A DNA stretch of 64,000 nt from Devosia sediminis (lineage in GTDB: Bacteria > Pseudomonadota > Alphaproteobacteria > Rhizobiales > Devosiaceae), in contig NZ_JAEKMH010000002.1 of NCBI RefSeq assembly GCF_016411825.1, forward strand, positions 248,001 through 312,000, given 5' to 3'. How positions within the stretch are numbered: position 1 is the first letter of the stretch; every line of letters starts with the position of its first letter. Of the stretch, positions 1-64,000 are shown piece after piece. The notes beneath the pieces were generated by a model, which saw only the letters and a program-made list of their open reading frames with translations, had not been told where the DNA came from and made no database searches. A program made the position numbers and the translations under genes.

Positions 1-272
1 ATTATGCGCCCGACGCTGCCCTGCGCCTCGATGCGATGCCGCAGCCGGGCGAGGCTTTCCTCGCCTTCGGCCCGACCCCGCTTTTCTCTGGCACCATGCG
101 CAATCTCTCGCCTACCGGCGATCTCCACGAAGCCGCGTGCAATCTCTTCGCCATGCTGCACGAACTCGATGCGTCAGGCGCTACCGCCATCGCCGTCGCG
201 CCCATCCCGCAAACGGGTTTGGGCGAAGCCATCAACGACCGCCTGCAACGCGCCGCCGCGCCGCGAAGCTAA
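1..272 (+). CDS. sua5: Threonylcarbamoyl-AMP synthase (Sua5/TsaC family), C-terminal part only
   Basis: The window opens inside this gene, read in the frame whose first complete codon is at 3. Sua5 makes threonylcarbamoyl-AMP from threonine, bicarbonate and ATP, the first step of the t6A37 modification of ANN-decoding tRNAs. What is visible is the C-terminal Sua5 domain: a FLAFGPTPL strand, then LHEAACNLFAMLHELD and the family-typical IPQTGLGEAINDRLQRAA tail ending in AAPRS. The catalytic YrdC-like N-terminal domain lies outside the window. The stop codon overlaps by 4 nt the stop of the convergent membrane-protein gene. The family call is firm; the N-terminal half cannot be seen. Confidence 0.85.
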   Translation, partial: YAPDAALRLDAMPQPGEAFLAFGPTPLFSGTMRNLSPTGDLHEAACNLFAMLHELDASGATAIAVAPIPQTGLGEAINDRLQRAAAPRS

Positions 273-601
273 AAGGTCTGCGCCAGCATGAAGGCCAGCG
301 CCCAGAGATAGACCCCAATCGCAACCCAGCCTGTCGCTTCCAGCCATCCTGCCTCGGGCCGCAGCCACTGCCGCAGCCATACGGCCAGCGGCAGAGCCGG
401 CGGCACGACCATGGTCATCCAGATCGCCATAGGCCAGGCCCGGTCGCCCTCGATGAGGCTCCCCTGCGGCAGGCCGCGGAGCGCCTCGGCAACCGGCGCG
501 GTGACCAGCGCGTAGATTGCGCCCGGCAGGCCCAGCAGGGCCATGCCGCCGACGATCAGGATCACCGCGACGATCACGGATACCCAGAAGGCGCGACCCA
601 T
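269..601 (-). CDS. Small integral membrane protein, unknown function
   Basis: A 110-residue protein with three or four hydrophobic segments: near residues 5-25, a weaker one around 26-38, one around 58-75 and one near 88-107. A short polar loop carries the charged GSLIEGDRAW stretch. I recognise no domain. It follows the J-domain gene on the same strand 21 nt downstream of its stop codon, so the two are probably co-transcribed. Its stop overlaps the Sua5 stop by 4 nt on the opposite strand. Inner-membrane location is an inference from hydrophobicity. Confidence 0.7.
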   Translation of the reverse strand: MGRAFWVSVIVAVILIVGGMALLGLPGAIYALVTAPVAEALRGLPQGSLIEGDRAWPMAIWMTMVVPPALPLAVWLRQWLRPEAGWLEATGWVAIGVYLWALAFMLAQTF

Positions 602-622
602 CAGCAGCGCTCCATCTGGCCG

Positions 623-1576
623 TCAGTCCCTGACCGTATAGGGCTTCTGGTCGCGCATGAAGCGGGCCAGCGCCTCGAGGTCGGCATCGCCGCCCGGCGG
701 CAGCACGACGCGGATGTTCACGTAGAGATCGCCCTCGCCATAAAGGCCCTTGCCCTTGAGGCGCAGCGCCTTGGACGTGTCGACGCCCGGCGGCAGGGTC
801 AGCTCCACCGATCCATCCAGCGTCGGCACGCGCACCTTGGCGCCCAGCACCGCTTCATAAAGCGTCACCGGCACGTCTGTGCGGACGTCATTGCCGTCCT
901 TGCGGAAAGTCTTGGACTTCTCGAACTTCACCGTCACCAGCGCGTCGCCCGGCTCGCCATAGGGGCTGGGCGAACCCTGGCCCTTGAGGCGGATCTGCTG
1001 ACCCTCCTCGACCTTCTCGGGAAGCTTGACCGACAGCACCTTGCCCGAGGGCATGCGCACCGGCACCGAGGCCGCCTTGTGCGCGTCCTCGAGCGAAATG
1101 GCGACATTGACGACAATGTCGTCGCCCTTCATGCGGGCTCCGGCGCCGCCACCGGCTGCCGCGCCGGCAAAGGGGTCCCACTGGGCGCCCCCGGTTGGTC
1201 CGCGTGCGCCCGCGCCGCCGCGCGGCTGGCCGCCGAAGCCGCTCATGAATTCCTTGAGAATATCCTCTGCCGAAAAGCCGCCCGCGCCGGCGCCAGGCCG
1301 TGCACCGGGGCGCGCGCTGCCAAAGCCGCCATTGCCGAAGCCGGCAAAGCGGGGATTGCCCTCGGCGTCGATTTCGCCGCGGTCGAACTGGCCGCGCTTT
1401 TCGGCGTCGTTGAGCAGGTCATAGGCATGGGTCGCCTCGGCGAATTTGCCGTGGGCGGAAGGGTCATCAGGGTTCTGGTCGGGATGATACTTCTTGGCCA
1501 GCTTGCGATAGGCGGACTTGATGTCCTTCTCGCTTGCGGACCGCGACACCCCAAGGACGGTGTAAGGATCGCGCAT
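623..1576 (-). CDS. J-domain co-chaperone, CbpA/DnaJ type without zinc finger
   Basis: A 317-residue class II J-protein. Residues 1-68 are a J domain with the HPD motif at 31-33, which stimulates DnaK ATPase. A Gly/Phe/Ala-rich linker runs from about 72 to 150, and the DnaJ C-terminal substrate-binding domain follows (MPSGKVLSVKLPEKVEEGQQ, then LTLPPGVDTSKALRLKGKG). There are no CxxCxGxG zinc repeats, so it is not canonical DnaJ; CbpA-like curved-DNA-binding or general co-chaperone activity is the usual role. It is divergent from pdxH across a 113-nt gap that contains the GGGACA-N5-TGTCCC palindrome. Confidence 0.9.
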   Translation of the reverse strand: MRDPYTVLGVSRSASEKDIKSAYRKLAKKYHPDQNPDDPSAHGKFAEATHAYDLLNDAEKRGQFDRGEIDAEGNPRFAGFGNGGFGSARPGARPGAGAGGFSAEDILKEFMSGFGGQPRGGAGARGPTGGAQWDPFAGAAAGGGAGARMKGDDIVVNVAISLEDAHKAASVPVRMPSGKVLSVKLPEKVEEGQQIRLKGQGSPSPYGEPGDALVTVKFEKSKTFRKDGNDVRTDVPVTLYEAVLGAKVRVPTLDGSVELTLPPGVDTSKALRLKGKGLYGEGDLYVNIRVVLPPGGDADLEALARFMRDQKPYTVRD

Positions 1577-1596
1577 TCAGGTCCAATCTTTGACAT

Positions 1597-1613
1597 GGGA
1601 CATTGTTTGTCCC
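1597..1613. promoter_or_regulatory. Perfect inverted repeat in the J-protein / pdxH divergent promoter
   Basis: GGGACATTGTTTGTCCC has two perfect 6-nt arms around a 5-nt spacer. It lies 20 nt upstream of the J-protein start and 76 nt upstream of pdxH, next to a TTGACA-like hexamer at 1590-1595. The position suits an operator read in both directions. I do not recognise the cognate regulator. Confidence 0.4.
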
Positions 1614-1689
1614 GCAATTGCAGTCCTATATGGCGACGCCCCCCGCCCTTGTCCAGTTGCGGCGCGGCTCCCGCGCAGGAAATATCACT

Positions 1690-2319
1690 ATGCTGCAGAC
1701 GCTCACCGAACGCCTCTTCGACGACAGCGACCGCTCCCAGCTCGATCCTTTTGCCCTCTTCGAAGAGTGGTTTGCCCTCGCCCAGGAGAGTGAACCGAAC
1801 GATCCCCATGCCATGGCCCTGGCGACATCGGATGCGTCGGGTCTGCCCGATGTCCGCATGGTGCTGCTCAATCGGCGCGACGAGCGCGGCTTCTGCTTCT
1901 TTACCAATTTCGAAAGCGCCAAGGGCCAGCAGCTCCTTGCCAATCCGCAGGCGGCCATGGTCATGCACTGGAAGAGCCTGCGCCGCCAGGTGCGCATGCG
2001 CGGTCCCGTCGAGCAGGTGACGGCCCACGAGGCCGACGCCTATTTCGCCTCCCGCGCCAAGGGCAGCCGCATTGCCTCGGCCACGTCCAAGCAATCCCGG
2101 CCGCTCCAGAGCCGCCAGCAGATGATGGACGAGGTGGCCACGCTCACGGCCATGGTGGGCGATAGCGACATGGCCCGCCCCGATCACTGGTCCGGCTTCC
2201 GCCTCGTGCCCACGGCCATCGAATTCTGGAAGGATGGCGAGTTCCGCCTCCACGACCGCGTCCGCTTCTCCCGCGAGAGCGAAACCGCCCCGTGGTCGAG
2301 CGACCGGCTCTACCCGTGA
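1690..2319 (+). CDS. pdxH: Pyridoxamine 5'-phosphate oxidase
   Basis: FMN-dependent oxidase that converts pyridoxine or pyridoxamine 5'-phosphate to pyridoxal 5'-phosphate in the last step of the PLP synthesis and salvage pathway. The 209-residue product has the family layout: DPFALFEEWFALA near the N-terminus, the FMN-binding segment with PDVRMVLLNRRDERGFCFFTN, the GPVEQV strand, the FASRAKGSRIASATSKQSRPL segment, and the C-terminal WSSDRLYP ending that marks true PdxH. The ATG at 1690 is chosen because an AGGA lies about 9 nt upstream and MLQTLTERLF is a normal PdxH start; an in-frame extension to 1603 is not conserved-looking. Confidence 0.95.
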   Translation: MLQTLTERLFDDSDRSQLDPFALFEEWFALAQESEPNDPHAMALATSDASGLPDVRMVLLNRRDERGFCFFTNFESAKGQQLLANPQAAMVMHWKSLRRQVRMRGPVEQVTAHEADAYFASRAKGSRIASATSKQSRPLQSRQQMMDEVATLTAMVGDSDMARPDHWSGFRLVPTAIEFWKDGEFRLHDRVRFSRESETAPWSSDRLYP

Positions 2320-2338
2320 GCGGCAATCCCTGTTCATC

Positions 2339-2410
2339 GTCACCACCCGGTTTATCCGGGTGGTCCACCTCCCCGCGCACTGGATTGCGCGGACAAGCCG
2401 GGCAATGACG
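2339..2410. repeat. Extragenic palindromic repeat, family A (copy 1)
   Basis: Two adjacent hairpins, ACCACCCGG-ttta-CCGGGTGGT and a diverged ATTGCGCGGacaaGCCGGGCAAT, bounded by GTCA and TGAC. Near-identical elements are at 4912-4984 and 22305-22377, and a half copy is at 10406-10434. This copy lies between pdxH and the DUF1499 gene. Confidence 0.85.
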
Positions 2411-2500
2411 AAGAACAGCCGTAGTCCCTTCGGAAGATTTTATTCAAACTAGCGCAACACCTTGCCGCTATTCTCTGCCCGGTTTGGGGAATTTGTCTTC

Positions 2501-3325
2501 GTGCGCATACTGATCAGAACCTCGAAATGGGCCACAGTGGCGCGTCGGCTGGGTTGGCTGGCCGTGCCGCTCACCCTGGTGCCCGTCATCATGCATCACG
2601 GCGGCTTTCTCGATTCGCGCACCTTCCTTTCGGTTGCCGCCTTTGCCTGCCTGGTGGCTGCGCTGGCCGTGCTGACGGCCCTCATCGCGCTGGCGCGGCT
2701 CTGGCAAACCGGTGACCAGGGCTGGGGCCGGGCGCTGGCGGGTCTGTTCCTCGGCCTTGTCTGCCTCGCGCCCTTCGCCTGGTATGGCTCGCTTGCCCTG
2801 CGCAATCCTGTCGTGACCGACATTTCCACCGTGCCGCGCGGTGAACTGCCGCTGATTTTCGAGCCCGACACGGCGCTCATGCCGCCCTCGCAAATGCTCA
2901 CGCCCGAAGAGCAGCAGTTCTACTTCCCCAATGCCACGACGCGCACCTACCCGCTCGACGCCCTCCAGCTCTTCGCCATTGTCGAGCATCTGGCCGAAGA
3001 ACAGGGCTGGGATATCCGTCAGCGCAACGAGCCGGGCGCCGATGGCGAGCCGGGCCGCATCAATGCCCGTATCGTCACGCTCCCCGGCTGGCGCGAGGAG
3101 GCCGTGCTGCGCGTCATGCCCACGCCCGGAGGCGGCGCTGTCGACATGCGCTCCGCCTCTATCGGCGCGCCACATGATCTGGGCTCCAACGGCGAACGCA
3201 TCAGCAGTTTCCTTGTCGCTCTCGACGACGAGGTCACCGCCTTCCTACGCGACAATCCAAACATCAATCAGCCCGTGGCGCCCGAGCCCGAGGAACCGGC
3301 CCCCGAGGTCGAAACCGGCGGTTGA
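2501..3325 (+). CDS. DUF1499 domain membrane protein
   Basis: About 274 residues from the GTG at 2501, chosen because GGGGAA sits roughly 10 nt upstream and the longer TTG start at 2462 has no ribosome site. Three hydrophobic segments occupy the first third (LGWLAVPLTLVPVIM, FLSVAAFACLVAALAVLTALIA, ALAGLFLGLVCLAPFAW). A soluble domain follows with the DUF1499 pattern: a Tyr-Pro-Leu-Asp segment, VEHLAEEQGWDI, and a strand carrying RSASIGAPHDLGSNGERI. The tail is Pro/Glu-rich. The molecular function of DUF1499 is unknown to me. Confidence 0.8.
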   Translation: MRILIRTSKWATVARRLGWLAVPLTLVPVIMHHGGFLDSRTFLSVAAFACLVAALAVLTALIALARLWQTGDQGWGRALAGLFLGLVCLAPFAWYGSLALRNPVVTDISTVPRGELPLIFEPDTALMPPSQMLTPEEQQFYFPNATTRTYPLDALQLFAIVEHLAEEQGWDIRQRNEPGADGEPGRINARIVTLPGWREEAVLRVMPTPGGGAVDMRSASIGAPHDLGSNGERISSFLVALDDEVTAFLRDNPNINQPVAPEPEEPAPEVETGG

Positions 3326-3369
3326 GGCCCTGAACTCCCCAGCGAGCTGCGATGTCATCCGCGGGTGCT

Positions 3370-4866
3370 TTACTGCATCTGCGAAGTCAGCGTCCGGCGC
3401 ACTGCGTCGTCCCAACCGGCAATCTTAGCCTTGCGCGTCTCTGCATCCATCTGCGGTTCGAACCGTTCGTCGCGCGCCCAGCTTTCGGCGAATTCCGCCA
3501 TGCCGGGCCACACGCCTGCCTTCATGCCGGCCAGCCACGCCGCGCCCAGCGCCGTGGTTTCGAGAATGGTCGGCCGATCCACCGGTGCATCGAGAATGTC
3601 GGCCAGGAACTGCATGGTCCAGTTCGAGGCGACCATGCCGCCATCGACGCGCAGCACCGTGTCACCATCGCCCTGCCAGTCCTTGCGCATCGCCTCGAGC
3701 AGGTCGCGCGTCTGGTAGCTCACCGCCTCTAGCGCCGCTTTGGCGATTTCGGCGGGCCCAGTATTGCGGGTGATGCCGAAAATAGCGCCACGCGCCTCGG
3801 CATCCCACCAGGGGGCGCCCAGCCCGACAAAGGCCGGAACCATATAAACGTTCTGGCTCGGGTCCGCCGTCCGCGCCAAGGGGCCGGTTTCGCTCGCATG
3901 CTTGACCAGTTTCAACCCGTCGCGAATCCATTGCACCGCCGCCCCGGCAATGAAGATCGAGCCTTCGAGGGCATAGGTGGTCTTGCCGTCCAGCCGATAT
4001 GCGATCGTCGTCAGCAGCCGGTTCTTGGAAGGCACCCGGTCGGTCCCGGTATTGAGCAGCGCGAAACATCCCGTGCCATAGGTCGATTTCAGCATGCCCG
4101 GCTCGAAACAGGCCTGCCCGATCGTCGCCGCATGCTGGTCGCCGGCGACGCCCAGGATGGGAATCGCGGCGCCGAAAAGGCCAGCATCCGCCACGCCGAA
4201 ATCGTCGGCGCAATCCTTGACCGCCGGCAGCAGCGCCACGGGGACGTCGAGCAGCGCACAGAGCGAGTCATCCCACTGGTTGGTGCCGATATTATAGAGC
4301 AGCGTCCGCGACGCATTGGTGGCGTCGGTGGCATGCACCTTGCCGCCGGTCAGCCGCCAGATCAGGAAAGTGTCCACTGTGCCAAAGGCCAGTTCCCCCT
4401 TTTCGGCCCGCGCCCTTGCGCCCTCGACATGGTCGAGCAGCCACTTGACCTTGGTGCCCGAAAAATACGGGTCGAGCAGCAGGCCCGTGCGCTCGGTCAC
4501 ATCGGGCTCATGCCCGTCTTTCTTGAGCTCGGCGCAATAGCCCGCGGTCCGTCGGTCCTGCCAGACAATGGCATTGTGGATCGGCTTGCCGGTCGCACGG
4601 TCCCAGATCACCACCGTTTCGCGCTGGTTGGTGATGCCGATTGCCGCGATGTCGCCCGCGCCGGCTCTGGCCTTGTCCAGCGCCGTCTTGATCGACCAGG
4701 TGACGCTTTCCCAGATCTCTTCCGGGTCATGCTCTACCCAACCATCCTGCGGAAAATGCTGGGTAAATTCCTTCTGGCCCACCCCGGCGATCTTCCGCTC
4801 GCCATCGAACACAATGGCCCGGCTCGAGGTGGTGCCCTGGTCAATGGCGAGAATGTACTTTTGCAT
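3370..4866 (-). CDS. glpK: Glycerol kinase
   Basis: A FGGY-family kinase that phosphorylates glycerol to sn-glycerol 3-phosphate with ATP. The 498-residue length is standard. Visible motifs include [15 protein letters not shown] at the N-terminus (phosphate-1 loop), [13 protein letters not shown], the glycerol-contacting [24 protein letters not shown] and the C-terminal [20 protein letters not shown]. The ATG at 4866 is chosen over an upstream frame that runs into repeat DNA, because GGGGAG lies just before it and [11 protein letters not shown] is the usual start. It lies 128 nt downstream of glpD on the same strand, separated by a family-A repeat. Together with GlpD it completes glycerol entry into glycolysis. 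Confidence 0.97.
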
Positions 4867-4911
4867 GTTCCGCTCCCCGGGGAATTCGCTTCCCGCTCGA
4901 TTTTCTGTTCT

Positions 4912-4984
4912 CGTCACCACTCGGCTTGACCGGGTGGTCCATGCATTCGCGCACTGGATTGCCCGGTCAAGCCGGGCAATGACG
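4912..4984. repeat. Extragenic palindromic repeat, family A (copy 2), between glpD and glpK
   Basis: Starts CGTCACCAC and ends GGGCAATGACG. It has an imperfect first hairpin and a perfect ATTGCCCGGTCAAGCCGGGCAAT second hairpin. It fills most of the glpD-glpK gap, so it would be transcribed between the two coding regions. Confidence 0.9.
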
Positions 4985-4994
4985 AGGATCGCGC

Positions 4995-6476
4995 CTACTT
5001 CCGCGCCCGCAAGAACGCCTCCAGTCGCGCCGCATCCTCCGCGCCGACCTTCAACCCCAACTTGGTCCGACGCCACAGCACGTCATCGGCCGTTCGCGCC
5101 CATTCGTGCTCAGCAAGATACACGACTTCTACGGCGTGGAGGTCGGCACCGAAATTCTGTCCAAGGTCATCCACGCTTTTCGCGTCGCCCAAAAGCATTC
5201 GCGCCCGCGTGCCGTAGAGCCGCATCAAGCGCTTGAGCAAGCTCGTTGGCATATCGGGGTAGTCGAGACCCAGCCGGCGCACTTCCGCGTCAAAGCTCTT
5301 GGGTCCGAAATCGCCGCCGGGCAGGGTGCTTTCCCGCGTCCAGGCCTGGCCCTTCTTGCCCAGCACGTCCTCGATCTTTTCGAGCACCGACTCCGCCAGC
5401 CGCCGCGAGGTGGTGAGCTTGCCGCCGAAGACGTTGACCACCGCACCATTGCTCGCGTCGCCGTCGACCTTGAGCACATAGTCGCGCGTTGCCTCCTGCG
5501 CGGCGCTGGCGCCGTCGTCATAGAGCGGGCGCACGCCTGAATAGCTCCAGACGATGTCGTCACGTGTCACCGTGCGGGCAAAATACTCGTTCGCCGCCCT
5601 TATGAGGTAATCCGTCTCCTCCGCGGTGATGACAACGTCCTTGGGGTCGCCCTGATAATCGCGGTCGGTGGTGCCGATCAGCGTGAACTCGTCCTCATAG
5701 GGGATGGCAAAGAAGATGCGCCCATCGCTGTTCTGGAAGAAATAGCAGCGGTCGTGATCATAGAGCTTCTTGACCACGATATGGCTGCCCTGGACCAGCC
5801 GCACATTGTGCGCGCCGGTCTTGCCCAGGGTATCGCTGATCACCTGGTCCACCCAGGGCCCCGAGGCATTGACCAGCATCCTGGCCCGAACCTCGCGCCT
5901 GCCGCCTTCGCCATCGAGCGATACCGTCCAGGCGCCATCCTCGCGCCGCGCCGAAACCACCTTGGTGCGCACATGCACCTCGGCGCCGCGGTCCGCCGCG
6001 TCGCGGGCATTGAGCACCACGAAACGCGCATCGTTCACCCAGCAGTCCGAATACTCGAAGGCAAGGCCATAGCCGGGCTTCAGCGGCTTGCCTGCTGCGT
6101 CGTGCTTGAGGTCCAGCGTCTTGGTCGGCGGCAACAGGCGCCGCCCGCCCATATAGTCATACATGGCGAGCCCGGCGCGCAGCACTACGGCCGGCCGCAA
6201 TCCCTTGTGATGGGGCAGCACGAAGCGCAGCGGCCAGATGATATGCGGCGCTGCCGCCCACAGCACTTCGCGCTCTGCCAGCGCCTCGTGCACCAGCCGG
6301 AATTCGTAGTGTTCGAGATAGCGCAAACCGCCATGGATCAGCTTGGTCGCGGCTGAACTCGTGCCCGAGGCAAGGTCATTCATTTCCGCCAGCGCGACGG
6401 TATAGCCGCGGCCTACAGCATCGCGAGCCACGCTCGCTCCGTTGATGCCGCCACCGATCACGAAAATATCCAGCAT
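4995..6476 (-). CDS. glpD: Aerobic glycerol-3-phosphate dehydrogenase
   Basis: An FAD-dependent, membrane-associated dehydrogenase that oxidises glycerol 3-phosphate to dihydroxyacetone phosphate and passes electrons to quinone. The 493-residue protein opens with the FAD-binding [13 protein letters not shown]. It continues with the GlpD hallmarks [40 protein letters not shown]-like [21 protein letters not shown] and [12 protein letters not shown], and the WSYSGVRPL segment. Upstream are three phased TTCGTTT repeats that suit a GlpR (DeoR-family) operator. No glpR or glycerol transporter is present in the window. Confidence 0.96.
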
Positions 6477-6500
6477 TGCGCCGCCCTGTTGCCTCGATGG

Positions 6501-6550
6501 TTCGTTTGTACGACATTTTGTTTCGTTTGTAGAGGTGCAATATTTCGTTT
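6501..6550. promoter_or_regulatory. Three phased TTCGTTT repeats upstream of glpD (GlpR-like operator)
   Basis: TTCGTTT occurs at 6501-6507, 6522-6528 and 6544-6550, i.e. at 21- and 22-nt spacing, about two helical turns. The first two copies extend to TTCGTTTGTA. DeoR-family GlpR proteins of proteobacteria are known to bind direct repeats built from TTTCG/TTCGTTT-like units. Here the array sits 25-75 nt upstream of the glpD start, between glpD and a divergent carrier gene. Assignment to GlpR is inference. Confidence 0.55.
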
Positions 6551-6637
6551 AATCTACCATACAAGTTGGTCATTGACCCGCGGCCCGACGCGGTCTACGG
6601 CTGGCATATCGCTCTGACGGGCCCGGATCGCTGGCCG

Positions 6638-7573
6638 ATGCTCTCCATTCTCGCTGTTATCGCGCCCATCTTCGCGCTTATCGCGCTGGGCTACCTGGCC
6701 GTGCGCTTTCGCCTTTATCCGGCTGAAGGCGTCAAGGCGCTGATCGCCTTCGTCAATAATTTCGCCACGCCCTGCCTGCTGTTCTATTCCATCGGCACCA
6801 GCGATTTCCGCTCCGCCTTCAATATCGGCATCATCGCGCCTTTTTATATCGGCGCGACCCTCTGCTTCGTCCTTGGCATCGCCGTGGCGCGACGTTTCTT
6901 CGCCAACCGGCCGGGTGAGAGCGTCGCCGTCGGCTTCGCCGGCACCTTCACCAATACCGTGCTGGTCGGCCTGCCCATCATGAGCCGCGCCTATGGCGAC
7001 GGCGCCCTGCCGGTCACGCTCTCCATCATCGGCCTGCACGGGGCCATCCTGCTGACCCTCGGCATGGTCACCATGGAACTGACGCGCCGCGACGGCCAGC
7101 CTCTGGGGCGAACGCTGGTGGTTGCCACCAAGCGTGTCGGCTCCAATCCGCTCATCTGGGGCATTCTGGGCGGCATCGCCCTGTCCCTCTCTGGCATCAC
7201 CCTCGCCGAGCCGGTCGCGGCCTTCTTTTCCATGCTGGGCCAGGCCGTGGTCCCCGCCGCGCTGTTCGGCATCGGCGGTGCGCTCAACGAGTTCAAGCTC
7301 TCGGACAACTGGAAGCAGGCCCTGGTCGCCTCGCTGATCAAGCTCGTGGTTCACCCGGCGCTTGCCTATGCGATGATGATCTGGGTGTTCCACGTGCCCA
7401 TGGACATTGCCCGCTACGGCATCCTGCTCGCCTCCATGCCGGCGGGCATCAATATCTACGTCTATGCCACCTTCTATGATCGCGGCGTCAGCGTCGCCGC
7501 CAACACCATCCTGATCTCCACCGTCCTCTCGGCCGTGACGATATCGGGCTGGCTGTTCGTGCTGAGCTTATAG
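6638..7573 (+). CDS. AEC-family (auxin efflux carrier type) transporter
   Basis: A membrane carrier of about 311 residues with roughly ten hydrophobic segments: LSILAVIAPIFALIALGYLAV, FYIGATLCFVLGIAVA, FTNTVLVGLPIMSRAYG, LHGAILLTLGMVTM, PLIWGILGGIALSLSGI and others. The NTVLVGLPI and the C-terminal PAGINIYVYATFYDRGVSVAANTILISTVLS segments are typical of the AEC/membrane transport protein family, whose members export or import organic acids and similar anions. The substrate is not deducible. The ATG at 6638 is preferred because it starts the first membrane helix; an in-frame TTG at 6566 would add 24 polar residues. It is divergent from glpD. Confidence 0.88.
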   Translation: MLSILAVIAPIFALIALGYLAVRFRLYPAEGVKALIAFVNNFATPCLLFYSIGTSDFRSAFNIGIIAPFYIGATLCFVLGIAVARRFFANRPGESVAVGFAGTFTNTVLVGLPIMSRAYGDGALPVTLSIIGLHGAILLTLGMVTMELTRRDGQPLGRTLVVATKRVGSNPLIWGILGGIALSLSGITLAEPVAAFFSMLGQAVVPAALFGIGGALNEFKLSDNWKQALVASLIKLVVHPALAYAMMIWVFHVPMDIARYGILLASMPAGINIYVYATFYDRGVSVAANTILISTVLSAVTISGWLFVLSL

Positions 7574-7590
7574 AACAATCCCCAACTCCG

Positions 7591-7662
7591 ATGTCACCCC
7601 GACCCTGAGCCGGGGCCTATCCTGAGATCTCAAGATGGGTCCCGGCTTTCGCCGGGATGACA
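7591..7662. repeat. Extragenic palindromic repeat, family B (copy 1)
   Basis: Starts ATGTCACCCCG and ends CGGGATGACA. It contains the arms CCCGGCTTTCGCCGGG and a central TGAGATCTCAAGATGG. Related copies are at 26241-26329 and 44311-44381. It lies between the convergent AEC-carrier and alpha-E genes. Confidence 0.85.
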
Positions 7663-7688
7663 GTCAACGGGTGGGTGGGCCTGCAAGC

Positions 7689-8639
7689 TCAGAAGAAGTT
7701 GTAGCTCTCCGAGAGGGCGTCGGTCACCTGGTTGTTGCGGGCGATGAAGTCCTCGAGGAATTCATGCAGGCCGCGCGCGAAGATGGCGTCCATGCTCGTC
7801 TCGTTGACCATGGCCATCAGGCTTGCCGCCGCTTCGTGGCATTTTTCCTGCCGGCCATAGATCTTGGCCAGGCTGTCGAGGTTCTGCTGCACGAAGCTCG
7901 CGCAATAGACCAGGCTCCTCGGCATTTCCGGCCGAAGGATCAGGAAGTCGGCGATGTTCTGCGCCTTGTAGCGGTCGTGGTAGACGTGCCGGTAGGCCCG
8001 GTGCGCCGAGGCGGCGCGCAGGATCAGCGTCCATTGCTGGATGTCGAGATCGCCCCCCACCTGCGTCGCCTGTGGCAGCAGCACGTAGTATTTCATGTCG
8101 AGAATGCGCGCCGTGTTGTCGGCCCGCTCGACGAAATTGCCCGCCTGCAGGAAGTTGAACCCGTCATCGCGCAGAATGGTCCCGAGCAGCGCCCCCCGGA
8201 ATTCGTGGCTGCGCTGCTTGACCCATTGCAGCAGTTCGAGGAGCTTGGCGCCGCGCACGTCCCGCGGCCTGATCTGCGCATATTCGAGCCAGGCGCCGTT
8301 CATGCTCTCCCACATGTCGGTGGTGATCGCGGTGCGCACCGAACGCGCATTGGTTCGAGCGGCCCTGAGACAGGAATAGACCGAGGAGGGGTTGTCCGGG
8401 TCGAACATCATGTAGTGGGCGACCGTATCGACATCGGCGATCGTATGCTTGGCATCGAAGCCTTCATCGACCTCGGCCGCCTGCATCATCGAGATCAGAT
8501 GCTCGCTGGCCCCGCCTTCACGATGGCTGGTCAGCGACATGCGATAGCCGACCTCGAGCAGCCGCGCCATGTTCTCCGCCCGCTCCACATAGCGGGAAAG
8601 CCAGAACAGGTTCTGCGCTGTGCGTCCGAGCATCCTCAT
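7689..8639 (-). CDS. Alpha-E domain protein (DUF403)
   Basis: A 316-residue, almost entirely helical protein. The N-terminus MLGRTAQNLFWLSRYVERAENMARLLEVGYRM matches the alpha-E family signature, and a second FVERADNTARILDMKYYVLL motif follows near residue 170. The family is found next to circularly permuted ATP-grasp proteins and transglutaminase-like proteases and is thought to belong to a peptide-forming or modifying system, but the product is unknown. Here the ATP-grasp partner is immediately upstream on the same strand, separated by a family-C repeat. The start could be the ATG at 8639 or, two codons later, 8633. Confidence 0.9.
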   Translation of the reverse strand: MRMLGRTAQNLFWLSRYVERAENMARLLEVGYRMSLTSHREGGASEHLISMMQAAEVDEGFDAKHTIADVDTVAHYMMFDPDNPSSVYSCLRAARTNARSVRTAITTDMWESMNGAWLEYAQIRPRDVRGAKLLELLQWVKQRSHEFRGALLGTILRDDGFNFLQAGNFVERADNTARILDMKYYVLLPQATQVGGDLDIQQWTLILRAASAHRAYRHVYHDRYKAQNIADFLILRPEMPRSLVYCASFVQQNLDSLAKIYGRQEKCHEAAASLMAMVNETSMDAIFARGLHEFLEDFIARNNQVTDALSESYNFF

Positions 8640-8649
8640 GCGTCTGAAC

Positions 8650-8755
8650 CCCCACCCTCAATCCCTCCCCACAAGGGGGAGGGAGACGATGACCAGTGGC
8701 GCTTCGGTCCTTCGCCTCCCTCCCCTTGAGGGGGAGGGAATGAGGGTGGGGTGGG
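8650..8755. repeat. Extragenic repeat, family C (copy 1), between ATP-grasp and alpha-E genes
   Basis: Two hairpins, CCCTCCCC-acaag-GGGGAGGG and CCTCCCCTTGAGGGGGAGG, are nested in outer arms CCCCACCCTCAATCCC / GGGAATGAGGGTGGGG. Near-identical copies are at 20258-20361 and 34204-34308. Confidence 0.88.
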
Positions 8756-8802
8756 GCCCCGCGCTCGATTGAAATGTGTGTCTGGATCAAAAGGGAGAAA
8801 AA

Positions 8803-10227
8803 TCACTCTTCCAGCACCCACGTATCTTTCGTCCCGCCGCCCTGCGACGAGTTCACCACCAGCGAACCTTGCTTCAGCGCCACGCGGGTCAGCCCGCCGG
8901 GCGTGATCCGCACTTCGTCTCCGACCAGCACATAGGGTCGCAGATCCACATGGCGCGGCGCGACATTGCCATCGATATGCGTGGGGCAGGTGGAAAGGTC
9001 GAGCGTCGGCTGCACAATGTAATTGTCCGGTCGCGCGATGATCTTCTGTCGGAATTCCTCGTGCTGCGCCTCGGTGGCCGTCGGGCCTACCATCATGCCG
9101 TAGCCGCCCGATCCGTGCACTTCCTTGACCACGAGGTCGGCGATGTTCTCCAGCACCCAGGCGCGCTGCTTCTCGTCGGTGCAGTTATAGGTCGGCACAT
9201 TGGCCAGCAGAGCCTTTTCCCCGAGATAGAAGTCGATGATCTCAGGGACATAGGTATAGACCGCCTTGTCGTCGGCAATGCCGGTGCCCGGCGCGTTGAC
9301 CAGCGTCACATTGCCGGCGCGATAGGCGTCGAAGACGCCGGGGACGCCGAGCATGGAGTCGGGCCGGAAGGTCAGGGGGTCGAGATAATCGTCGTCGATG
9401 CGGCGGTAGATCACGTCCACCTGCTCGGGGCCGGTGGTTGTCCGCATATAGACCTTGCCGTCCTCGACAAAGAGATCGGGGCCCTCGCAGAGCTGCGCGC
9501 CCATCTGGTCGGCGAGGAACGAATGCTCGAAATAGGCCGAGTTGTAGATGCCGGGCGTCAACACCGCGATATTTGGGTTTCTGCCCCTGAACCCTTCGGG
9601 CGCCACGCTTTCGAGTGTCCGCCGCAGGTTTTCCGGATAGGTCTCGACCGGCGCCACCTTGGAGCGGTGGAAGAGGTCCGGCGCCAGCAGCATCATCGCC
9701 TCGCGGTCTTCCAGCATGTAGCTGACGCCCGACGGAGTGCGCAGATTGTCTTCGAGCACGAAGAACTCGTCGGGGCCCACGCGAACGATGTCGACGCCGA
9801 TAATGTGGGCATAGACGCCCTTGGCCGGGTTGATCCCCATCATCTGCGGGCAGAAGGCCGCGTTCTTGAGGATCAGCTTTTCGGGAACAAGCCCCGCCTT
9901 GAGAATCTCCTGGTCATGGTAGACGTCATAAAGAAAGGCGTTGAGCGCCTTCACCCGCTGCTCGATCCCCTGGGAGAGCTTGCGCCATTCATTGGCGGCA
10001 ATGATGCGGGGGATGACGTCGAAGGGGATCACCTTCTCCGTGCCTTCTTCCGATCCATAGACCGCAAAGGTGATGCCCAGCTTGCGGAAGATGGCTTCCG
10101 CATCGGCCTGCATCAGCGCCAGAGCCTTGTCCGGTTGTTCGCTGAGCCATCCGGCCAGCGCCCGATAGGGTTCGCGGACGGACCCGTCCGGATTGTACAT
10201 TTCGTCAAACGGCGTCTTGTCGCCCAT
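8803..10227 (-). CDS. Circularly permuted type 2 ATP-grasp protein (DUF404/DUF407)
   Basis: A 474-residue protein of the circularly permuted ATP-grasp family, which is predicted to form amide bonds using ATP with an acyl-phosphate intermediate. Family features seen are FDVIPRIIAANEWRKLSQGIEQRVKALNAFL near residues 70-100, the DIVRVGPDEFFVLEDNLRTPSGVSYMLE segment, VIYRRIDDDYLDPL, and the C-terminal KEVHGSGGYGMMVGPTATEAQ glycine loop. GGAG lies just before the ATG at 10227. It is followed on the same strand by the alpha-E gene, the usual partner. No transglutaminase-like protease gene is adjacent, although other genomes often have one. Confidence 0.9.
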   Translation of the reverse strand: MGDKTPFDEMYNPDGSVREPYRALAGWLSEQPDKALALMQADAEAIFRKLGITFAVYGSEEGTEKVIPFDVIPRIIAANEWRKLSQGIEQRVKALNAFLYDVYHDQEILKAGLVPEKLILKNAAFCPQMMGINPAKGVYAHIIGVDIVRVGPDEFFVLEDNLRTPSGVSYMLEDREAMMLLAPDLFHRSKVAPVETYPENLRRTLESVAPEGFRGRNPNIAVLTPGIYNSAYFEHSFLADQMGAQLCEGPDLFVEDGKVYMRTTTGPEQVDVIYRRIDDDYLDPLTFRPDSMLGVPGVFDAYRAGNVTLVNAPGTGIADDKAVYTYVPEIIDFYLGEKALLANVPTYNCTDEKQRAWVLENIADLVVKEVHGSGGYGMMVGPTATEAQHEEFRQKIIARPDNYIVQPTLDLSTCPTHIDGNVAPRHVDLRPYVLVGDEVRITPGGLTRVALKQGSLVVNSSQGGGTKDTWVLEE

Positions 10228-10405
10228 ACGTCTCCGCTCGGGTGATACGGCATTCCCATCGCCATGCCATTGCTACACATTTGTTTTCTGCCGTCCAGAC
10301 ACTCAAATCCGGCACGTGCCGCATTTTGATGCAGGTCTGGCTTGCCACGCGCGTCTGGTCCGCTAAGCTTCGCGCGCAATCAGCGAACCCGATCCCACCC
10401 ATCAT

Positions 10406-10434
10406 CGTCATTGCCCGGCTCGACCGGACAATCC
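10406..10434. repeat. Half copy of family-A repeat
   Basis: CGTCATTGCCCGG followed by CTCGACCGGACAATCC is one hairpin of the family-A element, with the partner hairpin missing. It lies between the divergent ATP-grasp and hydroxyacid dehydrogenase genes, and may be a degraded copy. The rest of this 238-nt gap shows nothing I can name. Confidence 0.6.
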
Positions 10435-10465
10435 ATGCGATGCCCACCCAAGGGCGCAGTTCTCC

Positions 10466-11395
10466 ATGACCATCGAAATCCTCCAGACCCATCCGCTCCT
10501 GAAATCCTGCGAGGAGGCGCTGGCCGCCCGCTACACCGTGCACAAGCTGCACGAGCAGGCCGACAAGGACGGTTGGCTCAGGGAAAACGGCGCCCGCATC
10601 CGCGCCCATGCCGGTTCGGGCATACAGGCCGACCTCATGGACAAGCTGCCGAGCCTCGAGATTATCGCCAGTTTCGGCGTCGGCTACGACAACATCGACA
10701 CCGCAGCCGCCAAGCAGCGCAATATCCGCGTCACCAATACGCCAGATGTGCTCAACGATGCCGTCGCCGAACTGACCATTGGCCTCATGGTTTCACTGGC
10801 CCGCCGCATCCCCCAGTCCGACCAATACGTGCGCCAGGGTAAATGGCCCAATGGCAATTTCGGCCTCTTTTCCGAATTGACCGGCAAGACCGTCGGCATT
10901 CTTGGCCTCGGCCGCATCGGCAAGGAAATCGCTACCCGCGCCCAGGCCATGAAGATGCGCGTCGTCTATCATGGCCGCCACCAGCAGACCTCCGTGCCCT
11001 ACATCTTTTACGACGATCTCGAAGACATGGCCCGCGACAGCGACTGGCTCGTCGTCATCGCCCCCGGCGGCAAGGGCACCGAGGGTATTGTCAGCCGCAA
11101 AGTGCTCGATGCCCTCGGCCCTAAGGGGCGTATCGTCAACGTCGCGCGCGGCACGCTGATCGACGAAAAAGCCATGGTGGAGCTGCTGGTCAATGGCGGT
11201 CTCGGCGGCGCCGCGCTCGACGTCTTCGAAAAGGAGCCCTCCGTTCCGGCCGAGCTTCTCACCCTCGACAATGTCGTGCTTTCCCCCCACCAGGGCAGCG
11301 CCACCCACCAGACCCGCGACGCCATGGGCGCCCTGCTGGTCGCCAATCTCGAAAAACACTTCGCCGGCGAACCGCTGATCTCGGCGGTGGTTTAG
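10466..11395 (+). CDS. D-isomer-specific 2-hydroxyacid dehydrogenase
   Basis: A NAD(P)-dependent oxidoreductase of 309 residues that interconverts 2-hydroxy and 2-keto acids. Glyoxylate/hydroxypyruvate reductase-like activity is the commonest for this subfamily, but the substrate is not certain. The dinucleotide-binding segment is VGILGLGRIGKEIATRA. The catalytic triad is present: Arg in NVARGTLID, Glu in DVFEKEPSVP and His in LSPHQGSAT. The N-terminal half has the ASFGVGYDNIDTAAAKQRNIRVTNTPDVLNDAVAEL signature. It stands alone, flanked by repeat elements on both sides. Confidence 0.93.
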   Translation: MTIEILQTHPLLKSCEEALAARYTVHKLHEQADKDGWLRENGARIRAHAGSGIQADLMDKLPSLEIIASFGVGYDNIDTAAAKQRNIRVTNTPDVLNDAVAELTIGLMVSLARRIPQSDQYVRQGKWPNGNFGLFSELTGKTVGILGLGRIGKEIATRAQAMKMRVVYHGRHQQTSVPYIFYDDLEDMARDSDWLVVIAPGGKGTEGIVSRKVLDALGPKGRIVNVARGTLIDEKAMVELLVNGGLGGAALDVFEKEPSVPAELLTLDNVVLSPHQGSATHQTRDAMGALLVANLEKHFAGEPLISAVV

Positions 11396-11407
11396 CCGCG
11401 AAGCGGC

Positions 11408-11483
11408 ACCCTCCCCCTTGCGGGGAGGGAAGCGAGATAGGACTTAGCTCTTGCTAAGTCCGTCATCGAGCAGGGTGGGGGAC
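11408..11483. repeat. Extragenic repeat, family C-prime (copy 1)
   Basis: CACCCTCCCCCTTGCGGGGAGGG hairpin followed by a GACTTAGC-tctt-GCTAAGTC hairpin and a GGGTGGGGG end. Related copies are at 15092-15162, 20398-20466 and 24191-24239. It lies between the convergent hydroxyacid dehydrogenase and hydrolase genes. Confidence 0.75.
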
Positions 11484-11513
11484 CGGTTGGGCCTCCCACG
11501 CCCGATCATCTCT

Positions 11514-12404
11514 TCACTCCGCCAGGAACGCCCTGGCAAATTCCGTCACCACATCCGTCTCTTTGAGCATGACGTCGTAATGCGTCGTGCCGGGAATGAT
11601 CGCCAAGCGGTTCGGCGTCGGCCGCAGTGCCCCGTCCACGCCGGCATCACGCGTACCGCCCCCAAACAGGCCGTAGATCTCCGCGATATGGGCCGGATAC
11701 ATCATCTCTGCATCGGCATAGACCAGCAGGGTCGGCGCCGTGACCGCGGCAACGTCGTCGGACCAGTCATAGGGTCCTTGGTTCATCAGGCCGGTCTTGC
11801 GCATCATCGCTTCCCAATTCACGTCCGGATACATCCCTGCCAGCGGCGACTTTTCCAGATATCCGGCAATGGTCGGTGCATGGGCCGGCATCTCGTCGAA
11901 CTGCTGCTGCACTTCAGGGAAGTTGCCATCCGCCTTGACGTTCATGCCGATCACCACGAGCTTGCCGACGCGCTCGGGGTGCCGGATCGCCATTTGCAGC
12001 GCCACCCCGCCACCAAGCGACCAGCCCATCACGTCGATCTGGTCGATCCCGATCTCCCCCAATAGGGCATCGACGTCGTCGGCCATCTGTTCGTAGCTCC
12101 AGTTCGCCTCGGCGTCCGAGCTCAGTCCATGGCCGCGCAGATGAATGGCATAGACCTTGTGCGTTTTGGCCATCGCGGCGAGCGGCGCGCCGAACATGTC
12201 CGACGGATTGACGCCGCCATGCAGCATCACCAACGGTTCACCCTCGCCGCGAACCTCGTAGTAGAGCTCGACGCCGTTGACGGCGACGCGATCATTGGAC
12301 GTGGCATTGCTCATCGAAGTGTCTCCTTGGGTCTGGGATGCGGCGGGCAGAGTGCCGGCCAACAGGGCCGCTATGGTCAGGCTTGCGAACAGGCGTCTCA
12401 ACAC
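11514..12404 (-). CDS. Secreted alpha/beta hydrolase
   Basis: A 296-residue hydrolase from the GTG at 12404, which is preceded at 5 nt by a strong AGGAGG. It begins with a signal peptide (LRRLFASLTIAALLAGTLPAASQTQ). The fold signatures are LVMLHGGVNPSD (oxyanion region), the nucleophile elbow GWSLGGG, and a C-terminal catalytic His in IPGTTHYDVM. An Asp in TPTLLVYADAEMMYP fills the acid position. Substrate unknown; the family includes esterases and C-C hydrolases. A 14-bp perfect palindrome sits directly upstream. It ends the minus-strand run that includes the cupin and GNAT genes. Confidence 0.88.
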   Translation of the reverse strand: MLRRLFASLTIAALLAGTLPAASQTQGDTSMSNATSNDRVAVNGVELYYEVRGEGEPLVMLHGGVNPSDMFGAPLAAMAKTHKVYAIHLRGHGLSSDAEANWSYEQMADDVDALLGEIGIDQIDVMGWSLGGGVALQMAIRHPERVGKLVVIGMNVKADGNFPEVQQQFDEMPAHAPTIAGYLEKSPLAGMYPDVNWEAMMRKTGLMNQGPYDWSDDVAAVTAPTLLVYADAEMMYPAHIAEIYGLFGGGTRDAGVDGALRPTPNRLAIIPGTTHYDVMLKETDVVTEFARAFLAE

Positions 12405-12431
12405 CTCAACCTCCTTGCATAACTGAATGGC

Positions 12432-12445
12432 TATGTAGGTACATA
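12432..12445. promoter_or_regulatory. Palindromic operator candidate upstream of the hydrolase
   Basis: TATGTAGGTACATA has perfect 6-nt arms (TATGTA/TACATA) around GG. It lies 28 nt upstream of the GTG start, in the -10/-35 zone. HxlR- and MarR-type regulators often use such AT-rich palindromes. No regulator gene is adjacent. Confidence 0.45.
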
Positions 12446-12481
12446 ACCAAACGGATATGGTCAAGAGGATATTGCGAGCCG

Positions 12482-12817
12482 TTACTCCAGATTGACCTGC
12501 ACCATGGTGCCCGCATCATGGACGCAGAAGATGACCAGCCGGCCGTCACCGATATTGGTGAACTTGTGCGGCGTGTCTGGCGGCGCAGTGCCGATATCGC
12601 CCGGACCGGCCTCGTAGACCTCATCACCGATCTGCACCCGCGCGCGCCCTTCCTGCACGAACCAGGTTTCGGCATAGGGATGAGTATGGAGCGGGGGACC
12701 CTGGCCGGGATCGTTGTCGACCGCGAAAAACGAAATGCCCGTTCCATGGGTGTGACCCTCGAAGCGGACGGTGCGGCTCTTGCTCGGCGGGCGTTGTGTT
12801 GCAGGCAGGAATGGCAT
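12482..12817 (-). CDS. Cupin domain protein
   Basis: A single-domain cupin of about 111 residues starting at the ATG at 12817, preceded by GAGGAG at 7 nt. Cupin motif 1 is seen as PPLHTHPYAETWFVQEGRARVQIG (His, His, Glu metal ligands) and motif 2 as GDIGTAPPDTPHKFTNIG (His ligand), so a metal site is intact. Specific activity is unknown; stand-alone cupins of this type are often small dioxygenases, isomerases or sugar-binding sensors. It is 63 nt downstream of the GNAT gene on the same strand. Confidence 0.85.
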   Translation of the reverse strand: MPFLPATQRPPSKSRTVRFEGHTHGTGISFFAVDNDPGQGPPLHTHPYAETWFVQEGRARVQIGDEVYEAGPGDIGTAPPDTPHKFTNIGDGRLVIFCVHDAGTMVQVNLE

Positions 12818-12880
12818 TTCGAGCTCCTCGTTTCTGCCTCGACGACGATCCGTCACGGCGGCCTTCGACAGCGTCTCCCG

Positions 12881-13336
12881 TCAGGTCTGTGCGTAGATGC
12901 GGTGCGGCTCTCCCTCGAGGTCGATCGCCTCGACCAGCGCCCAGCCTTCGTTTTGGAACAGGGCGTCCGCATGCGCGGTGAGCGCGTAGACGCGCGCAAA
13001 CCCGAGGCGCCTGGCCTCGTCCAGGGATCGTGCCAGCAGAGCCGCAGCGACCCCGCGCCGCCGGAATGCCGGATCGACCAGCAGGCCGCCGATCCATGGC
13101 GATCGTTCGGTCACGAGCCCGCCCGAGGTCACTGTCAGCGCTGCTGTCCCGGCAGCCACCTCGCCGTCGAAGGCCACGATCCCGAGCGGCAGCCCGTCCC
13201 GGACCAGCCGTTCTTCGAGATCGGCCCGCGCCGACGCCCCCTGCGGATGGTACCAATCCGGCCATTCGCGTTCCATCACCGCAGCCAGTTCCGACACCGC
13301 ATCGGAATGGTCGATCAGCAGTCCTGTGACTATCAT
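12881..13336 (-). CDS. GNAT-family N-acetyltransferase
   Basis: A protein of about 151 residues from the ATG at 13336 (GAGG about 9 nt upstream); an alternative ATG at 13357 would add seven residues. The acetyl-CoA-binding motif A is clear: IGGLLVDPAFRRRGVAAALLARSLDEARRLG, containing the R-R-x-G-V-A pyrophosphate loop. It is followed by the YALTAHADALFQNEGW motif B region typical of GNATs. The substrate cannot be deduced. It heads the minus-strand group GNAT-cupin-hydrolase, though an operator-like palindrome suggests the hydrolase has its own promoter. Confidence 0.85.
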   Translation of the reverse strand: MIVTGLLIDHSDAVSELAAVMEREWPDWYHPQGASARADLEERLVRDGLPLGIVAFDGEVAAGTAALTVTSGGLVTERSPWIGGLLVDPAFRRRGVAAALLARSLDEARRLGFARVYALTAHADALFQNEGWALVEAIDLEGEPHRIYAQT

Positions 13337-13444
13337 TTGCGCAATCCTCGCCTGCATCGCCCCCGGTTAACAGCCGCGGCGGAAATCTGTAGCTTCATAT
13401 GCGAATCCGGCCCGGAAGTATCGAGGCCGCAAGGAGCATAGCGA

Positions 13445-15079
13445 ATGACCGAATGGTGGCGTGGCGGAGTAATCTATCAGGTTTATCCGCGCTCGTTTCA
13501 GGACAGCAATGGTGATGGCGTGGGCGATCTGCCCGGCATCATCGATCGGCTCGACCATATTGCCAGCCTTGGCGTCGACTGTATCTGGCTTTCTCCCCTG
13601 ACCCGCTCGCCTCAGGCCGATATGGGTTATGACGTCTCGGACTATATGAGCGTCGATCCGCTTTTCGGCTCGCTGCAGGATTTCGATCAGTTGATCGAAA
13701 AGGCCCACGCGCTGGGCCTCAAGGTCATCATGGATCAGGTGGTCAGCCATACGTCCGACCAGCATCCCTGGTTCGGCGAATCTGCCTTCTCGCGCGATAA
13801 TGCCAAGGCCGACTGGTATGTCTGGGCCGATGCCAAGCCCGATGGCTCGCCGCCCAACAACTGGCTCTCGGTCTTCGGCGGTTCGGCCTGGGAATGGCAT
13901 ACCGCCCGCAAGCAGTACTACCTCCATAATTTCCTCACCTCGCAGCCCGATCTCAACTTCCACAATCCGGCGGTGCAGGATGCGGTGCTCGAAGTCATGC
14001 GCTTCTGGCTCGATCGCGGGCTCGACGGCTTCCGTCTCGACACGGTCAATTACTATTTCCACGACGCGCAATTGCGCTCAAACCCGCCGCTCAAGTCGCT
14101 CAAGGGTGTGCCCGCCACCAACCCCTATGACATGCAGAGCCACAAATATTCCAAGAGCCAGCCGGAAAACGTCGACTGGCTCAAGAAGGTGCGCAAGATG
14201 CTCGACCAGTATCCCGGCGCCACCAGCGTCGGCGAGGTCGGCGACGACGAGCGCGGCCTGGAGCTGATGAAGGCCTACACATCGGGCAAGTCCTTGCTGC
14301 ACATGTGCTATTCCTTCGATTTCCTGGGGCCGAAATTCACTGCCAAGCACTTCCGCTCCAAGGTGGAGGCCTTCTTTTCCGGCGGCGAGACCGGCTGGCC
14401 CTGCTGGAGCTTTTCCAACCACGACGTCATCCGCCCGATGACCCGCTGGGCGCCCTACAGCACCACCCCGTCCGATCTGGCGCGCCAGTCGGCCGCCCTG
14501 GGGCTTACGCTCAAGGGCTCGGTCGGCCTTTACCAGGGCGAGGAACTTGGCCTGCCCGAGGCCGATATTCTCTACGAGGAACTGACCGATCCGCGCGGCA
14601 TCCGCTTCTGGCCCGGCGACAAGGGTCGCGACGGCTGCCGCACGCCCATGCCCTGGCAGCACGAACTGGCCTATGCCGGCTTCAGCACGGCAAAGCCCTG
14701 GCTGCCGGTCAAGCCGGCCCATGTCGCGCTCAGCGTCGACCAGCAGAATGCCGATCCCAACTCGATCCTCAATTTTTACCGGACCCTGCTCGCCTGGCGC
14801 AAAAGCCATCCGCAGCTGGTCACCGGCGACATCACCTTCTTCAATACATCGGAGCCGGTGCTCGCCTATCGCCGCTCCGCCGGCAACAAGGACTTGATCT
14901 GCGTCTTCAACCTCTCGGCCGAACCGTTGACGGTCAAGTTGTCCAAGGTCGAGCTGGAGCTCGAGCCGGTGAGCCACAACGCCACGCTCGAAGGGTCGAG
15001 CCTGGCCCTCGGCCCCAACGGCTTCGCCATCCTGCCGGCCCCCGCGGGCGAGGGGAAGGTATCTTACAAGCCGGTTTGA
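13445..15079 (+). CDS. Alpha-glucosidase, glycoside hydrolase family 13
   Basis: A cytoplasmic retaining alpha-glucosidase of 544 residues with AAGGAG before the ATG. The N-terminus WWRGGVIYQVYPRSFQDSNGDGVGDLPGI is the standard GH13 oligo-glucosidase opening. The catalytic residues are visible: nucleophile Asp in GFRLDTVNYYFHD, acid/base Glu in SVGEVGDDE, and transition-state Asp in FSNHDVIRP; the MDQVVSHTSDQHPWF segment is family-typical. It probably hydrolyses short alpha-glucosides (maltose, sucrose isomers or similar). There is no sugar ABC transporter beside it, so it appears as a single gene. A C-prime repeat follows it. Confidence 0.93.
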   Translation: MTEWWRGGVIYQVYPRSFQDSNGDGVGDLPGIIDRLDHIASLGVDCIWLSPLTRSPQADMGYDVSDYMSVDPLFGSLQDFDQLIEKAHALGLKVIMDQVVSHTSDQHPWFGESAFSRDNAKADWYVWADAKPDGSPPNNWLSVFGGSAWEWHTARKQYYLHNFLTSQPDLNFHNPAVQDAVLEVMRFWLDRGLDGFRLDTVNYYFHDAQLRSNPPLKSLKGVPATNPYDMQSHKYSKSQPENVDWLKKVRKMLDQYPGATSVGEVGDDERGLELMKAYTSGKSLLHMCYSFDFLGPKFTAKHFRSKVEAFFSGGETGWPCWSFSNHDVIRPMTRWAPYSTTPSDLARQSAALGLTLKGSVGLYQGEELGLPEADILYEELTDPRGIRFWPGDKGRDGCRTPMPWQHELAYAGFSTAKPWLPVKPAHVALSVDQQNADPNSILNFYRTLLAWRKSHPQLVTGDITFFNTSEPVLAYRRSAGNKDLICVFNLSAEPLTVKLSKVELELEPVSHNATLEGSSLALGPNGFAILPAPAGEGKVSYKPV

Positions 15080-15091
15080 CGGCCCCTTCTT

Positions 15092-15162
15092 CACCCTCCC
15101 CCTTGAGGGGAGGGTAGCGGCGCTCGGTCCGCAAGGACAGCAGCAGAGCTAGGGAGGGGGTG
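15092..15162. repeat. Extragenic repeat, family C-prime (copy 2), running into the AbrB-family coding end
   Basis: CACCCTCCCCCTTGAGGGGAGGGT hairpin, then AGCAGAGCTAGGGAGGGGGTGG. The last part supplies the stop codon and the final Pro codons of the minus-strand membrane protein. Confidence 0.8.
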
Positions 15163-16228
15163 GCGGCGTTTCGACCGCCGCCCGCTTTTCTGCCCATCGT
15201 ATCAGCACCACCGCCGCCGGTATGGCAAAGCTCAGCATCAGCAGCCGGATGACATGGTGCGCGGCGATAAAGGCGGTGTCATACCCCAGTGCGATGCCCA
15301 GTGCCCCCATGCCTTCGAGCGCCCCTGGGGACAGGCCCAGCCAGATCTGGCCAAACGGCATGTCGACGAGTTGTGCCACGCCCATCGCCATCACCGTGAC
15401 GATGCTCACGGTCATGGCCGTCGCGATCAGCCCGCCCTTGGCCGCCGCCATGAATTCGGCGCGGGTAATGCCCACGAAGCGAGAGCCGATCAGCGCCCCG
15501 GTCAGGATAAAGGTGCCGACCACCAGGGGGACCGGCATGGCCTCGGCATAGAGCCCGCCAAGCTTTGCCGCCGTCGCCGCCGCCATGGCGCCCAGCACCA
15601 TGCCCGCCGGCACCTTGAGCCAGATGAAGACGAGGCCAGCCACCACGCATCCGACGGCCAGCAGCACCAGTTGGATCGGGCCGAGGAAATCCTCCGTCAC
15701 CGGCGGCGCGAAATGGTCGATGGGCAGGAATACCGCGCCAACAGGCACGGCAATGGTCAGCATCAGGATGCGGATCACCTGGATGATGACGATCTGTCGC
15801 GAATTGCCGACGCCCGTTGCGGCAATGCCCATGACAAAGCTCAGATGCCCCGGAAACGAGCTGAGATAGGCAGTGCCGGCATCGAGCTTGAACACCTTCG
15901 TCAGCATCCAGCCGGTGGCGGCGACGATGATCACCAGTTCGATGGCCAGCGCCGCCAGCGAAATGGGCCAACTGGTCAGAAGGCTCAAACTATCCGGTGC
16001 CACGCTGGCGCCCATGGACATGCCGATCAGCACGAAGGCCACATTGCGCAGCCCGTCCGGCATGCGCACCGGTGCGCCCATCATCGCCGCGACCGTCACC
16101 GCCAGCGCCCCACCCATCAGCCACCCGGCCGGCAGGCCGATCAACGTGGCAAGGCCTCCGCCGGCGGCAGCGATGGCAAGCGTCAGAAGCACGGGAAGAA
16201 TATCGGAGCGGGAAATCAGGGCAGGCAT
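15149..16228 (-). CDS. AbrB-family (ammonia monooxygenase-like) membrane protein
   Basis: A 359-residue polytopic membrane protein with about ten hydrophobic segments arranged as two related halves, each beginning with a Gly-Leu-Pro/Pro-Ala-Gly motif (LIGLPAGWLMGGALAV and IWLKVPAGMVLGAMAA). The SFPGHLSFVMGIAATGVGNSRQIVIIQVIRIL stretch is typical of the AbrB duplication family (COG3180), usually described as putative transporters or ammonia monooxygenase homologues with no proven substrate. The last residues PPPPP and the TAG stop come from a C-prime repeat, so the C-terminus looks repeat-derived. Confidence 0.87.
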   Translation of the reverse strand: MPALISRSDILPVLLTLAIAAAGGGLATLIGLPAGWLMGGALAVTVAAMMGAPVRMPDGLRNVAFVLIGMSMGASVAPDSLSLLTSWPISLAALAIELVIIVAATGWMLTKVFKLDAGTAYLSSFPGHLSFVMGIAATGVGNSRQIVIIQVIRILMLTIAVPVGAVFLPIDHFAPPVTEDFLGPIQLVLLAVGCVVAGLVFIWLKVPAGMVLGAMAAATAAKLGGLYAEAMPVPLVVGTFILTGALIGSRFVGITRAEFMAAAKGGLIATAMTVSIVTVMAMGVAQLVDMPFGQIWLGLSPGALEGMGALGIALGYDTAFIAAHHVIRLLMLSFAIPAAVVLIRWAEKRAAVETPPPPP

Positions 16229-16348
16229 TATGCCGTGACCCTTAGCCCAAGCTTCGCCCGGACGGAAGGTTGATCGGAAGGATCAATGCTTCGCGCGGCG
16301 CCCCAGGAGTGACGGGAAGAGAGGGGCGTCAGGGCCAGCCGAAAAGGT

Positions 16349-16411
16349 GGGATTCCGAGAACCGGCGCGCAGCGTACATGCGTACGTGAGCACCGGAAGC
16401 GCAGGAATCCC
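16349..16411. repeat. Nested inverted repeat between the M20 and AbrB-family genes
   Basis: Outer arms GGGATTCC (16349-16356) and GGAATCCC (16404-16411) enclose ACCGG/CCGGA arms and a central GTACATGCGTAC. The result is a long imperfect stem of about 63 nt. It lies in a 208-nt gap between two minus-strand genes, so it would be transcribed between them. It could be an RNA stabilising or terminator-like structure, or a dispersed repeat. No T-run follows. Confidence 0.6.
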
Positions 16412-16436
16412 AGCTTTGCAGGCGGCCATCACGCGC

Positions 16437-17609
16437 CTATCGACCCGTCACCGGCAATGCCTTTTCCACCAGGCCCACCCAATAGCTCACTCCCACCGGA
16501 ATGGCTTCGTCGTTGAAGTCGTAGGTGTCGGTGTGGAGTTCGGTCGAGTCGCCATTGCCGATGAAGATATAGGCGCCCGGCCGCTGGTTGAGCATGAAGG
16601 AGAAGTCTTCCCCACCCATGGATGGCGCCGTGTCGTCGTCGACATTGCCGGCGCCCACCACGTCGCGCGCCACCTCGGCGGCAAACCGCGTCTGTGCCTC
16701 GGCATTGACCGTCACCGGGTAGCCGCGGGCATAACGTATGCTGGCCTCGGCCCCGAAGCTCACGGCGAATTGCGGGACGAATTCGGCCAGCCGCTCCTCG
16801 ATGAAATCCTGCACCGCGCCATCCAGCGTACGCACCGTGCCGGTGATCTTGGCCGTGCGCGAAATCACATTGTCCGCCTCGCCGGCCTCTACCATGGTGA
16901 CGCTCAGCACCGCGCTGTCGAGCGGGTCGAGATTGCGCGAAACGATGGTCTGCAGCGCCGTCACCATCTGCGCTGCGACAATGATCGGGTCCACCGTCTG
17001 CTGCGGCCGCGCCGCGTGTCCGCCCTTGCCGGTAATGTCGATATAGAACCGGTCGGTCGCCGCCATGATGCCACCGGCGCGGATGCCGAAATGGCCCACC
17101 GGCATGCCCGGCCAGTTGTGCATGCCATAGATTTCGGTAATGTCGAATTTTTCGAACAGCCCGTCTTCCAGCATCACGCGGCCGCCGCCGCCACCCTCTT
17201 CGGCCGGCTGGAAGATCAGCGCCACCTGACCATCGAAATTGCGTGTCTCAGCGAGATACTTTGCCGCGCCCAGCAGCATGGCCGTGTGCCCGTCATGGCC
17301 GCAGGCATGCATCTTGCCCGGCGTGGTCGATGCATGCGGCAGGCCGGTCTTTTCGGTCATCGGCAGGGCGTCCATGTCGGCCCGGAGGCCAATAGTCCGG
17401 GTGCCAGCGCCGCGACCCTTGATAATGCCGACAACGCCGGTGCGTCCAAGCCCGGTCACCACTTCGTCACAGCCGAATTCGCGCAGCTTTTCCGCCACCA
17501 CGCCGGCCGTCCGGTGCACGTCGAACAGCACCTCCGGATGGGCATGGAGATCGCGCCTCCAGGCGGCGATCTCGGGCTGGAATTCGGCAACGCGGTTAAG
17601 AACAGGCAT
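16437..17609 (-). CDS. M20-family amidohydrolase (hippurate hydrolase-like)
   Basis: A 390-residue zinc-dependent amidohydrolase of the M20D group, which cleaves N-acyl or peptide bonds in amino-acid conjugates such as hippurate, IAA-amino acids or N-acetyl amino acids. Metal and catalytic signatures are seen: RADMDALPMTEKTG, MHACGHDGHTAMLLGAA (Cys and His ligands), FQPAEEGGGG (catalytic Glu), MHNWPGMPVGHFG, and the C-terminal MGGEDFSFMLNQRPGAYIFIGNGD. The dimerisation/lid domain is present in the middle. A cytoplasmic location is likely because no signal peptide is seen. Confidence 0.93.
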   Translation of the reverse strand: MPVLNRVAEFQPEIAAWRRDLHAHPEVLFDVHRTAGVVAEKLREFGCDEVVTGLGRTGVVGIIKGRGAGTRTIGLRADMDALPMTEKTGLPHASTTPGKMHACGHDGHTAMLLGAAKYLAETRNFDGQVALIFQPAEEGGGGGRVMLEDGLFEKFDITEIYGMHNWPGMPVGHFGIRAGGIMAATDRFYIDITGKGGHAARPQQTVDPIIVAAQMVTALQTIVSRNLDPLDSAVLSVTMVEAGEADNVISRTAKITGTVRTLDGAVQDFIEERLAEFVPQFAVSFGAEASIRYARGYPVTVNAEAQTRFAAEVARDVVGAGNVDDDTAPSMGGEDFSFMLNQRPGAYIFIGNGDSTELHTDTYDFNDEAIPVGVSYWVGLVEKALPVTGR

Positions 17610-17714
17610 GGGAAACCAAAGCAGGACAGAGAAAGCGGCAATGTCTCCGTGCCGGCCTGCGGCGTCAACTCCGAAGTCGGTCGGCGTAGCCGATGAAAGG
17701 CTCCGGCGTCTCTA

Positions 17715-17945
17715 CTATTGCGGCGCCGGCGAGCACGGCGAATAGGCCAGGGGATCGTCGGCCGGTGGAACGGCCGGAGCGGCAACCGAGCAGGGCGACT
17801 CCGCCATCGGGTCCACCACCGCAGGCGCCGCAGGAGCCGCCGGTGCTACAGAGGCAGGGGCGGAATTGAGCTGCACCGCGGCCACTGCCGCAACGGCGCC
17901 TGCCGCCAGTGCTGCGCCAAAAAGAAGCGTTCTGCGGGTCGTCAT
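17715..17945 (-). CDS. Small secreted or membrane-anchored Ala/Pro/Cys protein
   Basis: A 76-residue protein. Residues 1-24 are a basic start (MTTRRT) followed by a long Ala-rich hydrophobic stretch that suits a signal peptide or anchor. The remainder is Ala/Pro-rich and carries two copies of an eight-residue unit, DPMAESPCS and DPLAYSPCS, each with one Cys. I know no family for it. The start at 17945 is preferred because it begins the hydrophobic stretch. It lies 105 nt from the M20 gene on the same strand and is divergent from the thioredoxin operon. Moderate confidence that it is translated. Confidence 0.5.
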   Translation of the reverse strand: MTTRRTLLFGAALAAGAVAAVAAVQLNSAPASVAPAAPAAPAVVDPMAESPCSVAAPAVPPADDPLAYSPCSPAPQ

Positions 17946-18066
17946 GGTCTGGGCTCTCGCTAGTCGTGTCGTCTCTGCCCGGTGCTGCGCCGTGCCCGTC
18001 GAACGAAGGGCTTGGATACGCCCGCACCCAGGCGCGCACATCATAGCCCGCCCAACCGTCCGTTTC

Positions 18067-18087
18067 GAATCTATATAATTCTTATAG
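18067..18087. promoter_or_regulatory. AT-rich overlapping inverted repeats upstream of the thioredoxin-CcdA-rhodanese operon
   Basis: GAATCTATATAATTC (GAAT/ATTC arms) overlaps CTATATAATTCTTATAG (CTATA/TATAG arms). It sits about 110 nt upstream of the thioredoxin gene in otherwise GC-rich DNA, followed by further AT-rich sequence. This suits a promoter/operator; ArsR-family sulfur regulators use comparable sites, but that link is speculative. Confidence 0.4.
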
Positions 18088-18192
18088 ACTAGATATACTT
18101 TTTAATCCGTCCGCTAAATTGAGGATGCTGAACCTCGCAAGCCCTCGCCGCTTCTGCGAGCCTGAGGGCAGAAAATACTGTTTGAGGTCAAC

Positions 18193-18591
18193 ATGTTGAA
18201 GCGGCGCTCCGTCCTGGCTCTAGGTCTCTCCTTGGCTGCCGCGATTGGGGCGGCCCAGGCCCAGGAGGCTGCCGAGGCCGTTGCCGTCGCCTATGAATCC
18301 CTCGATCAATTGAAGGCCATTGCCGAAAACGGTCCGGCCATTCTCTATTTCCACGCGGAGTGGTGCCCCACCTGTCGGGCCACCATGGTGTCCTTTCGCG
18401 GCCGCTGGCCCGAAGTGCAACCGGGCATCACCTTGGTCATCGCCGATTACGACGCCGAGCCCGATCTCAAGGCCCGCTACGGCGTCACCTACCAGAACAC
18501 CTATGTGCAGGTCGGCCGTGACGGCGAAAAGCTGCAGATCTGGAATGGCGGCGGCATCGACGCTCTGAACACCAGGCCGATTTTCCAATAA
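18193..18591 (+). CDS. Periplasmic thioredoxin-like protein (CPTC active site)
   Basis: A 132-residue protein with a signal peptide (residues 1-23, cleavage after AQAQ-like AQA) and a single thioredoxin-fold domain whose active site is EWCPTCRAT, with Cys58 and Cys61. This CxxC with an acidic residue before the Trp suits a reductase fed by a CcdA-type transporter. The stop overlaps the start of the ccdA-like gene by one base (TAATG), so translation is coupled. Expected role: to receive electrons from the neighbouring membrane protein and reduce a periplasmic thiol, sulfane sulfur or the rhodanese encoded downstream. Confidence 0.88.
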   Translation: MLKRRSVLALGLSLAAAIGAAQAQEAAEAVAVAYESLDQLKAIAENGPAILYFHAEWCPTCRATMVSFRGRWPEVQPGITLVIADYDAEPDLKARYGVTYQNTYVQVGRDGEKLQIWNGGGIDALNTRPIFQ

Positions 18592-19313
18592 TGGATATTT
18601 CCATCCTCATCGCCTTCGCGGCCGGTGTCGTCACCGTGGCCTCGCCCTGCGTACTGCCGCTGCTGCCGGTTATTCTCGCCTCGTCGGCGCAGTCGGGACG
18701 GTTGCGGCCCTGGGGCGTGCTGACGGGTTTCGTCCTCACCTTCTCGGCGGTCACCCTGGCCTTGGCCAGTGTGGTCAACGCGCTGGGCATCAGCCCCGAT
18801 ATCGTGCGCACCATCAGCGCCGTGCTGCTCATCGCCTGCGGCGTCGTCCTGCTCGTGCCAAAGGCGAGCAGCCTTTTCGAGCGCTCCACCGGGGGCCTCG
18901 CCAATGCCACGGCGCGCCTGCCTCAGGGCGATGGCTTCGGTGGCGGCTTCGTCATCGGCGCTGGTCTCGGCCTCGCCTGGACCCCATGCGTCGGCCCCGT
19001 CATGGCCTCGGTGCTGACCCTCGCGATGAACCAGCAGGTCACGGTGTCGGCCGTCTTCGTGACGCTGGCTTTTTCCCTCGGTACGGCGCTGCCCATGGTC
19101 GCCGTCATCTTCGGCGGCCGCGCCGTGCTCCAGCGCTTCTCGTTCCTGCAGGCCAATGGAGACCGCATAAAGAAGGTCTTCGGCGTCCTGCTCATCCTGG
19201 TCGGCGCCTTCCTCCTCACCGGCTTCGACCGCACCATCCAGCTCTGGCTCTACGACCTCTTCCCTACCTGGGAAGAGACCCTGACCGGCTGGGAATATTC
19301 CTTCGTCAACTGA
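18591..19313 (+). CDS. CcdA/DsbD-beta-like thiol electron transporter
   Basis: A 240-residue inner-membrane protein with six predicted helices. It carries the two invariant cysteines of the CcdA family in ASPCVLPLLPVIL (helix 1) and TPCVGPVMASVLTLAMNQQ (helix 4). CcdA moves reducing equivalents from cytoplasmic thioredoxin to periplasmic partners. Gene order puts it between a periplasmic thioredoxin-like protein and a rhodanese, which suggests a dedicated reductive relay rather than cytochrome c maturation, since no ccm/ccs genes are near. It overlaps the upstream gene by one base. Confidence 0.9.
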   Translation: MDISILIAFAAGVVTVASPCVLPLLPVILASSAQSGRLRPWGVLTGFVLTFSAVTLALASVVNALGISPDIVRTISAVLLIACGVVLLVPKASSLFERSTGGLANATARLPQGDGFGGGFVIGAGLGLAWTPCVGPVMASVLTLAMNQQVTVSAVFVTLAFSLGTALPMVAVIFGGRAVLQRFSFLQANGDRIKKVFGVLLILVGAFLLTGFDRTIQLWLYDLFPTWEETLTGWEYSFVN

Positions 19314-19336
19314 TCCATCTGCAAAGGAGATTTTCC

Positions 19337-20242
19337 ATGACACTCAAGACTTTCGCCGTCCTGGCCGCCCTGGCCTCCGGCCTTGCTCTCTCGACCTCTG
19401 CCTATGCACTGCCTGCCGTGCTGCAGCAGGGCCAGGGCCTCGGCGCCTATATCGATCTCGACCAGCTCAAGGCTTTGGGCGACGATGTCGTGCTGGTCGA
19501 TATCCGCACCGCCGATCGCTATGCTGCCGGCCACATTCCCGGCGCCATCAACATTCCGCGTGAATTCATCGAGACCCCCGATGTCGGCGGCGTCATCGGC
19601 GAAACCAAGACCTATGAGGAACTCGAGCCCATCCTCGCCTCCTACGGCCTCTCCTACGACCAAACCATCTTCGTCTATGGCGAATTCGAGGAGAATCCGC
19701 TGTCCCCGGATTCCGGCCGCTTCCCGGGCAAGATCTATGTCTCGCTCGATCAGGCCGGCTTCCCCAATGTCCACATCCTCAGCGGCGGCGTGAACATCTG
19801 GGATGGCGAACTCTCGACCGAAGCGAGCGTCCTGCCGCCTTCCGATCTCAAGCTCACCAACACCAAGCCCTACATCGTGCAGAAGGACTATGTGGTCGAA
19901 GCGCTGACAAAGGACGACACCTATGTACTCGACGCCCGCGGCACCACCGGCTTCGACAAGGCGCATATCCCCGGTTCGATCAATGTGCCGATCGGTCTCT
20001 TCTCCAACGCTAATCAGCTCCACGACGATATCGATGGCCTGATCGCCAGGCTCGACGAGCTCGGCATCGACAAGGACGACGAGATCATCACCACCTGCGG
20101 CTGGGGCTGGGCTGCTTCCGACCTGCTCGCCGTGCTGAAGGACCTGGGTTACACCAATCTCAAGCTCTACGACGGCTCGTGGACCGAATGGGTCCAGGAC
20201 CCCGACCTCCCCAAGGCCGGCACCGACTTCGCGACGAGCTGA
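19337..20242 (+). CDS. Exported two-domain rhodanese (sulfurtransferase)
   Basis: 301 residues from the ATG at 19337, which has AAGGAGA upstream. A signal peptide covers residues 1-23 (ALSTSAYA). Two rhodanese domains follow: about 35-165 and 175-295. The first contains DIRTADRYAAGHIPGAINIP but its loop (VYGEFEENPLSPDSG) has no cysteine, so it is structural. The second has VLDARGTTGFDKAHIPGSINVP and the active loop TTCGWGWAASDL, with a catalytic Cys able to carry a persulfide. Third gene of the thioredoxin-CcdA-rhodanese operon (23-nt gap). Likely role: periplasmic sulfane-sulfur transfer, with the persulfide or disulfide reduced by its neighbours. Confidence 0.9.
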   Translation: MTLKTFAVLAALASGLALSTSAYALPAVLQQGQGLGAYIDLDQLKALGDDVVLVDIRTADRYAAGHIPGAINIPREFIETPDVGGVIGETKTYEELEPILASYGLSYDQTIFVYGEFEENPLSPDSGRFPGKIYVSLDQAGFPNVHILSGGVNIWDGELSTEASVLPPSDLKLTNTKPYIVQKDYVVEALTKDDTYVLDARGTTGFDKAHIPGSINVPIGLFSNANQLHDDIDGLIARLDELGIDKDDEIITTCGWGWAASDLLAVLKDLGYTNLKLYDGSWTEWVQDPDLPKAGTDFATS

Positions 20243-20257
20243 GGCCTGACCAACATC

Positions 20258-20361
20258 ACCCCACCCTCAATCCCTCCCCATCAAGGGGAGGGAGGCGAAG
20301 GGGAAGGCGCCCGTGCTCATCGTCTCCCTCCCCCTTGTGGGGAGGGATCAAGGGTGGGGGT
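20258..20361. repeat. Extragenic repeat, family C (copy 2)
   Basis: CCCCACCCTCAATCCC outer arm, two CTCCCC/GGGGAG hairpins, and GGGATCAAGGGTGGGG outer arm. It is directly followed by a C-prime element, so the 297-nt rhodanese-20540 gap is almost wholly repeat DNA. Confidence 0.85.
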
Positions 20362-20397
20362 GTCGGCGCCCGCCGAAAGCTCGTTAGTCATGTTCAT

Positions 20398-20466
20398 CCC
20401 ACCCTCCCCCTTGCGGGCAGGGTAGCGCCGCTAGGCCGACAGGCCGTAGCAGAGCTAGGGAGGGAG
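20398..20466. repeat. Extragenic repeat, family C-prime (copy 3)
   Basis: CCACCCTCCCCCTTGCGGGCAGGGT hairpin then CCGTAGCAGAGCTAGGGAGGGA. It lies in tandem with the family-C copy at 20258-20361. Confidence 0.75.
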
Positions 20467-20539
20467 ACCGGCGACCCCGTCACCCTTGCCTCGCCCCTCA
20501 CACCGCGCTAGGCCTGCCTCGTCCAACCGAGACCGCACC

Positions 20540-21124
20540 ATGAGCGAAGCCACCGACCGCGCGGATGAGGAAATCCGCTTCTGCGAAGCCATCCTGGCCA
20601 AGAGCGGCACCAACGTGCTGCTCGAAACTCTGCGCGATGCGCCCGATGTCGCCGCCTGGTCGCATTATCCCGAGGGCGATGTCTTCGACCCGGCGAGCGG
20701 CGCGCAGTGGTACTATCATTGCCATTCGCCCTCCACCGACGAGGCCGAGCACGGCCATTTCCACTGTTTCGTCCGGCCCCAGGGCAAGGACGGCCCTGTC
20801 CACCACCTCGCCGCCATCGGCGTCACGCCCTATGGCCAGCTCCACCGCATTTTCACCGTCAATCACTGGGTGGTGGGCGATGACTGGCTGGATGCGGAGG
20901 CGACCGTGCCACTGCTCCAGCGCTTCGACATGCAGATGGCCCGCCCGTCCTATCTCGTGAACCGCTGGCTGACTGCGATCTTGGTGCGTTACGAGACCGA
21001 GATTGCCGACCTCATCAGCGAACGCGACCGGATCATCGCCGCTCACGCCGCGGGCGATCTGCCGGCCAATCGCGAGGATCGCACCCTGGAAGTCACCTCG
21101 GAGTTTCGCCCGGCCCGGGGCTAG
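20540..21124 (+). CDS. Conserved hypothetical protein (possibly DUF6969)
   Basis: A 194-residue soluble protein from the ATG at 20540. Noticeable features are a central histidine- and aromatic-rich stretch (AQWYYHCHSPSTDEAEHGHFHCFVRP, with the cysteine-histidine pairs HCH and HFHC), then VHHLAAIGVTPYGQLHRIFTVNHWVVGD and a helical C-terminus. The HCH/HxHFHC arrangement could bind a metal, but this is speculation. I believe proteins of this kind are grouped as DUF6969, though I am not certain. It stands alone between a repeat tract and the Tim44-domain gene. Confidence 0.72.
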   Translation: MSEATDRADEEIRFCEAILAKSGTNVLLETLRDAPDVAAWSHYPEGDVFDPASGAQWYYHCHSPSTDEAEHGHFHCFVRPQGKDGPVHHLAAIGVTPYGQLHRIFTVNHWVVGDDWLDAEATVPLLQRFDMQMARPSYLVNRWLTAILVRYETEIADLISERDRIIAAHAAGDLPANREDRTLEVTSEFRPARG

Positions 21125-21219
21125 GCGCATCGGTCGCAGTCCTTTTATCGGTCCGCACCTACACGTGGGCACCATCCATCCCTATATCGGCCACAGAGTT
21201 TTCTTGAGGGGGCCGATCC

Positions 21220-22188
21220 ATGTTTGCCGCGCGCAGTTTTCGCTTCACCAGTCTCATCGCCTGTCTCGTTGTCGCCTTTTCCTTTATCTCGGTCGGCGAC
21301 GCCGAGGCTCGCAAGGGTGGCAGCTTTGGCAGCCGTGGCATGAACACGTTCAACAGTCCGGCCCCCACGCAGACGGCGCCGGCACCGGTTGCTCCGGTCC
21401 AGCGCACCATGACCCCGAACCAGCAGCAGAACACGCCTTCGCCATCGGCGCAGTCGGCCCAGCCGCGCGGCGGCTTCATGAACGGTTTTGGCGGCTCGCT
21501 GGTGCGCGGCCTCTTTATCGGCGGCCTCTTCGGCTTGTTCCTCGGCGCCGGCTTTGGCGGCATCGGCGGTGTCTTCGCCATGCTGGTGCAGATCGCCATG
21601 ATCGGCGGCCTGATCTGGCTGGCCCTGCGCTTCTTCCGTCCGCGCACGGCAACTGCTGGTGGTCCGGACGTGGCGGCCTATGAGCGCCGGCCGGCGGCCA
21701 AGCCCGATTTCAGCGGCATGTTTGGCAGCGGTGGCAGCGCTGCTCGTCCTGCGGCACACAAAGCCAATCCCAACCAGCTCAACATCGGCATGGAAGACCT
21801 CGAAAAGTTCGAGAGCATGCTGACCCGTGTGCAGGCCGCCTTTGCCGGCGAGAATTACGCGGCTCTCCGCACCCTGACCACGCCCGAAGTCATGGGTTAC
21901 CTCTCCGAGGAACTGGCGACCAACGCCACTAATGGCGTCAAGAACCAGGTGTCCGACGTCAAGCTGCTGCAGGGCGACTTGTCCGAAAGCTGGCGCGAAG
22001 GGCAGGTGGAATATGCCACCGTCGCCATGCGGTATTCGGCCGTGGACTACATGGTCGATCGCCAGACCGGTGCCGTGGTCGAAGGCGATGCCGATACTCC
22101 CGGCGAGTCCACCGAAATCTGGACCTTCATCCGCAATCGCGGCGACGGCGACTGGCGCCTCTCCGCTATTCAGGAAGCTTCGAACTGA
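21220..22188 (+). CDS. Tim44-like domain membrane protein
   Basis: A 322-residue protein. An N-terminal signal or anchor (FTSLIACLVVAFSFISVGDAEA) is followed by KGGSFGSRGMNTFNSP, the short conserved motif of bacterial Tim44-like proteins. Next come a Pro/Gln-rich linker, two glycine-rich membrane segments (LVRGLFIGGLFGLFLGAGFGGIGGVFAMLVQIAMIGGLIWLALRFF, about 90-135), and a C-terminal Tim44-type alpha/beta domain (about 190-320) beginning NIGMEDLEKFESMLTRVQAAFAGEN. Mitochondrial Tim44 tethers Hsp70 to the import channel; the bacterial role is unknown, probably envelope-related. Confidence 0.88.
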   Translation: MFAARSFRFTSLIACLVVAFSFISVGDAEARKGGSFGSRGMNTFNSPAPTQTAPAPVAPVQRTMTPNQQQNTPSPSAQSAQPRGGFMNGFGGSLVRGLFIGGLFGLFLGAGFGGIGGVFAMLVQIAMIGGLIWLALRFFRPRTATAGGPDVAAYERRPAAKPDFSGMFGSGGSAARPAAHKANPNQLNIGMEDLEKFESMLTRVQAAFAGENYAALRTLTTPEVMGYLSEELATNATNGVKNQVSDVKLLQGDLSESWREGQVEYATVAMRYSAVDYMVDRQTGAVVEGDADTPGESTEIWTFIRNRGDGDWRLSAIQEASN

Positions 22189-22197
22189 GCCGAAGGC

Positions 22198-22222
22198 AAG
22201 ATCGCTCCTGTGGAGCAATCTT
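22198..22222 (+). terminator. Hairpin after the Tim44-domain gene
   Basis: AAGATCGCTCC and GGAGCAATCTT pair with a single C-A mismatch around a TGT loop, 10 nt past the stop codon. No strong T-run follows, so it may be a weak terminator or a 3'-end stabiliser. Confidence 0.4.
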
Positions 22223-22304
22223 AAGTGAGAAGGCCGCGAGACCTATGGTCGAGTGGCGGCTCGAACGGCGGGGTCGTCCGTCCCCCTTGCGACCTCCGCT
22301 CCAT

Positions 22305-22377
22305 CGTCACCACCCGGCTTGACCGGGTGGTCCACGCCTCAGCAAACTGGATTGCCCGGTCAAGCCGGGCAATGACG
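22305..22377. repeat. Extragenic palindromic repeat, family A (copy 3)
   Basis: Both hairpins are perfect or near-perfect: ACCACCCGGCTTGACCGGGTGGT and ATTGCCCGGTCAAGCCGGGCAAT, within CGTCA/TGACG ends. It is the best-preserved copy. Confidence 0.92.
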
Positions 22378-22500
22378 GAAGAACGTGGTCCGTACCAAAC
22401 TTTCTACTTTCCCATTTCGAACTAGACCGAATTTCCCCCGTTCCGCCTTGCCCGCTCGATCCCTTTTTGCGATTGAAGCCCCAACTTGACGGAGCTGCTC

Positions 22501-23259
22501 ATGAAAATCCTCGTCGCGGTCAAGCGCGTGGTTGATCACAACGTCCGCATCCGGGTCCGCCCTGATGGCTCGGGCGTCGAGACCAATGGCGTGCGCATGT
22601 CGATGAACCCCTTCTGCAAGCACGCCGTCGAAGCTGCCGTGCAATTGGCCGAGGCGGGACAGGCGAGCGAGATTGTCGTCGTCTCCATCGGCCCCAAGGC
22701 CAGCAACGACGTCATCCTCACCGCCCTCGCCATGGGCGCCCATCGCGGCATCCTGATCGAGACCGACGCCGCCCTCGAAACATTGGCCATTGCCAAGCTG
22801 CTGGCCAAGGTCGTCGATGAGGAAAAGCCCGAGCTGGTGTTGCTGGGCAAGCAGGCCGTCGATGATGACAGCAACCATGTCGGCCAGATGCTCGCCGCCC
22901 TCACCGATCGTCCGCAGGCGACCTTTGCCTCAGAGATCAAGCTCAGCGGCGACCAGTTGGAAGTCACCCGCGAAGTCGATTATGGCCGCGAGACCGTGGC
23001 TCTCCCGCTTCCGGCCATCGTCACGGCGGACCTGCGTCTCAACACGCCCCGCAACGCCGCCCTGCCCATGGTGATGAAGGCGCGCTCCAAGCCGCTCGCC
23101 GTTCGTCCGGCCGCCGAGTTCGGCGTCGACCTCACGCCCCGCCTCAAGGTCGAGAAGGTGTCCCCGCCACCCGAACGTGTCGCCGGCAGGACCGTCGGCT
23201 CCGTGCCCGAACTCGTCGCCATTATTGCCGCCGACGTCAACGCGATGGAGGCGATCTGA
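22501..23259 (+). CDS. etfB: Electron transfer flavoprotein subunit beta
   Basis: A 252-residue protein. EtfB pairs with EtfA to carry FAD and AMP and passes electrons from acyl-CoA and other dehydrogenases to ETF-quinone oxidoreductase. The N-terminus MKILVAVKRVVDHNVRIRV, the VRMSMNPFCKHAVEAAVQLAE segment, the LLGKQAVDDDSNHVGQMLAA motif and the EVDYGRETVALPLPAIVTADLRLNTPR strand are standard for alphaproteobacterial EtfB. The ATG at 22501 is used because it starts this conserved N-terminus. It overlaps etfA by one base, consistent with a two-gene operon. Confidence 0.97.
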   Translation: MKILVAVKRVVDHNVRIRVRPDGSGVETNGVRMSMNPFCKHAVEAAVQLAEAGQASEIVVVSIGPKASNDVILTALAMGAHRGILIETDAALETLAIAKLLAKVVDEEKPELVLLGKQAVDDDSNHVGQMLAALTDRPQATFASEIKLSGDQLEVTREVDYGRETVALPLPAIVTADLRLNTPRNAALPMVMKARSKPLAVRPAAEFGVDLTPRLKVEKVSPPPERVAGRTVGSVPELVAIIAADVNAMEAI

Positions 23260-24182
23260 TGAGCGTCCTGGTTCTTGCCGAAGTCGACAACGGAATTCTC
23301 TCGCCCGCCACTGCTCGCGTGGTCGCCGCGGCGTCCCAGCTCGGCCCGGTCGATGTGCTGGTCGTCGGCCCACAGTCCGCGGCCGATGCCGCCGCATCCA
23401 TCGCCGGCGTCGCCAAGGTTCTGGTGAGCGATGGCAGCCTCCTCGCGGATTCTCTCACCAGGTTGCTGCTCGCGCTAACAGTCCGCTATCAAATTGTCGC
23501 CTCGGCCGCCTCCACTTTGGGCAAGGACGTCATGCCGCGCCTTGCCGCCAAGCTCGACATCCAGCCGGTCACCGACATCGTCGCCATCGCAGCGCCCAAC
23601 CGTTTCGTCCGGCCCATCTATGCTGGCAATGCCCTTGAAACTGTTGAGGATTCTCAGGCCAAGCACGTCCTGACCTTCCGCGCCTCAGCCTTTAGCCCGG
23701 CTGCTCATGGAAATGCTGCCCCGGTGGAAGTGCTTGAAACGCCAGCACATTCTGCCGCAAAGTTCATCGCCGCTCACCGCACCGAAAGCGACATTCCCGA
23801 CCTCGCCACGGCCCAGATCGTCGTCGGCGGCGGTGTCTCGGTCGGCTCCGCCGAAGGCTTTCAACTCATTGAGAAGCTTGGCAAAACCCTCGGCGCTGCC
23901 GTAGGGGCCACCCGTGCCGCTGTCGATGCCGGCTACGCGCCCAATGACTGGCAGGTCGGCCAGACCGGCAAGATCATCGCCCCCGACCTCTACATCGCCA
24001 TCGGCATTTCAGGCGCCCTGCAGCACCTGGCCGGCATCCAGGGCGCCAAGAAGATCATCGCCATCAATTCCGATCCCGAAGCGCCCATCGTCAAGATTTC
24101 AGATGTCGCGCTGATAGGCGATCTCTTTGAAATTGTTCCACAATTGACGGCTGAACTCGAGAAGCTGGGCCTCAAACGCTGA
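23259..24182 (+). CDS. etfA: Electron transfer flavoprotein subunit alpha
   Basis: A 307-residue partner of EtfB. The N-terminal domain covers about 1-185. The C-terminal FAD-binding domain has AQIVVGGGVSVGSAEGFQLIEKLGKTLGAAVGATRAAVDAGYAPNDWQVGQTGKIIAPDLYIAIGISGALQHLAGIQ, which includes the Arg and Gln-Thr-Gly-Lys residues that contact FAD, and the final AINSDPEAPIVKISDVALIGDLFEIVPQL. Translationally coupled to etfB (ATG inside the etfB TGA). A C-prime repeat follows the stop. Confidence 0.97.
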   Translation: MSVLVLAEVDNGILSPATARVVAAASQLGPVDVLVVGPQSAADAAASIAGVAKVLVSDGSLLADSLTRLLLALTVRYQIVASAASTLGKDVMPRLAAKLDIQPVTDIVAIAAPNRFVRPIYAGNALETVEDSQAKHVLTFRASAFSPAAHGNAAPVEVLETPAHSAAKFIAAHRTESDIPDLATAQIVVGGGVSVGSAEGFQLIEKLGKTLGAAVGATRAAVDAGYAPNDWQVGQTGKIIAPDLYIAIGISGALQHLAGIQGAKKIIAINSDPEAPIVKISDVALIGDLFEIVPQLTAELEKLGLKR

Positions 24183-24190
24183 GGCCGCTT

Positions 24191-24239
24191 ACCTCTCCCT
24201 CTGGGGGAGAGGTCGGCGCGTAGCGCCGGGTGAGGGGGC
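24191..24239. repeat. Extragenic repeat, family C-prime (copy 4, short variant)
   Basis: ACCTCTCCCTCTGGGGGAGAGGT hairpin followed by GGCGCGTAGCGCC hairpin and GGTGAGGGGGCC. Shorter and more diverged than the other copies; it lies between etfA and the aminotransferase gene. Confidence 0.65.
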
Positions 24240-24299
24240 CTTCTCCAATCATCAATCACCGCCTATAACACCACCGCCTTCCCACCGGACCTCCCGCAA

Positions 24300-25484
24300 A
24301 TGTTCGAAACCCTGACCAAGGCCCCCGGCGACAAGATTCTTGCGCTCATGGGCGAGTATGCTGCCGACTCCCGTCCCACCAAGATCGACCTCGGTGTTGG
24401 TGTCTACAAGGATGAAAAGGGCGTGACCCCGGTCATGACTTCGGTCCGGAAGGCCGAAGAGCGAATTCTTTCGAACGAAAAAACAAAGACTTACCTCGGC
24501 ATTGCCGGCAACAAGGGCTATGGCAATGCGGTGCTTGACCTGGTGCTGGCCAATTCGGTCGACCGCGCCCGCGTCCGCATCGCCCAGGCCCCCGGCGGCA
24601 CCGGTTCGCTCTGGGTGCTGATGCAGCTCATCAACCGTGCCCGTCCCGGCGCGACGGTTTATGTGTCCGACCCGACCTGGGCGAACCACAATCCCATCGC
24701 CCTCAATTCCGGCCTCCAGGTCGCGACCTATCCCTATTTCGATGCCGAAACCCGCGGCGTGAAGTTCGAGCAAATGCTTGCGGCGCTTGATAAGTTGAGC
24801 GCCGGCGATGTCGTGCTGATGCATGGATGCTGCCACAACCCGACCGGCGCCAACCTCAGCAATGAGCAGTGGGATCAGGTCGCAGCCTCGCTCGCCCGAT
24901 CAGGCGCATTGCCCTTCATCGACCTCGCATACCTCGGCTTCGGCGACGGCATCGAGCCGGACGCCTATGGTACGCGCAAGATCCTCTCTGCGGTCCCCGA
25001 AGCGCTGATCGCCTTCTCGGGTTCGAAGAATTTCGGTCTCTATCGCGAACGCGTCGGCGCCGCCATCCTTGTCGCCCGTAACGGCGACGAGGCGGAAGTC
25101 ACCAATTCCCAGCTCCTCAACATCATCCGCGGTGCCTATTCGCAGCCGCCCGATCACGGTGCCGAGATCATCCGCACCATCCTCGAGGATGCCGCACTGC
25201 GTTCCGAATGGGAGACCGAGCTGGCCGCTATGCGCAACCGCATGATTTCGCTGCGCAAGAAGCTTGCCGACGCGATCCGCGAACGCTCCAATTCCACCGA
25301 TTTCGACTTCGTCGCCGATCACCGTGGCATGTTCTCGCTGTTGGGGCTCAGCAACGACGCTGTGGAACATCTCAAGGCCGCAAACGGGGTCTATATGACT
25401 GGGGACAGTCGCATCAATGTCGCCGGCATTCCGGAAGATAAGGTGGGCGATCTGGCGGACGCGTTTTTGGGCGCCATTCGCTGA
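24300..25484 (+). CDS. Aromatic/aspartate aminotransferase (class I, TyrB/AspC type)
   Basis: A PLP-dependent transaminase of 394 residues that exchanges amino groups between aspartate or aromatic amino acids and 2-oxoglutarate. The sequence fits the I-gamma group: KIDLGVGVYKDEKGVTPVMTSVRKAE near the N-terminus, YLGIAGNKGY, GCCHNPTGANL, the PLP-lysine segment FSGSKNFGLYRERVG, and the C-terminal FSLLGLSNDAVEHLKAANGVYMTGDSRINVAGI, including the substrate-carboxylate Arg. AspC versus TyrB preference cannot be settled by eye. No linked biosynthetic genes are adjacent. Confidence 0.92.
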   Translation: MFETLTKAPGDKILALMGEYAADSRPTKIDLGVGVYKDEKGVTPVMTSVRKAEERILSNEKTKTYLGIAGNKGYGNAVLDLVLANSVDRARVRIAQAPGGTGSLWVLMQLINRARPGATVYVSDPTWANHNPIALNSGLQVATYPYFDAETRGVKFEQMLAALDKLSAGDVVLMHGCCHNPTGANLSNEQWDQVAASLARSGALPFIDLAYLGFGDGIEPDAYGTRKILSAVPEALIAFSGSKNFGLYRERVGAAILVARNGDEAEVTNSQLLNIIRGAYSQPPDHGAEIIRTILEDAALRSEWETELAAMRNRMISLRKKLADAIRERSNSTDFDFVADHRGMFSLLGLSNDAVEHLKAANGVYMTGDSRINVAGIPEDKVGDLADAFLGAIR

Positions 25485-25563
25485 TCCCATCGCTTGCGGC
25501 GGGGCGCCGCCATGGCTACATCTGGATCAACGGTCCGGACCAATAAGTTACTAGGAGGGAACG

Positions 25564-26217
25564 ATGAAGTTCTTCGTCGACACTGCAGATACCGCCGCCA
25601 TCAAGGAGCTCAACGACGCCGGGCTCATCAATGGCGTGACCACCAATCCGTCGCTGATTGCCAAGTCCGGCCGTGACTTCAAGGAAGTCATCAAGGAAAT
25701 CTGCGGCATCACGCCCGATCCGGTCTCCGCCGAAGTCGCCAGCCTCGAATATGACGGCATGGTTGCCGAAGGCGAACATCTCGCCAAGATCGCGTCCAAC
25801 GTCGTTATCAAGCTGCCGCTGACGCTAAATGGCCTCAAGGCCACCAAGTACTTCAAGGACAAGGGTATCGCGACCAACGTCACCCTGTGCTTCTCGGCCA
25901 ATCAGGCTCTTCTGGCTGCCAAGGCCGGCGCGACCTATATCTCGCCTTTCATCGGCCGCCTCGACGACATCAATCTCGATGGCATGGAGCTGATCGAGAA
26001 CATCCGCACCATCTATGACAACTACCAGTTCGAGACCCAGATCCTGGCCGCCTCGATCCGCTCGCCCAACCACGTCACCGAGGCTGCTCTTGCTGGCGCC
26101 GACGTTGCCACCATCCCGCCCGACGTGATCAAGAAGCTGGCCAGCCATCCGCTGACCGACAAGGGCATCGAAGGCTTTCTCAAGGATTGGGCCGGCACCG
26201 GCCAGAGCATTCTCTAG
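25564..26217 (+). CDS. fsa: Transaldolase / fructose-6-phosphate aldolase (TalC/Fsa family)
   Basis: A 217-residue small transaldolase, the usual length for this subfamily. The N-terminus [37 protein letters not shown] contains the conserved DTA and TTNPS motifs. The Schiff-base lysine is in [15 protein letters not shown], and [33 protein letters not shown] completes the barrel. It joins the pentose phosphate pathway and glycolysis by transferring dihydroxyacetone units, or acts as a fructose-6-phosphate aldolase; the two cannot be separated by sequence reading. A strong GGAGGG ribosome site precedes the ATG. Confidence 0.93.
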
Positions 26218-26240
26218 CACTCGATATTTCCACAAGCGCG

Positions 26241-26329
26241 ATGTCACCCCGGTGCAGGCCGGGGTCCATCCTGAGATGCGTGCGTGGGAATGGATCTCAG
26301 AATGGATGCCGGCCTGCGCCGGCATGACA
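26241..26329. repeat. Extragenic palindromic repeat, family B (copy 2)
   Basis: ATGTCACCCCGG start, GATGCCGGCCTGCGCCGGCATGACA end, with a central GGATCTCAGAATGGA. It lies in the short leader between fsa and mrp. Confidence 0.82.
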
Positions 26330-26367
26330 CCGGATTTGTGGCGCTCTCGGCGCTCAACCAAGCCATC

Positions 26368-27426
26368 ATGGCCGATACCGATCTCGCAGCCCAGATAAAG
26401 GCCGCCCTTGCCGATGTGGAAATTCCCGGCGGCGGCGATCTTGCGACGTATGGCGGCCTGTCGGAAATCATCGTCACGCCTGGCGCCATCGCCTTCGCGA
26501 TAGCTGTAGCGCCTGGCATGGAAGCTGCCTTTGGGCCGGCCCGCGACGCGGCGCATAAGGCCGCCCAGGCTCTGGGCGGCAGCCGCAAGACCATGGTCTC
26601 GCTGACGGCGGAAAAATCGAATAGTCCAAAATTCGGCCATGGCGGCGTCCAGCCCCAGGGCAAGACGCGCGTCAATGGCGTCAGGAGAATCATTGCCGTG
26701 GGCTCGGGCAAGGGCGGCGTCGGCAAGTCCACCACCGCCGTCAATATCGCCCTGTCTCTGGCGGTAGAGGGCCTGAAAGTCGGGATTCTTGACGCCGATC
26801 TCTACGGCCCGTCGGTCCCCAAACTGCTCGGCATCGAGGGCAGGCCGGCCATCCGCGACGACGGCATTTTCACGCCCCACGAGGCCTTCGGTTTGAAGGC
26901 CATGTCGATCGGCTCCATGCTGGTGCCCGGGCAGGCCGTGGTCTGGCGCGGTCCCATGGCCACGTCGGGCCTCCGCCAACTGCTGCGTGAGACCGATTGG
27001 GGCGGGCTCGACGTCCTCATCATCGACCTGCCGCCGGGCACCGGTGACATCCATATCGCGCTCTTCCAGCAGACCGTGGTCGACGGCGTGGTCATCGTCT
27101 CGACTCCGCAGGACCTGGCGCTGATCGACGCGCAGAAGGCCATCGACATGCTGCGCCGCATGTCTGTGCCGGTGCTGGGCCTCGTCGAAAACATGAGTTA
27201 CTTCATCGCCCCCGATACCGGCCACCGCTATGACATCTTTGGCACCGGCGGCGCCGAGAAGGCCGCCGAACGGCTCGACATTCCCTTCCTCGGTCCCATC
27301 CCGCTGGTCATGTCCATCCGCGAAGGGTCTGATGCTGGCACACCGCCGGTTTCCTCTCAACCCGATGGCCCGGAAGCTGCCGCCTATCGGATGATCGCCC
27401 GCCGGTTGATCTCGGCAATTCCCTGA
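26368..27426 (+). CDS. mrp: Mrp/NBP35-family iron-sulfur carrier ATPase
   Basis: A 352-residue P-loop ATPase of the Mrp/ApbC family, which assembles or transfers Fe-S clusters. An N-terminal MIP18-like domain covers about 1-85 (DLAAQIKAALADVEIPGGGDLATYGGLSEI). The deviant Walker A loop is AVGSGKGGVGKSTTAVN; ILDADLYGPSVPKLLG and LIIDLPPGTGDIHIAL follow. The usual CxxC cluster-binding pair after ENMSYF is absent (FIAPDTGHRYDIFG), a state I believe is common in this alphaproteobacterial branch. The ATG at 26368 is used; an upstream in-frame ATG at 26284 would translate a palindromic repeat. Confidence 0.93.
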   Translation: MADTDLAAQIKAALADVEIPGGGDLATYGGLSEIIVTPGAIAFAIAVAPGMEAAFGPARDAAHKAAQALGGSRKTMVSLTAEKSNSPKFGHGGVQPQGKTRVNGVRRIIAVGSGKGGVGKSTTAVNIALSLAVEGLKVGILDADLYGPSVPKLLGIEGRPAIRDDGIFTPHEAFGLKAMSIGSMLVPGQAVVWRGPMATSGLRQLLRETDWGGLDVLIIDLPPGTGDIHIALFQQTVVDGVVIVSTPQDLALIDAQKAIDMLRRMSVPVLGLVENMSYFIAPDTGHRYDIFGTGGAEKAAERLDIPFLGPIPLVMSIREGSDAGTPPVSSQPDGPEAAAYRMIARRLISAIP

Positions 27427-27532
27427 CTTCCCTGCACGCCAAAGCCACTTATCCCCGCCCCATCACCTTGCCCATACTCTCCCTCATCAGCCGGGTGGAG
27501 ATGGGGTTGCAACGATCAACCGTCCGGCGACA

Positions 27533-27689
27533 GTCGGGAGCACCCTGAATCGTTACGGGGTGTGGGTCCGGGGTTGGGAAATTCCGGTGAGAGCCGTCCC
27601 TAGTGAACCCCCCTGCCAGAAATCCCGACGCCCCGAGACGTCTTGCGTCTCACTAAATTTAAACTCAGAGGTGAAAGGCGTCTCGGGGC
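27533..27689 (+). ncRNA. Structured RNA candidate with cobalamin-riboswitch-like core and alternative hairpins
   Basis: Paired arms seen: P1 GTCGGGA (27533-27539) with TCCCGAC (27623-27629); CACCC with GGGTG just inside; GGGGTT with GAACCCC (around 27580 and 27605); and GGGA with TCCC inside that. The core TTGGGAAATTCCGGTGAGAG and the 3' segment GCCAGAAATCCCGAC resemble the conserved cobalamin-riboswitch blocks (GGGAA..GGTGaaA and GCCaGgAgACC), but the canonical P6 block is not recognisable. P1 abuts GAGACG (27635-27640). This can pair with CGTCTC at 27646-27651 or, as an 11-bp stem, with CGTCTC at 27679-27684. Identification as a riboswitch is inference. Confidence 0.4.
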
Positions 27690-27739
27690 TTCCATCACTT
27701 GGCTTAAGGGAGTCCGCCAATTTGACGCACGTACGCCAT

Positions 27740-27766
27740 TTAAATCGATTGCTGAAATCGATTGCA
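27740..27766. promoter_or_regulatory. LacI-family operator candidate upstream of the GH1 beta-glucosidase
   Basis: TGAAATCGATTGCA (27753-27766) is a near-perfect palindrome centred on CG, the hallmark of LacI-family sites. A second AAATCGATTGC unit overlaps it at 27742-27752, 13 nt away. It lies about 65-90 nt upstream of the beta-glucosidase start. The regulator is not encoded in the window. Confidence 0.5.
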
Positions 27767-27829
27767 TAACATTTCCCGCCTTGTTATCCGGCTTGTCCGT
27801 TTCGGCGTCAGGCCGGGCTTGGAGGGGAA

Positions 27830-29143
27830 ATGTTCTCGTTTGACCGCCGGGATTTCGGTCCCGACTTTACCTTTGGCGTCGCCACGGCCGCCTACCAGAT
27901 CGAAGGCGGCCAGGGTGATGGCCGCGGCTCGTGCATCTGGGACACGTTCTCGGCCACGCCGGGCAATGTCCACAATGGCGATACGGGCATCAATGCCTGC
28001 AATCACTATGAGCTCTGGCCGCAGGACCTGGATCTCATTCGCGATGGCGGCTTCGACGCCTATCGCTTTTCCTTCGCCTGGCCGCGCCTCATTCCTGATG
28101 GTACCGGCCCCGTCAACCAGGCCGGCGTCGACTTCTACGATCGCCTGATCGACGGCATGCTCGAGCGCGGCATCAAGCCATATGCCACGCTTTATCATTG
28201 GGATCTGCCATCCACCCTGCAGGATCGCGGCGGCTGGATGAACCGCGACATCGCCAACTGGTTTGCCGACTATGCAGCCCTTGTCGCCAACAAGTTCGGC
28301 GACCGGCTGGAAGCCACGGCCACAATCAACGAACCCTGGTGCGTCGCCTTCCTGAGCCACTTCCTCGGCGTCCACGCGCCCGGTTATCGCGACCTTCGCG
28401 CCGCCGCCCGCGCCATGCACCATGTGCTGTTCGCCCATGGCACGGCCATCGATGCTCTGCGTGCCAACGGCGCAAAGAATCTCGGCATCGTGCTCAACCT
28501 CGAAAAGTCCGAACCGGCGACCGACAGCGAAGCCGACCGGCAAGCCTGCGATTTCGGCGACGCGCTGTTCAACCGCTGGTATCTGGGTGGCGTCTTCAAG
28601 GGCGAATACCCCGAAATCCTGACCAAGTGGCTCGAACCCTACCTGCCGGCCAACTACCAGGCCGATATGGAGGTGGTGTCCCGCCCACTCGATTGGCTCG
28701 GCATCAACTACTACACCCGCGGCCTCTACAAGGCGTCGAGCGAGCCCGGCCGGCCTGTCGAACAGGTCAAGGGCGACCTTGAGCGCACCGATATCGGTTG
28801 GGAAATCTACCCCAAGGGTCTCAGCGACCTCCTGGTGCGTGTGTCCAACGAATATACCAAGAAGCCGATCTACGTGACCGAGAACGGCATGGCCGAGGTC
28901 GAAGGCAACGACGATCCGCGCCGCGTGAAATATTACGAAGATCACCTCATGGCCGTGCTCGCCGCCAAGGCCGCGGGCGCCGATGTGCGGGGCTATTTCG
29001 CGTGGTCGCTGCTCGACAATTACGAATGGGCCGAAGGTTACAACAAGCGCTTTGGTCTCGTGCATGTCGACTACGAGACGCAGAAGCGCACGCCCAAGGC
29101 CAGCTTCCGCGCGTTCCAGGGCATGTTGCACAACAGCCGCTGA
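27830..29143 (+). CDS. Beta-glucosidase, glycoside hydrolase family 1
   Basis: A 437-residue GH1 enzyme that removes beta-linked glucose (or similar sugars) from cellobiose and aryl-glucosides. The family markers are FTFGVATAAYQIEGG at the N-terminus, YRFSFAWPRLIPDG, the acid/base TINEPW, NYYTRG, and the nucleophile in YVTENGMAE. The C-terminal FAWSLLDNYEWAEGYNKRFGLVHVDYETQKRTPKAS contains the glucose-binding Trp and Glu. No signal peptide, so cytoplasmic. GGAGGGGAA lies just before the ATG. A LacI-type operator and a structured RNA candidate lie upstream. Confidence 0.96.
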   Translation: MFSFDRRDFGPDFTFGVATAAYQIEGGQGDGRGSCIWDTFSATPGNVHNGDTGINACNHYELWPQDLDLIRDGGFDAYRFSFAWPRLIPDGTGPVNQAGVDFYDRLIDGMLERGIKPYATLYHWDLPSTLQDRGGWMNRDIANWFADYAALVANKFGDRLEATATINEPWCVAFLSHFLGVHAPGYRDLRAAARAMHHVLFAHGTAIDALRANGAKNLGIVLNLEKSEPATDSEADRQACDFGDALFNRWYLGGVFKGEYPEILTKWLEPYLPANYQADMEVVSRPLDWLGINYYTRGLYKASSEPGRPVEQVKGDLERTDIGWEIYPKGLSDLLVRVSNEYTKKPIYVTENGMAEVEGNDDPRRVKYYEDHLMAVLAAKAAGADVRGYFAWSLLDNYEWAEGYNKRFGLVHVDYETQKRTPKASFRAFQGMLHNSR

Positions 29144-29186
29144 TCGGGTGTAAGGTCGGGCTTTGCCACACGCGAGCCCGACCGCC

Positions 29187-29768
29187 ATGTCCTCAGATTT
29201 CAGCGAACTCCCCGAATCCCTGCTGCGCCTCGACGACGTGTTGGCCGAGGCCGGCGACGAGGCCATGCTGCTGACCGAGCTCGATGGCTTTCTTTGCGCC
29301 ATCGCCGTCAGCCCGACGCCGGTCGCCAAGGACGAATATTGGCCCTTCGACTGGGCCGCCGACGAGCGCGGCGTCCTCCGGCCAGGCTTCGACGAGCTCG
29401 AGGCGCTGGTCGATGCGCGGCTGGCCGATATTGAGCGCGAACTGGCCGCGGGCGAATATGGTCCCCTCTATGAAGTCGACGACGATACCGACGAAATCGT
29501 CTGGCAGGCCTGGATATCGGGCTTCCAGGAGGCCATGTTGCTTCGCTTCGATGCCTGGGACGAACTGCTGCGCGACACCGGCGACGATCCGCGGGGCGAG
29601 GCGGCAATGGGTCTTGCTACCGGCCTCATGCTGGCGGACCCCGCCAATCACCCCGATGACACTGCCAGCGATGAGGACTGGGCCCAGTATGATGAGGCCA
29701 TGGAGGCCATGCCGGAGATCCTGGCCCAGGTCGCCGTGCTGCTCTACCGGTTGCACCGGCAAGAGTGA
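29187..29768 (+). CDS. UPF0149 (YgfB/YecA) family protein
   Basis: A 193-residue acidic protein from the ATG at 29187 (29163 is an alternative). The UPF0149 signature is present: LLTELDGFLCAIAVSPTPVAKDEYWP near the start, then IVWQAWISGFQEAMLLRFDAWDELL and a helical acidic C-terminus. The SEC-C zinc motif that some YecA proteins carry at the C-terminus is missing. Function is not established. It follows the beta-glucosidase by about 43 nt and may be co-transcribed with it, although a functional link is not obvious. Confidence 0.85.
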   Translation: MSSDFSELPESLLRLDDVLAEAGDEAMLLTELDGFLCAIAVSPTPVAKDEYWPFDWAADERGVLRPGFDELEALVDARLADIERELAAGEYGPLYEVDDDTDEIVWQAWISGFQEAMLLRFDAWDELLRDTGDDPRGEAAMGLATGLMLADPANHPDDTASDEDWAQYDEAMEAMPEILAQVAVLLYRLHRQE

Positions 29769-29873
29769 CTGTCAGGGCGGTTGTCCCATCTCTCCACCAC
29801 CTGTAGCGTCTTGCCGGGGCCGGCACGAACCGGCCCTGGCGCCCAAGCGCACCATTTGGAGGAGAACATTGTC

Positions 29874-30845
29874 ATGAAGCTTGCTTTCGCATTGCCTGTC
29901 TTCGCCGCCCTGTTGTCTGTGTCGGCACCGGTTGTCGCGCAATCCGATTTTCCCACCAAGCCCATCAATCTCGTCGTGCCCTTCGCCGCTGGTGGGTCCA
30001 CCGACCTCGTTGGCCGTATCGTGGCCGAGGCCATGTCCAAGGAGCTGGGGCAGAACGTTCTCGTGGTCAACCAGGCCGGCGCTGGTGGCGTCGTCGGCGC
30101 CACCGCAGTCGCCGATGCGGCGCCTGATGGCTACACCATCCTCATGGGTACCATCGCGACGCATGCGCTGAGTGCCTCGCTCTATGCCTCCCCTCCTTTT
30201 GATCCCTCCGCCGATTTCGAGCCGATCTCCCTCCTCGTCACCGTGCCCAACGTGCTGCTGGTCAATCCCGAATTCCCCGCCAACAGCGTCGAGGAACTGA
30301 TTGCCAAGCTCAAGGCCGAGCCGGAGCAGCACGCCTATGCCTCTTCGGGCAATGGCACGCCGCTGCATCTGTCCGGTGAACTCTTCAAATCGATGACTGA
30401 GACCGACATGGTCCACGTGCCGTATCAGGGCTCCGGGCCGGCGCTGGTCGATGCTCTGTCCGGCGCCGTTCCGATCATCTTCGACAATCTGCCTTCGGCC
30501 AGCGAACACATGAAGGCCGGCACTTTGAAGCCCCTGGCGGTCACCACGCTCGAGCGCAGCGCCAGCTTCCCCGACGTGCCCACCATGGATGAGGCCGGCG
30601 TCCCCGGCTATGAGACCAATACCTGGAACGCGCTGTTCGCCCCGGCCGGCACGCCGCCGGAGGTCATCGCCAAGCTCAATGAGGCAGCCGTTGCTGCCGT
30701 CAGCGATCCGGCGGTGCAGCAGCGCCTGGCCGAAGCCGGTGCGGTTGTCGTCGGCTCAACCCCGGAAGAGCTGGCCGACCATGTGACCACCGAAGTCGAG
30801 CGTTGGGCTCCGGTGATCGAAGCCGCCGGCGTGGCGATCCAGTAA
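29874..30845 (+). CDS. Tripartite tricarboxylate transporter-type (Bug) solute-binding protein
   Basis: A 323-residue periplasmic binding protein with a signal peptide (LAFALPVFAALLSVSAPVVAQ). The Bug/TctC family features are FPTKPINLVVPFAAGGSTDLVGRIVAEAMSKELGQNVLVVNQAGAGGVVGA, DGYTILMGT, the AYASSGNGTPLHLSGELF loop and VPYQGSGPALVDALSG. Such proteins feed carboxylates to TctAB membrane proteins, but no tctA or tctB is adjacent, so this is an orphan receptor that may serve a remote transporter or a sensing role. GGAGGAG precedes the ATG. Confidence 0.9.
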   Translation: MKLAFALPVFAALLSVSAPVVAQSDFPTKPINLVVPFAAGGSTDLVGRIVAEAMSKELGQNVLVVNQAGAGGVVGATAVADAAPDGYTILMGTIATHALSASLYASPPFDPSADFEPISLLVTVPNVLLVNPEFPANSVEELIAKLKAEPEQHAYASSGNGTPLHLSGELFKSMTETDMVHVPYQGSGPALVDALSGAVPIIFDNLPSASEHMKAGTLKPLAVTTLERSASFPDVPTMDEAGVPGYETNTWNALFAPAGTPPEVIAKLNEAAVAAVSDPAVQQRLAEAGAVVVGSTPEELADHVTTEVERWAPVIEAAGVAIQ

Positions 30846-30847
30846 GC

Positions 30848-32410
30848 TCAAGCGACATCCGGCAGGCGCGCCAGCATTAGCGCCTGCGTCAATGAGTGCT
30901 GCGGTCGGGCGAACAATTCGTCCGGCCGTCCTTCTTCGACGATCCGTCCTGCCTCCATCACCAGCACCCGGTCGGCCATGGCGGCGACCATGTCGAGGTC
31001 GTGACTGATGATGAGGTAGCTGAGCCCATGCTCGGCCCTGAGCCGCGCCAAGAGGTTGAGCACGTCACCGCGCAGCGACACGTCAAGCGCTGAAACCGGC
31101 TCATCAAGCACCACGACGCGGGGCCGCGTCACCAGCGCCCGCGCGATGGCGAGCCGCTGCCGTTGTCCGCCGGAAAACTCGTGCGGGTAGCGGGTGAGCA
31201 TGGAAGCGTCGAGCCCCACCGCCTCGACCGCCTCCCTGAGGCGCGCGTCACGCTCTTCCCTGCTCATCACGCCCAACAGATGAAGGGGTTCGGCGAGCGA
31301 GGTGCCAACGCTCATCCGCGGATCGAAGCTGCTGAACGGATCCTGGAACACCAGCGACATGGCAGCGCGCGAGCCGGGCGGCAAGTCGCGCCCCCGATAA
31401 GGCACACCATCGAGCAGCATCCGCCCCTCGCTGGCGCTGTCGAGGCCGACGATCATCCGCGCCAGCGTGGTCTTGCCACACCCCGATGGTCCGACCAGCG
31501 CCACGCATTCACCCGCGCCGATGGTCAAATCGACCCTGTCCACGGCGCGCAGCGGGGGATCGCGCCATGGCCACAGCCCGCCCTGGGCATAGACGCGGCT
31601 GACGCCCATCACGGCCAGCAGGTCCTGCTCCTCCACGCTCGCCACCGGGGCAGGGCGACGGTCCATGCGGCTCGCGGCCAGCAGCTTTTGTGTGTAGGCC
31701 GCCTGCGGGCTTTTCAACACGTCGGCAACCGCACCCTGTTCGACCATGCGCCCGGCCTGCATCACGCCCACGCGCGAACAGAGTGTCGCGACGGCCCGGA
31801 TGTCGTGGCTGATGAACAACAGCGTCATCTGCCGGCGCTTGCAGATCTCGGCAATGAGGTCGAGCACCACGCGCTGGGTGATGACATCGAGTGCCGAAGT
31901 CGGTTCGTCGGCGATCATCAGCTCCGGCCGGCTGGCCAGCGCCATCGCGATCATGGCGCGCTGCCGTTGCCCGCCCGAGAGCTGATGCGGGTAGCGCCCG
32001 ACATGGCTGGGCGACAGGCCGACCTCGTCGAGCAGGTCCGGCACCACCAGGTTCGCCACATCGGGGACCTCCGAAAGCACGATGGCCTCTTCGATCTGCT
32101 CGCCGATGGTCATCAGCGGATTGAGCGCCGTCATCGGCTCCTGGAAGACCATGCCGATGCGCTTGCCCCGCAGTCGGGCCAGAACCCGCTCGTCCTCGGG
32201 TAGCGGGGCGCCATCGAAACGAACTGCGCCCGCTACGGTGGAGCTGTCCGGCAATAGTCCGGCAATGGCCAACGCCGTCAGCGACTTGCCCGATCCGCTC
32301 TCTCCAATAATGCCGTAGCGGTCGCCACGGTCTATGCGCAGTGTCAGCCCGGCCACCGCCGGTCGGCCGGAAAAGGCAATCGTGAGGTCGTCGATCTCAA
32401 CCAGCGCCAT
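30848..32410 (-). CDS. Fused ABC transporter ATP-binding protein (DppD-DppF type)
   Basis: A 520-residue protein with two complete nucleotide-binding domains. Half 1 (about 1-255) has GESGSGKSLTALAIAG, LSGGQRQRAMIAMALA and LMIADEPTSALDV. Half 2 (about 270-515) has GPSGCGKTTLARMIVG, FSGGQRQRLAIARAL and VVLDEPVSALDV. Each half corresponds to the DppD and DppF subunits of family-5 (peptide, nickel or opine) importers, here fused. The Q-loops are at VFQEPMTALNPL and VFQDPFSSFDP. Last gene of the minus-strand importer operon; its start overlaps the permease end by 14 nt. Confidence 0.95.
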   Translation of the reverse strand: MALVEIDDLTIAFSGRPAVAGLTLRIDRGDRYGIIGESGSGKSLTALAIAGLLPDSSTVAGAVRFDGAPLPEDERVLARLRGKRIGMVFQEPMTALNPLMTIGEQIEEAIVLSEVPDVANLVVPDLLDEVGLSPSHVGRYPHQLSGGQRQRAMIAMALASRPELMIADEPTSALDVITQRVVLDLIAEICKRRQMTLLFISHDIRAVATLCSRVGVMQAGRMVEQGAVADVLKSPQAAYTQKLLAASRMDRRPAPVASVEEQDLLAVMGVSRVYAQGGLWPWRDPPLRAVDRVDLTIGAGECVALVGPSGCGKTTLARMIVGLDSASEGRMLLDGVPYRGRDLPPGSRAAMSLVFQDPFSSFDPRMSVGTSLAEPLHLLGVMSREERDARLREAVEAVGLDASMLTRYPHEFSGGQRQRLAIARALVTRPRVVVLDEPVSALDVSLRGDVLNLLARLRAEHGLSYLIISHDLDMVAAMADRVLVMEAGRIVEEGRPDELFARPQHSLTQALMLARLPDVA

Positions 32411-33245
32411 GGGCCAGTCCTTGATGTCTCAATCGCGGGTCCATGGCATCGCGGAGGCCGTCGCCGGCAAGGTTGAGCGCAATGACGATGAAGACGATGG
32501 TGAGCCCCGGCACGACGCTGAGCCAGGGATGGATCAGGAACAGGCTCTGCGCGTCGCGCAGCATCAGCCCGAGGCTGGTGGCGGGCGGCTGCGTACCGAG
32601 GCCGATGTAGCTGAGGCCGGCTTCCGCCAGGATGCCTAGCGAAAGCTGGATCGTCCCCTGAACGATGAGGAGGCTCATGATATTGGGCAACAGATGCCGC
32701 CAGGCGATTGAGACATTGCCGTGTCCGGCCAGGCGCGCGGCCGCGACATAGTCCTGCGTCGCCACCGCCAGCGCGCCCCCGCGCGCCACGCGGGCAAAGA
32801 CCGGCACATTGAATACGCCTATGGCAATGATGGCATTGGTTTCGCCCGGTCCTGCCAGTGCCGTGATGAGGATCGCCACGATCACTGCGGGGAAGGCGAA
32901 GGTGAGATCCGAGATTCTGAGCACCAGCCATTCCACAGCGCCGCCCCAGGCGCCCGCGGCGAGCCCCATGGGCACGCCGACCGCCACGCCGATGAGGACG
33001 CCGAGCGCGGCGACGACGAAACTCGTCAGCGTGCCGCTCATGATCAGGGAGAGCATGTCGCGCCCCAGGTGATCGGTGCCCAGCCAGTGCGCGGGCGAGG
33101 GACCCTGGAAACGCTGGGCGATCGCCACCTGCTCGATCGGATAGGGCGTCCACCAGATCGATACGACGCCCAGAAGCGCAAAGGCCAGTGTCGCCACAAG
33201 GCCAATGAGCAGGCTCGGATTGTGCCGCAGCGCCTGCCAGTTCAT
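32397..33245 (-). CDS. ABC transporter permease, DppC type
   Basis: A 282-residue inner-membrane permease from the ATG at 33245 (MNWQALRHNPSLLIGL). It has five or six hydrophobic segments, the OppC-type N-terminal extension with WTPYPIEQVAIAQRFQGPSPAHWLGTDHLGRDML, and the EAA cytoplasmic loop (ARLAGHGNVSIAWRHLLPNI) that contacts the ATPase. Its start overlaps the stop of the upstream permease by 4 nt (ATGA), and its end overlaps the ATPase gene. It forms the channel together with the DppB-type subunit. Confidence 0.94.
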   Translation of the reverse strand: MNWQALRHNPSLLIGLVATLAFALLGVVSIWWTPYPIEQVAIAQRFQGPSPAHWLGTDHLGRDMLSLIMSGTLTSFVVAALGVLIGVAVGVPMGLAAGAWGGAVEWLVLRISDLTFAFPAVIVAILITALAGPGETNAIIAIGVFNVPVFARVARGGALAVATQDYVAAARLAGHGNVSIAWRHLLPNIMSLLIVQGTIQLSLGILAEAGLSYIGLGTQPPATSLGLMLRDAQSLFLIHPWLSVVPGLTIVFIVIALNLAGDGLRDAMDPRLRHQGLAHGAG

Positions 33246-34192
33246 GCGCCGCGTCCCCGGAGGCGGGGATCGACCAGGGCGTAGCAGAGGTCGACGATCA
33301 GCATGGTCACCGTGGTCGCCAGCACCAGCACAATGGTCGCGCCGCCGACAAGCACGAGGTCGCGCTCTGAAATCGCGGTGAAGATCAACCGCCCGAGCCC
33401 CGGCAGGTAGAAGACATTTTCGACGATGATGGTGCCGGCGATGAGATAGGCGAATTGCAGGCCCAGTATGGTGAGGATCGGCAGCATGGCGTTGCGCACG
33501 CCGTGGCGCCAAACGGCCTCCGCCTTGGTCAGTCCTTTGGCCCGCGCCGTGCGGATGAAATCCTGTTCGGTGACGTCGACAAGGGCGGTGCGCATCACCC
33601 GGGCGAGGATCGAGGCCTGCGGCAAAGCCAAGGCCAGCCCCGGCAGAATAAGGCTTCTCAGAGCCGCGACGGGGTCCTCGTGCCAGGGCACGAAACCACC
33701 CGTGGGCAGCCAGTGGAGCGTGACCGAAAACAGCAGCGTCAGCAGCATGCCGAACCAGAAATTGGGAATGGCGACGCCGATTTGTACCAATATCATCAAG
33801 GCTGTATCGGTCGCCTTGCCGCGCCGCATGGCGGCCAGAATGCCGACCGGCAGGCCGACGGCGACCGACACGATCATGGCGAAAATCGAGAGCGGCAGCG
33901 TCACCGCCATGCGCTCGGCGATGAGCTGCGCGACCGGCAATCCTTGCGTGTGGGAAAGACCGAAATCGCCCCGGACCATGTCCAGGACCCACTGGATGAA
34001 TCGTTGATGAACGGGCGCGTCGAGACCCATCTGGGCGCGCAACGCCGCCACCGCCTCGGGGGTCGCATTGATGCCCAGGATGAACCGCGCCGGGTCTCCA
34101 GGCAGCAGGTCGAGCAGGAAGAAGATGACCAAAGCCGCCACGAACATCGTGACCACGAACCCGGCAAAGCGGCGGAGGAGGTAGAGGGTCAT
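33242..34192 (-). CDS. ABC transporter permease, DppB type
   Basis: A 316-residue permease from the ATG at 34192 (MTLYLLRRFAGFVVTMFVAALVIFFLLDLLPGDPA, the family-typical first helix). The EAA loop is FIRTARAKGLTKAEAVWRHGVRNAMLP, and the C-terminal IIVENVFYLPGLGRLIFTAISERDLVLV matches DppB/OppB. A large periplasmic segment follows helix 1. Upstream lie a family-C repeat and the solute-binding protein gene on the same strand. Confidence 0.94.
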   Translation of the reverse strand: MTLYLLRRFAGFVVTMFVAALVIFFLLDLLPGDPARFILGINATPEAVAALRAQMGLDAPVHQRFIQWVLDMVRGDFGLSHTQGLPVAQLIAERMAVTLPLSIFAMIVSVAVGLPVGILAAMRRGKATDTALMILVQIGVAIPNFWFGMLLTLLFSVTLHWLPTGGFVPWHEDPVAALRSLILPGLALALPQASILARVMRTALVDVTEQDFIRTARAKGLTKAEAVWRHGVRNAMLPILTILGLQFAYLIAGTIIVENVFYLPGLGRLIFTAISERDLVLVGGATIVLVLATTVTMLIVDLCYALVDPRLRGRGA

Positions 34193-34203
34193 GGGGCAAG
34201 GGA

Positions 34204-34308
34204 CCCCCACCCTTGATCCCTCCCCACAAGGGGGAGGGAGACGATGAACACTAGAGCCTCGGTCCTGCGCCTCCCTCCCCTCGATGGGGAGGGATTGAGG
34301 GTGGGGTG
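34204..34308. repeat. Extragenic repeat, family C (copy 3), between the solute-binding protein and permease genes
   Basis: CCCCCACCCTTGATCCCTCCCC outer arm, two hairpins, and GGGATTGAGGGTGGGG outer arm. It is inside the importer operon, in the 159-nt gap between the binding protein stop and the first permease start. Confidence 0.88.
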
Positions 34309-34351
34309 AGGCAAGAGGCGCTGCACTATTGGGCCGTGGTGAGCAGGAGCC

Positions 34352-35830
34352 TCACTCCACCCAGTGGATGTCGCGCAGCACCACGCCTTCGACTGGAGCG
34401 TTCTGCCACATGCCGTCGAGCTTGCCGTTCCAGACGCCGGTCTGGGCCAGCTCGAAGAGATAGCCGTTGACCGCGTCCTGGGTGATGATGGTCTGGATCT
34501 GCTGGGCCAGCGCCAGGCGCTCGGCCTCGTCGGTCGTGGCGTTGAGCTGATCATTGAGCGACTGCACTTCGGCATTGTCATAGCCAAAGTAGTAGTCGGG
34601 GTTGGCATAGATGCCAATATCGAACGGCTCGACATGGCTGATGATGGTGAGGTCGAAGTCCTTGTTGGCAAAGACGTCTTCCAGCCACTGCGCCCATTCC
34701 ATGTTGATGAGTTCGAGCTCGATGCCTGCCTCGGCGAACTGGCTGGCGATGATCTGGCCGGAAAGGCGGGCATAGGCCACCGGCGGCAGCTTCAGCGTGG
34801 CCGAGAAGCCATCGGGATAGCCAGCTTCGGCGAGCAGTGCCTTGGCCTTCTCGACGTCGTGCGGGTAAGTCGAGGTGAGGTCGAGGTAATAGGGATGATG
34901 CGGCGCGAAATGCGTGCCGATCGGAACGCCATAGCCATAGGTCGCGCCATCGATGACCTCCTGCCGATCGAGCGCATGGGCCATGGCCTGGCGCACCAGA
35001 AGATTGTCGAATGGGGCCTTGGCATTGTTGGTCGAAAGAATGGTCTCGCCTTCGGTCGACCCCACCAGCACCTTGAACTGCGGATTGCCCTCGAACACCG
35101 CCAGCGCCTCGGGCGCGAAATTGTTGGTGCCGTCGACATCGCCGGCGAGGAGCGCATTGGTCATGGTGGCGGTATCGCCGATGAAGAGGTAAGTCGCCTT
35201 GGTGAGCGCCGGCTTGTCGCCCCAATAGGGGCCGAACTGTTCGAGCACGACACGGCTGCCGCGATCCCATTGCACAAAGGCGAAGGGGCCCGTGCCGATG
35301 GGTTCGGCGCCATTGTTGTCGGCGCTTTCCGGTGCCACGATCACCGCATCGCCGCGGCCGAGGTTGAAGAGGAACAGCCCATCGGGCCGTGACAGGGTGA
35401 ATTCCACCGTCGTCGGATCGACAACCGTCACATCGGAGATAGGCTCGTAAAGCGCCTTCTGGGCATTGACGCTGCCTTCGGCGAGAAGTCGGTCGAAGGT
35501 GAATTTCACGTCCTCGGCATCAAAGCTGGTGCCGTCATGGAAAGTGACGCCCTCGTGGAGGGTGAACGTATAAGTGAGGCCATCCTGGGAAATGGTCCAG
35601 CTTTCGGCAAGGCCGGGCTGCACTGCGCCGGTCTGATCGATGCGCACGAGGCCCTCGAAAATATTCTGGTAGACCACCACGTCGATGGCTTCCGCCGCGC
35701 CTGCCGTCGGATCGAGCGCCGGCGGTTCGAGCGCCACGCCGATGCGGATTTCGGTCGGCTGCGCCAACGCCGAGGCCGTGGCCAGCATCAGGCCGGCGAG
35801 GGCAAGGGTGAGGGACTTGCGGGGATGCAT
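34352..35830 (-). CDS. Family-5 solute-binding protein of an ABC importer
   Basis: A 492-residue periplasmic binding protein (MHPRKSLTLALAGLMLATASALAQ signal peptide). The SBP_bac_5 features are EIRIGVALEPPALDPT, NIFEGLVRID, the LAESWTISQDGLTYTFTLHEGVTFHDGT block, and VRQAMAHALDRQEVIDGATYGYG. These receptors bind peptides, opines, nickel or oligosaccharides; the ligand cannot be inferred. Two ATGs (35833 and 35830) follow a GGAGG; the second has better spacing. It is the first gene of the importer operon, and would be transcribed with the permeases through a repeat hairpin. Confidence 0.94.
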   Translation of the reverse strand: MHPRKSLTLALAGLMLATASALAQPTEIRIGVALEPPALDPTAGAAEAIDVVVYQNIFEGLVRIDQTGAVQPGLAESWTISQDGLTYTFTLHEGVTFHDGTSFDAEDVKFTFDRLLAEGSVNAQKALYEPISDVTVVDPTTVEFTLSRPDGLFLFNLGRGDAVIVAPESADNNGAEPIGTGPFAFVQWDRGSRVVLEQFGPYWGDKPALTKATYLFIGDTATMTNALLAGDVDGTNNFAPEALAVFEGNPQFKVLVGSTEGETILSTNNAKAPFDNLLVRQAMAHALDRQEVIDGATYGYGVPIGTHFAPHHPYYLDLTSTYPHDVEKAKALLAEAGYPDGFSATLKLPPVAYARLSGQIIASQFAEAGIELELINMEWAQWLEDVFANKDFDLTIISHVEPFDIGIYANPDYYFGYDNAEVQSLNDQLNATTDEAERLALAQQIQTIITQDAVNGYLFELAQTGVWNGKLDGMWQNAPVEGVVLRDIHWVE

Positions 35831-35902
35831 CATGATTCCTCCAGCGGAGCACCGATATGTCACGATCTTATATAGAGAATTTCGCTGCAAGTGCAGCAGC
35901 GA

Positions 35903-38599
35903 TCAGTCGGCTTCCTGCGCGCTCGAGCGCTCATCGACGAGGTCGGCAGGAATGCGCAGCGTGAACAGCAGGCCTTCCGCCCCGGCCGGATCGACTGCCA
36001 GCGACACCGCGTTGACGGCCAGCAGCGAGCGGGTCAACGCGAGGCCGACGCTGGATCGAACCGGCGCCAGCATACGCCCGTCGCTGCCGACGCCATCGCG
36101 GAACACCACGAAGCGCTCGGCCATATCAACGGCATGAGCCGAACTGTCGCGGACCTGGATGGCGATGGAGCCATCGTCATGGCGCTGTGCCGAAATCACC
36201 ACAGCTCCGCCCACCGGGGTCTGGTCGATGGCGCTGGCCAAGAGGTTCAGCACCGCCTGTGCCAGCGAGGCCCGGTCGGCCGTGACCCGCGGCAGCCGTT
36301 CGGAAATGGCATTGCGGACGATGACCCGGGCGGCATTGGCCTGGAGACGGATGCGCAGCACGCATTGTTCGAGCAGGTCGGTCAGGTCAAGACTCGCGCG
36401 CTGCGGCAGGTAGCGGCCATCGCGCAGACGCGCATAATCGTCCAGTTCGTCGACCAGGGCGGCGATTTCTTGACCCGCCTGGGCGATATCGTCGGCATAG
36501 GCGGCGTAGCGCTCGTTGTCGAGCGCGCCGAAGGCCTTCGAGCGGATGATGTCGGAAAAGCCGATGACCGTGTTGAGTGGCCGGCGGACGCCACGACTGA
36601 TCCGTCCGAGGAGAGCTGGGTCAACTTCCGGCCCGCTGATCCGGGCAGGCGCCGTCTGGCGTGCATTGACGAGGCCGAAATAGCCCGAGACCACGCCGGC
36701 CTGCCCGAGGGCGAAGAGTTGCAGGTCAGCCTTGCCGTCAGCGGCGCGCAGCGTGAGGCAGGGGCGGGCGGTTTCGGCGAAGCGCGCTGGCCGCTCGAGG
36801 AAAGCGCGCAGGGCGACGCCATCATCCTCGCCTACGAGCGAGGCCAGCGACCGTCCGACAATGGACTTGCCGCCGCCGATCAGCGTCAGGGCCGGGGCAT
36901 TGGCCGCGCTGACCATGCCATTACGGCTGGCTTCGAGGAAACCATCGCCGCGAATGTCGGCAAAGGTCTGGGCAAAGGCCTTGACCGCGTCCTCGTGCCC
37001 GGTACGCACCTCGGTGGTGCTGGCCGAAAGCATGAGGGCCGGGCGGCCATGCCAGGAAATGGATTGGAGGCGCGCCGTCACCGGAACCAGGGTGCCATCG
37101 CGCTGCACCAGGTGATTGACCGGACCTGCGTCCTGTCCGTCTTCGCCCATGATCGGGAAAATCGCGGCAAGGCCCGCCTGCCGCAGGCTTTCCACCGATT
37201 CATAGCCGACCATTTCGGTAATGGCCCGATTGGCGAACAAAACCTGCTGGTCGCGGAACACCATGATGCCGAGCGGCAAGCGGTTGAGCACCAGCGTCTC
37301 ACCGCCCAGATTGATCAGTGCGCCCGATGGCGCCCCTGATGGCACCGGCACCTGGTCGGTTCCGCCCGCAGTCTGGGCGGATGGTCGCCGGTCGCCGACG
37401 CGATCGTTGAGAATGCGCGACAGCTCGTCGAAATTGTAACGTGAGACGCGCTCGACCGCTTCGGCATCTGGAGAGCTGTCGGGTGGGGTCGGCTCGTCAA
37501 TTGTCGCCGCCGGCTCACTTGGTTCCTCGCGATGCTCGCGGAAGCCGCGCCCGGTGACCTTGTAGAAGGCACCGACCATCGCTTCGGTCTGCTGATCGGG
37601 GTCGGTTGCGGGGACATCGGGGGCGGGAGGCGGCAGGTCGTCGGCCTCGTTGAGCGGCGCGAACAGGGCCTCGTCCGCAGCCAGCCGGTCCACCAGCGTG
37701 CTGAGGCGGCGCGACGCGGATTCGATTTCCTCGTCCGTGCTCTCGGCCGGTAGCAAGGCATCGGCGGCTTCCGTTGAGGTCGGGCCAGACTCTATGATTG
37801 GCTCGTCGGCGGGCGGTTCGGCCGTATCCGGGGCACCCACGGGCGCATCGCCGAGCGCTTCCACCCAGGCGGATGGATGATCGCTATCGGTGGTGGGGAC
37901 ATGCGGCTCGGCCGGCGCATAGGCCGTCTCGGCATCGACGTCGCGCCAAATATTGAGCTCGGCGGCATAGGCGCCATCGTCGGCGATCGCGTCCACCGCG
38001 ACGCCGTCCAGCTCGCTGTCGCTTTCGTCTGCAGCCTCGGGTGGTGCATCAGCGAGGTGGGTGCCATCCGGCAGGAGGCTGGCGTTCAGAGCATCAGGGG
38101 ATTGCTCTTCGGGCTGCTCCAAGGCGCGCTGTGCGTCGTCGGGCGGGGCATCGGTGAGCAGGGCATCGTCAGCGCCACGTGCGGCATCGAGCACATCCGG
38201 GGCGATTGCATCCACGCCGACGATCAGCAGCACGGCTTCCCCATCCGCACGCAGGAGCGGCGTCGTGGCGCAGGTGGCAGAGACCGGCTTTTCGCCGGCC
38301 AGGAACTGGATGCGCGCCAGGCTGGTGCGGCCGGTCGAGCCGAGGCGAATGGTGCGGGAAACCTGGCCCTTGATGGGAACGGCAGGCTCGGCCAGCTTCA
38401 GTCCATGCTTCTTGAGCTTGGCGCCAAACAGCGCGGCGGCCGCATTGGACCAGATCAGCGTCTGCCCGTCCTGCGACCACAGCCATGCCGGGCGTGAATC
38501 GTCCTCATGCTGCTGCACGCGGCGCGCATCCGGCAAAATGTTCCAGCGGTCATCCATGGACTGCCTTTGTCTCGTCGTGACTGCGTTTGCCTGTGCCAT
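35903..38599 (-). CDS. PAS-containing pseudo-histidine-kinase (DivL/PdhS-like)
   Basis: An 898-residue, apparently soluble protein. A PAS-like domain covers about 35-130, followed by an acidic, Ala/Pro-rich linker (about 135-410). A clear PAS domain follows (about 430-545, LPLGIMVFRDQQVLFANRAITEMVGYESVESL) and a third PAS-like unit (about 555-655). The HisKA-like domain from about 660 reads GRISRGVRRPLNTVIGFSDII, so the phospho-acceptor His is Arg669 and the next Glu is Gly. In the ATPase-like domain the second N-box Asn is Ser789, DxGxG reads DSSAH, and the next Gly box is eroded. It therefore resembles DivL-type pseudokinases that act by binding. Cell-cycle or polarity signalling is an inference. 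Confidence 0.85.
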   Translation of the reverse strand: MAQANAVTTRQRQSMDDRWNILPDARRVQQHEDDSRPAWLWSQDGQTLIWSNAAAALFGAKLKKHGLKLAEPAVPIKGQVSRTIRLGSTGRTSLARIQFLAGEKPVSATCATTPLLRADGEAVLLIVGVDAIAPDVLDAARGADDALLTDAPPDDAQRALEQPEEQSPDALNASLLPDGTHLADAPPEAADESDSELDGVAVDAIADDGAYAAELNIWRDVDAETAYAPAEPHVPTTDSDHPSAWVEALGDAPVGAPDTAEPPADEPIIESGPTSTEAADALLPAESTDEEIESASRRLSTLVDRLAADEALFAPLNEADDLPPPAPDVPATDPDQQTEAMVGAFYKVTGRGFREHREEPSEPAATIDEPTPPDSSPDAEAVERVSRYNFDELSRILNDRVGDRRPSAQTAGGTDQVPVPSGAPSGALINLGGETLVLNRLPLGIMVFRDQQVLFANRAITEMVGYESVESLRQAGLAAIFPIMGEDGQDAGPVNHLVQRDGTLVPVTARLQSISWHGRPALMLSASTTEVRTGHEDAVKAFAQTFADIRGDGFLEASRNGMVSAANAPALTLIGGGKSIVGRSLASLVGEDDGVALRAFLERPARFAETARPCLTLRAADGKADLQLFALGQAGVVSGYFGLVNARQTAPARISGPEVDPALLGRISRGVRRPLNTVIGFSDIIRSKAFGALDNERYAAYADDIAQAGQEIAALVDELDDYARLRDGRYLPQRASLDLTDLLEQCVLRIRLQANAARVIVRNAISERLPRVTADRASLAQAVLNLLASAIDQTPVGGAVVISAQRHDDGSIAIQVRDSSAHAVDMAERFVVFRDGVGSDGRMLAPVRSSVGLALTRSLLAVNAVSLAVDPAGAEGLLFTLRIPADLVDERSSAQEAD

Positions 38600-38877
38600 T
38601 TCGGCACAAGCGTCCGAAGTTCCTTAAGTGTTCTTCAATATAGTGCGGCGTCGGGCGAATCCAGCCCGGCCACCGCCCGGACCGGCAGCTTTGCGCCTGA
38701 TGGTTAAACGCGCTTTCCTAAAGATTGGTCACGCGCCCGCCTGAAATTGTCCGGTGGCCGGGACCAAAACCGGCTCTGTCCACAGCCAAAAATCGGTGCT
38801 TGTCATATCGAGCATCTCGACCTATGTTCCGCCCGCTTTCGGAAGCCGGCCCAGCGCCGCGCCCGAATGCGGTTCCT

Positions 38878-38954
38878 GCCGCCTTAGCTCAGTTGGTTAG
38901 AGCGCTAGATTGTGGATCTAGAGGTCCTCCGTTCAATCCGGAGAGGCGGTACCA
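38878..38954 (+). tRNA. tRNA-His (GTG), A73, no encoded G-1
   Basis: A 77-nt cloverleaf: acceptor GCCGCCT / AGGCGGT, D arm with AGTTGGTTA loop, anticodon stem CTAGA/TCTAG with loop TTGTGGA (anticodon GTG at 38912-38914), T arm CTCCG-TTCAATC-CGGAG, discriminator A73 and encoded CCA. The base before G1 is T, so the usual tRNA-His G-1:C73 pair is absent. This variant is known in a group of alphaproteobacteria that includes Caulobacter and rhizobia. Confidence 0.95.
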
Positions 38955-38970
38955 CCCACCCATCCCCAGC

Positions 38971-40803
38971 TTACTGTGTCAGTCGCAGCGATGAGATGTT
39001 GCGTGCGATCTGATCGAATGCAGCCGACAGGCTGGCGGCGTTGGATGCGAGATAGGCGTGGCTGGGCGTGCTGGCACAATAGTTCAGCACATTCGCAGCC
39101 GCGCTGCCTGCTGTGATGCCGAAACCTACCGTGTAGACCACGATGTCCGCCGCCCTCATGCCGTCGCAATAGTCGCGCGCCTGTTTGTAGGGTTCGCCAT
39201 TAGGCGCGTTGCAATTGATCCGGTCCCAGCCTCCCGCGGAGTCGGCGGAAACGGCGCCATTGCAGTGGACGGTGTTGAATTCGCCGTCGGTCATGATGAT
39301 GGCGGCCTTGAGCAGGTTGGCCTTTCCGTAGGGCGCAGGCCGGCTGATCTCGGGCCAGACATAGCCGAAATTGGGGGATAGCATGTACCAGGCCCAGAGA
39401 ATGCCGAGACTGCCGGCCGTATTGCCCGTGGCCGGCAGGTTGTCGATCGTATCGTGCAGCGTATCGCGGTCATCGGTCAGCGGCACGATCTGGGTATTGG
39501 GGCAAATGCCGCTCGGAACATAGTTGCGCCCGACGAATGTCGTGCTCGGCGCCCGGTCGTTGATGGGCGTGACACGGTCGGTTACGCAATCAGTGATCGG
39601 GTAGGTGTAAGTGCCCCACAGGCCCTGATAGCGGAAATAGGTGCAGCCCTCGCTGGCATTCTGCCAGGTGCAATGCAGCTTGCCGCTATTGGCCGTGTAG
39701 ATGGCGGTATGGTTGGTGCTATAGCCGCTCAATTGCAGCGTATTGGTGGTAGCGTTCGTCACGCGGTAATCTGTGTTGTTGATGCCATTTCCCAGTTGCC
39801 AGGTGGCGACATCGGTCACGCGCACCCAGTCGTTATTGGAGTAGCCGTGATTGTTGGAAGTGAAGACGGTCGCGCAATTGGCGACGTGGCATTTCACGAA
39901 CTTGCCCTTGGTGAAGTTGCCGTAATTGCGCCCATCGACGTTTCTGAGCGTGAATCGACTGGCATTGACCTTGTCGATCTGGAAGGCACGATTGTTGATT
40001 TGGGTCATGCCTTCGACCTCGAAGACATAAACCCAGTCGTTGGAAGCAAGGCCGTGATTGCTCGACGACCTGATTTCCACCGGGCTGGCCTTGGTGGCGG
40101 CTGTTATCGTCATGGTCGAGCCTGATGCCCAACTCATCGAACTGATGGTCTTGGCATCGCGCACCGGGCCCCGCAGGGCTGCAGCATAGCCGCCCGCATT
40201 GACAGCCTGAGAATAGGGGACCAGGGCGACCTTGGAGTAGGTCGGTTCCTGCTGGTCCTGGACGATGACGTCCACGAGGTCGCCGACAGCAGCCTTGAGC
40301 GCGGCAATGCGCGCGCCGCCCATCGAGCCGGTGACGTCGAGCGCCACGGCCACTTCGATATCCACCGAGCCGCGCACCGCTTCGGCCGAAAAGCTCGAGC
40401 CGAGCTGCGTCACGCCTACAAGGCTCACAAACATGGTGGGCATGGTGAAGTCACCGCCCAGGAACAAGCGTCCGGTCTCGAAATCCATGGTGATCCGGTC
40501 GACCTGTGCGTTGATGATGCCGGGCTTGCCGATCCGCTCCAGCACCAGATCCTGGGCGCTCCGGAGGATATACTCCCGGATCTCGGCTTCGGTCATGTCT
40601 TCAGCATACATGTCCGGCTGCAGCGCCAGAACGGCAGCGTCCAGCGCCACCTGCGCACGCTGACGCGCCTGTTCCAAGCTCACAAAGTCCACGGTGGCGC
40701 CGCCCAGCGCGACAAGCACGATGGCCATCAGCCCGAATATCACGGCAAAGACGCCGCTTTCGTCGCTGCCAAACCGCCTGAGGAGCGGCCTCAACTGGAA
40801 CAT
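38971..40803 (-). CDS. Tad-type pilus assembly protein with VWA domain and inserted FCCH-like repeats
   Basis: 610 residues from the ATG at 40803 (GGAGG upstream). The N-terminal TadE/TadG-like segment has the DESGVFAVIFGLMAIVLVALGGATVDF helix. A VWA domain starts near 148 with VALDVTGSM (MIDAS Asp156, Thr158, Ser160) and continues with IMTDGEFNTVHC. About residues 230-385 interrupt it with two repeats of roughly 70 residues, one with NHGLASNDWVYVFEVEGM and one with NNHGYSNNDWVRVTDVATW. These look like FCCH-type modules seen in E1 enzymes and phage proteins. The insert contains several Cys. Likely envelope-exposed, linked to Flp/Tad pili; no other tad genes are nearby. Confidence 0.85.
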   Translation of the reverse strand: MFQLRPLLRRFGSDESGVFAVIFGLMAIVLVALGGATVDFVSLEQARQRAQVALDAAVLALQPDMYAEDMTEAEIREYILRSAQDLVLERIGKPGIINAQVDRITMDFETGRLFLGGDFTMPTMFVSLVGVTQLGSSFSAEAVRGSVDIEVAVALDVTGSMGGARIAALKAAVGDLVDVIVQDQQEPTYSKVALVPYSQAVNAGGYAAALRGPVRDAKTISSMSWASGSTMTITAATKASPVEIRSSSNHGLASNDWVYVFEVEGMTQINNRAFQIDKVNASRFTLRNVDGRNYGNFTKGKFVKCHVANCATVFTSNNHGYSNNDWVRVTDVATWQLGNGINNTDYRVTNATTNTLQLSGYSTNHTAIYTANSGKLHCTWQNASEGCTYFRYQGLWGTYTYPITDCVTDRVTPINDRAPSTTFVGRNYVPSGICPNTQIVPLTDDRDTLHDTIDNLPATGNTAGSLGILWAWYMLSPNFGYVWPEISRPAPYGKANLLKAAIIMTDGEFNTVHCNGAVSADSAGGWDRINCNAPNGEPYKQARDYCDGMRAADIVVYTVGFGITAGSAAANVLNYCASTPSHAYLASNAASLSAAFDQIARNISSLRLTQ

Positions 40804-40862
40804 GGAGGTCCTCCGTGCTGCGCCGGTCGCGGCCGAACCGCCGGGACTGTCGCGCAAACTCC

Positions 40863-41534
40863 TTAGGAAAGCACAACCACCTTTGCGTTCATTTGTACGC
40901 GTTCGTAGAGGTCGATTACGTCCTCGTTGACCATGCGGATGCAGCCCGAGGAGACGTTCTGGCCGATGGTCCAGGGTTCCACAGTGCCGTGGATGCGATA
41001 GAGCGTGGACCCGAGATAAAGCGCGCGGGCGCCCATGGGATTGCCCGGTCCGCCCGGCATGAAAGTGGGCAGGCCCGGCTGGCGGCGGCGCATCTCGGCC
41101 GGCGGCGTCCAGCTCGGCCATTCGGCCTTGCGGGTGATCCGGTGCGTGCCGCTCCACTCGAAGCCGTCGCGGGCGACGCCGATGCCGTAGCGCAGCGCCC
41201 GGCCATTGCCGAGCACGAGATAAAGGAAATGCTGCCGCGTATCGACCACGATGGTGCCGGTGCGCTCGGAGGTCGTGTAGTCCACCTCCCGGCGCAGGTA
41301 GATGGACGACACCTGGGCCGGGGCGGGAACGGCCAGCGCATGACGCGGCGCCGCCTGCTGCACGCTCACGGCGCGCGGCCGGGTTTCGAGCACGTTGACG
41401 CCTTCGGGCGGGCCGAAGCGCCAGGCCGGACGGTCGGAGCTCCAGAACGGCGCCGCCTGGGCGGGCAGGGCGGTGGGCAGGAGCGCTGCGATGGTCGTGG
41501 CAGCCACCAGCGCGCGGACGGTTCGGATCGTCAT
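40863..41534 (-). CDS. L,D-transpeptidase (YkuD domain)
   Basis: A 223-residue exported enzyme with a signal peptide (ALVAATTIAALLPTALPAQA). The YkuD domain occupies about 90-222, with QHFLYLVLGNGRALRYGIGVARDGFEWSGTHRI and the active-site motif HGTVEPWTIGQNVSSGCIRM, where the Cys is the nucleophile and the two His flank it. Such enzymes make 3-3 peptidoglycan cross-links or attach outer-membrane proteins to the wall. It lies 60 nt upstream of the VWA protein on the same strand, so the two may be co-transcribed. Confidence 0.93.
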   Translation of the reverse strand: MTIRTVRALVAATTIAALLPTALPAQAAPFWSSDRPAWRFGPPEGVNVLETRPRAVSVQQAAPRHALAVPAPAQVSSIYLRREVDYTTSERTGTIVVDTRQHFLYLVLGNGRALRYGIGVARDGFEWSGTHRITRKAEWPSWTPPAEMRRRQPGLPTFMPGGPGNPMGARALYLGSTLYRIHGTVEPWTIGQNVSSGCIRMVNEDVIDLYERVQMNAKVVVLS

Positions 41535-41655
41535 GGCCTAAAAGTCCCCAAATTCGGTTCTGCGTATTGTCCCGCAGAAGCGCAAAAGAGAGGTCAAGCC
41601 ACGTGGTTAAGCTCCGGTGGCGGCGAAGGCTTAACAAAGGTTTTACGCGCAGCGC

Positions 41656-42072
41656 TCAGAGCAGCACCAGTTCGTCCCGCTTGCCTCCCGCCAGCACCCG
41701 CCCCAGGGCCACGCCGAGGTCGGCGCTGGTGAAGGGCTTGGGCAGCACCGCGCTGACCCCCAGCTCCCGCGCCCGGTCGCAGTTCTCGACGGAGGGATAG
41801 GCGGTCATGAGGATGACCGGGGTGGCGGATGCCGGACCGAACCGGCGGTCGCGCAGCACCTGCATCACTCCGGCACCGCTGATATCGGGCATGTACCAGT
41901 CCAGGATCACGAGGCCGAATGGCGCCGACATCAGCCTCAGGATGGCCTCGGCCCCCGTCGCCGCCTCTTCGGCTTCACCAATGCCCAGCTTGCGCAGGTG
42001 CATGAGGCAGATGGCGCGCGCATGAGCGTTGTCGTCGATCACCAGCGCCCGCAACCGCTCCGCACCGACCAT
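41656..42072 (-). CDS. Single-domain response regulator (CheY-like)
   Basis: A 138-residue stand-alone receiver domain, with GGAGG before its ATG. Conserved residues are present: the acidic pair in LVIDDNAHAR, phospho-acceptor Asp in VILDWYMPDISG, Thr in VILMTAYPS, and Lys in VLPKPFTSADL. It has no output domain, so it signals by protein contact. It faces the region opposite the DUF1127-like gene. The nearest kinase homologue (35.9-38.6 kb) lacks a phospho-acceptor, so its true partner must be elsewhere. Confidence 0.92.
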   Translation of the reverse strand: MVGAERLRALVIDDNAHARAICLMHLRKLGIGEAEEAATGAEAILRLMSAPFGLVILDWYMPDISGAGVMQVLRDRRFGPASATPVILMTAYPSVENCDRARELGVSAVLPKPFTSADLGVALGRVLAGGKRDELVLL

Positions 42073-42493
42073 GCCGCCCTCCTTACCGTCACGATACTGC
42101 AGAGGGCGTGCCGTGCTGGCAATCTGGGGCGACTACGTGCTGCGGCATTTCCAGTGTGGTGACAGTGACATGGATGCAACAGGTCGGGCGAAGTGCGACA
42201 CGCTGCCACATCTTGGGGTTGCGGCTCACGACTCCGTGAGTTATCCAGCCACCGTTCGCAACTGCCATCCGAGGGAGGCGTCTAATGATAGCAATCACCG
42301 TTCGCCACTCGGGGCCAAAACTCCATCATCTCGTCCGAATCTGATTTCGGACCGCTGATGCCTCCGGCCGTCTCTGGCCGCGAACATTAACCCCCAACCT
42401 GAAAATCTGAACCGGCCCGTATTGCGTCCGGATTCCGTTTTTCTCCCTTCCTATCGTCATAGAGGCCGGCGGAGCTGTCCGCCGGATATTGCA
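42073..42493. other. 421-nt intergenic region between the response regulator and the DUF1127-like gene
   Basis: I see no credible gene on either strand. A short perfect hairpin, CTCACG-ACTC-CGTGAG, is at 42225-42240, and an AT-richer stretch around 42385-42415 (CCAACCTGAAAATCTGAAC) may belong to the promoter of the downstream small gene. The region could hold a small RNA, but nothing specific supports that. Confidence 0.5.
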
Positions 42494-42757
42494 ATGTCTT
42501 CGAACGTGCTCGATGAGCGCAGCGTCGTGCTGCGCCTTGAATTCTCGATCGCCGATGCCGTGCATCAGCGGGGCCTGCGCTCCGTTCTGGTGAGCGCCAT
42601 CAGCGCCTGGTGGGCGCAGCGGCCGGTCCGCTATTCCCCCGTGCCTGACTACCTGCGCAAGGACGTCGGACTGCCCGAAGCAGACGACCCCTTTCGATGG
42701 GCTGGTGTTGATCTCCACGCCTATCGGCTGCACGCCCCCGAGCGGAGCGGCCCGTGA
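42494..42757 (+). CDS. Small DUF1127-like protein
   Basis: An 87-residue protein from the ATG at 42494. The middle (VSAISAWWAQRP) and the LRKDVGLPEAD segment resemble DUF1127 proteins, small Arg-rich alphaproteobacterial proteins in which LRDIGLxR-type helices are conserved and which in some species affect phosphate, carbon or RNA metabolism. The match is partial, since Arg content is lower than usual. A strong hairpin follows the stop codon by 8 nt. Confidence 0.6.
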   Translation: MSSNVLDERSVVLRLEFSIADAVHQRGLRSVLVSAISAWWAQRPVRYSPVPDYLRKDVGLPEADDPFRWAGVDLHAYRLHAPERSGP

Positions 42758-42765
42758 TTGAGAAA

Positions 42766-42791
42766 GGCAGCCGGGGACCTCCCCGGCTGCC
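42766..42791. terminator. Perfect 11-bp hairpin after the DUF1127-like gene
   Basis: GGCAGCCGGGG-ACCT-CCCCGGCTGCC, beginning 8 nt after the stop codon and 66 nt before hisS. No long T-run follows on the plus strand. It probably ends the small-gene transcript. Confidence 0.6.
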
Positions 42792-42857
42792 TGCCATCCG
42801 CCATTGTTTCCGCGGCCTTGATCGTCTAACAACGGGCCGACTTTCTTGGGGCCTCAA

Positions 42858-44279
42858 ATGACCGAAAAGACCAAGCTCATCACGCCCCGCCTGCCGCGCG
42901 GTTTCGAGGATCGCACGCCCGGCGAGATCGCCGCCGTCGGCGCCATGATCAGCAAGATCAAGGCAGTCTATGAGAAGTACGGCTTCGATCCCGTCGAAAC
43001 GCCGCTGTTCGAATATACCGAGACGCTCGGAAAATTCCTGCCCGATACCGACCGGCCCAATGCCGGCGTGTTCTCGTTGCAGGACGACGACGAGCAGTGG
43101 ATGAGCCTGCGCTACGATCTGACCGCGCCGCTCGCCCGCTTCTTCGCCGAGAAATTCGAGACCCTGCCAAAACCCTACCGGTCGTACCGGCAGGGCTACG
43201 TGTTCCGCAATGAAAAGCCGGGGCCCGGCCGCTTCCGCCAGTTCATGCAGTTCGACGCCGATACGGTCGGCGCGCCCGGTCCGGAAGCGGACGCCGAAAT
43301 GTGCATGATGATGGCCGACGTCATGGATGCCTTGGGATTGCAGGGCAAATACGTCGTCCGCGTCAACAACCGCAAGGTGCTGGACGGCGTGCTGGAAGCC
43401 GCCGGCGTCACCAGCGACGAACAGAAGCTCACCGTGCTCCGCGCCGTCGACAAACTCGACAAGTTCGGCCCCGAAGGCGTGAAGCTTCTGCTCGGCGCCG
43501 GCCGCAAGGACGAGAGCGGCGACTTCACCAAGGGTGCCGGCCTGTCGGACGCCCAGGCGGCCGTGGTGCTGGACTATGTCTCGGGCAAGCCGCCTGCCGA
43601 CAATGAGGGTGTTGCCGAACTCAACGCCATGCAAGCGCTTTTCGACGCTGCCGGCTATGGCGCGGAAAAGATCAAGATCGACCCATCAGTCGTTCGCGGC
43701 CTCGAATATTATACCGGCCCGGTCTTCGAAATCGAACTGACCTTCAAGGTGCAGAACGAAAAGGGCCAGGATGTGGTCTTCGGCTCGGTCGGTGGCGGTG
43801 GCCGCTATGACGGTCTCGTTTCCCGCTTCCGCCGCGAACCCGTTCCGGCCACCGGGTTTTCCATCGGCGTCTCGCGCCTCGCCAATGCGCTCAAACTCAC
43901 CGGTAATCTCGGCGCCACGGAACCGGCCGGCCCCGTCGTGGTCCTCGTCATGGACAAGGACCAGACTGCCCGCTACCAGGCCATGGTTTCGGAGCTTCGC
44001 CAGGCCGGCATCCGCGCCGAAATGTTTCTGGGCTCCACCAAGAATTTCGGCAAGCAGGTCGCCTATGCCGACAAGCGCAATTCGCCCGTGGTCATCATCG
44101 AGGGATCGCAGGAGCGCGAGCAGGGCATCTTGCAGATCAAGGACCTGATCGCGGGCAAAGAGGCCGCCCAGGCGATTAGCGACAATGCCGAATGGAAAGC
44201 CGCCCGCCCCGGCCAGTTCGAAATTAGGCGCGAAGAGCTGGTGAGTGCGGTGAAGAAGCTGCTGAGTGAGCAGGGCTGA
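42858..44279 (+). CDS. hisS: Histidyl-tRNA synthetase, alphaproteobacterial divergent type
   Basis: A 473-residue class II synthetase that charges tRNA-His. The motif 2 region reads [26 protein letters not shown], closer to the eukaryotic QFD pattern than to the E. coli RHERPQKGRYRQFHQLGCE form, and the histidine-binding [15 protein letters not shown] loop is present. The C-terminal anticodon-binding domain follows (about 370-470). The divergent type matches the variant tRNA-His at 38878 that lacks G-1. The ATG at 42858 starts [15 protein letters not shown]; the next genes are hisZ and hisG. Confidence 0.95.
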
Positions 44280-44310
44280 TGGTGCTGCTCTGCCCCCTCA
44301 ACAACTACGA

Positions 44311-44381
44311 TGTCACCCCGGCGAAGGCCGGGGCCCATCTTGAGATCTCAGGATGGATCCCGGCCTTCGCCGGGATGACAG
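44311..44381. repeat. Extragenic palindromic repeat, family B (copy 3)
   Basis: ATGTCACCCCGGCGAAGGCCGGGG hairpin and GGATCCCGGCCTTCGCCGGGATGACA hairpin joined by TTGAGATCTCA. It lies in the 136-nt gap between hisS and hisZ. Confidence 0.9.
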
Positions 44382-44415
44382 TCGGTGTGTTTGAGGTTGA
44401 AAGGGGCGGAACACC

Positions 44416-45480
44416 ATGACCAATGCCGCCATGCGCCGCGCCCAGCTCGAGGCGCTTGTGGAAGCCCAGGGTGGGTGCCGCGCCACCCCGCCACTGCTGC
44501 TCGATGCCGATCCGTATTTTGATCTCGCGGGCGAGGAATTCGGTCGGCGCCTGTTGCTGACCACTGATCTGACCGGCGCCGAATACTGTCTCCGGCCCGA
44601 TTTCACCCTGCCCATCGTTGCCGACTATATTGCCCAGGGCGCGGGGGAACCGGCCGCCTTTTCCTATCTCGGGCCGATCTTCCGCCAGCGCAGCAATGGC
44701 CCGGCCGAATTCGACCAGGCCGGTATTGAATTGCTGGCCCAGCCCGATGGCGATATCGCCCTCGACCAGGTGCTGACCTTCGCTCGCGCCGCGCTCTCGC
44801 TTTATGGCGTCACGCCGCAGGTGAAGCTTGGCGGCGTCGGCATGTTCGAAACCCTGCTGCAGCAGGCCGACATGCCCGATGCCTGGCGCTCGCGCATCCG
44901 TCACCGCTTCGGCCATACCGAGGCCATGGACCGGCTCCTGTCGCGCCTCGAACAGGCGCCGGACCTGAAGCGCAGCGAACAGCCCTCGCGCGACGACCTG
45001 ATCGAGGATGTCACCGCCCGCATGGTCTCGGCCGGTCTCAGCCTCTCGGACAGCCGCACCCCGGACGAGATTGCCGATCGTTACCTCGAACAGCAGGCCC
45101 TCGACGACGCCCATGTCCCGGCAGCCACGCTGAAGCTGCTGCGCGACTATCTCTCGATCAAGGGCGATGCGCTCTCGGCTCTGCGGCAGGCGGAGGCCCT
45201 GGCCGAAAAGCACCGTCTCTTCCTCGGTCCGCCGATGAAGGCCATTCGCCGTCATCTCGATGGCCTGGGCGAAGCGCGCGTCAGCTTCGACGCCAGCTTC
45301 TCGCCGCGCCTCGACTATTATACCGGCATCGTCTTCGAGATGCGCGGTCAGGGCGGCACCGTGCTCGTGTCCGGCGGCCAGTACGATCGCCTCCTCGAAC
45401 GCCTTGGCGCCAAGGCGCCGATCGCCGCCTCCGGCTGCGCCCTCTGGGTCGATCGCCTCGAAGCGGAGTGGCCGAAATGA
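44416..45480 (+). CDS. hisZ: ATP phosphoribosyltransferase regulatory subunit
   Basis: A 354-residue HisRS-like protein without synthetase function. HisZ activates the short form of HisG and relays histidine feedback. It has the class II core (FSYLGPIFRQRSNGPAEFDQAGIELLAQ, and the RLDYYTGIVFEMRG loop) but lacks an anticodon-binding domain, which sets it apart from the neighbouring hisS. AAGGGG precedes the ATG. Its stop overlaps the hisG start (ATGA), so the subunits are translationally coupled. Confidence 0.93.
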   Translation: MTNAAMRRAQLEALVEAQGGCRATPPLLLDADPYFDLAGEEFGRRLLLTTDLTGAEYCLRPDFTLPIVADYIAQGAGEPAAFSYLGPIFRQRSNGPAEFDQAGIELLAQPDGDIALDQVLTFARAALSLYGVTPQVKLGGVGMFETLLQQADMPDAWRSRIRHRFGHTEAMDRLLSRLEQAPDLKRSEQPSRDDLIEDVTARMVSAGLSLSDSRTPDEIADRYLEQQALDDAHVPAATLKLLRDYLSIKGDALSALRQAEALAEKHRLFLGPPMKAIRRHLDGLGEARVSFDASFSPRLDYYTGIVFEMRGQGGTVLVSGGQYDRLLERLGAKAPIAASGCALWVDRLEAEWPK

Positions 45481-46169
45481 CCATCACCCTCGCCGTACCC
45501 TCCAAGGGCCGCCTGGAAGAGCTGACGCGCGACTGGTTCGCCCAGCGAGGCCTGACCATTACCCGTCCGGGCGGTGCGCGCTCCTATCTCGGGGCCATCG
45601 AAGGCCTGCCCGAGATCACGGTGCGGTTCTTCCCGGCTTCGGAAATCGCCCGCGAGCTCATTCGCGGCAGCATCGATCTCGGCGTCACCGGCCGCGACCT
45701 GATCCACGAGACCAGCGAATCCGGGCCCGCTTCGGTGAGCTTTGCCCGCGATCTGCAGTTCGGCCATGCCGATGTGGTCATTGCCGTGCCCGAGGCGTGG
45801 ATCGATGTCACGCATATGCACGACCTGGCCGATGTGGCGTCGGATTTCCGCTCGCGCCACGGCCGCTGGCTGCGCGTTGCCACCAAATACATCACCATTA
45901 CCCGCCAGCACTTCGCCAATGCCGGGATCGCCGAATACCGCATCGTCGAAAGCCTGGGCGCCACCGAGGCAGCCCCGGCCTCTGGCGTGGCCGATATCGT
46001 CGTCGACATCACCTCGACCGGCTCGACCCTGGCCGCCAATGGCCTGCGCGTGCTCGAGGACGGTGTGATGCTGAAAAGCGAGGCCAACCTCATCGTCTCG
46101 AAAACCGCTGACTGGTCGCCGGCGCGCCAGGCGCAGCTCGATGATCTCCTGGGCCGGCTAGGGAGCTAG
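45477..46169 (+). CDS. hisG: ATP phosphoribosyltransferase catalytic subunit (short form)
   Basis: A 230-residue HisG_S enzyme that catalyses the first committed step of histidine biosynthesis, joining ATP and PRPP to N1-(5-phosphoribosyl)-ATP. The N-terminus is ITLAVPSKGRLEELTRDWF; GVTGRDLIHE and the PRPP-binding DIVVDITSTGSTLAANGLRVLEDG are visible. The length shows it lacks the C-terminal regulatory domain of the long form, in keeping with the adjacent hisZ. It is coupled to hisZ by the 4-nt overlap. Confidence 0.96.
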   Translation: MTITLAVPSKGRLEELTRDWFAQRGLTITRPGGARSYLGAIEGLPEITVRFFPASEIARELIRGSIDLGVTGRDLIHETSESGPASVSFARDLQFGHADVVIAVPEAWIDVTHMHDLADVASDFRSRHGRWLRVATKYITITRQHFANAGIAEYRIVESLGATEAAPASGVADIVVDITSTGSTLAANGLRVLEDGVMLKSEANLIVSKTADWSPARQAQLDDLLGRLGS

Positions 46170-46171
46170 CC

Positions 46172-46375
46172 ATGGAACTGGCTTTTGTCCTGCTGTTCGT
46201 CCTCCTCGGTACCGGCGCCATCGTTTATGCCGGCATGGCGAAACGCAGGCGCAAGTCCGACAAGGGTTCGGGCGGCGACGGCGCGGTGATGGCCGGGGAC
46301 AGCGACCGCCATACCGATACCGACGGCAGCGGTGATGCCGGCGGCAGTGACGGTGGCGGCGGCGGTGGCGACTGA
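46172..46375 (+). CDS. Small single-pass membrane protein with Gly/Asp tail
   Basis: A 67-residue protein two nt after the hisG stop. Residues 2-21 (ELAFVLLFVLLGTGAIVYAG) form one helix, a short basic KRRRK stop-transfer segment follows, and the remainder is rich in Gly, Asp and Ser, ending GGGGGGD. I know no function. Gap and strand suggest co-transcription with hisG. Confidence 0.55.
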   Translation: MELAFVLLFVLLGTGAIVYAGMAKRRRKSDKGSGGDGAVMAGDSDRHTDTDGSGDAGGSDGGGGGGD

Positions 46376-46465
46376 CGGGCCGGGCCTATTGCTTCCAGGG
46401 GGCAAGCCATTGCCTCCCGAGGCCAAATCACGGCACATGAACCCTGTTATGCGGCGAGGGGCGTC

Positions 46466-47683
46466 GTGGCCGAAGACCTTGAACTGACCATTCTCATGCC
46501 CTGCCTCAACGAGGCGGAGACGCTGGCCCTATGCGTCGAGAAGGCTCGCGGTTTCCTCGCCCGGACGGGCATTGCCGGCGAAGTGCTGATTGCCGACAAC
46601 GGCTCCACGGATGGGTCCCAGGCCATTGCCGAGGCGCACGGCGCCCGCGTCGTCAACGCCACGCAGCGCGGCTATGGTGCGGCGCTGGCCACCGGCATTG
46701 CCGACGCCCGCGGCCATTTTGTCATCATGGGCGATGCTGACGACAGCTATGATTTCGCCAATCTCGACGCCTTTGTCGCGGCCCTGCGCGACGGTGCCGA
46801 CCTGGTCATGGGCAATCGCTTTGCCGGCGGCATCGCGCCGGGCGCCATGCCCTGGCATCACCGCTATATCGGCAATCCGGTGCTGAGCTTTCTCGGGCGG
46901 CTGTTCTTCAAGACGCCAATCCGCGACTTCCATTGTGGGCTGCGCGGCTTCCGGCGCGACGCCATCCGCAATCTCAACCTGCGCACCACCGGCATGGAAT
47001 TCGCCTCGGAAATGGTGGTCAAGGCAACGCTTGGCCAGCTCGACGTGCGCGAAGTGCCCACCACGCTCAAGCCCGACGGCCGCTCCCGCGCACCGCATCT
47101 GCGCTCCTTCCGCGACGGGTGGCGACACCTGCGTTTCCTCTTGCTGTTTTCGCCGCGCTGGCTTTTCCTCTATCCCGGCGTGGCCCTGCTCTGGATCGGC
47201 CTTGCCGTGGGCAGCCAGTTGCTGCGCGGTCCGGTGCAGGTCGGAGGCATAACCTTCGGGGTCCATACGCTGCTCGTGGCCGCGCTTTGCGTGATCACCG
47301 GCACCCAGGCCATCGCCTTTGCGATTATCGGCCGGCGCTTTGCCTCCCGCTACGGCTTCATTCCCCGCTCCGGCACCTATGACCGGTTGCTGGAGAGCCT
47401 GACCCTGGAACGGGTGCTGCTGGTCGCCCTGCTGCTGATGCTGGGCGGTTTCGTGGCCATGTTCTGGGGGCTATGGGAATGGGCGCGGCGCGATTTCGGC
47501 CCGCTCGATTCCACCGCGACGCTGCGTGCGGTGATCCTCGCCATGACGGCACTGGTCACCGGCTTCCAGTTGATGATGAGCGCCTTCATGTCCTCCATGA
47601 TCAACATTCCCATCTACGAGCGGCGGCTGGCCGATCAGCCGGTGCCTGACGACCAGTTCCGCCGCCGGAACACCGATGCCTAG
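46466..47683 (+). CDS. Family 2 glycosyltransferase with C-terminal membrane domain
   Basis: A 405-residue protein starting at the GTG at 46466, with GAGGGG upstream. The N-terminal GT2 domain (about 1-235) has ILMPCLNEAETL, LIADNGSTDGSQAIAE, IMGDADDSYDF (metal-binding DxD-type site) and RDFHCGLRGFRRDAI, and resembles dolichyl-phosphate mannose synthases. The C-terminal part has four hydrophobic segments (LFLYPGVALLWIGLAVGSQLL, HTLLVAALCVITGTQAIAFAIIG and others), so it is a polyprenyl-phosphate glycosyl donor synthase or similar. The sugar is unknown. Confidence 0.87.
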   Translation: MAEDLELTILMPCLNEAETLALCVEKARGFLARTGIAGEVLIADNGSTDGSQAIAEAHGARVVNATQRGYGAALATGIADARGHFVIMGDADDSYDFANLDAFVAALRDGADLVMGNRFAGGIAPGAMPWHHRYIGNPVLSFLGRLFFKTPIRDFHCGLRGFRRDAIRNLNLRTTGMEFASEMVVKATLGQLDVREVPTTLKPDGRSRAPHLRSFRDGWRHLRFLLLFSPRWLFLYPGVALLWIGLAVGSQLLRGPVQVGGITFGVHTLLVAALCVITGTQAIAFAIIGRRFASRYGFIPRSGTYDRLLESLTLERVLLVALLLMLGGFVAMFWGLWEWARRDFGPLDSTATLRAVILAMTALVTGFQLMMSAFMSSMINIPIYERRLADQPVPDDQFRRRNTDA

Positions 47684-47692
47684 GTCCCCGAT

Positions 47693-48442
47693 ATGCTCGA
47701 CCCCCTGATCCTGCTCGCCCTCATGGCCGTCGGCATGTTTGCCGGCTTCGTCGACGCCATTGCCGGGGGCGGGGGCATGATCACAGTGCCTGCTCTGCTC
47801 TCGGCCGGCCTGCCGCCGGTCGCGGCGTTGGGCACCAACAAGATGCAATCCATCGTCGGCACCGGCATGGCGGTGCTCACCTATTGGCGACGTGGCTATG
47901 TCGATCTGCCGCGGCTGGTTCCGGCGATTGCGCTGACTTTTGCCGGCAGCTTCCTTGGCGCCCTGACGGTCAGCAAGCTCGACACCAGCCTCCTCACCGT
48001 GGCGGTGCCGGTGGCGCTGATCGCCATCGCACTCTACTTCCTGTTCGCGCCGAAACTTTCCGATGCCGACCGCGCGGCGCGGCTGCCTTTTGCGCCTTTC
48101 GTGCCGGTCATGGGCTTCGTCATCGGCTTTTACGACGGCATTTTCGGGCCCGGCACCGGCTCCTTCTTCACCATCGGCTTCGTGCTGCTGTTCGGCCTGG
48201 GGCTGACGCGGGCCACGGGGTCGACCAAGGCGCTCAACTTCGTGTCCAACCTGGCGGCGCTCGCCATTTTCATCCCCCAGGGTGCCGTCGTCTGGCCCGT
48301 GGCCATCGTCATGGCGCTGGGCCAGGTGATCGGCGGCTATGTCGGCGCCCGCACCGGCATCCGCTATGGCGCCAAGGTCATCCGCCCGCTGGTCGTGATG
48401 GTCTCGATCGCGCTGGCGATCAAACTGCTGTTCTTCCCCTAG
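47693..48442 (+). CDS. TSUP-family (TauE/SafE) membrane permease
   Basis: A 249-residue membrane protein with about seven or eight helices. Family marks are the N-terminal MFAGFVDAIAGGGGMITVPALLSAGLPPVAALGTNKMQSIVGT and the central GFYDGIFGPGTGSFFTIGFVLLFGLGLTRATGSTKALNFVSNLAALA. TSUP carriers move sulfite, sulfoacetate, thiosulfate or related anions, and the direction and substrate vary. It begins 10 nt after the glycosyltransferase stop, and its end overlaps the BrnA-like gene by 4 nt on the opposite strand. Confidence 0.9.
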   Translation: MLDPLILLALMAVGMFAGFVDAIAGGGGMITVPALLSAGLPPVAALGTNKMQSIVGTGMAVLTYWRRGYVDLPRLVPAIALTFAGSFLGALTVSKLDTSLLTVAVPVALIAIALYFLFAPKLSDADRAARLPFAPFVPVMGFVIGFYDGIFGPGTGSFFTIGFVLLFGLGLTRATGSTKALNFVSNLAALAIFIPQGAVVWPVAIVMALGQVIGGYVGARTGIRYGAKVIRPLVVMVSIALAIKLLFFP

Positions 48443-48675
48443 GCCGGGTCCAGCCCGGCCGCGGCTCGCAGGGCGGCGTTGATCCGGTCCTGCCAGCCGG
48501 GGCCGTCGTCCTGGAAATGCTCGAGCACAGCGCGGTCGAGCCGCAGGGACACCATCTCCTTGCCCTCGGGCGGCGTCGCCGCCTTCGCCGCCGGGGCGGG
48601 AACGGGCTTGCTGGTGGCGGCCTTGAAGGCGGCCTCGGCCTGGTCGATTGCGCTGCCGCGCCGGGGAGTTCGCAT
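48439..48675 (-). CDS. Orphan BrnA-like antitoxin-type protein
   Basis: A 78-residue protein from the ATG at 48675, with GAGGA before it (48717 is a longer alternative). The C-terminus reads MVSLRLDRAVLEHFQDDGPGWQDRINAALRAA, which matches the DNA-binding C-terminal part of BrnA-family antitoxins. A basic N-terminal region and Ala/Pro/Lys linker precede it. BrnA is normally encoded with the BrnT ribonuclease toxin; no BrnT reading frame is near, so this is an orphan, perhaps a regulator. Confidence 0.7.
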   Translation of the reverse strand: MRTPRRGSAIDQAEAAFKAATSKPVPAPAAKAATPPEGKEMVSLRLDRAVLEHFQDDGPGWQDRINAALRAAAGLDPA

Positions 48676-48722
48676 CGTGTCCTCGTAAATTGCTGGCGTC
48701 ATTCTACGCGCCGGCAACGAAA

Positions 48723-48748
48723 AAGCCCCGGTGTTTCCACCGGGGCTT
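48723..48748 (-). terminator. Rho-independent terminator of the groESL operon
   Basis: On the minus strand AAGCCCCGGTG-GAAA-CACCGGGGCTT forms an 11-bp stem with a GAAA loop, followed directly by a T-run. It lies 180 nt past the groEL stop. Confidence 0.85.
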
Positions 48749-48928
48749 CCACAAAGATCGTGACTGGGAAGAAACGACCCTTGAAGCTTTTTGCTCTTTC
48801 AGGCGGCAAGGCCGCCCGGCAGGCGTCTGCCGCGCCCGCGCAGGGCCAGCAATTGGTCCAGCGCGGATTTAGCGCGTCGGGCCAATTGCGATGCGGCCCG
48901 TGAGCGAGAAGGACCTAAGGCGTCAGCC

Positions 48929-50581
<1,653 letters not shown>

Positions 50582-50618
50582 TTAAGAGGGGTTGGACGAC
50601 AGGCAGGGGTTACGAAGC

Positions 50619-50909
50619 TCAGGCTTCGATCACGCCCATGATGTCGCTTTCCTTCATGATGATCAGGTCTTCGCCGTTGAGCTTGACCTCGGTGCCGCTC
50701 CACTTGCCGAAGAGCACGCGATCGCCGGCCTTGACGTCGAGCGCGGCAACCTTGCCGTTCTCGTCGCGGGCGCCGGGGCCAACCGAAACGATCACGCCCT
50801 CGGAGGGCTTTTCCTTGGCGGTGTCGGGGATGATGATCCCGCCTTTGGTCTTTTCTTCACTGTCGACGCGACGGACGACCACGCGGTCATGCAGGGGACG
50901 GAAGCCCAT
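50619..50909 (-). CDS. groES: Co-chaperonin GroES
   Basis: A 96-residue Hsp10, the usual length. The sequence [46 protein letters not shown] has the mobile loop ([14 protein letters not shown]) that docks on GroEL, and the C-terminus is [15 protein letters not shown]-like ([15 protein letters not shown]). First gene of the operon, 49 nt upstream of groEL, with AAGAGGAA before the ATG. Confidence 0.98.
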
Positions 50910-50954
50910 GATAAGTTCCTCTTGGCATCATCTCTGAATGCAATTTCGGACTTG

Positions 50955-50981
50955 TTAGCACTCGATGATCGTGAGTGCCAA
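50955..50981. promoter_or_regulatory. CIRCE element (HrcA operator) upstream of groES
   Basis: TTAGCACTC-N9-GAGTGCCAA: the left arm matches the consensus perfectly and the right arm has one substitution (GAGTGCTAA expected). It lies between the promoter and the groES start, so HrcA would block transcription and be relieved by heat or unfolded protein. Confidence 0.95.
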
Positions 50982-50994
50982 CAAGCTGACGGGG

Positions 50995-51023
50995 ATATAG
51001 GGAGCCCCGACGAGGGGAGTCAA
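50995..51023 (-). promoter_or_regulatory. groESL promoter (RpoH/sigma-32-like)
   Basis: On the minus strand CTTGACT, a 17-nt spacer, then CTATAT: compare the alphaproteobacterial RpoH pattern CTTG...CYTATNT. It ends 13 nt upstream of CIRCE, so heat-shock sigma factor and HrcA control coexist here. Confidence 0.6.
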
Positions 51024-51092
51024 GGCGCGTGAACCTAAGTTTTTTCTCATGCGTTAAAGACAGAACGATGATCGCGCCCAAGGAGCCGCTCA

Positions 51093-51440
51093 ATGGCCGA
51101 AACCGCCACCGTCATGCCCGTCAACGGCCGGGTCCACATCTATTTCGACGATGCCGAAATCGCCAGCTCGGTCAAGGCATTGTGCCTGGAACGGCCGGGT
51201 TCGGAACCCCGGATCTTCCTGCCGCTCGATGATGTGCATCCGCAGATCCTCGAAGCGTCGGATACCAAGCGCAAGGATGATGGCCTGGGCGAGGCGCATT
51301 TCTATACGATCAAGACTCTCACCGCCGATGGCGCCGACGAGGCATGGTACTATCCCTATGCCGACGGCCTCTACGAACCTGTCCGCGACCTTCTGACCTT
51401 TGGCGGAGATCGGGTGAAGATCAGCGTGACCGAGGTTTAG
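51093..51440 (+). CDS. DUF427 domain protein
   Basis: A 115-residue protein of the DUF427 family: VNGRVHIYFDDAEIASSVKALCLERPGSEPRIFLPLDDV followed by HFYTIKTLTADGADEAWYYPYADGLYEPVRDLLTFGGDRVKISV. This small beta-barrel domain has no established enzyme activity. AAGGAG precedes the ATG. It stands close to the groESL promoter but reads in the opposite direction. Confidence 0.85.
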   Translation: MAETATVMPVNGRVHIYFDDAEIASSVKALCLERPGSEPRIFLPLDDVHPQILEASDTKRKDDGLGEAHFYTIKTLTADGADEAWYYPYADGLYEPVRDLLTFGGDRVKISVTEV

Positions 51441-51496
51441 CCCGCTCCGCGGAATACCTCTTTTCCTTCCAGCCACTCTGAGCCATAAGCACCACC

Positions 51497-51688
51497 ATGA
51501 GCGAAAAATCGAACTACGAAATCAAGCTGACCCGCAAGGGTGGCGTTGGAGCCAACACCAACTGGCACTGGGTGATCCAGGATGCCGAAGGCAAGGCGGT
51601 CAAGACGGGTAGCGCCGTGGGCGAAGAGCACAAGGCCTTCGCCACGGCGCGTATCGCCCGCGAAAAGCTGGAAGCGTCCGGCAAGTAG
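51497..51688 (+). CDS. Small conserved-looking hypothetical protein
   Basis: A 63-residue soluble protein, one beta-rich segment (YEIKLTRKGGVGANTNWHWVIQDAEGKAVKTGSA) then a helix (EHKAFATARIAREKLEAS). Codon use resembles its neighbours. I recognise no family. It lies 57 nt after the DUF427 gene on the same strand. Confidence 0.6.
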   Translation: MSEKSNYEIKLTRKGGVGANTNWHWVIQDAEGKAVKTGSAVGEEHKAFATARIAREKLEASGK

Positions 51689-51734
51689 AGCTTGAACGAC
51701 GGGGCCGCCAGCCGGCCCCGGGACAGGACAAGAC

Positions 51735-52703
51735 GTGACCGCGCCTGCCGCTGCGCCTGAAACGAACCCCGCCGCCAGGCTGCCTGGCGGCCCGCTTCGT
51801 GGCATCGCCCTCAAGGTCTCCTCGGTCGTCTGCTTCGTCATCATGGCCACGATGCTCAAGGCCACCCAGACCATCCCCTCTGGGGAGATGGTGTTTTTCC
51901 GCTCCTTCTTCGCCATGCTGCCGGTGCTGGCTTTCCTTGCCTGGCGCGGCAACCTGCGTTTTGCCTTCGCCACCAAGCGCCCTTTCGGCCATGTCGTGCG
52001 CGGCCTTGTCGGCGTCACCTCGATGAGCCTGAGCTTTTTTGCGCTCACGCGGCTACCCCTCCCCGATGCCACGGCCATCGGGTATGCATCGCCGCTGATC
52101 ATCGTCATCCTTTCGGCAGTGCTGCTGCAGGAGCGGGTCTACATTTTCCGCTGGACCACGGTCCTTGTCGGCCTTGTGGGCGTCATGATCGTGCTCTGGC
52201 CGCGTCTCACCGTGTTCTCCGGCGCGGGTGGTCCTGATAATACCGAATTCGTGGGCGCGATCGCCGCGCTGCTCGCCGCCATTCTCTCCGCCTTCGCCAT
52301 GCTGCAGGTGCGTAAGCTGGTGCAGACCGAGCGCAGCGAGGCCATCGTCACCTATTTCTTCATCAGCGCCTGTGTCCTCAGCCTTCTCACCCTGCCGCTG
52401 GGCTGGGTCTGGCCCACGCCCGAACAGGCGGCGTTGCTAGTGGGGGCAGGGTTCTTCGGCGGCATCGGCCAGTTGCTGCTCACCAATTGCTATCGCTACG
52501 CCGACATGTCGGTGATCGCGCCGTTCGAATATGTGTCGCTGCTACTCACCATCGGCATCGGCATGGCCATTTTCGGCGACGTGCCGACGCTCTCGATGAT
52601 CGTAGGCGCCATCATCATCGTTGGCTCGGGCATTGCCGTCATCCTGCGGGAGCGCTGGCTCGGACTCGACCGTGCCAAGGCCCGCGAGGCGAATACGCCC
52701 TGA
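51735..52703 (+). CDS. EamA (DMT-superfamily) exporter
   Basis: A 322-residue membrane protein from the GTG at 51735. Ten hydrophobic segments form two EamA halves (about 20-155 and 170-310): MATMLKATQTIPSGEMVFFRSFFAMLPVLAF, LPLPDATAIGYASPLIIVILSAVLLQERVY, then YRYADMSVIAPFEYVSLLLTIGIGMAIFGDVPTLSMIVGAIIIVGSGIAVI. The family exports metabolites such as amino acids, purines or S-adenosylmethionine. The substrate is unknown. Confidence 0.9.
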   Translation: MTAPAAAPETNPAARLPGGPLRGIALKVSSVVCFVIMATMLKATQTIPSGEMVFFRSFFAMLPVLAFLAWRGNLRFAFATKRPFGHVVRGLVGVTSMSLSFFALTRLPLPDATAIGYASPLIIVILSAVLLQERVYIFRWTTVLVGLVGVMIVLWPRLTVFSGAGGPDNTEFVGAIAALLAAILSAFAMLQVRKLVQTERSEAIVTYFFISACVLSLLTLPLGWVWPTPEQAALLVGAGFFGGIGQLLLTNCYRYADMSVIAPFEYVSLLLTIGIGMAIFGDVPTLSMIVGAIIIVGSGIAVILRERWLGLDRAKAREANTP

Positions 52704-52762
52704 GGGCATTCACGGGTTTGAAAGGGACAGTTTGCTCTTCCCGTTCTGCGTCCCCCACCAGC

Positions 52763-52879
52763 CGTCACCCTCGGGCTTGACCCGAGGGCTTTGCACTTGT
52801 CGAGGACTGTAGGGAAACGTCGCCCTCGGTAATGGCACGGTTAAAGTTAAACGCCCTCGGCTCAAGGCCGAGAGTGACG
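52763..52879. repeat. Compound extragenic repeat (family D)
   Basis: Three hairpin units in tandem: CGTCACCCTCGGGCTTGACCCGAGGG, a central CGTCGCCCTCGG unit, and CGCCCTCGGCTCAAGGCCGAGAGTGACGG. Outer ends CCGTCACC/GTGACGG pair. It is the only element of its type in the window, and it lies between the convergent EamA and reductase genes. Confidence 0.75.
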
Positions 52880-52939
52880 GTCGGTGGGTGTGGGCGCTTC
52901 CGATCTGAAGCATCAGCCCAGGACAGGATTCGATCAACG

Positions 52940-53476
52940 CTAGCGCTTGACGCGGTAGAGCGATTGCACGAGGCCGGATGGGAAGGCCTTGGTGTCCACG
53001 TGCTCCAGCATCAGGTCAGCATCGAGCGGCCCGAACAACGAAATGCCTTCGCCGATCAGCACCGGGATGCGGCTGATGACCAGATCCTCGATCAGGCCGG
53101 CCCGCAGGAACGACTGGATGACCGAGCCGCCATCGACATAGGCGGCCTTCCAGCCCCGTTCGCCGAGGGTGCGCATGGCCTCTTCAGGCGTGGCCTTCAT
53201 CACCTCGACCTTGTCGGCGATTTCCTCGGGTATGTCGGCCTGGGTGAGCGACGTGCTCAGCACCACGACTGGCTTGGAATAATACCAGGGCCGCATGTGC
53301 TTGATGACCTCATAGGTCCCCCGGCCCATGACGACCCCGTCGACCCGCGCCATATGCGCATTGAACCCATGGTCCTCGCCCAGCGTCGGATAATCGGCCA
53401 GCCAGGCGATATCGTCGTTCTTGCGCGCGATGAAGCCATCGAGGCTGGTGCCGATGAAGACGTGGCCGGTGGTCAT
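52940..53476 (-). CDS. RibD C-terminal / dihydrofolate reductase-like protein
   Basis: A 178-residue protein from the ATG at 53476 (AAGGAGT upstream). It has the DHFR-superfamily core: TGHVFIGTSLDGFIARKNDDIAWL, DGVVMGRGTYEVIKHM, and the GWKAAYVDGGSVIQSFLRAGLIEDLVISRIPVLIGEGISLFG block. These stand-alone domains are NADPH-dependent reductases of unknown substrate. It is divergent from a small membrane protein. Confidence 0.9.
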   Translation of the reverse strand: MTTGHVFIGTSLDGFIARKNDDIAWLADYPTLGEDHGFNAHMARVDGVVMGRGTYEVIKHMRPWYYSKPVVVLSTSLTQADIPEEIADKVEVMKATPEEAMRTLGERGWKAAYVDGGSVIQSFLRAGLIEDLVISRIPVLIGEGISLFGPLDADLMLEHVDTKAFPSGLVQSLYRVKR

Positions 53477-53589
53477 GGAAAATACTCCTTGCATGGGAGC
53501 GATCTGATCGCCGCGCGGCGCGTCAGCTTCTGGCAGCAGCTTGACGCTCCGCACATTGCACCCGATCTGTGGATGAGCAGGGGGCCCCA

Positions 53590-53970
53590 ATGGCAGCAAT
53601 AGCCGCAATCGTCTTCACCATTCTCATGGCCGGATTGGCGGTCTTCCAATTGGCTCTGGCGCTGGGCGCGCCGCTGGGCCATTTCGCCTGGGGCGGGCAG
53701 CATCGTGTCCTGCCGCGCGGCCTGCGCATGGGCAGCCTCGTGGCCATCCCGCTCTATGGGCTGTTCTCGGCCATCATGCTGATGCGCGCGGGGGTGATGG
53801 CGGCCTGGCCGGATGCGGGCTGGATAGGCCCGGCGGCCTGGGCAGTGGTCGCTTATATGGGCCTTGGCGTGCTGGTCAACGGCATCTCGCGCAGCCTGCC
53901 CGAGCGGTTCACCATGACGCCGCTGGCCGGCATCCTCTTTGCCCTGGCGCTGACAGTCGTGCTCGGTTAA
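53590..53970 (+). CDS. Small four-helix membrane protein
   Basis: A 126-residue inner-membrane protein with four hydrophobic segments (AAIAAIVFTILMAGLAVFQLALALG, MGSLVAIPLYGLFSAIMLMRAG, AAWAVVAYMGLGVLVNG, LAGILFALALTVVLG). I do not recognise the family; the pattern of HFAWGGQHRVLPRGLRMGS suggests a conserved cytoplasmic loop. The ATG at 53590 is chosen (AGGGGG upstream); 53569 is an alternative. Its stop overlaps the sigma-54 activator stop. Confidence 0.7.
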   Translation: MAAIAAIVFTILMAGLAVFQLALALGAPLGHFAWGGQHRVLPRGLRMGSLVAIPLYGLFSAIMLMRAGVMAAWPDAGWIGPAAWAVVAYMGLGVLVNGISRSLPERFTMTPLAGILFALALTVVLG

Positions 53971-55406
53971 CCGGCCGCGACCATTTCCGACCAGCTCTGG
54001 CGCTTGCGGTAGATGGTGGACGGACTGATTTCGAGCGCCGCCGCGGCCATCGAAATATTGCCGCCAAAGGTGGCGATCGCGTCCTCGATGATACGCTGCT
54101 CCTGCTGCCACATGGGCAGGATGTTGCGGCGGTCGGCGCGCGGGGCCTCCACCGGCACCGAGACCGGGGCAGGGGTCGCGACCCGCGATTCGATATCGGC
54201 CGCGTCGATCATGGCGGAGGTGATTTCGCCGCCGTCGAACATGACGACCAGCCGGCGCATCAGGTTCTGCAACTGCCGCACATTGCCCGGCCAGTCCGAG
54301 GCGGTCAGATGCTGTGCTGCTTCCTGGGAAATGCCCGAAAAGCTCTTGTGCTCCTCACGCGCATAGCGGGCGAGGAAATGCCGGGTCAGCACCATGATGT
54401 CGCTGGGGCGCTGGCGCAGCGGAGGCAGGTGAATAGGCAGGACATGCAGGCGATAGAACAGGTCTTCGCGGAACTGCCGGTCGGCGATCATCTGCATCGG
54501 GTTGCGGTTGGTGGCGCAAATGACGCGGACGTCGATCTTGCGCGGCGCCGTCTCGCCCACCCGCGAAATCGTGCCGGTCTGCAGGAAGCGCAGCAGTTTC
54601 GATTGCAGCGAGAGATCCATCTCGCCTACTTCATCGAGAAACAGCGTGCCGCCATCGGCCAGCTCTGCGGCGCCCTTGCGGTCCTCGTGAGCGCCGGTAA
54701 AGGCGCCGCGCACCACGCCGAACAGTTCGCTTTCCATCAGGTCGCGCGGAATGGCCGCGCAGTTGATGGCCACGAACCGGTTCGCGGCGCGCGGGCCCTT
54801 GGCATGCAGCGCCTCGGCGCAGACATCCTTGCCGGTGCCGCTTTCGCCGGTGATGAAGACCGGAGCCGACGAGGTCGCGACGCGCCCGATCTGTTCATAG
54901 AGAAACTGCATCGCGCTCGAGGCGCCGACAAAGCCGGCAAAATCGGCGACGACCTGTTCGGGTTCGGCTTCGGCGCCGAGCGAGCGCGGGCGGCCATGGC
55001 GCTGCGCCAGTTCACCCAGGCGACCGGCAAGGGTCGCGCCGTTCACCGGCTTGGCGATGTAATCATGGGCTCCGGCGCGCATGGCGCCCAGCGCCGAGCT
55101 GACCGAGCCGCTATCGGCCACGGCGAGGATCAGCGCGCCTTCTGCCAATCGCACCAGCCGGTTCATCGCGTCTTCGATGCCAGCAGCGAGGTCGGCAAGG
55201 CTGTCGAGATCGGCGATGATGACGTCGAAACGGGTCTTGCGCAGCAGCTCGACGGCGGCACGGCCGTTCTGCGCATGGGTGATTTCGGGCGCGACAAGCA
55301 GGGTTTCGCCCAGAATCTTGCCGGTTTGGCGGGCGCAGGCAACATCGGCATCGATCAGCAAGAGCCGACCGCACAGCGCATTGTCGCTACCGCTCGTCAT
55401 CGTCAT
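53967..55406 (-). CDS. Sigma-54-dependent response regulator
   Basis: A 479-residue NtrC-type activator from the ATG at 55406. An N-terminal receiver covers about 12-125; Asp in IADLDSLADL and Lys in YIAKPVNG are kept, though the usual Thr/Ser is Ala. The AAA+ domain (about 150-390) has Walker A GESGTGKDVCAEALH, GAFTGAHEDRKGA (sigma-54 contact loop), FLDEVGEMDLSLQ (Walker B) and the arginine-finger region LFYRL. A Fis-type HTH closes it (AAALEISPSTIYRKRQSW). It activates Eσ54 promoters using ATP. The partner sensor is unknown. It overlaps the membrane protein stop by 4 nt. Confidence 0.94.
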   Translation of the reverse strand: MTMTSGSDNALCGRLLLIDADVACARQTGKILGETLLVAPEITHAQNGRAAVELLRKTRFDVIIADLDSLADLAAGIEDAMNRLVRLAEGALILAVADSGSVSSALGAMRAGAHDYIAKPVNGATLAGRLGELAQRHGRPRSLGAEAEPEQVVADFAGFVGASSAMQFLYEQIGRVATSSAPVFITGESGTGKDVCAEALHAKGPRAANRFVAINCAAIPRDLMESELFGVVRGAFTGAHEDRKGAAELADGGTLFLDEVGEMDLSLQSKLLRFLQTGTISRVGETAPRKIDVRVICATNRNPMQMIADRQFREDLFYRLHVLPIHLPPLRQRPSDIMVLTRHFLARYAREEHKSFSGISQEAAQHLTASDWPGNVRQLQNLMRRLVVMFDGGEITSAMIDAADIESRVATPAPVSVPVEAPRADRRNILPMWQQEQRIIEDAIATFGGNISMAAAALEISPSTIYRKRQSWSEMVAAG

Positions 55407-55529
55407 TGCGCAGTTTACCCTGGTTTCGTCCGCAGCCGGACCGTTCTTGTCGTTGAGCTGACTGTTGCGGATTAGGGTAAATATTCCGTTCTTGCGCCCG
55501 CCGCCGAAACCACGTTTATCTCTCTCGCC

Positions 55530-56750
55530 ATGCGGAATGACCCAGACGAGGATGTGTTCGAGCCGATTGTGCGCGGCATCACCCAGACGGGTGTGCGGCT
55601 GGCGAACGAGCGCGCCGTCCTCAGCCTGATCGCCGGTGTGCCCGGCGTGTCCAACGCCGATATCGCGCGGCGTTCGGGCCTGGGGCCGCAGACGACGGCG
55701 CGAATCCTGAGCGATCTCGAAACGCGCGATCTCGTCATCCGCGGCGAAGTGCTGCGCGGGCGCCGCGGCCAGCCGGCAACCCCCTATCGGCTCAATCCCG
55801 ATGGCGCCTGTTCGATCGGCGTAGAGATCGGCTGGCAACATTTCGAAGTGCTGCTGCAGAACATTGCCGGCGAGCCCATTGCCATCACCCGGCGCAGCTA
55901 TGCCTATCCCGACCCGCGGACGATCTTTGGCGCCATCGCCGCCGATGTCGAGACGCTGCTGGCCGGTCTCTCCCCGGACCGGCGGCGGCGCCTCGCGGGG
56001 ATCGGAGTGACCTCGCCGGGCCGTTTCGGCCCGCTGCTGGACCAGCTCGGCGCCCCTGACGGCACAGCGGCCGCCTGGGCGACCATCGACATCGCGGCCC
56101 GGGTGTCGCGCGAGACCGGCCTTGACGCCATGTGGGTCAATGATGGCAGCGCGACGGCCTGGCGCGAGATCACCGTGCAGCCCATTCCGCGCCCGAAAGG
56201 GGTGGCCGTGTTTTTCGTCGGCACCTTCGTGAGCGGCGGCGTCGTGTCGGTTGGCGACCTGCTCGAGGGTCCATACGGCAATGCCGCCGATGTCGGCTCG
56301 ATCATGGTGCATCAGCGGCCGGACCGGCTCTCCTATCTGCACCTGGTCGGCTCGCTGCATGCTCTGGCGCGGCGCGTGGCCGCGGCCGGCGGTCCGTTGC
56401 TGCAGGGGGCGCCCCGCCGCTGGGACTGGGCCGCGATCGAGGCCGAGGTGGCGCCCTGGCTCGACGATGCCGGGCATGCGCTGGCCCAGGCCGTGCTCAC
56501 CACGACAGCCATGGTCGAGATCGACATCGCCACCATCAATGGCGACCTGCCCGAATCGATCCTCGGACGCCTGCTCGAGAGCACACGCCGCCACCTCGAC
56601 GCCACGCCGGTGCTGCTGGCGCAGCGGCCGCGTGTGTCCCAGGGCCTGGCCGGCCCCTCGGCGGCCGTATTCGGCGCGGCACAACTGCTGCTGTTCCGGC
56701 GTTACTTCTCGCGCGACTGGGACTTATTTGAAGCGGAGCCCGCCAAATAG
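55530..56750 (+). CDS. ROK-family transcriptional regulator without zinc motif
   Basis: A 406-residue protein. A winged HTH covers about 20-85 (VSNADIARRSGLGPQTTARILSDLETRDLVIRGEVLRGRRGQPATPYRLNP), followed by a ROK domain. The phosphate-binding DxGGT motif is IGVEIGW, and the zinc-binding Cys cluster (CxCGxxGCxE) of typical ROK proteins is replaced by DRLSYLHLVGSL, so neither kinase activity nor the usual zinc site is expected. It probably regulates carbohydrate genes. It is divergent from the sigma-54 activator. Confidence 0.88.
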   Translation: MRNDPDEDVFEPIVRGITQTGVRLANERAVLSLIAGVPGVSNADIARRSGLGPQTTARILSDLETRDLVIRGEVLRGRRGQPATPYRLNPDGACSIGVEIGWQHFEVLLQNIAGEPIAITRRSYAYPDPRTIFGAIAADVETLLAGLSPDRRRRLAGIGVTSPGRFGPLLDQLGAPDGTAAAWATIDIAARVSRETGLDAMWVNDGSATAWREITVQPIPRPKGVAVFFVGTFVSGGVVSVGDLLEGPYGNAADVGSIMVHQRPDRLSYLHLVGSLHALARRVAAAGGPLLQGAPRRWDWAAIEAEVAPWLDDAGHALAQAVLTTTAMVEIDIATINGDLPESILGRLLESTRRHLDATPVLLAQRPRVSQGLAGPSAAVFGAAQLLLFRRYFSRDWDLFEAEPAK

Positions 56751-56849
56751 GGCGGGAGAGAGCGCCCGCGGCGCTTTTGCCGCTGGTGTGAGGGTGCTAA
56801 GTAAAATTTGTCGAATCCCGGCGCCGACGACAGAGGATTCAGGTCCCCC

Positions 56850-58109
56850 GTGCAGGCCATTGTCTATTCACTGATCGCCCTATCCGCAGCCGGCCTCGGC
56901 GCGCTGGCCTATTTCGGCCTGACCTTCACCCCCGCCAACGCGATTCTCGTAGCCGTGGTTTTCGCCTGCGCCTGCGTGGTGCTGATGGAACGCGTGCTGC
57001 GCCAGCGCGCCGAAAATAGACTCGAACGCGCCATCGAGGATCTGTCGCGCCTGCTCGCCACCGACGCCCAGGCCGGCGCCGTGCTGGGACAGCGCATCAA
57101 TGCCCTGGCCGACATCAATGCCGGGCAGCGGCTCGAAACCGTCGAGGCCGATATTTCCGTGCTCGGCACGGTGATCCGCCAGGTCGCCGAGGCGGTGGCC
57201 GAAGTCGAGGACAAGGTGGCGCGCAACGCGCCCTCGCGCTCCTCGGCCGAACGCGCCGATTCCCGCATGATCGCCGCGCCGCCGCCCCCGCCGGCGCCGG
57301 TCATCATCCCGGAAACCGAACCGGTCATTCCGCTTGAAATGTTGCGTCAGGCGCTCGACGAGCACCGCCTCGTCCACCATGTGCAGCCGGTGGTACGCCT
57401 GCCGCAGCGCAGGGCCGTGGGCTACGATCTGGTGCCGCGGCTGACGCTGGAAGATGGCGAGCTGGCGGATGGCCCCGACTTCCTGCCGCGCCGGGGCGGC
57501 AAGGATGCATTGCGCCTCATCGAAGGCACGGGCGTGGTGGAAGCCATCGCCATCGCCCGCCGCTCGCGCACCGGCGGCCAGCCGGCCATGCTCCACATTC
57601 CGCTGACCCGCGCCTCGCTGGGCGACGAAGTGGCGGCCGAGCAGCTCCTCGTGACGCTAGACGCCAACCGCGCCATCGCCGGGGCGCTGACCTTCCTCGT
57701 GCCCGAGGCCGACTGGCTGTCGCTGACCACCCAGGAACGGGCGGTGGTCGAGCAGATGGTGCGCAAGGGCGCCGGCTTCTCGATTGCCGCCATTACCTCG
57801 CTGCGCGTCGATGTCGCCGACATGGCGGCCATGGGCGTGCGTTCGCTGCGCGTCGATGCCGGCCGCTTCATCGAGCGGCCCGAAGCCTTCACCGATTTCC
57901 ACGTCACCGACATCGCCAACTACCTGGCGCGGTTCGAGGTGACGCTGCTGGCGACCGGCATCGCCAATGAACGCCAGATCGTCGAGCTGCTCGACAGCGA
58001 CATCGTCCATGTGCAGGGCGACTACATCGCCGCCGCCGGCCCGGTGCGGTCCGACCTGACCCTGGATTCGAGCCGCACGGTCACCGCGCAGCTCCGTCGC
58101 GCCGAATAG
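56850..58109 (+). CDS. Membrane protein with degenerate EAL domain
   Basis: A 419-residue protein from a likely GTG at 56850 (a TTG at 56808 is also possible). Two membrane helices occupy the first 40 residues (IVYSLIALSAAGLGALAYFGLTF and ANAILVAVVFACACVVLM), then a coiled-coil-like linker and an EAL-type domain (about 190-415) starting VHHVQPVVRLPQRRAVGYDL. The catalytic Glu of EAL is Asp (GYDL), the metal-binding DDFG is absent (AITSLRVDVADM), and the catalytic Lys is Arg (LRVDAGRF). It probably lacks c-di-GMP phosphodiesterase activity, but may still bind. Confidence 0.82.
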   Translation: MQAIVYSLIALSAAGLGALAYFGLTFTPANAILVAVVFACACVVLMERVLRQRAENRLERAIEDLSRLLATDAQAGAVLGQRINALADINAGQRLETVEADISVLGTVIRQVAEAVAEVEDKVARNAPSRSSAERADSRMIAAPPPPPAPVIIPETEPVIPLEMLRQALDEHRLVHHVQPVVRLPQRRAVGYDLVPRLTLEDGELADGPDFLPRRGGKDALRLIEGTGVVEAIAIARRSRTGGQPAMLHIPLTRASLGDEVAAEQLLVTLDANRAIAGALTFLVPEADWLSLTTQERAVVEQMVRKGAGFSIAAITSLRVDVADMAAMGVRSLRVDAGRFIERPEAFTDFHVTDIANYLARFEVTLLATGIANERQIVELLDSDIVHVQGDYIAAAGPVRSDLTLDSSRTVTAQLRRAE

Positions 58110-58112
58110 CTC

Positions 58113-60560
58113 TTACCGTCGACCCAGACCGCCCACGGCCCGCTTGAGGCCGTTGAGCAGGCCGCGGGCGCCGGTCTCCGCCGGCTCCTCGACAACAGTG
58201 GCCGGCCCGCCCAGGGTAAAGGTGCCGATCACCCGGTCGAGCTCGGCGGCCTGGGCCTCGGTCTGTTCGATGGCGGCATTGGTTTCTTCCACCAGCGCCG
58301 CATTGTGCTGGGTCATTTCGTCCAGCGTGCGCACGGCGACATTGACCTCCTCGATCGAGGCGGCCTGTTCGCGGCTGGCCTTGGCCATGCCGGCCAGGAG
58401 GGTGGCGTTGGCGCTGATCCCGGCCTGCACCGCCAGTAGCCGCTCGGCCGCTTCCGCCACGAGCTTGCTGCCGCCGGTCACCTCGGTGGCACTCTGCTCG
58501 ACCAGTGCCTTGACGTCGGCCGAGGCCTGCGCCGCCGATTGCGCCAGGCGCCGCACTTCCACGGCGACCACGGCAAAACCCTTGCCCGCTTCACCGGCCC
58601 GCGCGGCTTCCACCGATGCGTTGAGGGCAAGAAGGTTGGTCTGGAAGGCGATATCGTCGATGAGCCCGATGATGTTGGAAATCTTGGCCGAGGACTGGGT
58701 GATCCGCTCCATGGCCTCGGTGGCCCTCGACATCACCGCGCCACTGGCTTCCGCTTCGGCCGAAACAGTACGGGCCTTGCCGCTGGCGGTTTCGGCCTGG
58801 CCGGCATTCTCGGTGACGGTATTGCGCAGCATTTCCATGGCCGCCGAGGTTTCCTCGATGGTCGCGGCCTGTCGGGTGGTGCGTTCGCTGAGATCGTTGG
58901 CACCGGCCAGGATTTCGCCCGTGGCGGTCCGGAGCGAACCCGAGGTGTGCCGCAACTGCACGATCACCTGGCCGAGCTGTTCGGCCACGCCATTGGTGTC
59001 GGCCTTGAGGCGCGCGAAGGCGCCCTTGTAGCTGCCATTGACGCGCTGCGAGAGATCGGACCGGGCGAGGGCCGAAAGGACGTCCCCGGTTTCGCCAATG
59101 CCGCGTTCCACCGTCGCCAGCAGTTCGTTGACGTTCTCGGCCAGGCGCTTGAGCTCGGGATTGTCGAGCGTGGTGTCGGCCCGCAGCGAGAAGTCGCCAT
59201 CGATGGCGGCGCCGACGACGCGGTCGATATCCTGCTGCAGCGCCTCGACCTGCTGCACCTGGGCGGCGCGCTCGGCATTCATGCTGTCTTCGGTGGCGCG
59301 CAGCTCGGCGATGCGCAGCCCGTTCTGGCGGAACACTTCCACCGCCTCGGCCATGGCGCCCAGTTCGTCCTTGCGCGCAAGGCCCGGCACTTCGGCGTCG
59401 AGCTGGTTGCCGGCAATGCCGGTCATGGCCGTGGTCAGGCGGCCGACGGGCCGGGTGATGGTCCGCGCGATCAGCACGCTGCCCAGCGCCGACAGCGCCA
59501 TCAGCACCGCGCCGATCAGCAACATGGTGTTCCGCAGCATATGCGAGGGCGCGAGGATTTCCTCGACGCTTTCCAGCGCCACCACGGCCCAGTCCGAACC
59601 GCCGAATGAAAGGGGATTGGCCACGGCCACTTCCCGGCGGCCGGCATGCTCGATCAGGCCCATGCTGGCAGTGCCGGCCAAGGCACTGGCAATGGCGTCG
59701 CCGGCAAAACTGGCGCTGAGCGCGTCATCGCCTTCGGTCTTTGCCGAGTCATTGCGAGCCAGACCATCCTGGCCGACGAGGAAGACGTCGCCGCTCTCGC
59801 CCAGGCCCTTGGTGCGCCCCAGCACTTCGCTGATCCGGCCCAGCGGCATCTGGTAGGCGAGCACGCCCGCCTGCAGGCCCTGGTCATAGACCGGCGCGGC
59901 GATGAAGCTGGCCGGCGCGTTGCCGCTCGGCCCATAGGGCGCAAAGTCGGTGAGGAACACCTCGCCCGGCTGGCCCGCCATGGCGGATCGCACCACCTTG
60001 CCGAGGTCGCTATCGGCCCACTGGCCGCCGCCTTCGGCAAAGCTGGTGCCGAAATCGGCTTCCTTCTGCACCGAATAGACATTGTTGCCCTGGAGGTCGA
60101 ACAGGAAGACGTCATAGTAGCCGCGCGTCTGGAGGAGACTGCGGAATTCGTCATGCTGCTGGCGGTGGATCTGGTCGTAGACCGAAAGCTTTTCCGACGT
60201 GTCGAGCAATAGGCGCTCGCCGGCCGGATGCGGGTTCTGCGCAACGAATGCATCCTGCAGCAGCGCACCGGGATCGCCCTGTCCCTTGAGCGAGTGGAAG
60301 GCGCCCGAGAACGAATAGAGCGCCGCCGCCACGTCGCTGCGATTGGCAAAGAGCGTCAGGTCCTGCCGGACCTCGGTGAGATAGGCGTCGAGTGCCGCCG
60401 TCGCATTGTCGGCTGCCGCATTGAGGCGCTGCTCGGCCTGCTCGGTGACAACGCGATCGCTGGTGAAATAGGCGGCCAAGCCAAGGCTGGCGCCTGTGGC
60501 AAGCGCGATCCCCACCACCATGATCGGCAGGCGGAGCGACAGTTTCATCTGGCTGAACAT
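58113..60560 (-). CDS. Methyl-accepting chemotaxis protein with multiple HAMP units
   Basis: An 815-residue chemoreceptor. The first helix is [28 protein letters not shown]; a Cache-type periplasmic domain follows (about 40-325), then a second helix ([19 protein letters not shown]). A canonical HAMP is followed by two more HAMP-like segments ([19 protein letters not shown] and [19 protein letters not shown]). The signalling tip is [35 protein letters not shown]. The end is short, without a CheR-binding pentapeptide. No chemotaxis genes are close. The start is uncertain, with 60587 and 60548 also possible. Confidence 0.9.
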
Positions 60561-60773
60561 GGAAGGAGAGTACCCCGTCAGTGGCATTGCGTCCGATATC
60601 TGTCGGGCTGCGGCTCCTCCTTCCGCGTCCCGGCTTTGGCCGAACCATAGGAAGCGAGTGGTTAACGAAGCGAGTCTGCCGCCGTCATGGCGGTGTCACA
60701 GCAGCTTTTCTCTTGATCCGCGACGGCAAACTGCCACATAGGGTCCAGGCCCCACTTCACGCCAAGGCATGTC

Positions 60774-61640
60774 ATGACGTCGCCCCTGCCCACCATTTCC
60801 GGCCTCTCCGATCTGTCCGGCCGCTACGATGCGGTGCTGAGCGATGTCTGGGGCGTCATCCACAATGGCGTCGCCGCCTTTCCCGAGGCCGTCGAGGCGC
60901 TGCGCGAATTCCGCAAGGCCGGGGGCAGGGCGGTGCTGATCACCAATGCTCCGCGTCCCTCCGCGCCGATCGTCGCCATGCTCGACCGGCTCGGCGTACC
61001 GCGCGACGCCTATGACGCCATCGTCTCCTCGGGCGATGCGACCCGCGCCATGATCGAGAAATATCGCGGCAAGGCCATCCACCATGTCGGCCCGCCGACC
61101 GAGGACGACGCGCTTTACGAGGGTCTGGACCTCCGCCGCACCGGCGCCGAAGAGGCCGAAGTGGTGGTCGTGACCGATCTCGACACCGATGACGACACGC
61201 CCGAAATGTACCGCGAGCGCGCAAAACTCTGGCTCAGCCGCAAGCTGCCGATGATCTGCGCCAACCCCGATCGCGTGGTCGAGCATGGCGACAAGATCAT
61301 CTATTGCGGCGGCGCGCTCGGCGATCTCTATTCCGCCATGGGCGGCATGGTGCACATGGCGGGCAAGCCCTATCCGCCGATCTACGAGATGGCCTACGCC
61401 ATGGCCGAACAGGCGGCCGGCAAGCCGATCGAAAAGTCGCGGGTGCTGGCCATCGGCGACAGCGTGCGCACCGACGCCACCGGCGCTGCCCAGTTCGGCA
61501 TCGACATCCTTTTCATCACCGGCTCGATCCATGCGGCCGAGCTCGACGCCTTCGGAAAGCCCGACCCGCAGGCCATTGCCGACCTCATCGCCCCCAGCCG
61601 CGCCCATGTCGCCGGCTACCTGCCGCGTCTGAGCTGGTAA
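60774..61640 (+). CDS. HAD-superfamily hydrolase (TIGR01459/NagD-like)
   Basis: A 288-residue phosphatase of the NagD/PGP-like group. Motif I is LSDVWGVIHNG (nucleophile Asp, followed by Val-Trp-Gly-Val-Ile), motif II is VLITNAPRPS, and motif IV is VLAIGDSVRTDATGAAQFG. A cap domain sits between the first two. The substrate is unknown; relatives hydrolyse sugar or nucleotide phosphates. It is 4 nt upstream of ribF, a neighbourhood I have seen in related genomes, so a link to flavin phosphate metabolism is possible. Confidence 0.9.
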   Translation: MTSPLPTISGLSDLSGRYDAVLSDVWGVIHNGVAAFPEAVEALREFRKAGGRAVLITNAPRPSAPIVAMLDRLGVPRDAYDAIVSSGDATRAMIEKYRGKAIHHVGPPTEDDALYEGLDLRRTGAEEAEVVVVTDLDTDDDTPEMYRERAKLWLSRKLPMICANPDRVVEHGDKIIYCGGALGDLYSAMGGMVHMAGKPYPPIYEMAYAMAEQAAGKPIEKSRVLAIGDSVRTDATGAAQFGIDILFITGSIHAAELDAFGKPDPQAIADLIAPSRAHVAGYLPRLSW

Positions 61641-61644
61641 CACC

Positions 61645-62619
61645 ATGACCGACTTCGTCCGCTTGTCCGGCCTGGCTGACCTGCCTTTCAACCTGCGCGG
61701 TGCCTTTGTTGCGATCGGCAATTTCGATGGCCTTCATCGTGGCCACCAGACGGTGGTGGCCGCTTTGCTCGAGCGGGCCCGCGCGGCCGGCGTACCGGCG
61801 CTGATGCTGACCTTCGAGCCGCACCCGCGCGACGTCTTTGCGCCCGCCCCCTTCATGTTCCGGCTGACGCATGGCGATGCCAAGGCGCGCTTGGCCGAGG
61901 CCATGGGGCTCGACGGCATCATCATCCTGCCCTTCGACAAGGCCTTTTCGCAGAACGAGGCCGAGGTTTTCGTCGAGACCATGCTGGTCGAGCAACTGGG
62001 CGTGCGCGGCGTCATCGTCGGCTCCGATTTCCACTTCGGGCGCCAGCGCCGGGGGACCCCCGCCTTTCTCCGCGCCGCCGGCGAGCGCCTCGGCTTCGAG
62101 GTGGAAACGCTCGACCTGATGGATGAGGGCGAGGAAGTCATTTCCTCTTCCCGCATCCGGGCGGCGCTGTCGGAAGGCGCCGTCACTGCCGCCAACCGGC
62201 TCCTGGGCTATCACTGGTTTTTCGACGGTTGCGTGGTGAAGGGCGACCAGCGCGGCCGCGAGCTGGGCTTTCCCACCGCCAATACGCATACGCCCACCGG
62301 CTTCCAGCTCGCCCAGGGCGTCTATGCCGTGCGGGCGCGGCTGGGCAACCGGCTGTTCGATGGTGTGGCTGCCCATGGCAAGCCGATGTTCGACAATCAG
62401 TTGCCGCCTTTCGAGACGCATCTCTTCGACTTCGACGAAGACATTTACGGCCAGACGCTGGGCGTTGCGCTGATCGGGCATATCAGGGGGCAAGAAGTGT
62501 TTTCCGGCCTCGACGAGCTCATCGCCGCCATGGATCGCGATCGCAACAAGGCCCGCGAGATGATCGCCGCCGCCCGGCCGATCAGCGACCTCGACGCGCG
62601 CCTGGGCTTTTTCGCCTAG
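61645..62619 (+). CDS. ribF: Bifunctional riboflavin kinase / FAD synthetase
   Basis: A 324-residue enzyme that phosphorylates riboflavin to FMN and adenylates FMN to FAD. The N-terminal nucleotidyltransferase has VAIGNFDGLHRGHQ and GVIVGSDFHFGRQRRG, with SSSRIRAALSEG completing the adenylation site. The C-terminal kinase domain has KGDQRGRELGFPTANTH and FETHLFDFDEDIYGQ. FMN and FAD feed the flavoenzymes seen elsewhere in the window (EtfAB, PdxH, GlpD). Confidence 0.97.
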   Translation: MTDFVRLSGLADLPFNLRGAFVAIGNFDGLHRGHQTVVAALLERARAAGVPALMLTFEPHPRDVFAPAPFMFRLTHGDAKARLAEAMGLDGIIILPFDKAFSQNEAEVFVETMLVEQLGVRGVIVGSDFHFGRQRRGTPAFLRAAGERLGFEVETLDLMDEGEEVISSSRIRAALSEGAVTAANRLLGYHWFFDGCVVKGDQRGRELGFPTANTHTPTGFQLAQGVYAVRARLGNRLFDGVAAHGKPMFDNQLPPFETHLFDFDEDIYGQTLGVALIGHIRGQEVFSGLDELIAAMDRDRNKAREMIAAARPISDLDARLGFFA

Positions 62620-62620
62620 C

Positions 62621-63694
62621 TCAGCTCTCGACCATCAAGAGGCGGACCAGCTCGGTCTGCCGGCGCACGCCAGTCTTGTCGAAAATGCTGGTCAGTTGCG
62701 AGCGGGCCGTGGTGTCCGACACGCCGCGCGCCAGCGCCGCGGCCTTGCGGCTGCCCTTCTCCACCACGGCGATGGCCAGTTCCGCCTCGGCGCGGGTGAG
62801 GCCGTAAAGCCGGGTCAGGGTCGCCAGTCTCTGGCGCAGCCTGTGTCCTGGGTCGGCGATCATGACCATGGCGACCGGCCGCTGCGGCACCGGATAGGTC
62901 ATGTCGGGAGGGAAGGGGACGCATTGCACTGAAAGCGGGCCATCAGGCCCCGTGATCTGCGTGCGGCCGATGCCGTGATCGAGCTGGGAGAGACACCGCG
63001 CGATGATCCGGGCGAGGTTCTGCGTGCTCTGCGTGTCGGCGCTGCCGAGCTGCCCGTCGCGGATCTGGAGGCGCCCGTCGCCCAACATGGCCTGGGCCGT
63101 CTGATTGCCGTCGATCACCCTTCCGGCGCGGTCCAGCATCAGCGCCGCCTGCCCGGAGAGGTCGAGCGCATCCAGCGTCATCCGATTGGCGAGGCGCAGT
63201 TGCGCCAGCCAGCTCCAGCGCTCCACGGCATTGCTGAGATCGGGCGCCAGGGTCCGCACCAGCTCGATCTGATCGGTCGTCACTTCCTCGGCGGTATTGA
63301 TGACCAGCGTCCCGGCCCAGCCGGTGCTGGTGGCGAGATTGAGCGCCACGGCGTGGTTGAACCGCTGCGGCACGCACCAGAGATTGTAGAAGTCGCTGCG
63401 CCGGAAGCCCTCGTTTTCCGGCAGCGTGTCGGTCACCGTGATCGCACCAGGGCCCTGCCGGGCAACCGCCCGCATGATCACGTTCTGCTGGTGGAAGATG
63501 TCGTGATAGACCTGCACCTGCCCGAGGTCGGTCCGCGGCGCGAACATTTCGAGCTGACCGCTGCGCTGCCCGCCGCCGAGTGTGGCTTCGGTCGCGCCGA
63601 TGAGATCGGCCAGCCGCAGCAGAAGTTCGGGCCATGCAGCGTCCGAAACGGCCGTTGCCTGCAACTCACCCCTCAGCCGCTCGTGCAGATCCAT
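62621..63694 (-). CDS. LuxR-type transcriptional regulator
   Basis: A 357-residue protein. The N-terminal two thirds form a sensor-like region with PAS-like character (QAALMLDRAGRVIDGNQTAQAMLGDGRLQIRDGQL). The C-terminal LuxR helix-turn-helix is LYGLTRAEAELAIAVVEKGSRKAAALARGVSDTTARSQLTSIFDKTGVRRQTELVRLL, with typical spacing. No receiver domain and no autoinducer-binding signature can be made out, so the input is unknown. Convergent with ribF. Confidence 0.88.
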   Translation of the reverse strand: MDLHERLRGELQATAVSDAAWPELLLRLADLIGATEATLGGGQRSGQLEMFAPRTDLGQVQVYHDIFHQQNVIMRAVARQGPGAITVTDTLPENEGFRRSDFYNLWCVPQRFNHAVALNLATSTGWAGTLVINTAEEVTTDQIELVRTLAPDLSNAVERWSWLAQLRLANRMTLDALDLSGQAALMLDRAGRVIDGNQTAQAMLGDGRLQIRDGQLGSADTQSTQNLARIIARCLSQLDHGIGRTQITGPDGPLSVQCVPFPPDMTYPVPQRPVAMVMIADPGHRLRQRLATLTRLYGLTRAEAELAIAVVEKGSRKAAALARGVSDTTARSQLTSIFDKTGVRRQTELVRLLMVES

Positions 63695-63913
63695 GCGAGA
63701 TTCATGCCGTTAAGCATGACCCCAGTCCTCGAACATTCGTCCGATGTAGCAGGTTTTCGCGCCCCCTAGGTTGAAATGGTCAACAAAAGGTTAAGACCGA
63801 ACCGCGTGTAACCACGGCCCTGGCCGCGGAGCGGATCGGGGAGAGCCCTCGCAACCACGCCTGCGTTGACCGGCGCCCGCCGCCGAACCCAGTTGTTCAG
63901 AAGGTGTTGTACT

Positions 63914-64000
63914 ATGCTCTTTGACAAGAAGCCGGCGTCGCGGCTGCGCCTCTACGGTGCCGTTGCGGCGGTCACCATGGCGGGCCAGATCAGCCCCGTC
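63914..64000 (+). CDS. Start of a putative exported protein (cut by window end)
   Basis: The ATG at 63914 opens a frame running to the window end: MLFDKKPASRLRLYGAVAAV then TMAGQISPV. The basic start and Ala-rich hydrophobic stretch suit a signal peptide. AGAAGG lies about 10 nt upstream. Nothing more can be said from 29 codons. The preceding 219 nt hold no gene I can support. Confidence 0.45.
   Translation, partial: MLFDKKPASRLRLYGAVAAVTMAGQISPV

Follow-up and report, generated by a model that had tools for sequence, protein, structure and literature searches.

The window, a stretch of 64,000 nucleotides from Devosia sediminis, contains what is probably a complete copy of a multicopy Devosiaceae gene for a structured noncoding RNA, one that would be transcribed separately and act in trans. 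Comparison of copies within and between genomes confirms a real folded, RNA-like element that recurs as a dispersed repeat. An initial annotation, made from the letters of the window, had marked positions 27533-27689 as a compact RNA-like element. These positions cover the 3' two-thirds of a larger element, made up of a promoter-like block (27446-27478) and an RNA body; thus, the fold was real, but the promoter-like block and the first hairpin (27490-27528) had been missed. Homology among copies spans ~27447 to 27697 of the window. The parts of the window copy and its two neighbours are:

26284..27426 (+): upstream neighbour, gene for an Mrp-type P-loop NTPase (Pfam PF10609)
27446..27456 (+): conserved upstream promoter block CACTTATCCCC (sequence; pattern of the TTATCC-type block across copies)
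27473..27478 (+): -10-like hexamer CATACT, by resemblance to the consensus only; TATAAT or CATAAT in some copies
~27485..27692 (+): inferred RNA body, from CATCA to just beyond the long 3' hairpin (conserved span of copies)
27490..27528 (+): hairpin H1, with outer stem 27490-27494/27524-27528 and inner stem 27505-27509/27517-27521 (covariation)
27511..27516 (+): loop 1, AACGAT, complementary to loop 2 as a kissing loop (covariation)
27533..27539 (+): 5' strand of stem P1, GTCGGGA (sequence; alignment of 18 type A copies)
27541..27562 (+): hairpin H2, with stem 27541-27547/27556-27562 (covariation)
27549..27554 (+): loop 2, ATCGTT, partner of loop 1 (covariation)
27565..27617 (+): central arm within P1, with the GGGAAATTCCGGTGAGAG segment (helices 6-8; most variable part)
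27623..27629 (+): 3' strand of P1, TCCCGAC (sequence; type A alignment)
27630..27689 (+): long 3' hairpin abutting P1 (covariance model R1), the common mark of the family (covariance model, covariation)
27699..27720 (+): short terminal hairpin TTGGC..GCCAA, weakly conserved (by-eye comparison)
27830..29143 (+): downstream neighbour, gene for a GH1 beta-glucosidase (Pfam PF00232)

At the position of the terminal hairpin, other copies compared by eye have a CCGGAGG..CCGTCCGGC-like hairpin.

Fold, loop contact and promoter-like block

The + strand of the element folds at -78.2 kcal/mol, compared with -55.6 +/- 4.2 in 200 dinucleotide shuffles (z -5.4; no shuffle equal), while the minus strand gives a z of -3.2 with one shuffle equally good. 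Together with compensating changes in H1, H2, the central arm and the 3' hairpin, this bears out the compact fold that had been proposed. The letters on which the proposal was built are also in place: GTCGGGA at 27533-27539, TCCCGAC at 27623-27629, GAGACG at 27635-27640, CGTCTC at both 27646-27651 and 27679-27684, and the two strands of an 11-bp stem, GCCCCGAGACG (27630-27640) and CGTCTCGGGGC (27679-27689).

The copies designated type A form an alignment of 18 sequences, the window copy included, nearly all of them dispersed and with a mean column identity of 81%. Across the 64 pairs of the model 95.0% of cells are paired, and 23 pairs have changes on both sides, against 10.8 +/- 2.0 in shuffles of the same set (0 of 500 as high); sliding the partners out of register lowers pairing to 34.7-50.8%. 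Thus, the homologues do covary. The outer and inner stems of H1 are 98.9% and 100% paired, with one double-change pair each, and all seven pairs of H2 have changes on both sides. P1, which had been taken as the main stem, is indeed 91.3% paired, but its changes are one-sided only, with zero double changes, and 9 of the 18 copies lack its innermost pair (helix 4). Helices 6, 7 and 8 of the central arm are 97.6%, 81.9% and 72.7% paired. In the alignment the window copy retains all helices, both loops and the promoter block intact, contrary to the suggestion that it might be a decayed element.

The type A copies reveal little about the loops, since the loop-loop helix is 100% paired there but nearly invariant. 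A wider set comprises 36 distinct rows of three sequence types and covers the H1 inner stem, H2 and the loop-loop helix (17 pairs). Here 97.3% of cells are paired (28.9-50.2% in slid controls); the loop-loop helix is again 100% paired, and two of its five pairs have double changes. At its ends A-U is exchanged for G-C (23 and 13 rows) and U-A for C-G (22 and 14 rows), although the rows are related and do not represent independent events. When loop 1 sequences are grouped into 13 classes, matched complementarity is 102.8, compared with 74.7 +/- 4.8 for permuted partners (0 of 20000 as high); because the loop windows were picked by eye, this test leans towards a kissing loop, whereas the 36-row test uses fixed alignment columns with slid controls. 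For 7 of the 13 classes, a foreign loop 2 scores equal to or above the class's own. The loops were listed by eye since an automatic hairpin finder often took the loop-loop complementarity for a stem. The list covers 37 of 44 RNAs, leaving out L231, L232, L233, L244 and L173 (near-duplicates or of the same type) as well as L017 and L018, in which a clear loop pair was not found; the B-type alignment was excluded from the counts because its loop-2 columns are misaligned. By covariation, then, the H1 loop and the H2 loop form a kissing contact.

This contact also bears on whether the conserved entity is RNA at all. The 3' hairpin, the most widely recognised part of the element, is a fourfold GAGAC/GTCTC palindrome, as might be expected of a palindromic or cruciform protein-binding site in the DNA whose RNA-like fold is incidental. 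However, double-stranded palindromes leave the covariation between the loops of two separate hairpins unexplained, and the promoter block lies at a near-fixed spacing; a DNA-level element is very improbable.

The initial annotation had read the 3' domain as two mutually exclusive hairpins, the layout of a riboswitch with an expression platform. The fourfold symmetry of this domain allows either the long hairpin or two local hairpins to be drawn, with 95-96% pairing in each case. However, among 32 copies the long hairpin has double-sided changes at 9 of its 19 pairs, whereas the local hairpins have none at 12, even though 95.8% of their cells are paired. The energies differ as well, -33.6 kcal/mol for the long hairpin compared with -8.4 for one local hairpin and -11.5 for both. 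Thus, the two alternatives exist on paper, but covariation supports a single long 3' hairpin, and the expression-platform layout falls away. The long hairpin is not a typical intrinsic terminator, since no U-run follows it.

Upstream of the RNA body, comparison reveals what is best described as a conserved, promoter-like region belonging to the element itself. A TTATCC-type block located 19-21 bp before TANNNT, followed by the RNA start, is present in 26 of 29 home-locus copies (see below; L231 dropped as a near-duplicate, L258 of another genus added) and in none of 50 shuffled sets. Of 86 other elements, 40 show the pattern in the same strict form.

For the orientation of neighbouring genes, calls were based on third-position GC; these are approximate but reproduce both neighbours of the window copy, and they replaced a longest-ORF count that placed antisense ORFs on known genes. 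With these calls, a downstream gene could be assigned to 67 dispersed copies, of which 46 lie on the strand of that gene, a bias towards the same strand, and 21 face a gene on the opposite strand; for 7 more, none was callable. The 21 opposed copies rule out leader activity as the general role of the family.

A cis-acting leader or riboswitch for the downstream gene, responding to cobalamin or another ligand, was the reading first attached to the element. In its favour are the compact fold, the GGGAA..GGTG-like letters, the position on the same strand as the GH1 gene, and the majority orientation just given. Cobalamin riboswitches have a loop-loop contact, and the element resembles RF00174 in this contact and in those letters. 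Unlike RF00174, however, the element is dispersed among unrelated genes, with flanks that vary by place, and its local hairpins, without compensating change, give no support to an expression platform. In covariance-model searches, RF00174, RF01482 and RF01689 have no match at E<=10; what the element region does yield at that limit is four unrelated families, all scoring well under their thresholds and none a cobalamin family. With no Rfam riboswitch at that E value, and with a dispersed repeat behind a conserved promoter-like block, a shortened or variant ligand-binding RNA finds no backing either. Thus, a cobalamin riboswitch was rejected, and a cis leader of any kind is disfavoured as extremely improbable. 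At gathering scores neither the window element nor the element at twelve diverse loci matches anything in Rfam 15; the hits at that level are a tRNA (38878-38951), the sole one in the window, and a DUF3800-VII RNA, both separate from the element.

Copies across genomes and their spread

A DNA search of the window's own genome reveals parts or the whole of a ~250-bp unit at nine further places, with 75-85% identity. Model R1, a covariance model of the 3' hairpin built from 32 sequences, detects 12 distinct places in this genome (G000, with the window at C9:248001-312000) at E<=0.001, the window included, and three weaker ones to E 1. Since the 3' hairpin is palindromic, many places score on both strands, and raw match counts (1 to 31 per genome, both strands counted) exceed the copy number. 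R1 matches 60 of 75 genomes (57 of 68 good ones) of Devosia, a genus of soil bacteria. At family level, 68 of 136 genomes have matches, spread over 4 of 16 genera; in one of these genera two genomes match only weakly. Of 297 genomes sampled from the order, 6 match at E<=1e-5, and all are Devosiaceae. Among named genomes, a type-specific pattern occurs only in Devosia elaeis, D. aurantiaca and D. oryzisoli (17 stretches). In G061, G063, G094 and G095, several R1 matches lie less than 300 bases from contig ends, so assemblies may be interrupted at the repeats, and the copy numbers of these genomes may be lower bounds.

The site between mrp and the GH1 gene is empty in ten relatives (G024, G091, G008, G092, G004, G003, G001, G015, G033 and G068), in which the flank matches lie 13-54 bp apart rather than 292-345 bp as in the window; seven of the ten empty sites are readable in sequence. 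By parsimony, the window copy would therefore be a gain in this lineage. A GH1 leader was rejected because the element is missing at this site in relatives and 21 of 67 dispersed copies face an opposite-strand gene; this copy probably does not regulate GH1. Just 5' of the GH1 gene, at window positions 27742-27765, lies AAATCGATTGCTGAAATCGATTGC, which is conserved in relatives lacking the element and is perhaps the operator of GH1.

The flanks of the element differ between places. Several dispersed places are nevertheless common to species on both flanks (L006 with L099; L042 with L088; L057 with L046 and L179). Identity across the RNA body is highest within a genome (0.77; 211 pairs), compared with 0.67 for the same place in different genomes (98 pairs) and 0.64 for all others (3094 pairs), a likeness that reflects either concerted evolution or repeated replacement. 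The RNAs of L011 and L041, both in G028, are nearly identical, whereas their promoter blocks differ. Ten copies (L005, L007, L008, L039, L088, L089, L104, L105, L268 and L276) have a palindromic insert, a nested second repeat of very roughly 90 bp of palindromes (AATCNCTCC..GGAGNGATT, GCGCTAYGCGCG-type) inside P1 or H1.

The chief rival to a functional RNA gene arises from this pattern of spread: a selfish, non-autonomous mobile element, a bacterial analogue of SINEs or MITEs, whose dispersed copies have no host function. A source noncoding RNA gene would be copied together with its promoter, and the fold would matter only at the source or for copying; recent copying of such a source could yield both the structural conservation and the homogenisation. 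The presence/absence polymorphism at the window site (one place; ten relatives empty), the range of raw matches per genome, the within-genome homogenisation, and the truncation of some copies or their further palindromic insert are all consistent with it. However, the places common to species indicate that copies persist, and type A copies keep 95% of their pairs at 81% mean column identity. Inspection by eye of copies and empty sites revealed neither terminal inverted repeats nor a target duplication, and no transposase attached to copies was noticed. Overall, a selfish element is rather unlikely.

The home locus and its protein

Comparison of flanks identifies one place common to twelve copies from twelve genomes, although the type of RNA there varies by species. 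At this home locus, an uncharacterised small-protein gene lies upstream of the RNA on the same strand. Thirty such loci were fetched; in 29, an R1 match is present 3' of the protein gene on the same strand, and the thirtieth (L237) ends at a contig edge. The 3' hairpin starts 138-393 bp past the stop codon in 27 of the 29 loci and 542 and 1090 bp past it in the other two. In many home loci the 3' end of the protein gene extends into the promoter block, and the protein then ends in TYPRLR or similar. Since the home locus is genus-wide, 6S RNA was suspected and rejected: RF00013 has one match above cut-off per genome in 10 of 10 genomes, and it lies elsewhere (in G000 at C13:26063-26220, away from element copies).

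The home-locus protein (for example L225:1570-2139 and homologues, a Devosiaceae orphan family; alignment A3) has ~150-215 residues, with invariant A-x-R-H-E, Q-L-G and P-x-x-R-L motifs in an alignment of 33. It has no family assignment in Pfam or NCBIfam and no strong one in PHROG; the hits, for example RMF (E 0.03-0.08), all fall below threshold. Its predicted fold consists of four helices and a beta hairpin (mean pLDDT 83.8). A Foldseek search with this fold gives no match at E<=0.001, and the best VIA-align rows (Z 6.5 to the mycobacterial Bpa helical bundle) possibly reflect merely a common arrangement. With no significant match to its predicted fold, the home-locus protein is a putative RNA binder.

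The protein is detected in 50 of 75 Devosia genomes. Counted as raw genomes, kinship ignored, 50 have protein and RNA, 10 have RNA only, 15 have neither (several of the RNA-less genomes being incomplete), and none has the protein only. Of the 52 protein matches listed, 7 are flagged with in-frame stops, some of which probably arise merely because the match runs beyond the end of the gene. The ten RNA-only genomes have no detectable protein, and a profile search was also negative in the three sampled. In six of these genomes, several copies have lost neither the promoter block nor the loop match; others are truncated or have the palindromic insert. The intact copies indicate that the protein is not needed everywhere. 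In a 397-genome sample of the order, the only strong protein match outside the genus is in G273, of a sister genus, where the RNA again lies downstream; two further matches are weak (E about 0.005).

A short, helical-looking ORF with a weak match to the protein profile (E 0.006) is present at ~1400-2500 of L261 (G455), from another genus of the family. It is followed by the same ACTTATCCCC block and by a different hairpin-rich stretch lacking an R1 match; from its sequence, L261 is possibly a distant version of the protein-RNA system.

When a small-protein gene lies beside a structured RNA, as in 29 of 30 of these loci, and the RNA is present in every one of the 50 genomes carrying the protein, an RNA antitoxin (type III-like or AbiF-like) comes to mind. 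The protein would be toxic, the RNA would neutralise it by binding, and the dispersed copies would be extra antitoxins. There is a precedent in AbiF with RCd22, where, according to PMC12373285, an RNA beside one protein gene neutralises the protein and acts both in cis and in trans. The layout is the same; however, the Devosia protein, with no family match, has no link to Abi or other toxin families, and many RNA-only copies are located elsewhere. One conserved place across many species is also unlike mobile toxin loci, and an antitoxin is quite improbable.

A working model and its relation to known systems

In the model that we favour for the noncoding RNA gene, the home place would be ancestral, and the RNA-only copies elsewhere would derive from it by spread within genomes. 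Each copy would be transcribed from its own promoter and fold into a compact RNA. This RNA would act in trans, most likely as a protein-binding scaffold or decoy; the leading candidate for the partner is the home-locus protein. Within each genome the copies would be homogenised. Transcription, action in trans, the binding of a protein and the choice of partner are what we infer from the comparisons. A stronger form of the model is offered tentatively: the home pair may seed a dozen-plus uniform RNA-only genes that act jointly through a protein partner, which would amount to a new Devosiaceae RNA-protein system.

Multicopy trans-acting RNAs of the CsrB/RsmY type titrate a protein. As with them, a genome has several genes for the RNA and one for the protein; unlike them, the element persists without its candidate protein in ten genomes. 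ERIC, bcr1 and Correia elements are dispersed stem-loop repeat families of bacteria. The Devosia element is likewise short, multicopy, intergenic, able to fold as RNA and variable in copy number; the promoter block, the covarying kissing-loop fold, the long 3' hairpin and the home locus are described here for the Devosia element alone. PMC2267715 describes 92 stem-loop families of bacterial genomes, so the kind, a dispersed structured repeat, is already known; what looks new is that a promoter block and a loop-loop fold occur together with a home protein gene. No description of the element was found in the accessible parts of the literature on Devosia repeats, riboswitches, sRNA or wider topics, and within that scope it looks like a previously unrecorded family of folded RNA genes. 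It has gone without an Rfam 15 match despite a dozen places in one genome and its presence in most genomes of the genus.

The element is a bacterial example of a folded RNA, with a covarying loop-loop contact, that behaves as a dispersed repeat, evolves in concert and can be traced to a home gene. It thus offers a way to test if repeats of this type are selfish copies or working RNA genes, and it points to an orphan protein family as the candidate partner. At one locus of G028 (L181), a second structured RNA is located ~0.8 kb from an element copy: a DUF3800 protein gene (PF12686; 28-648) is followed directly, on the opposite strand, by a DUF3800-VII RNA (RF02967; 647-730), which is above its gathering score and is a separate gene.
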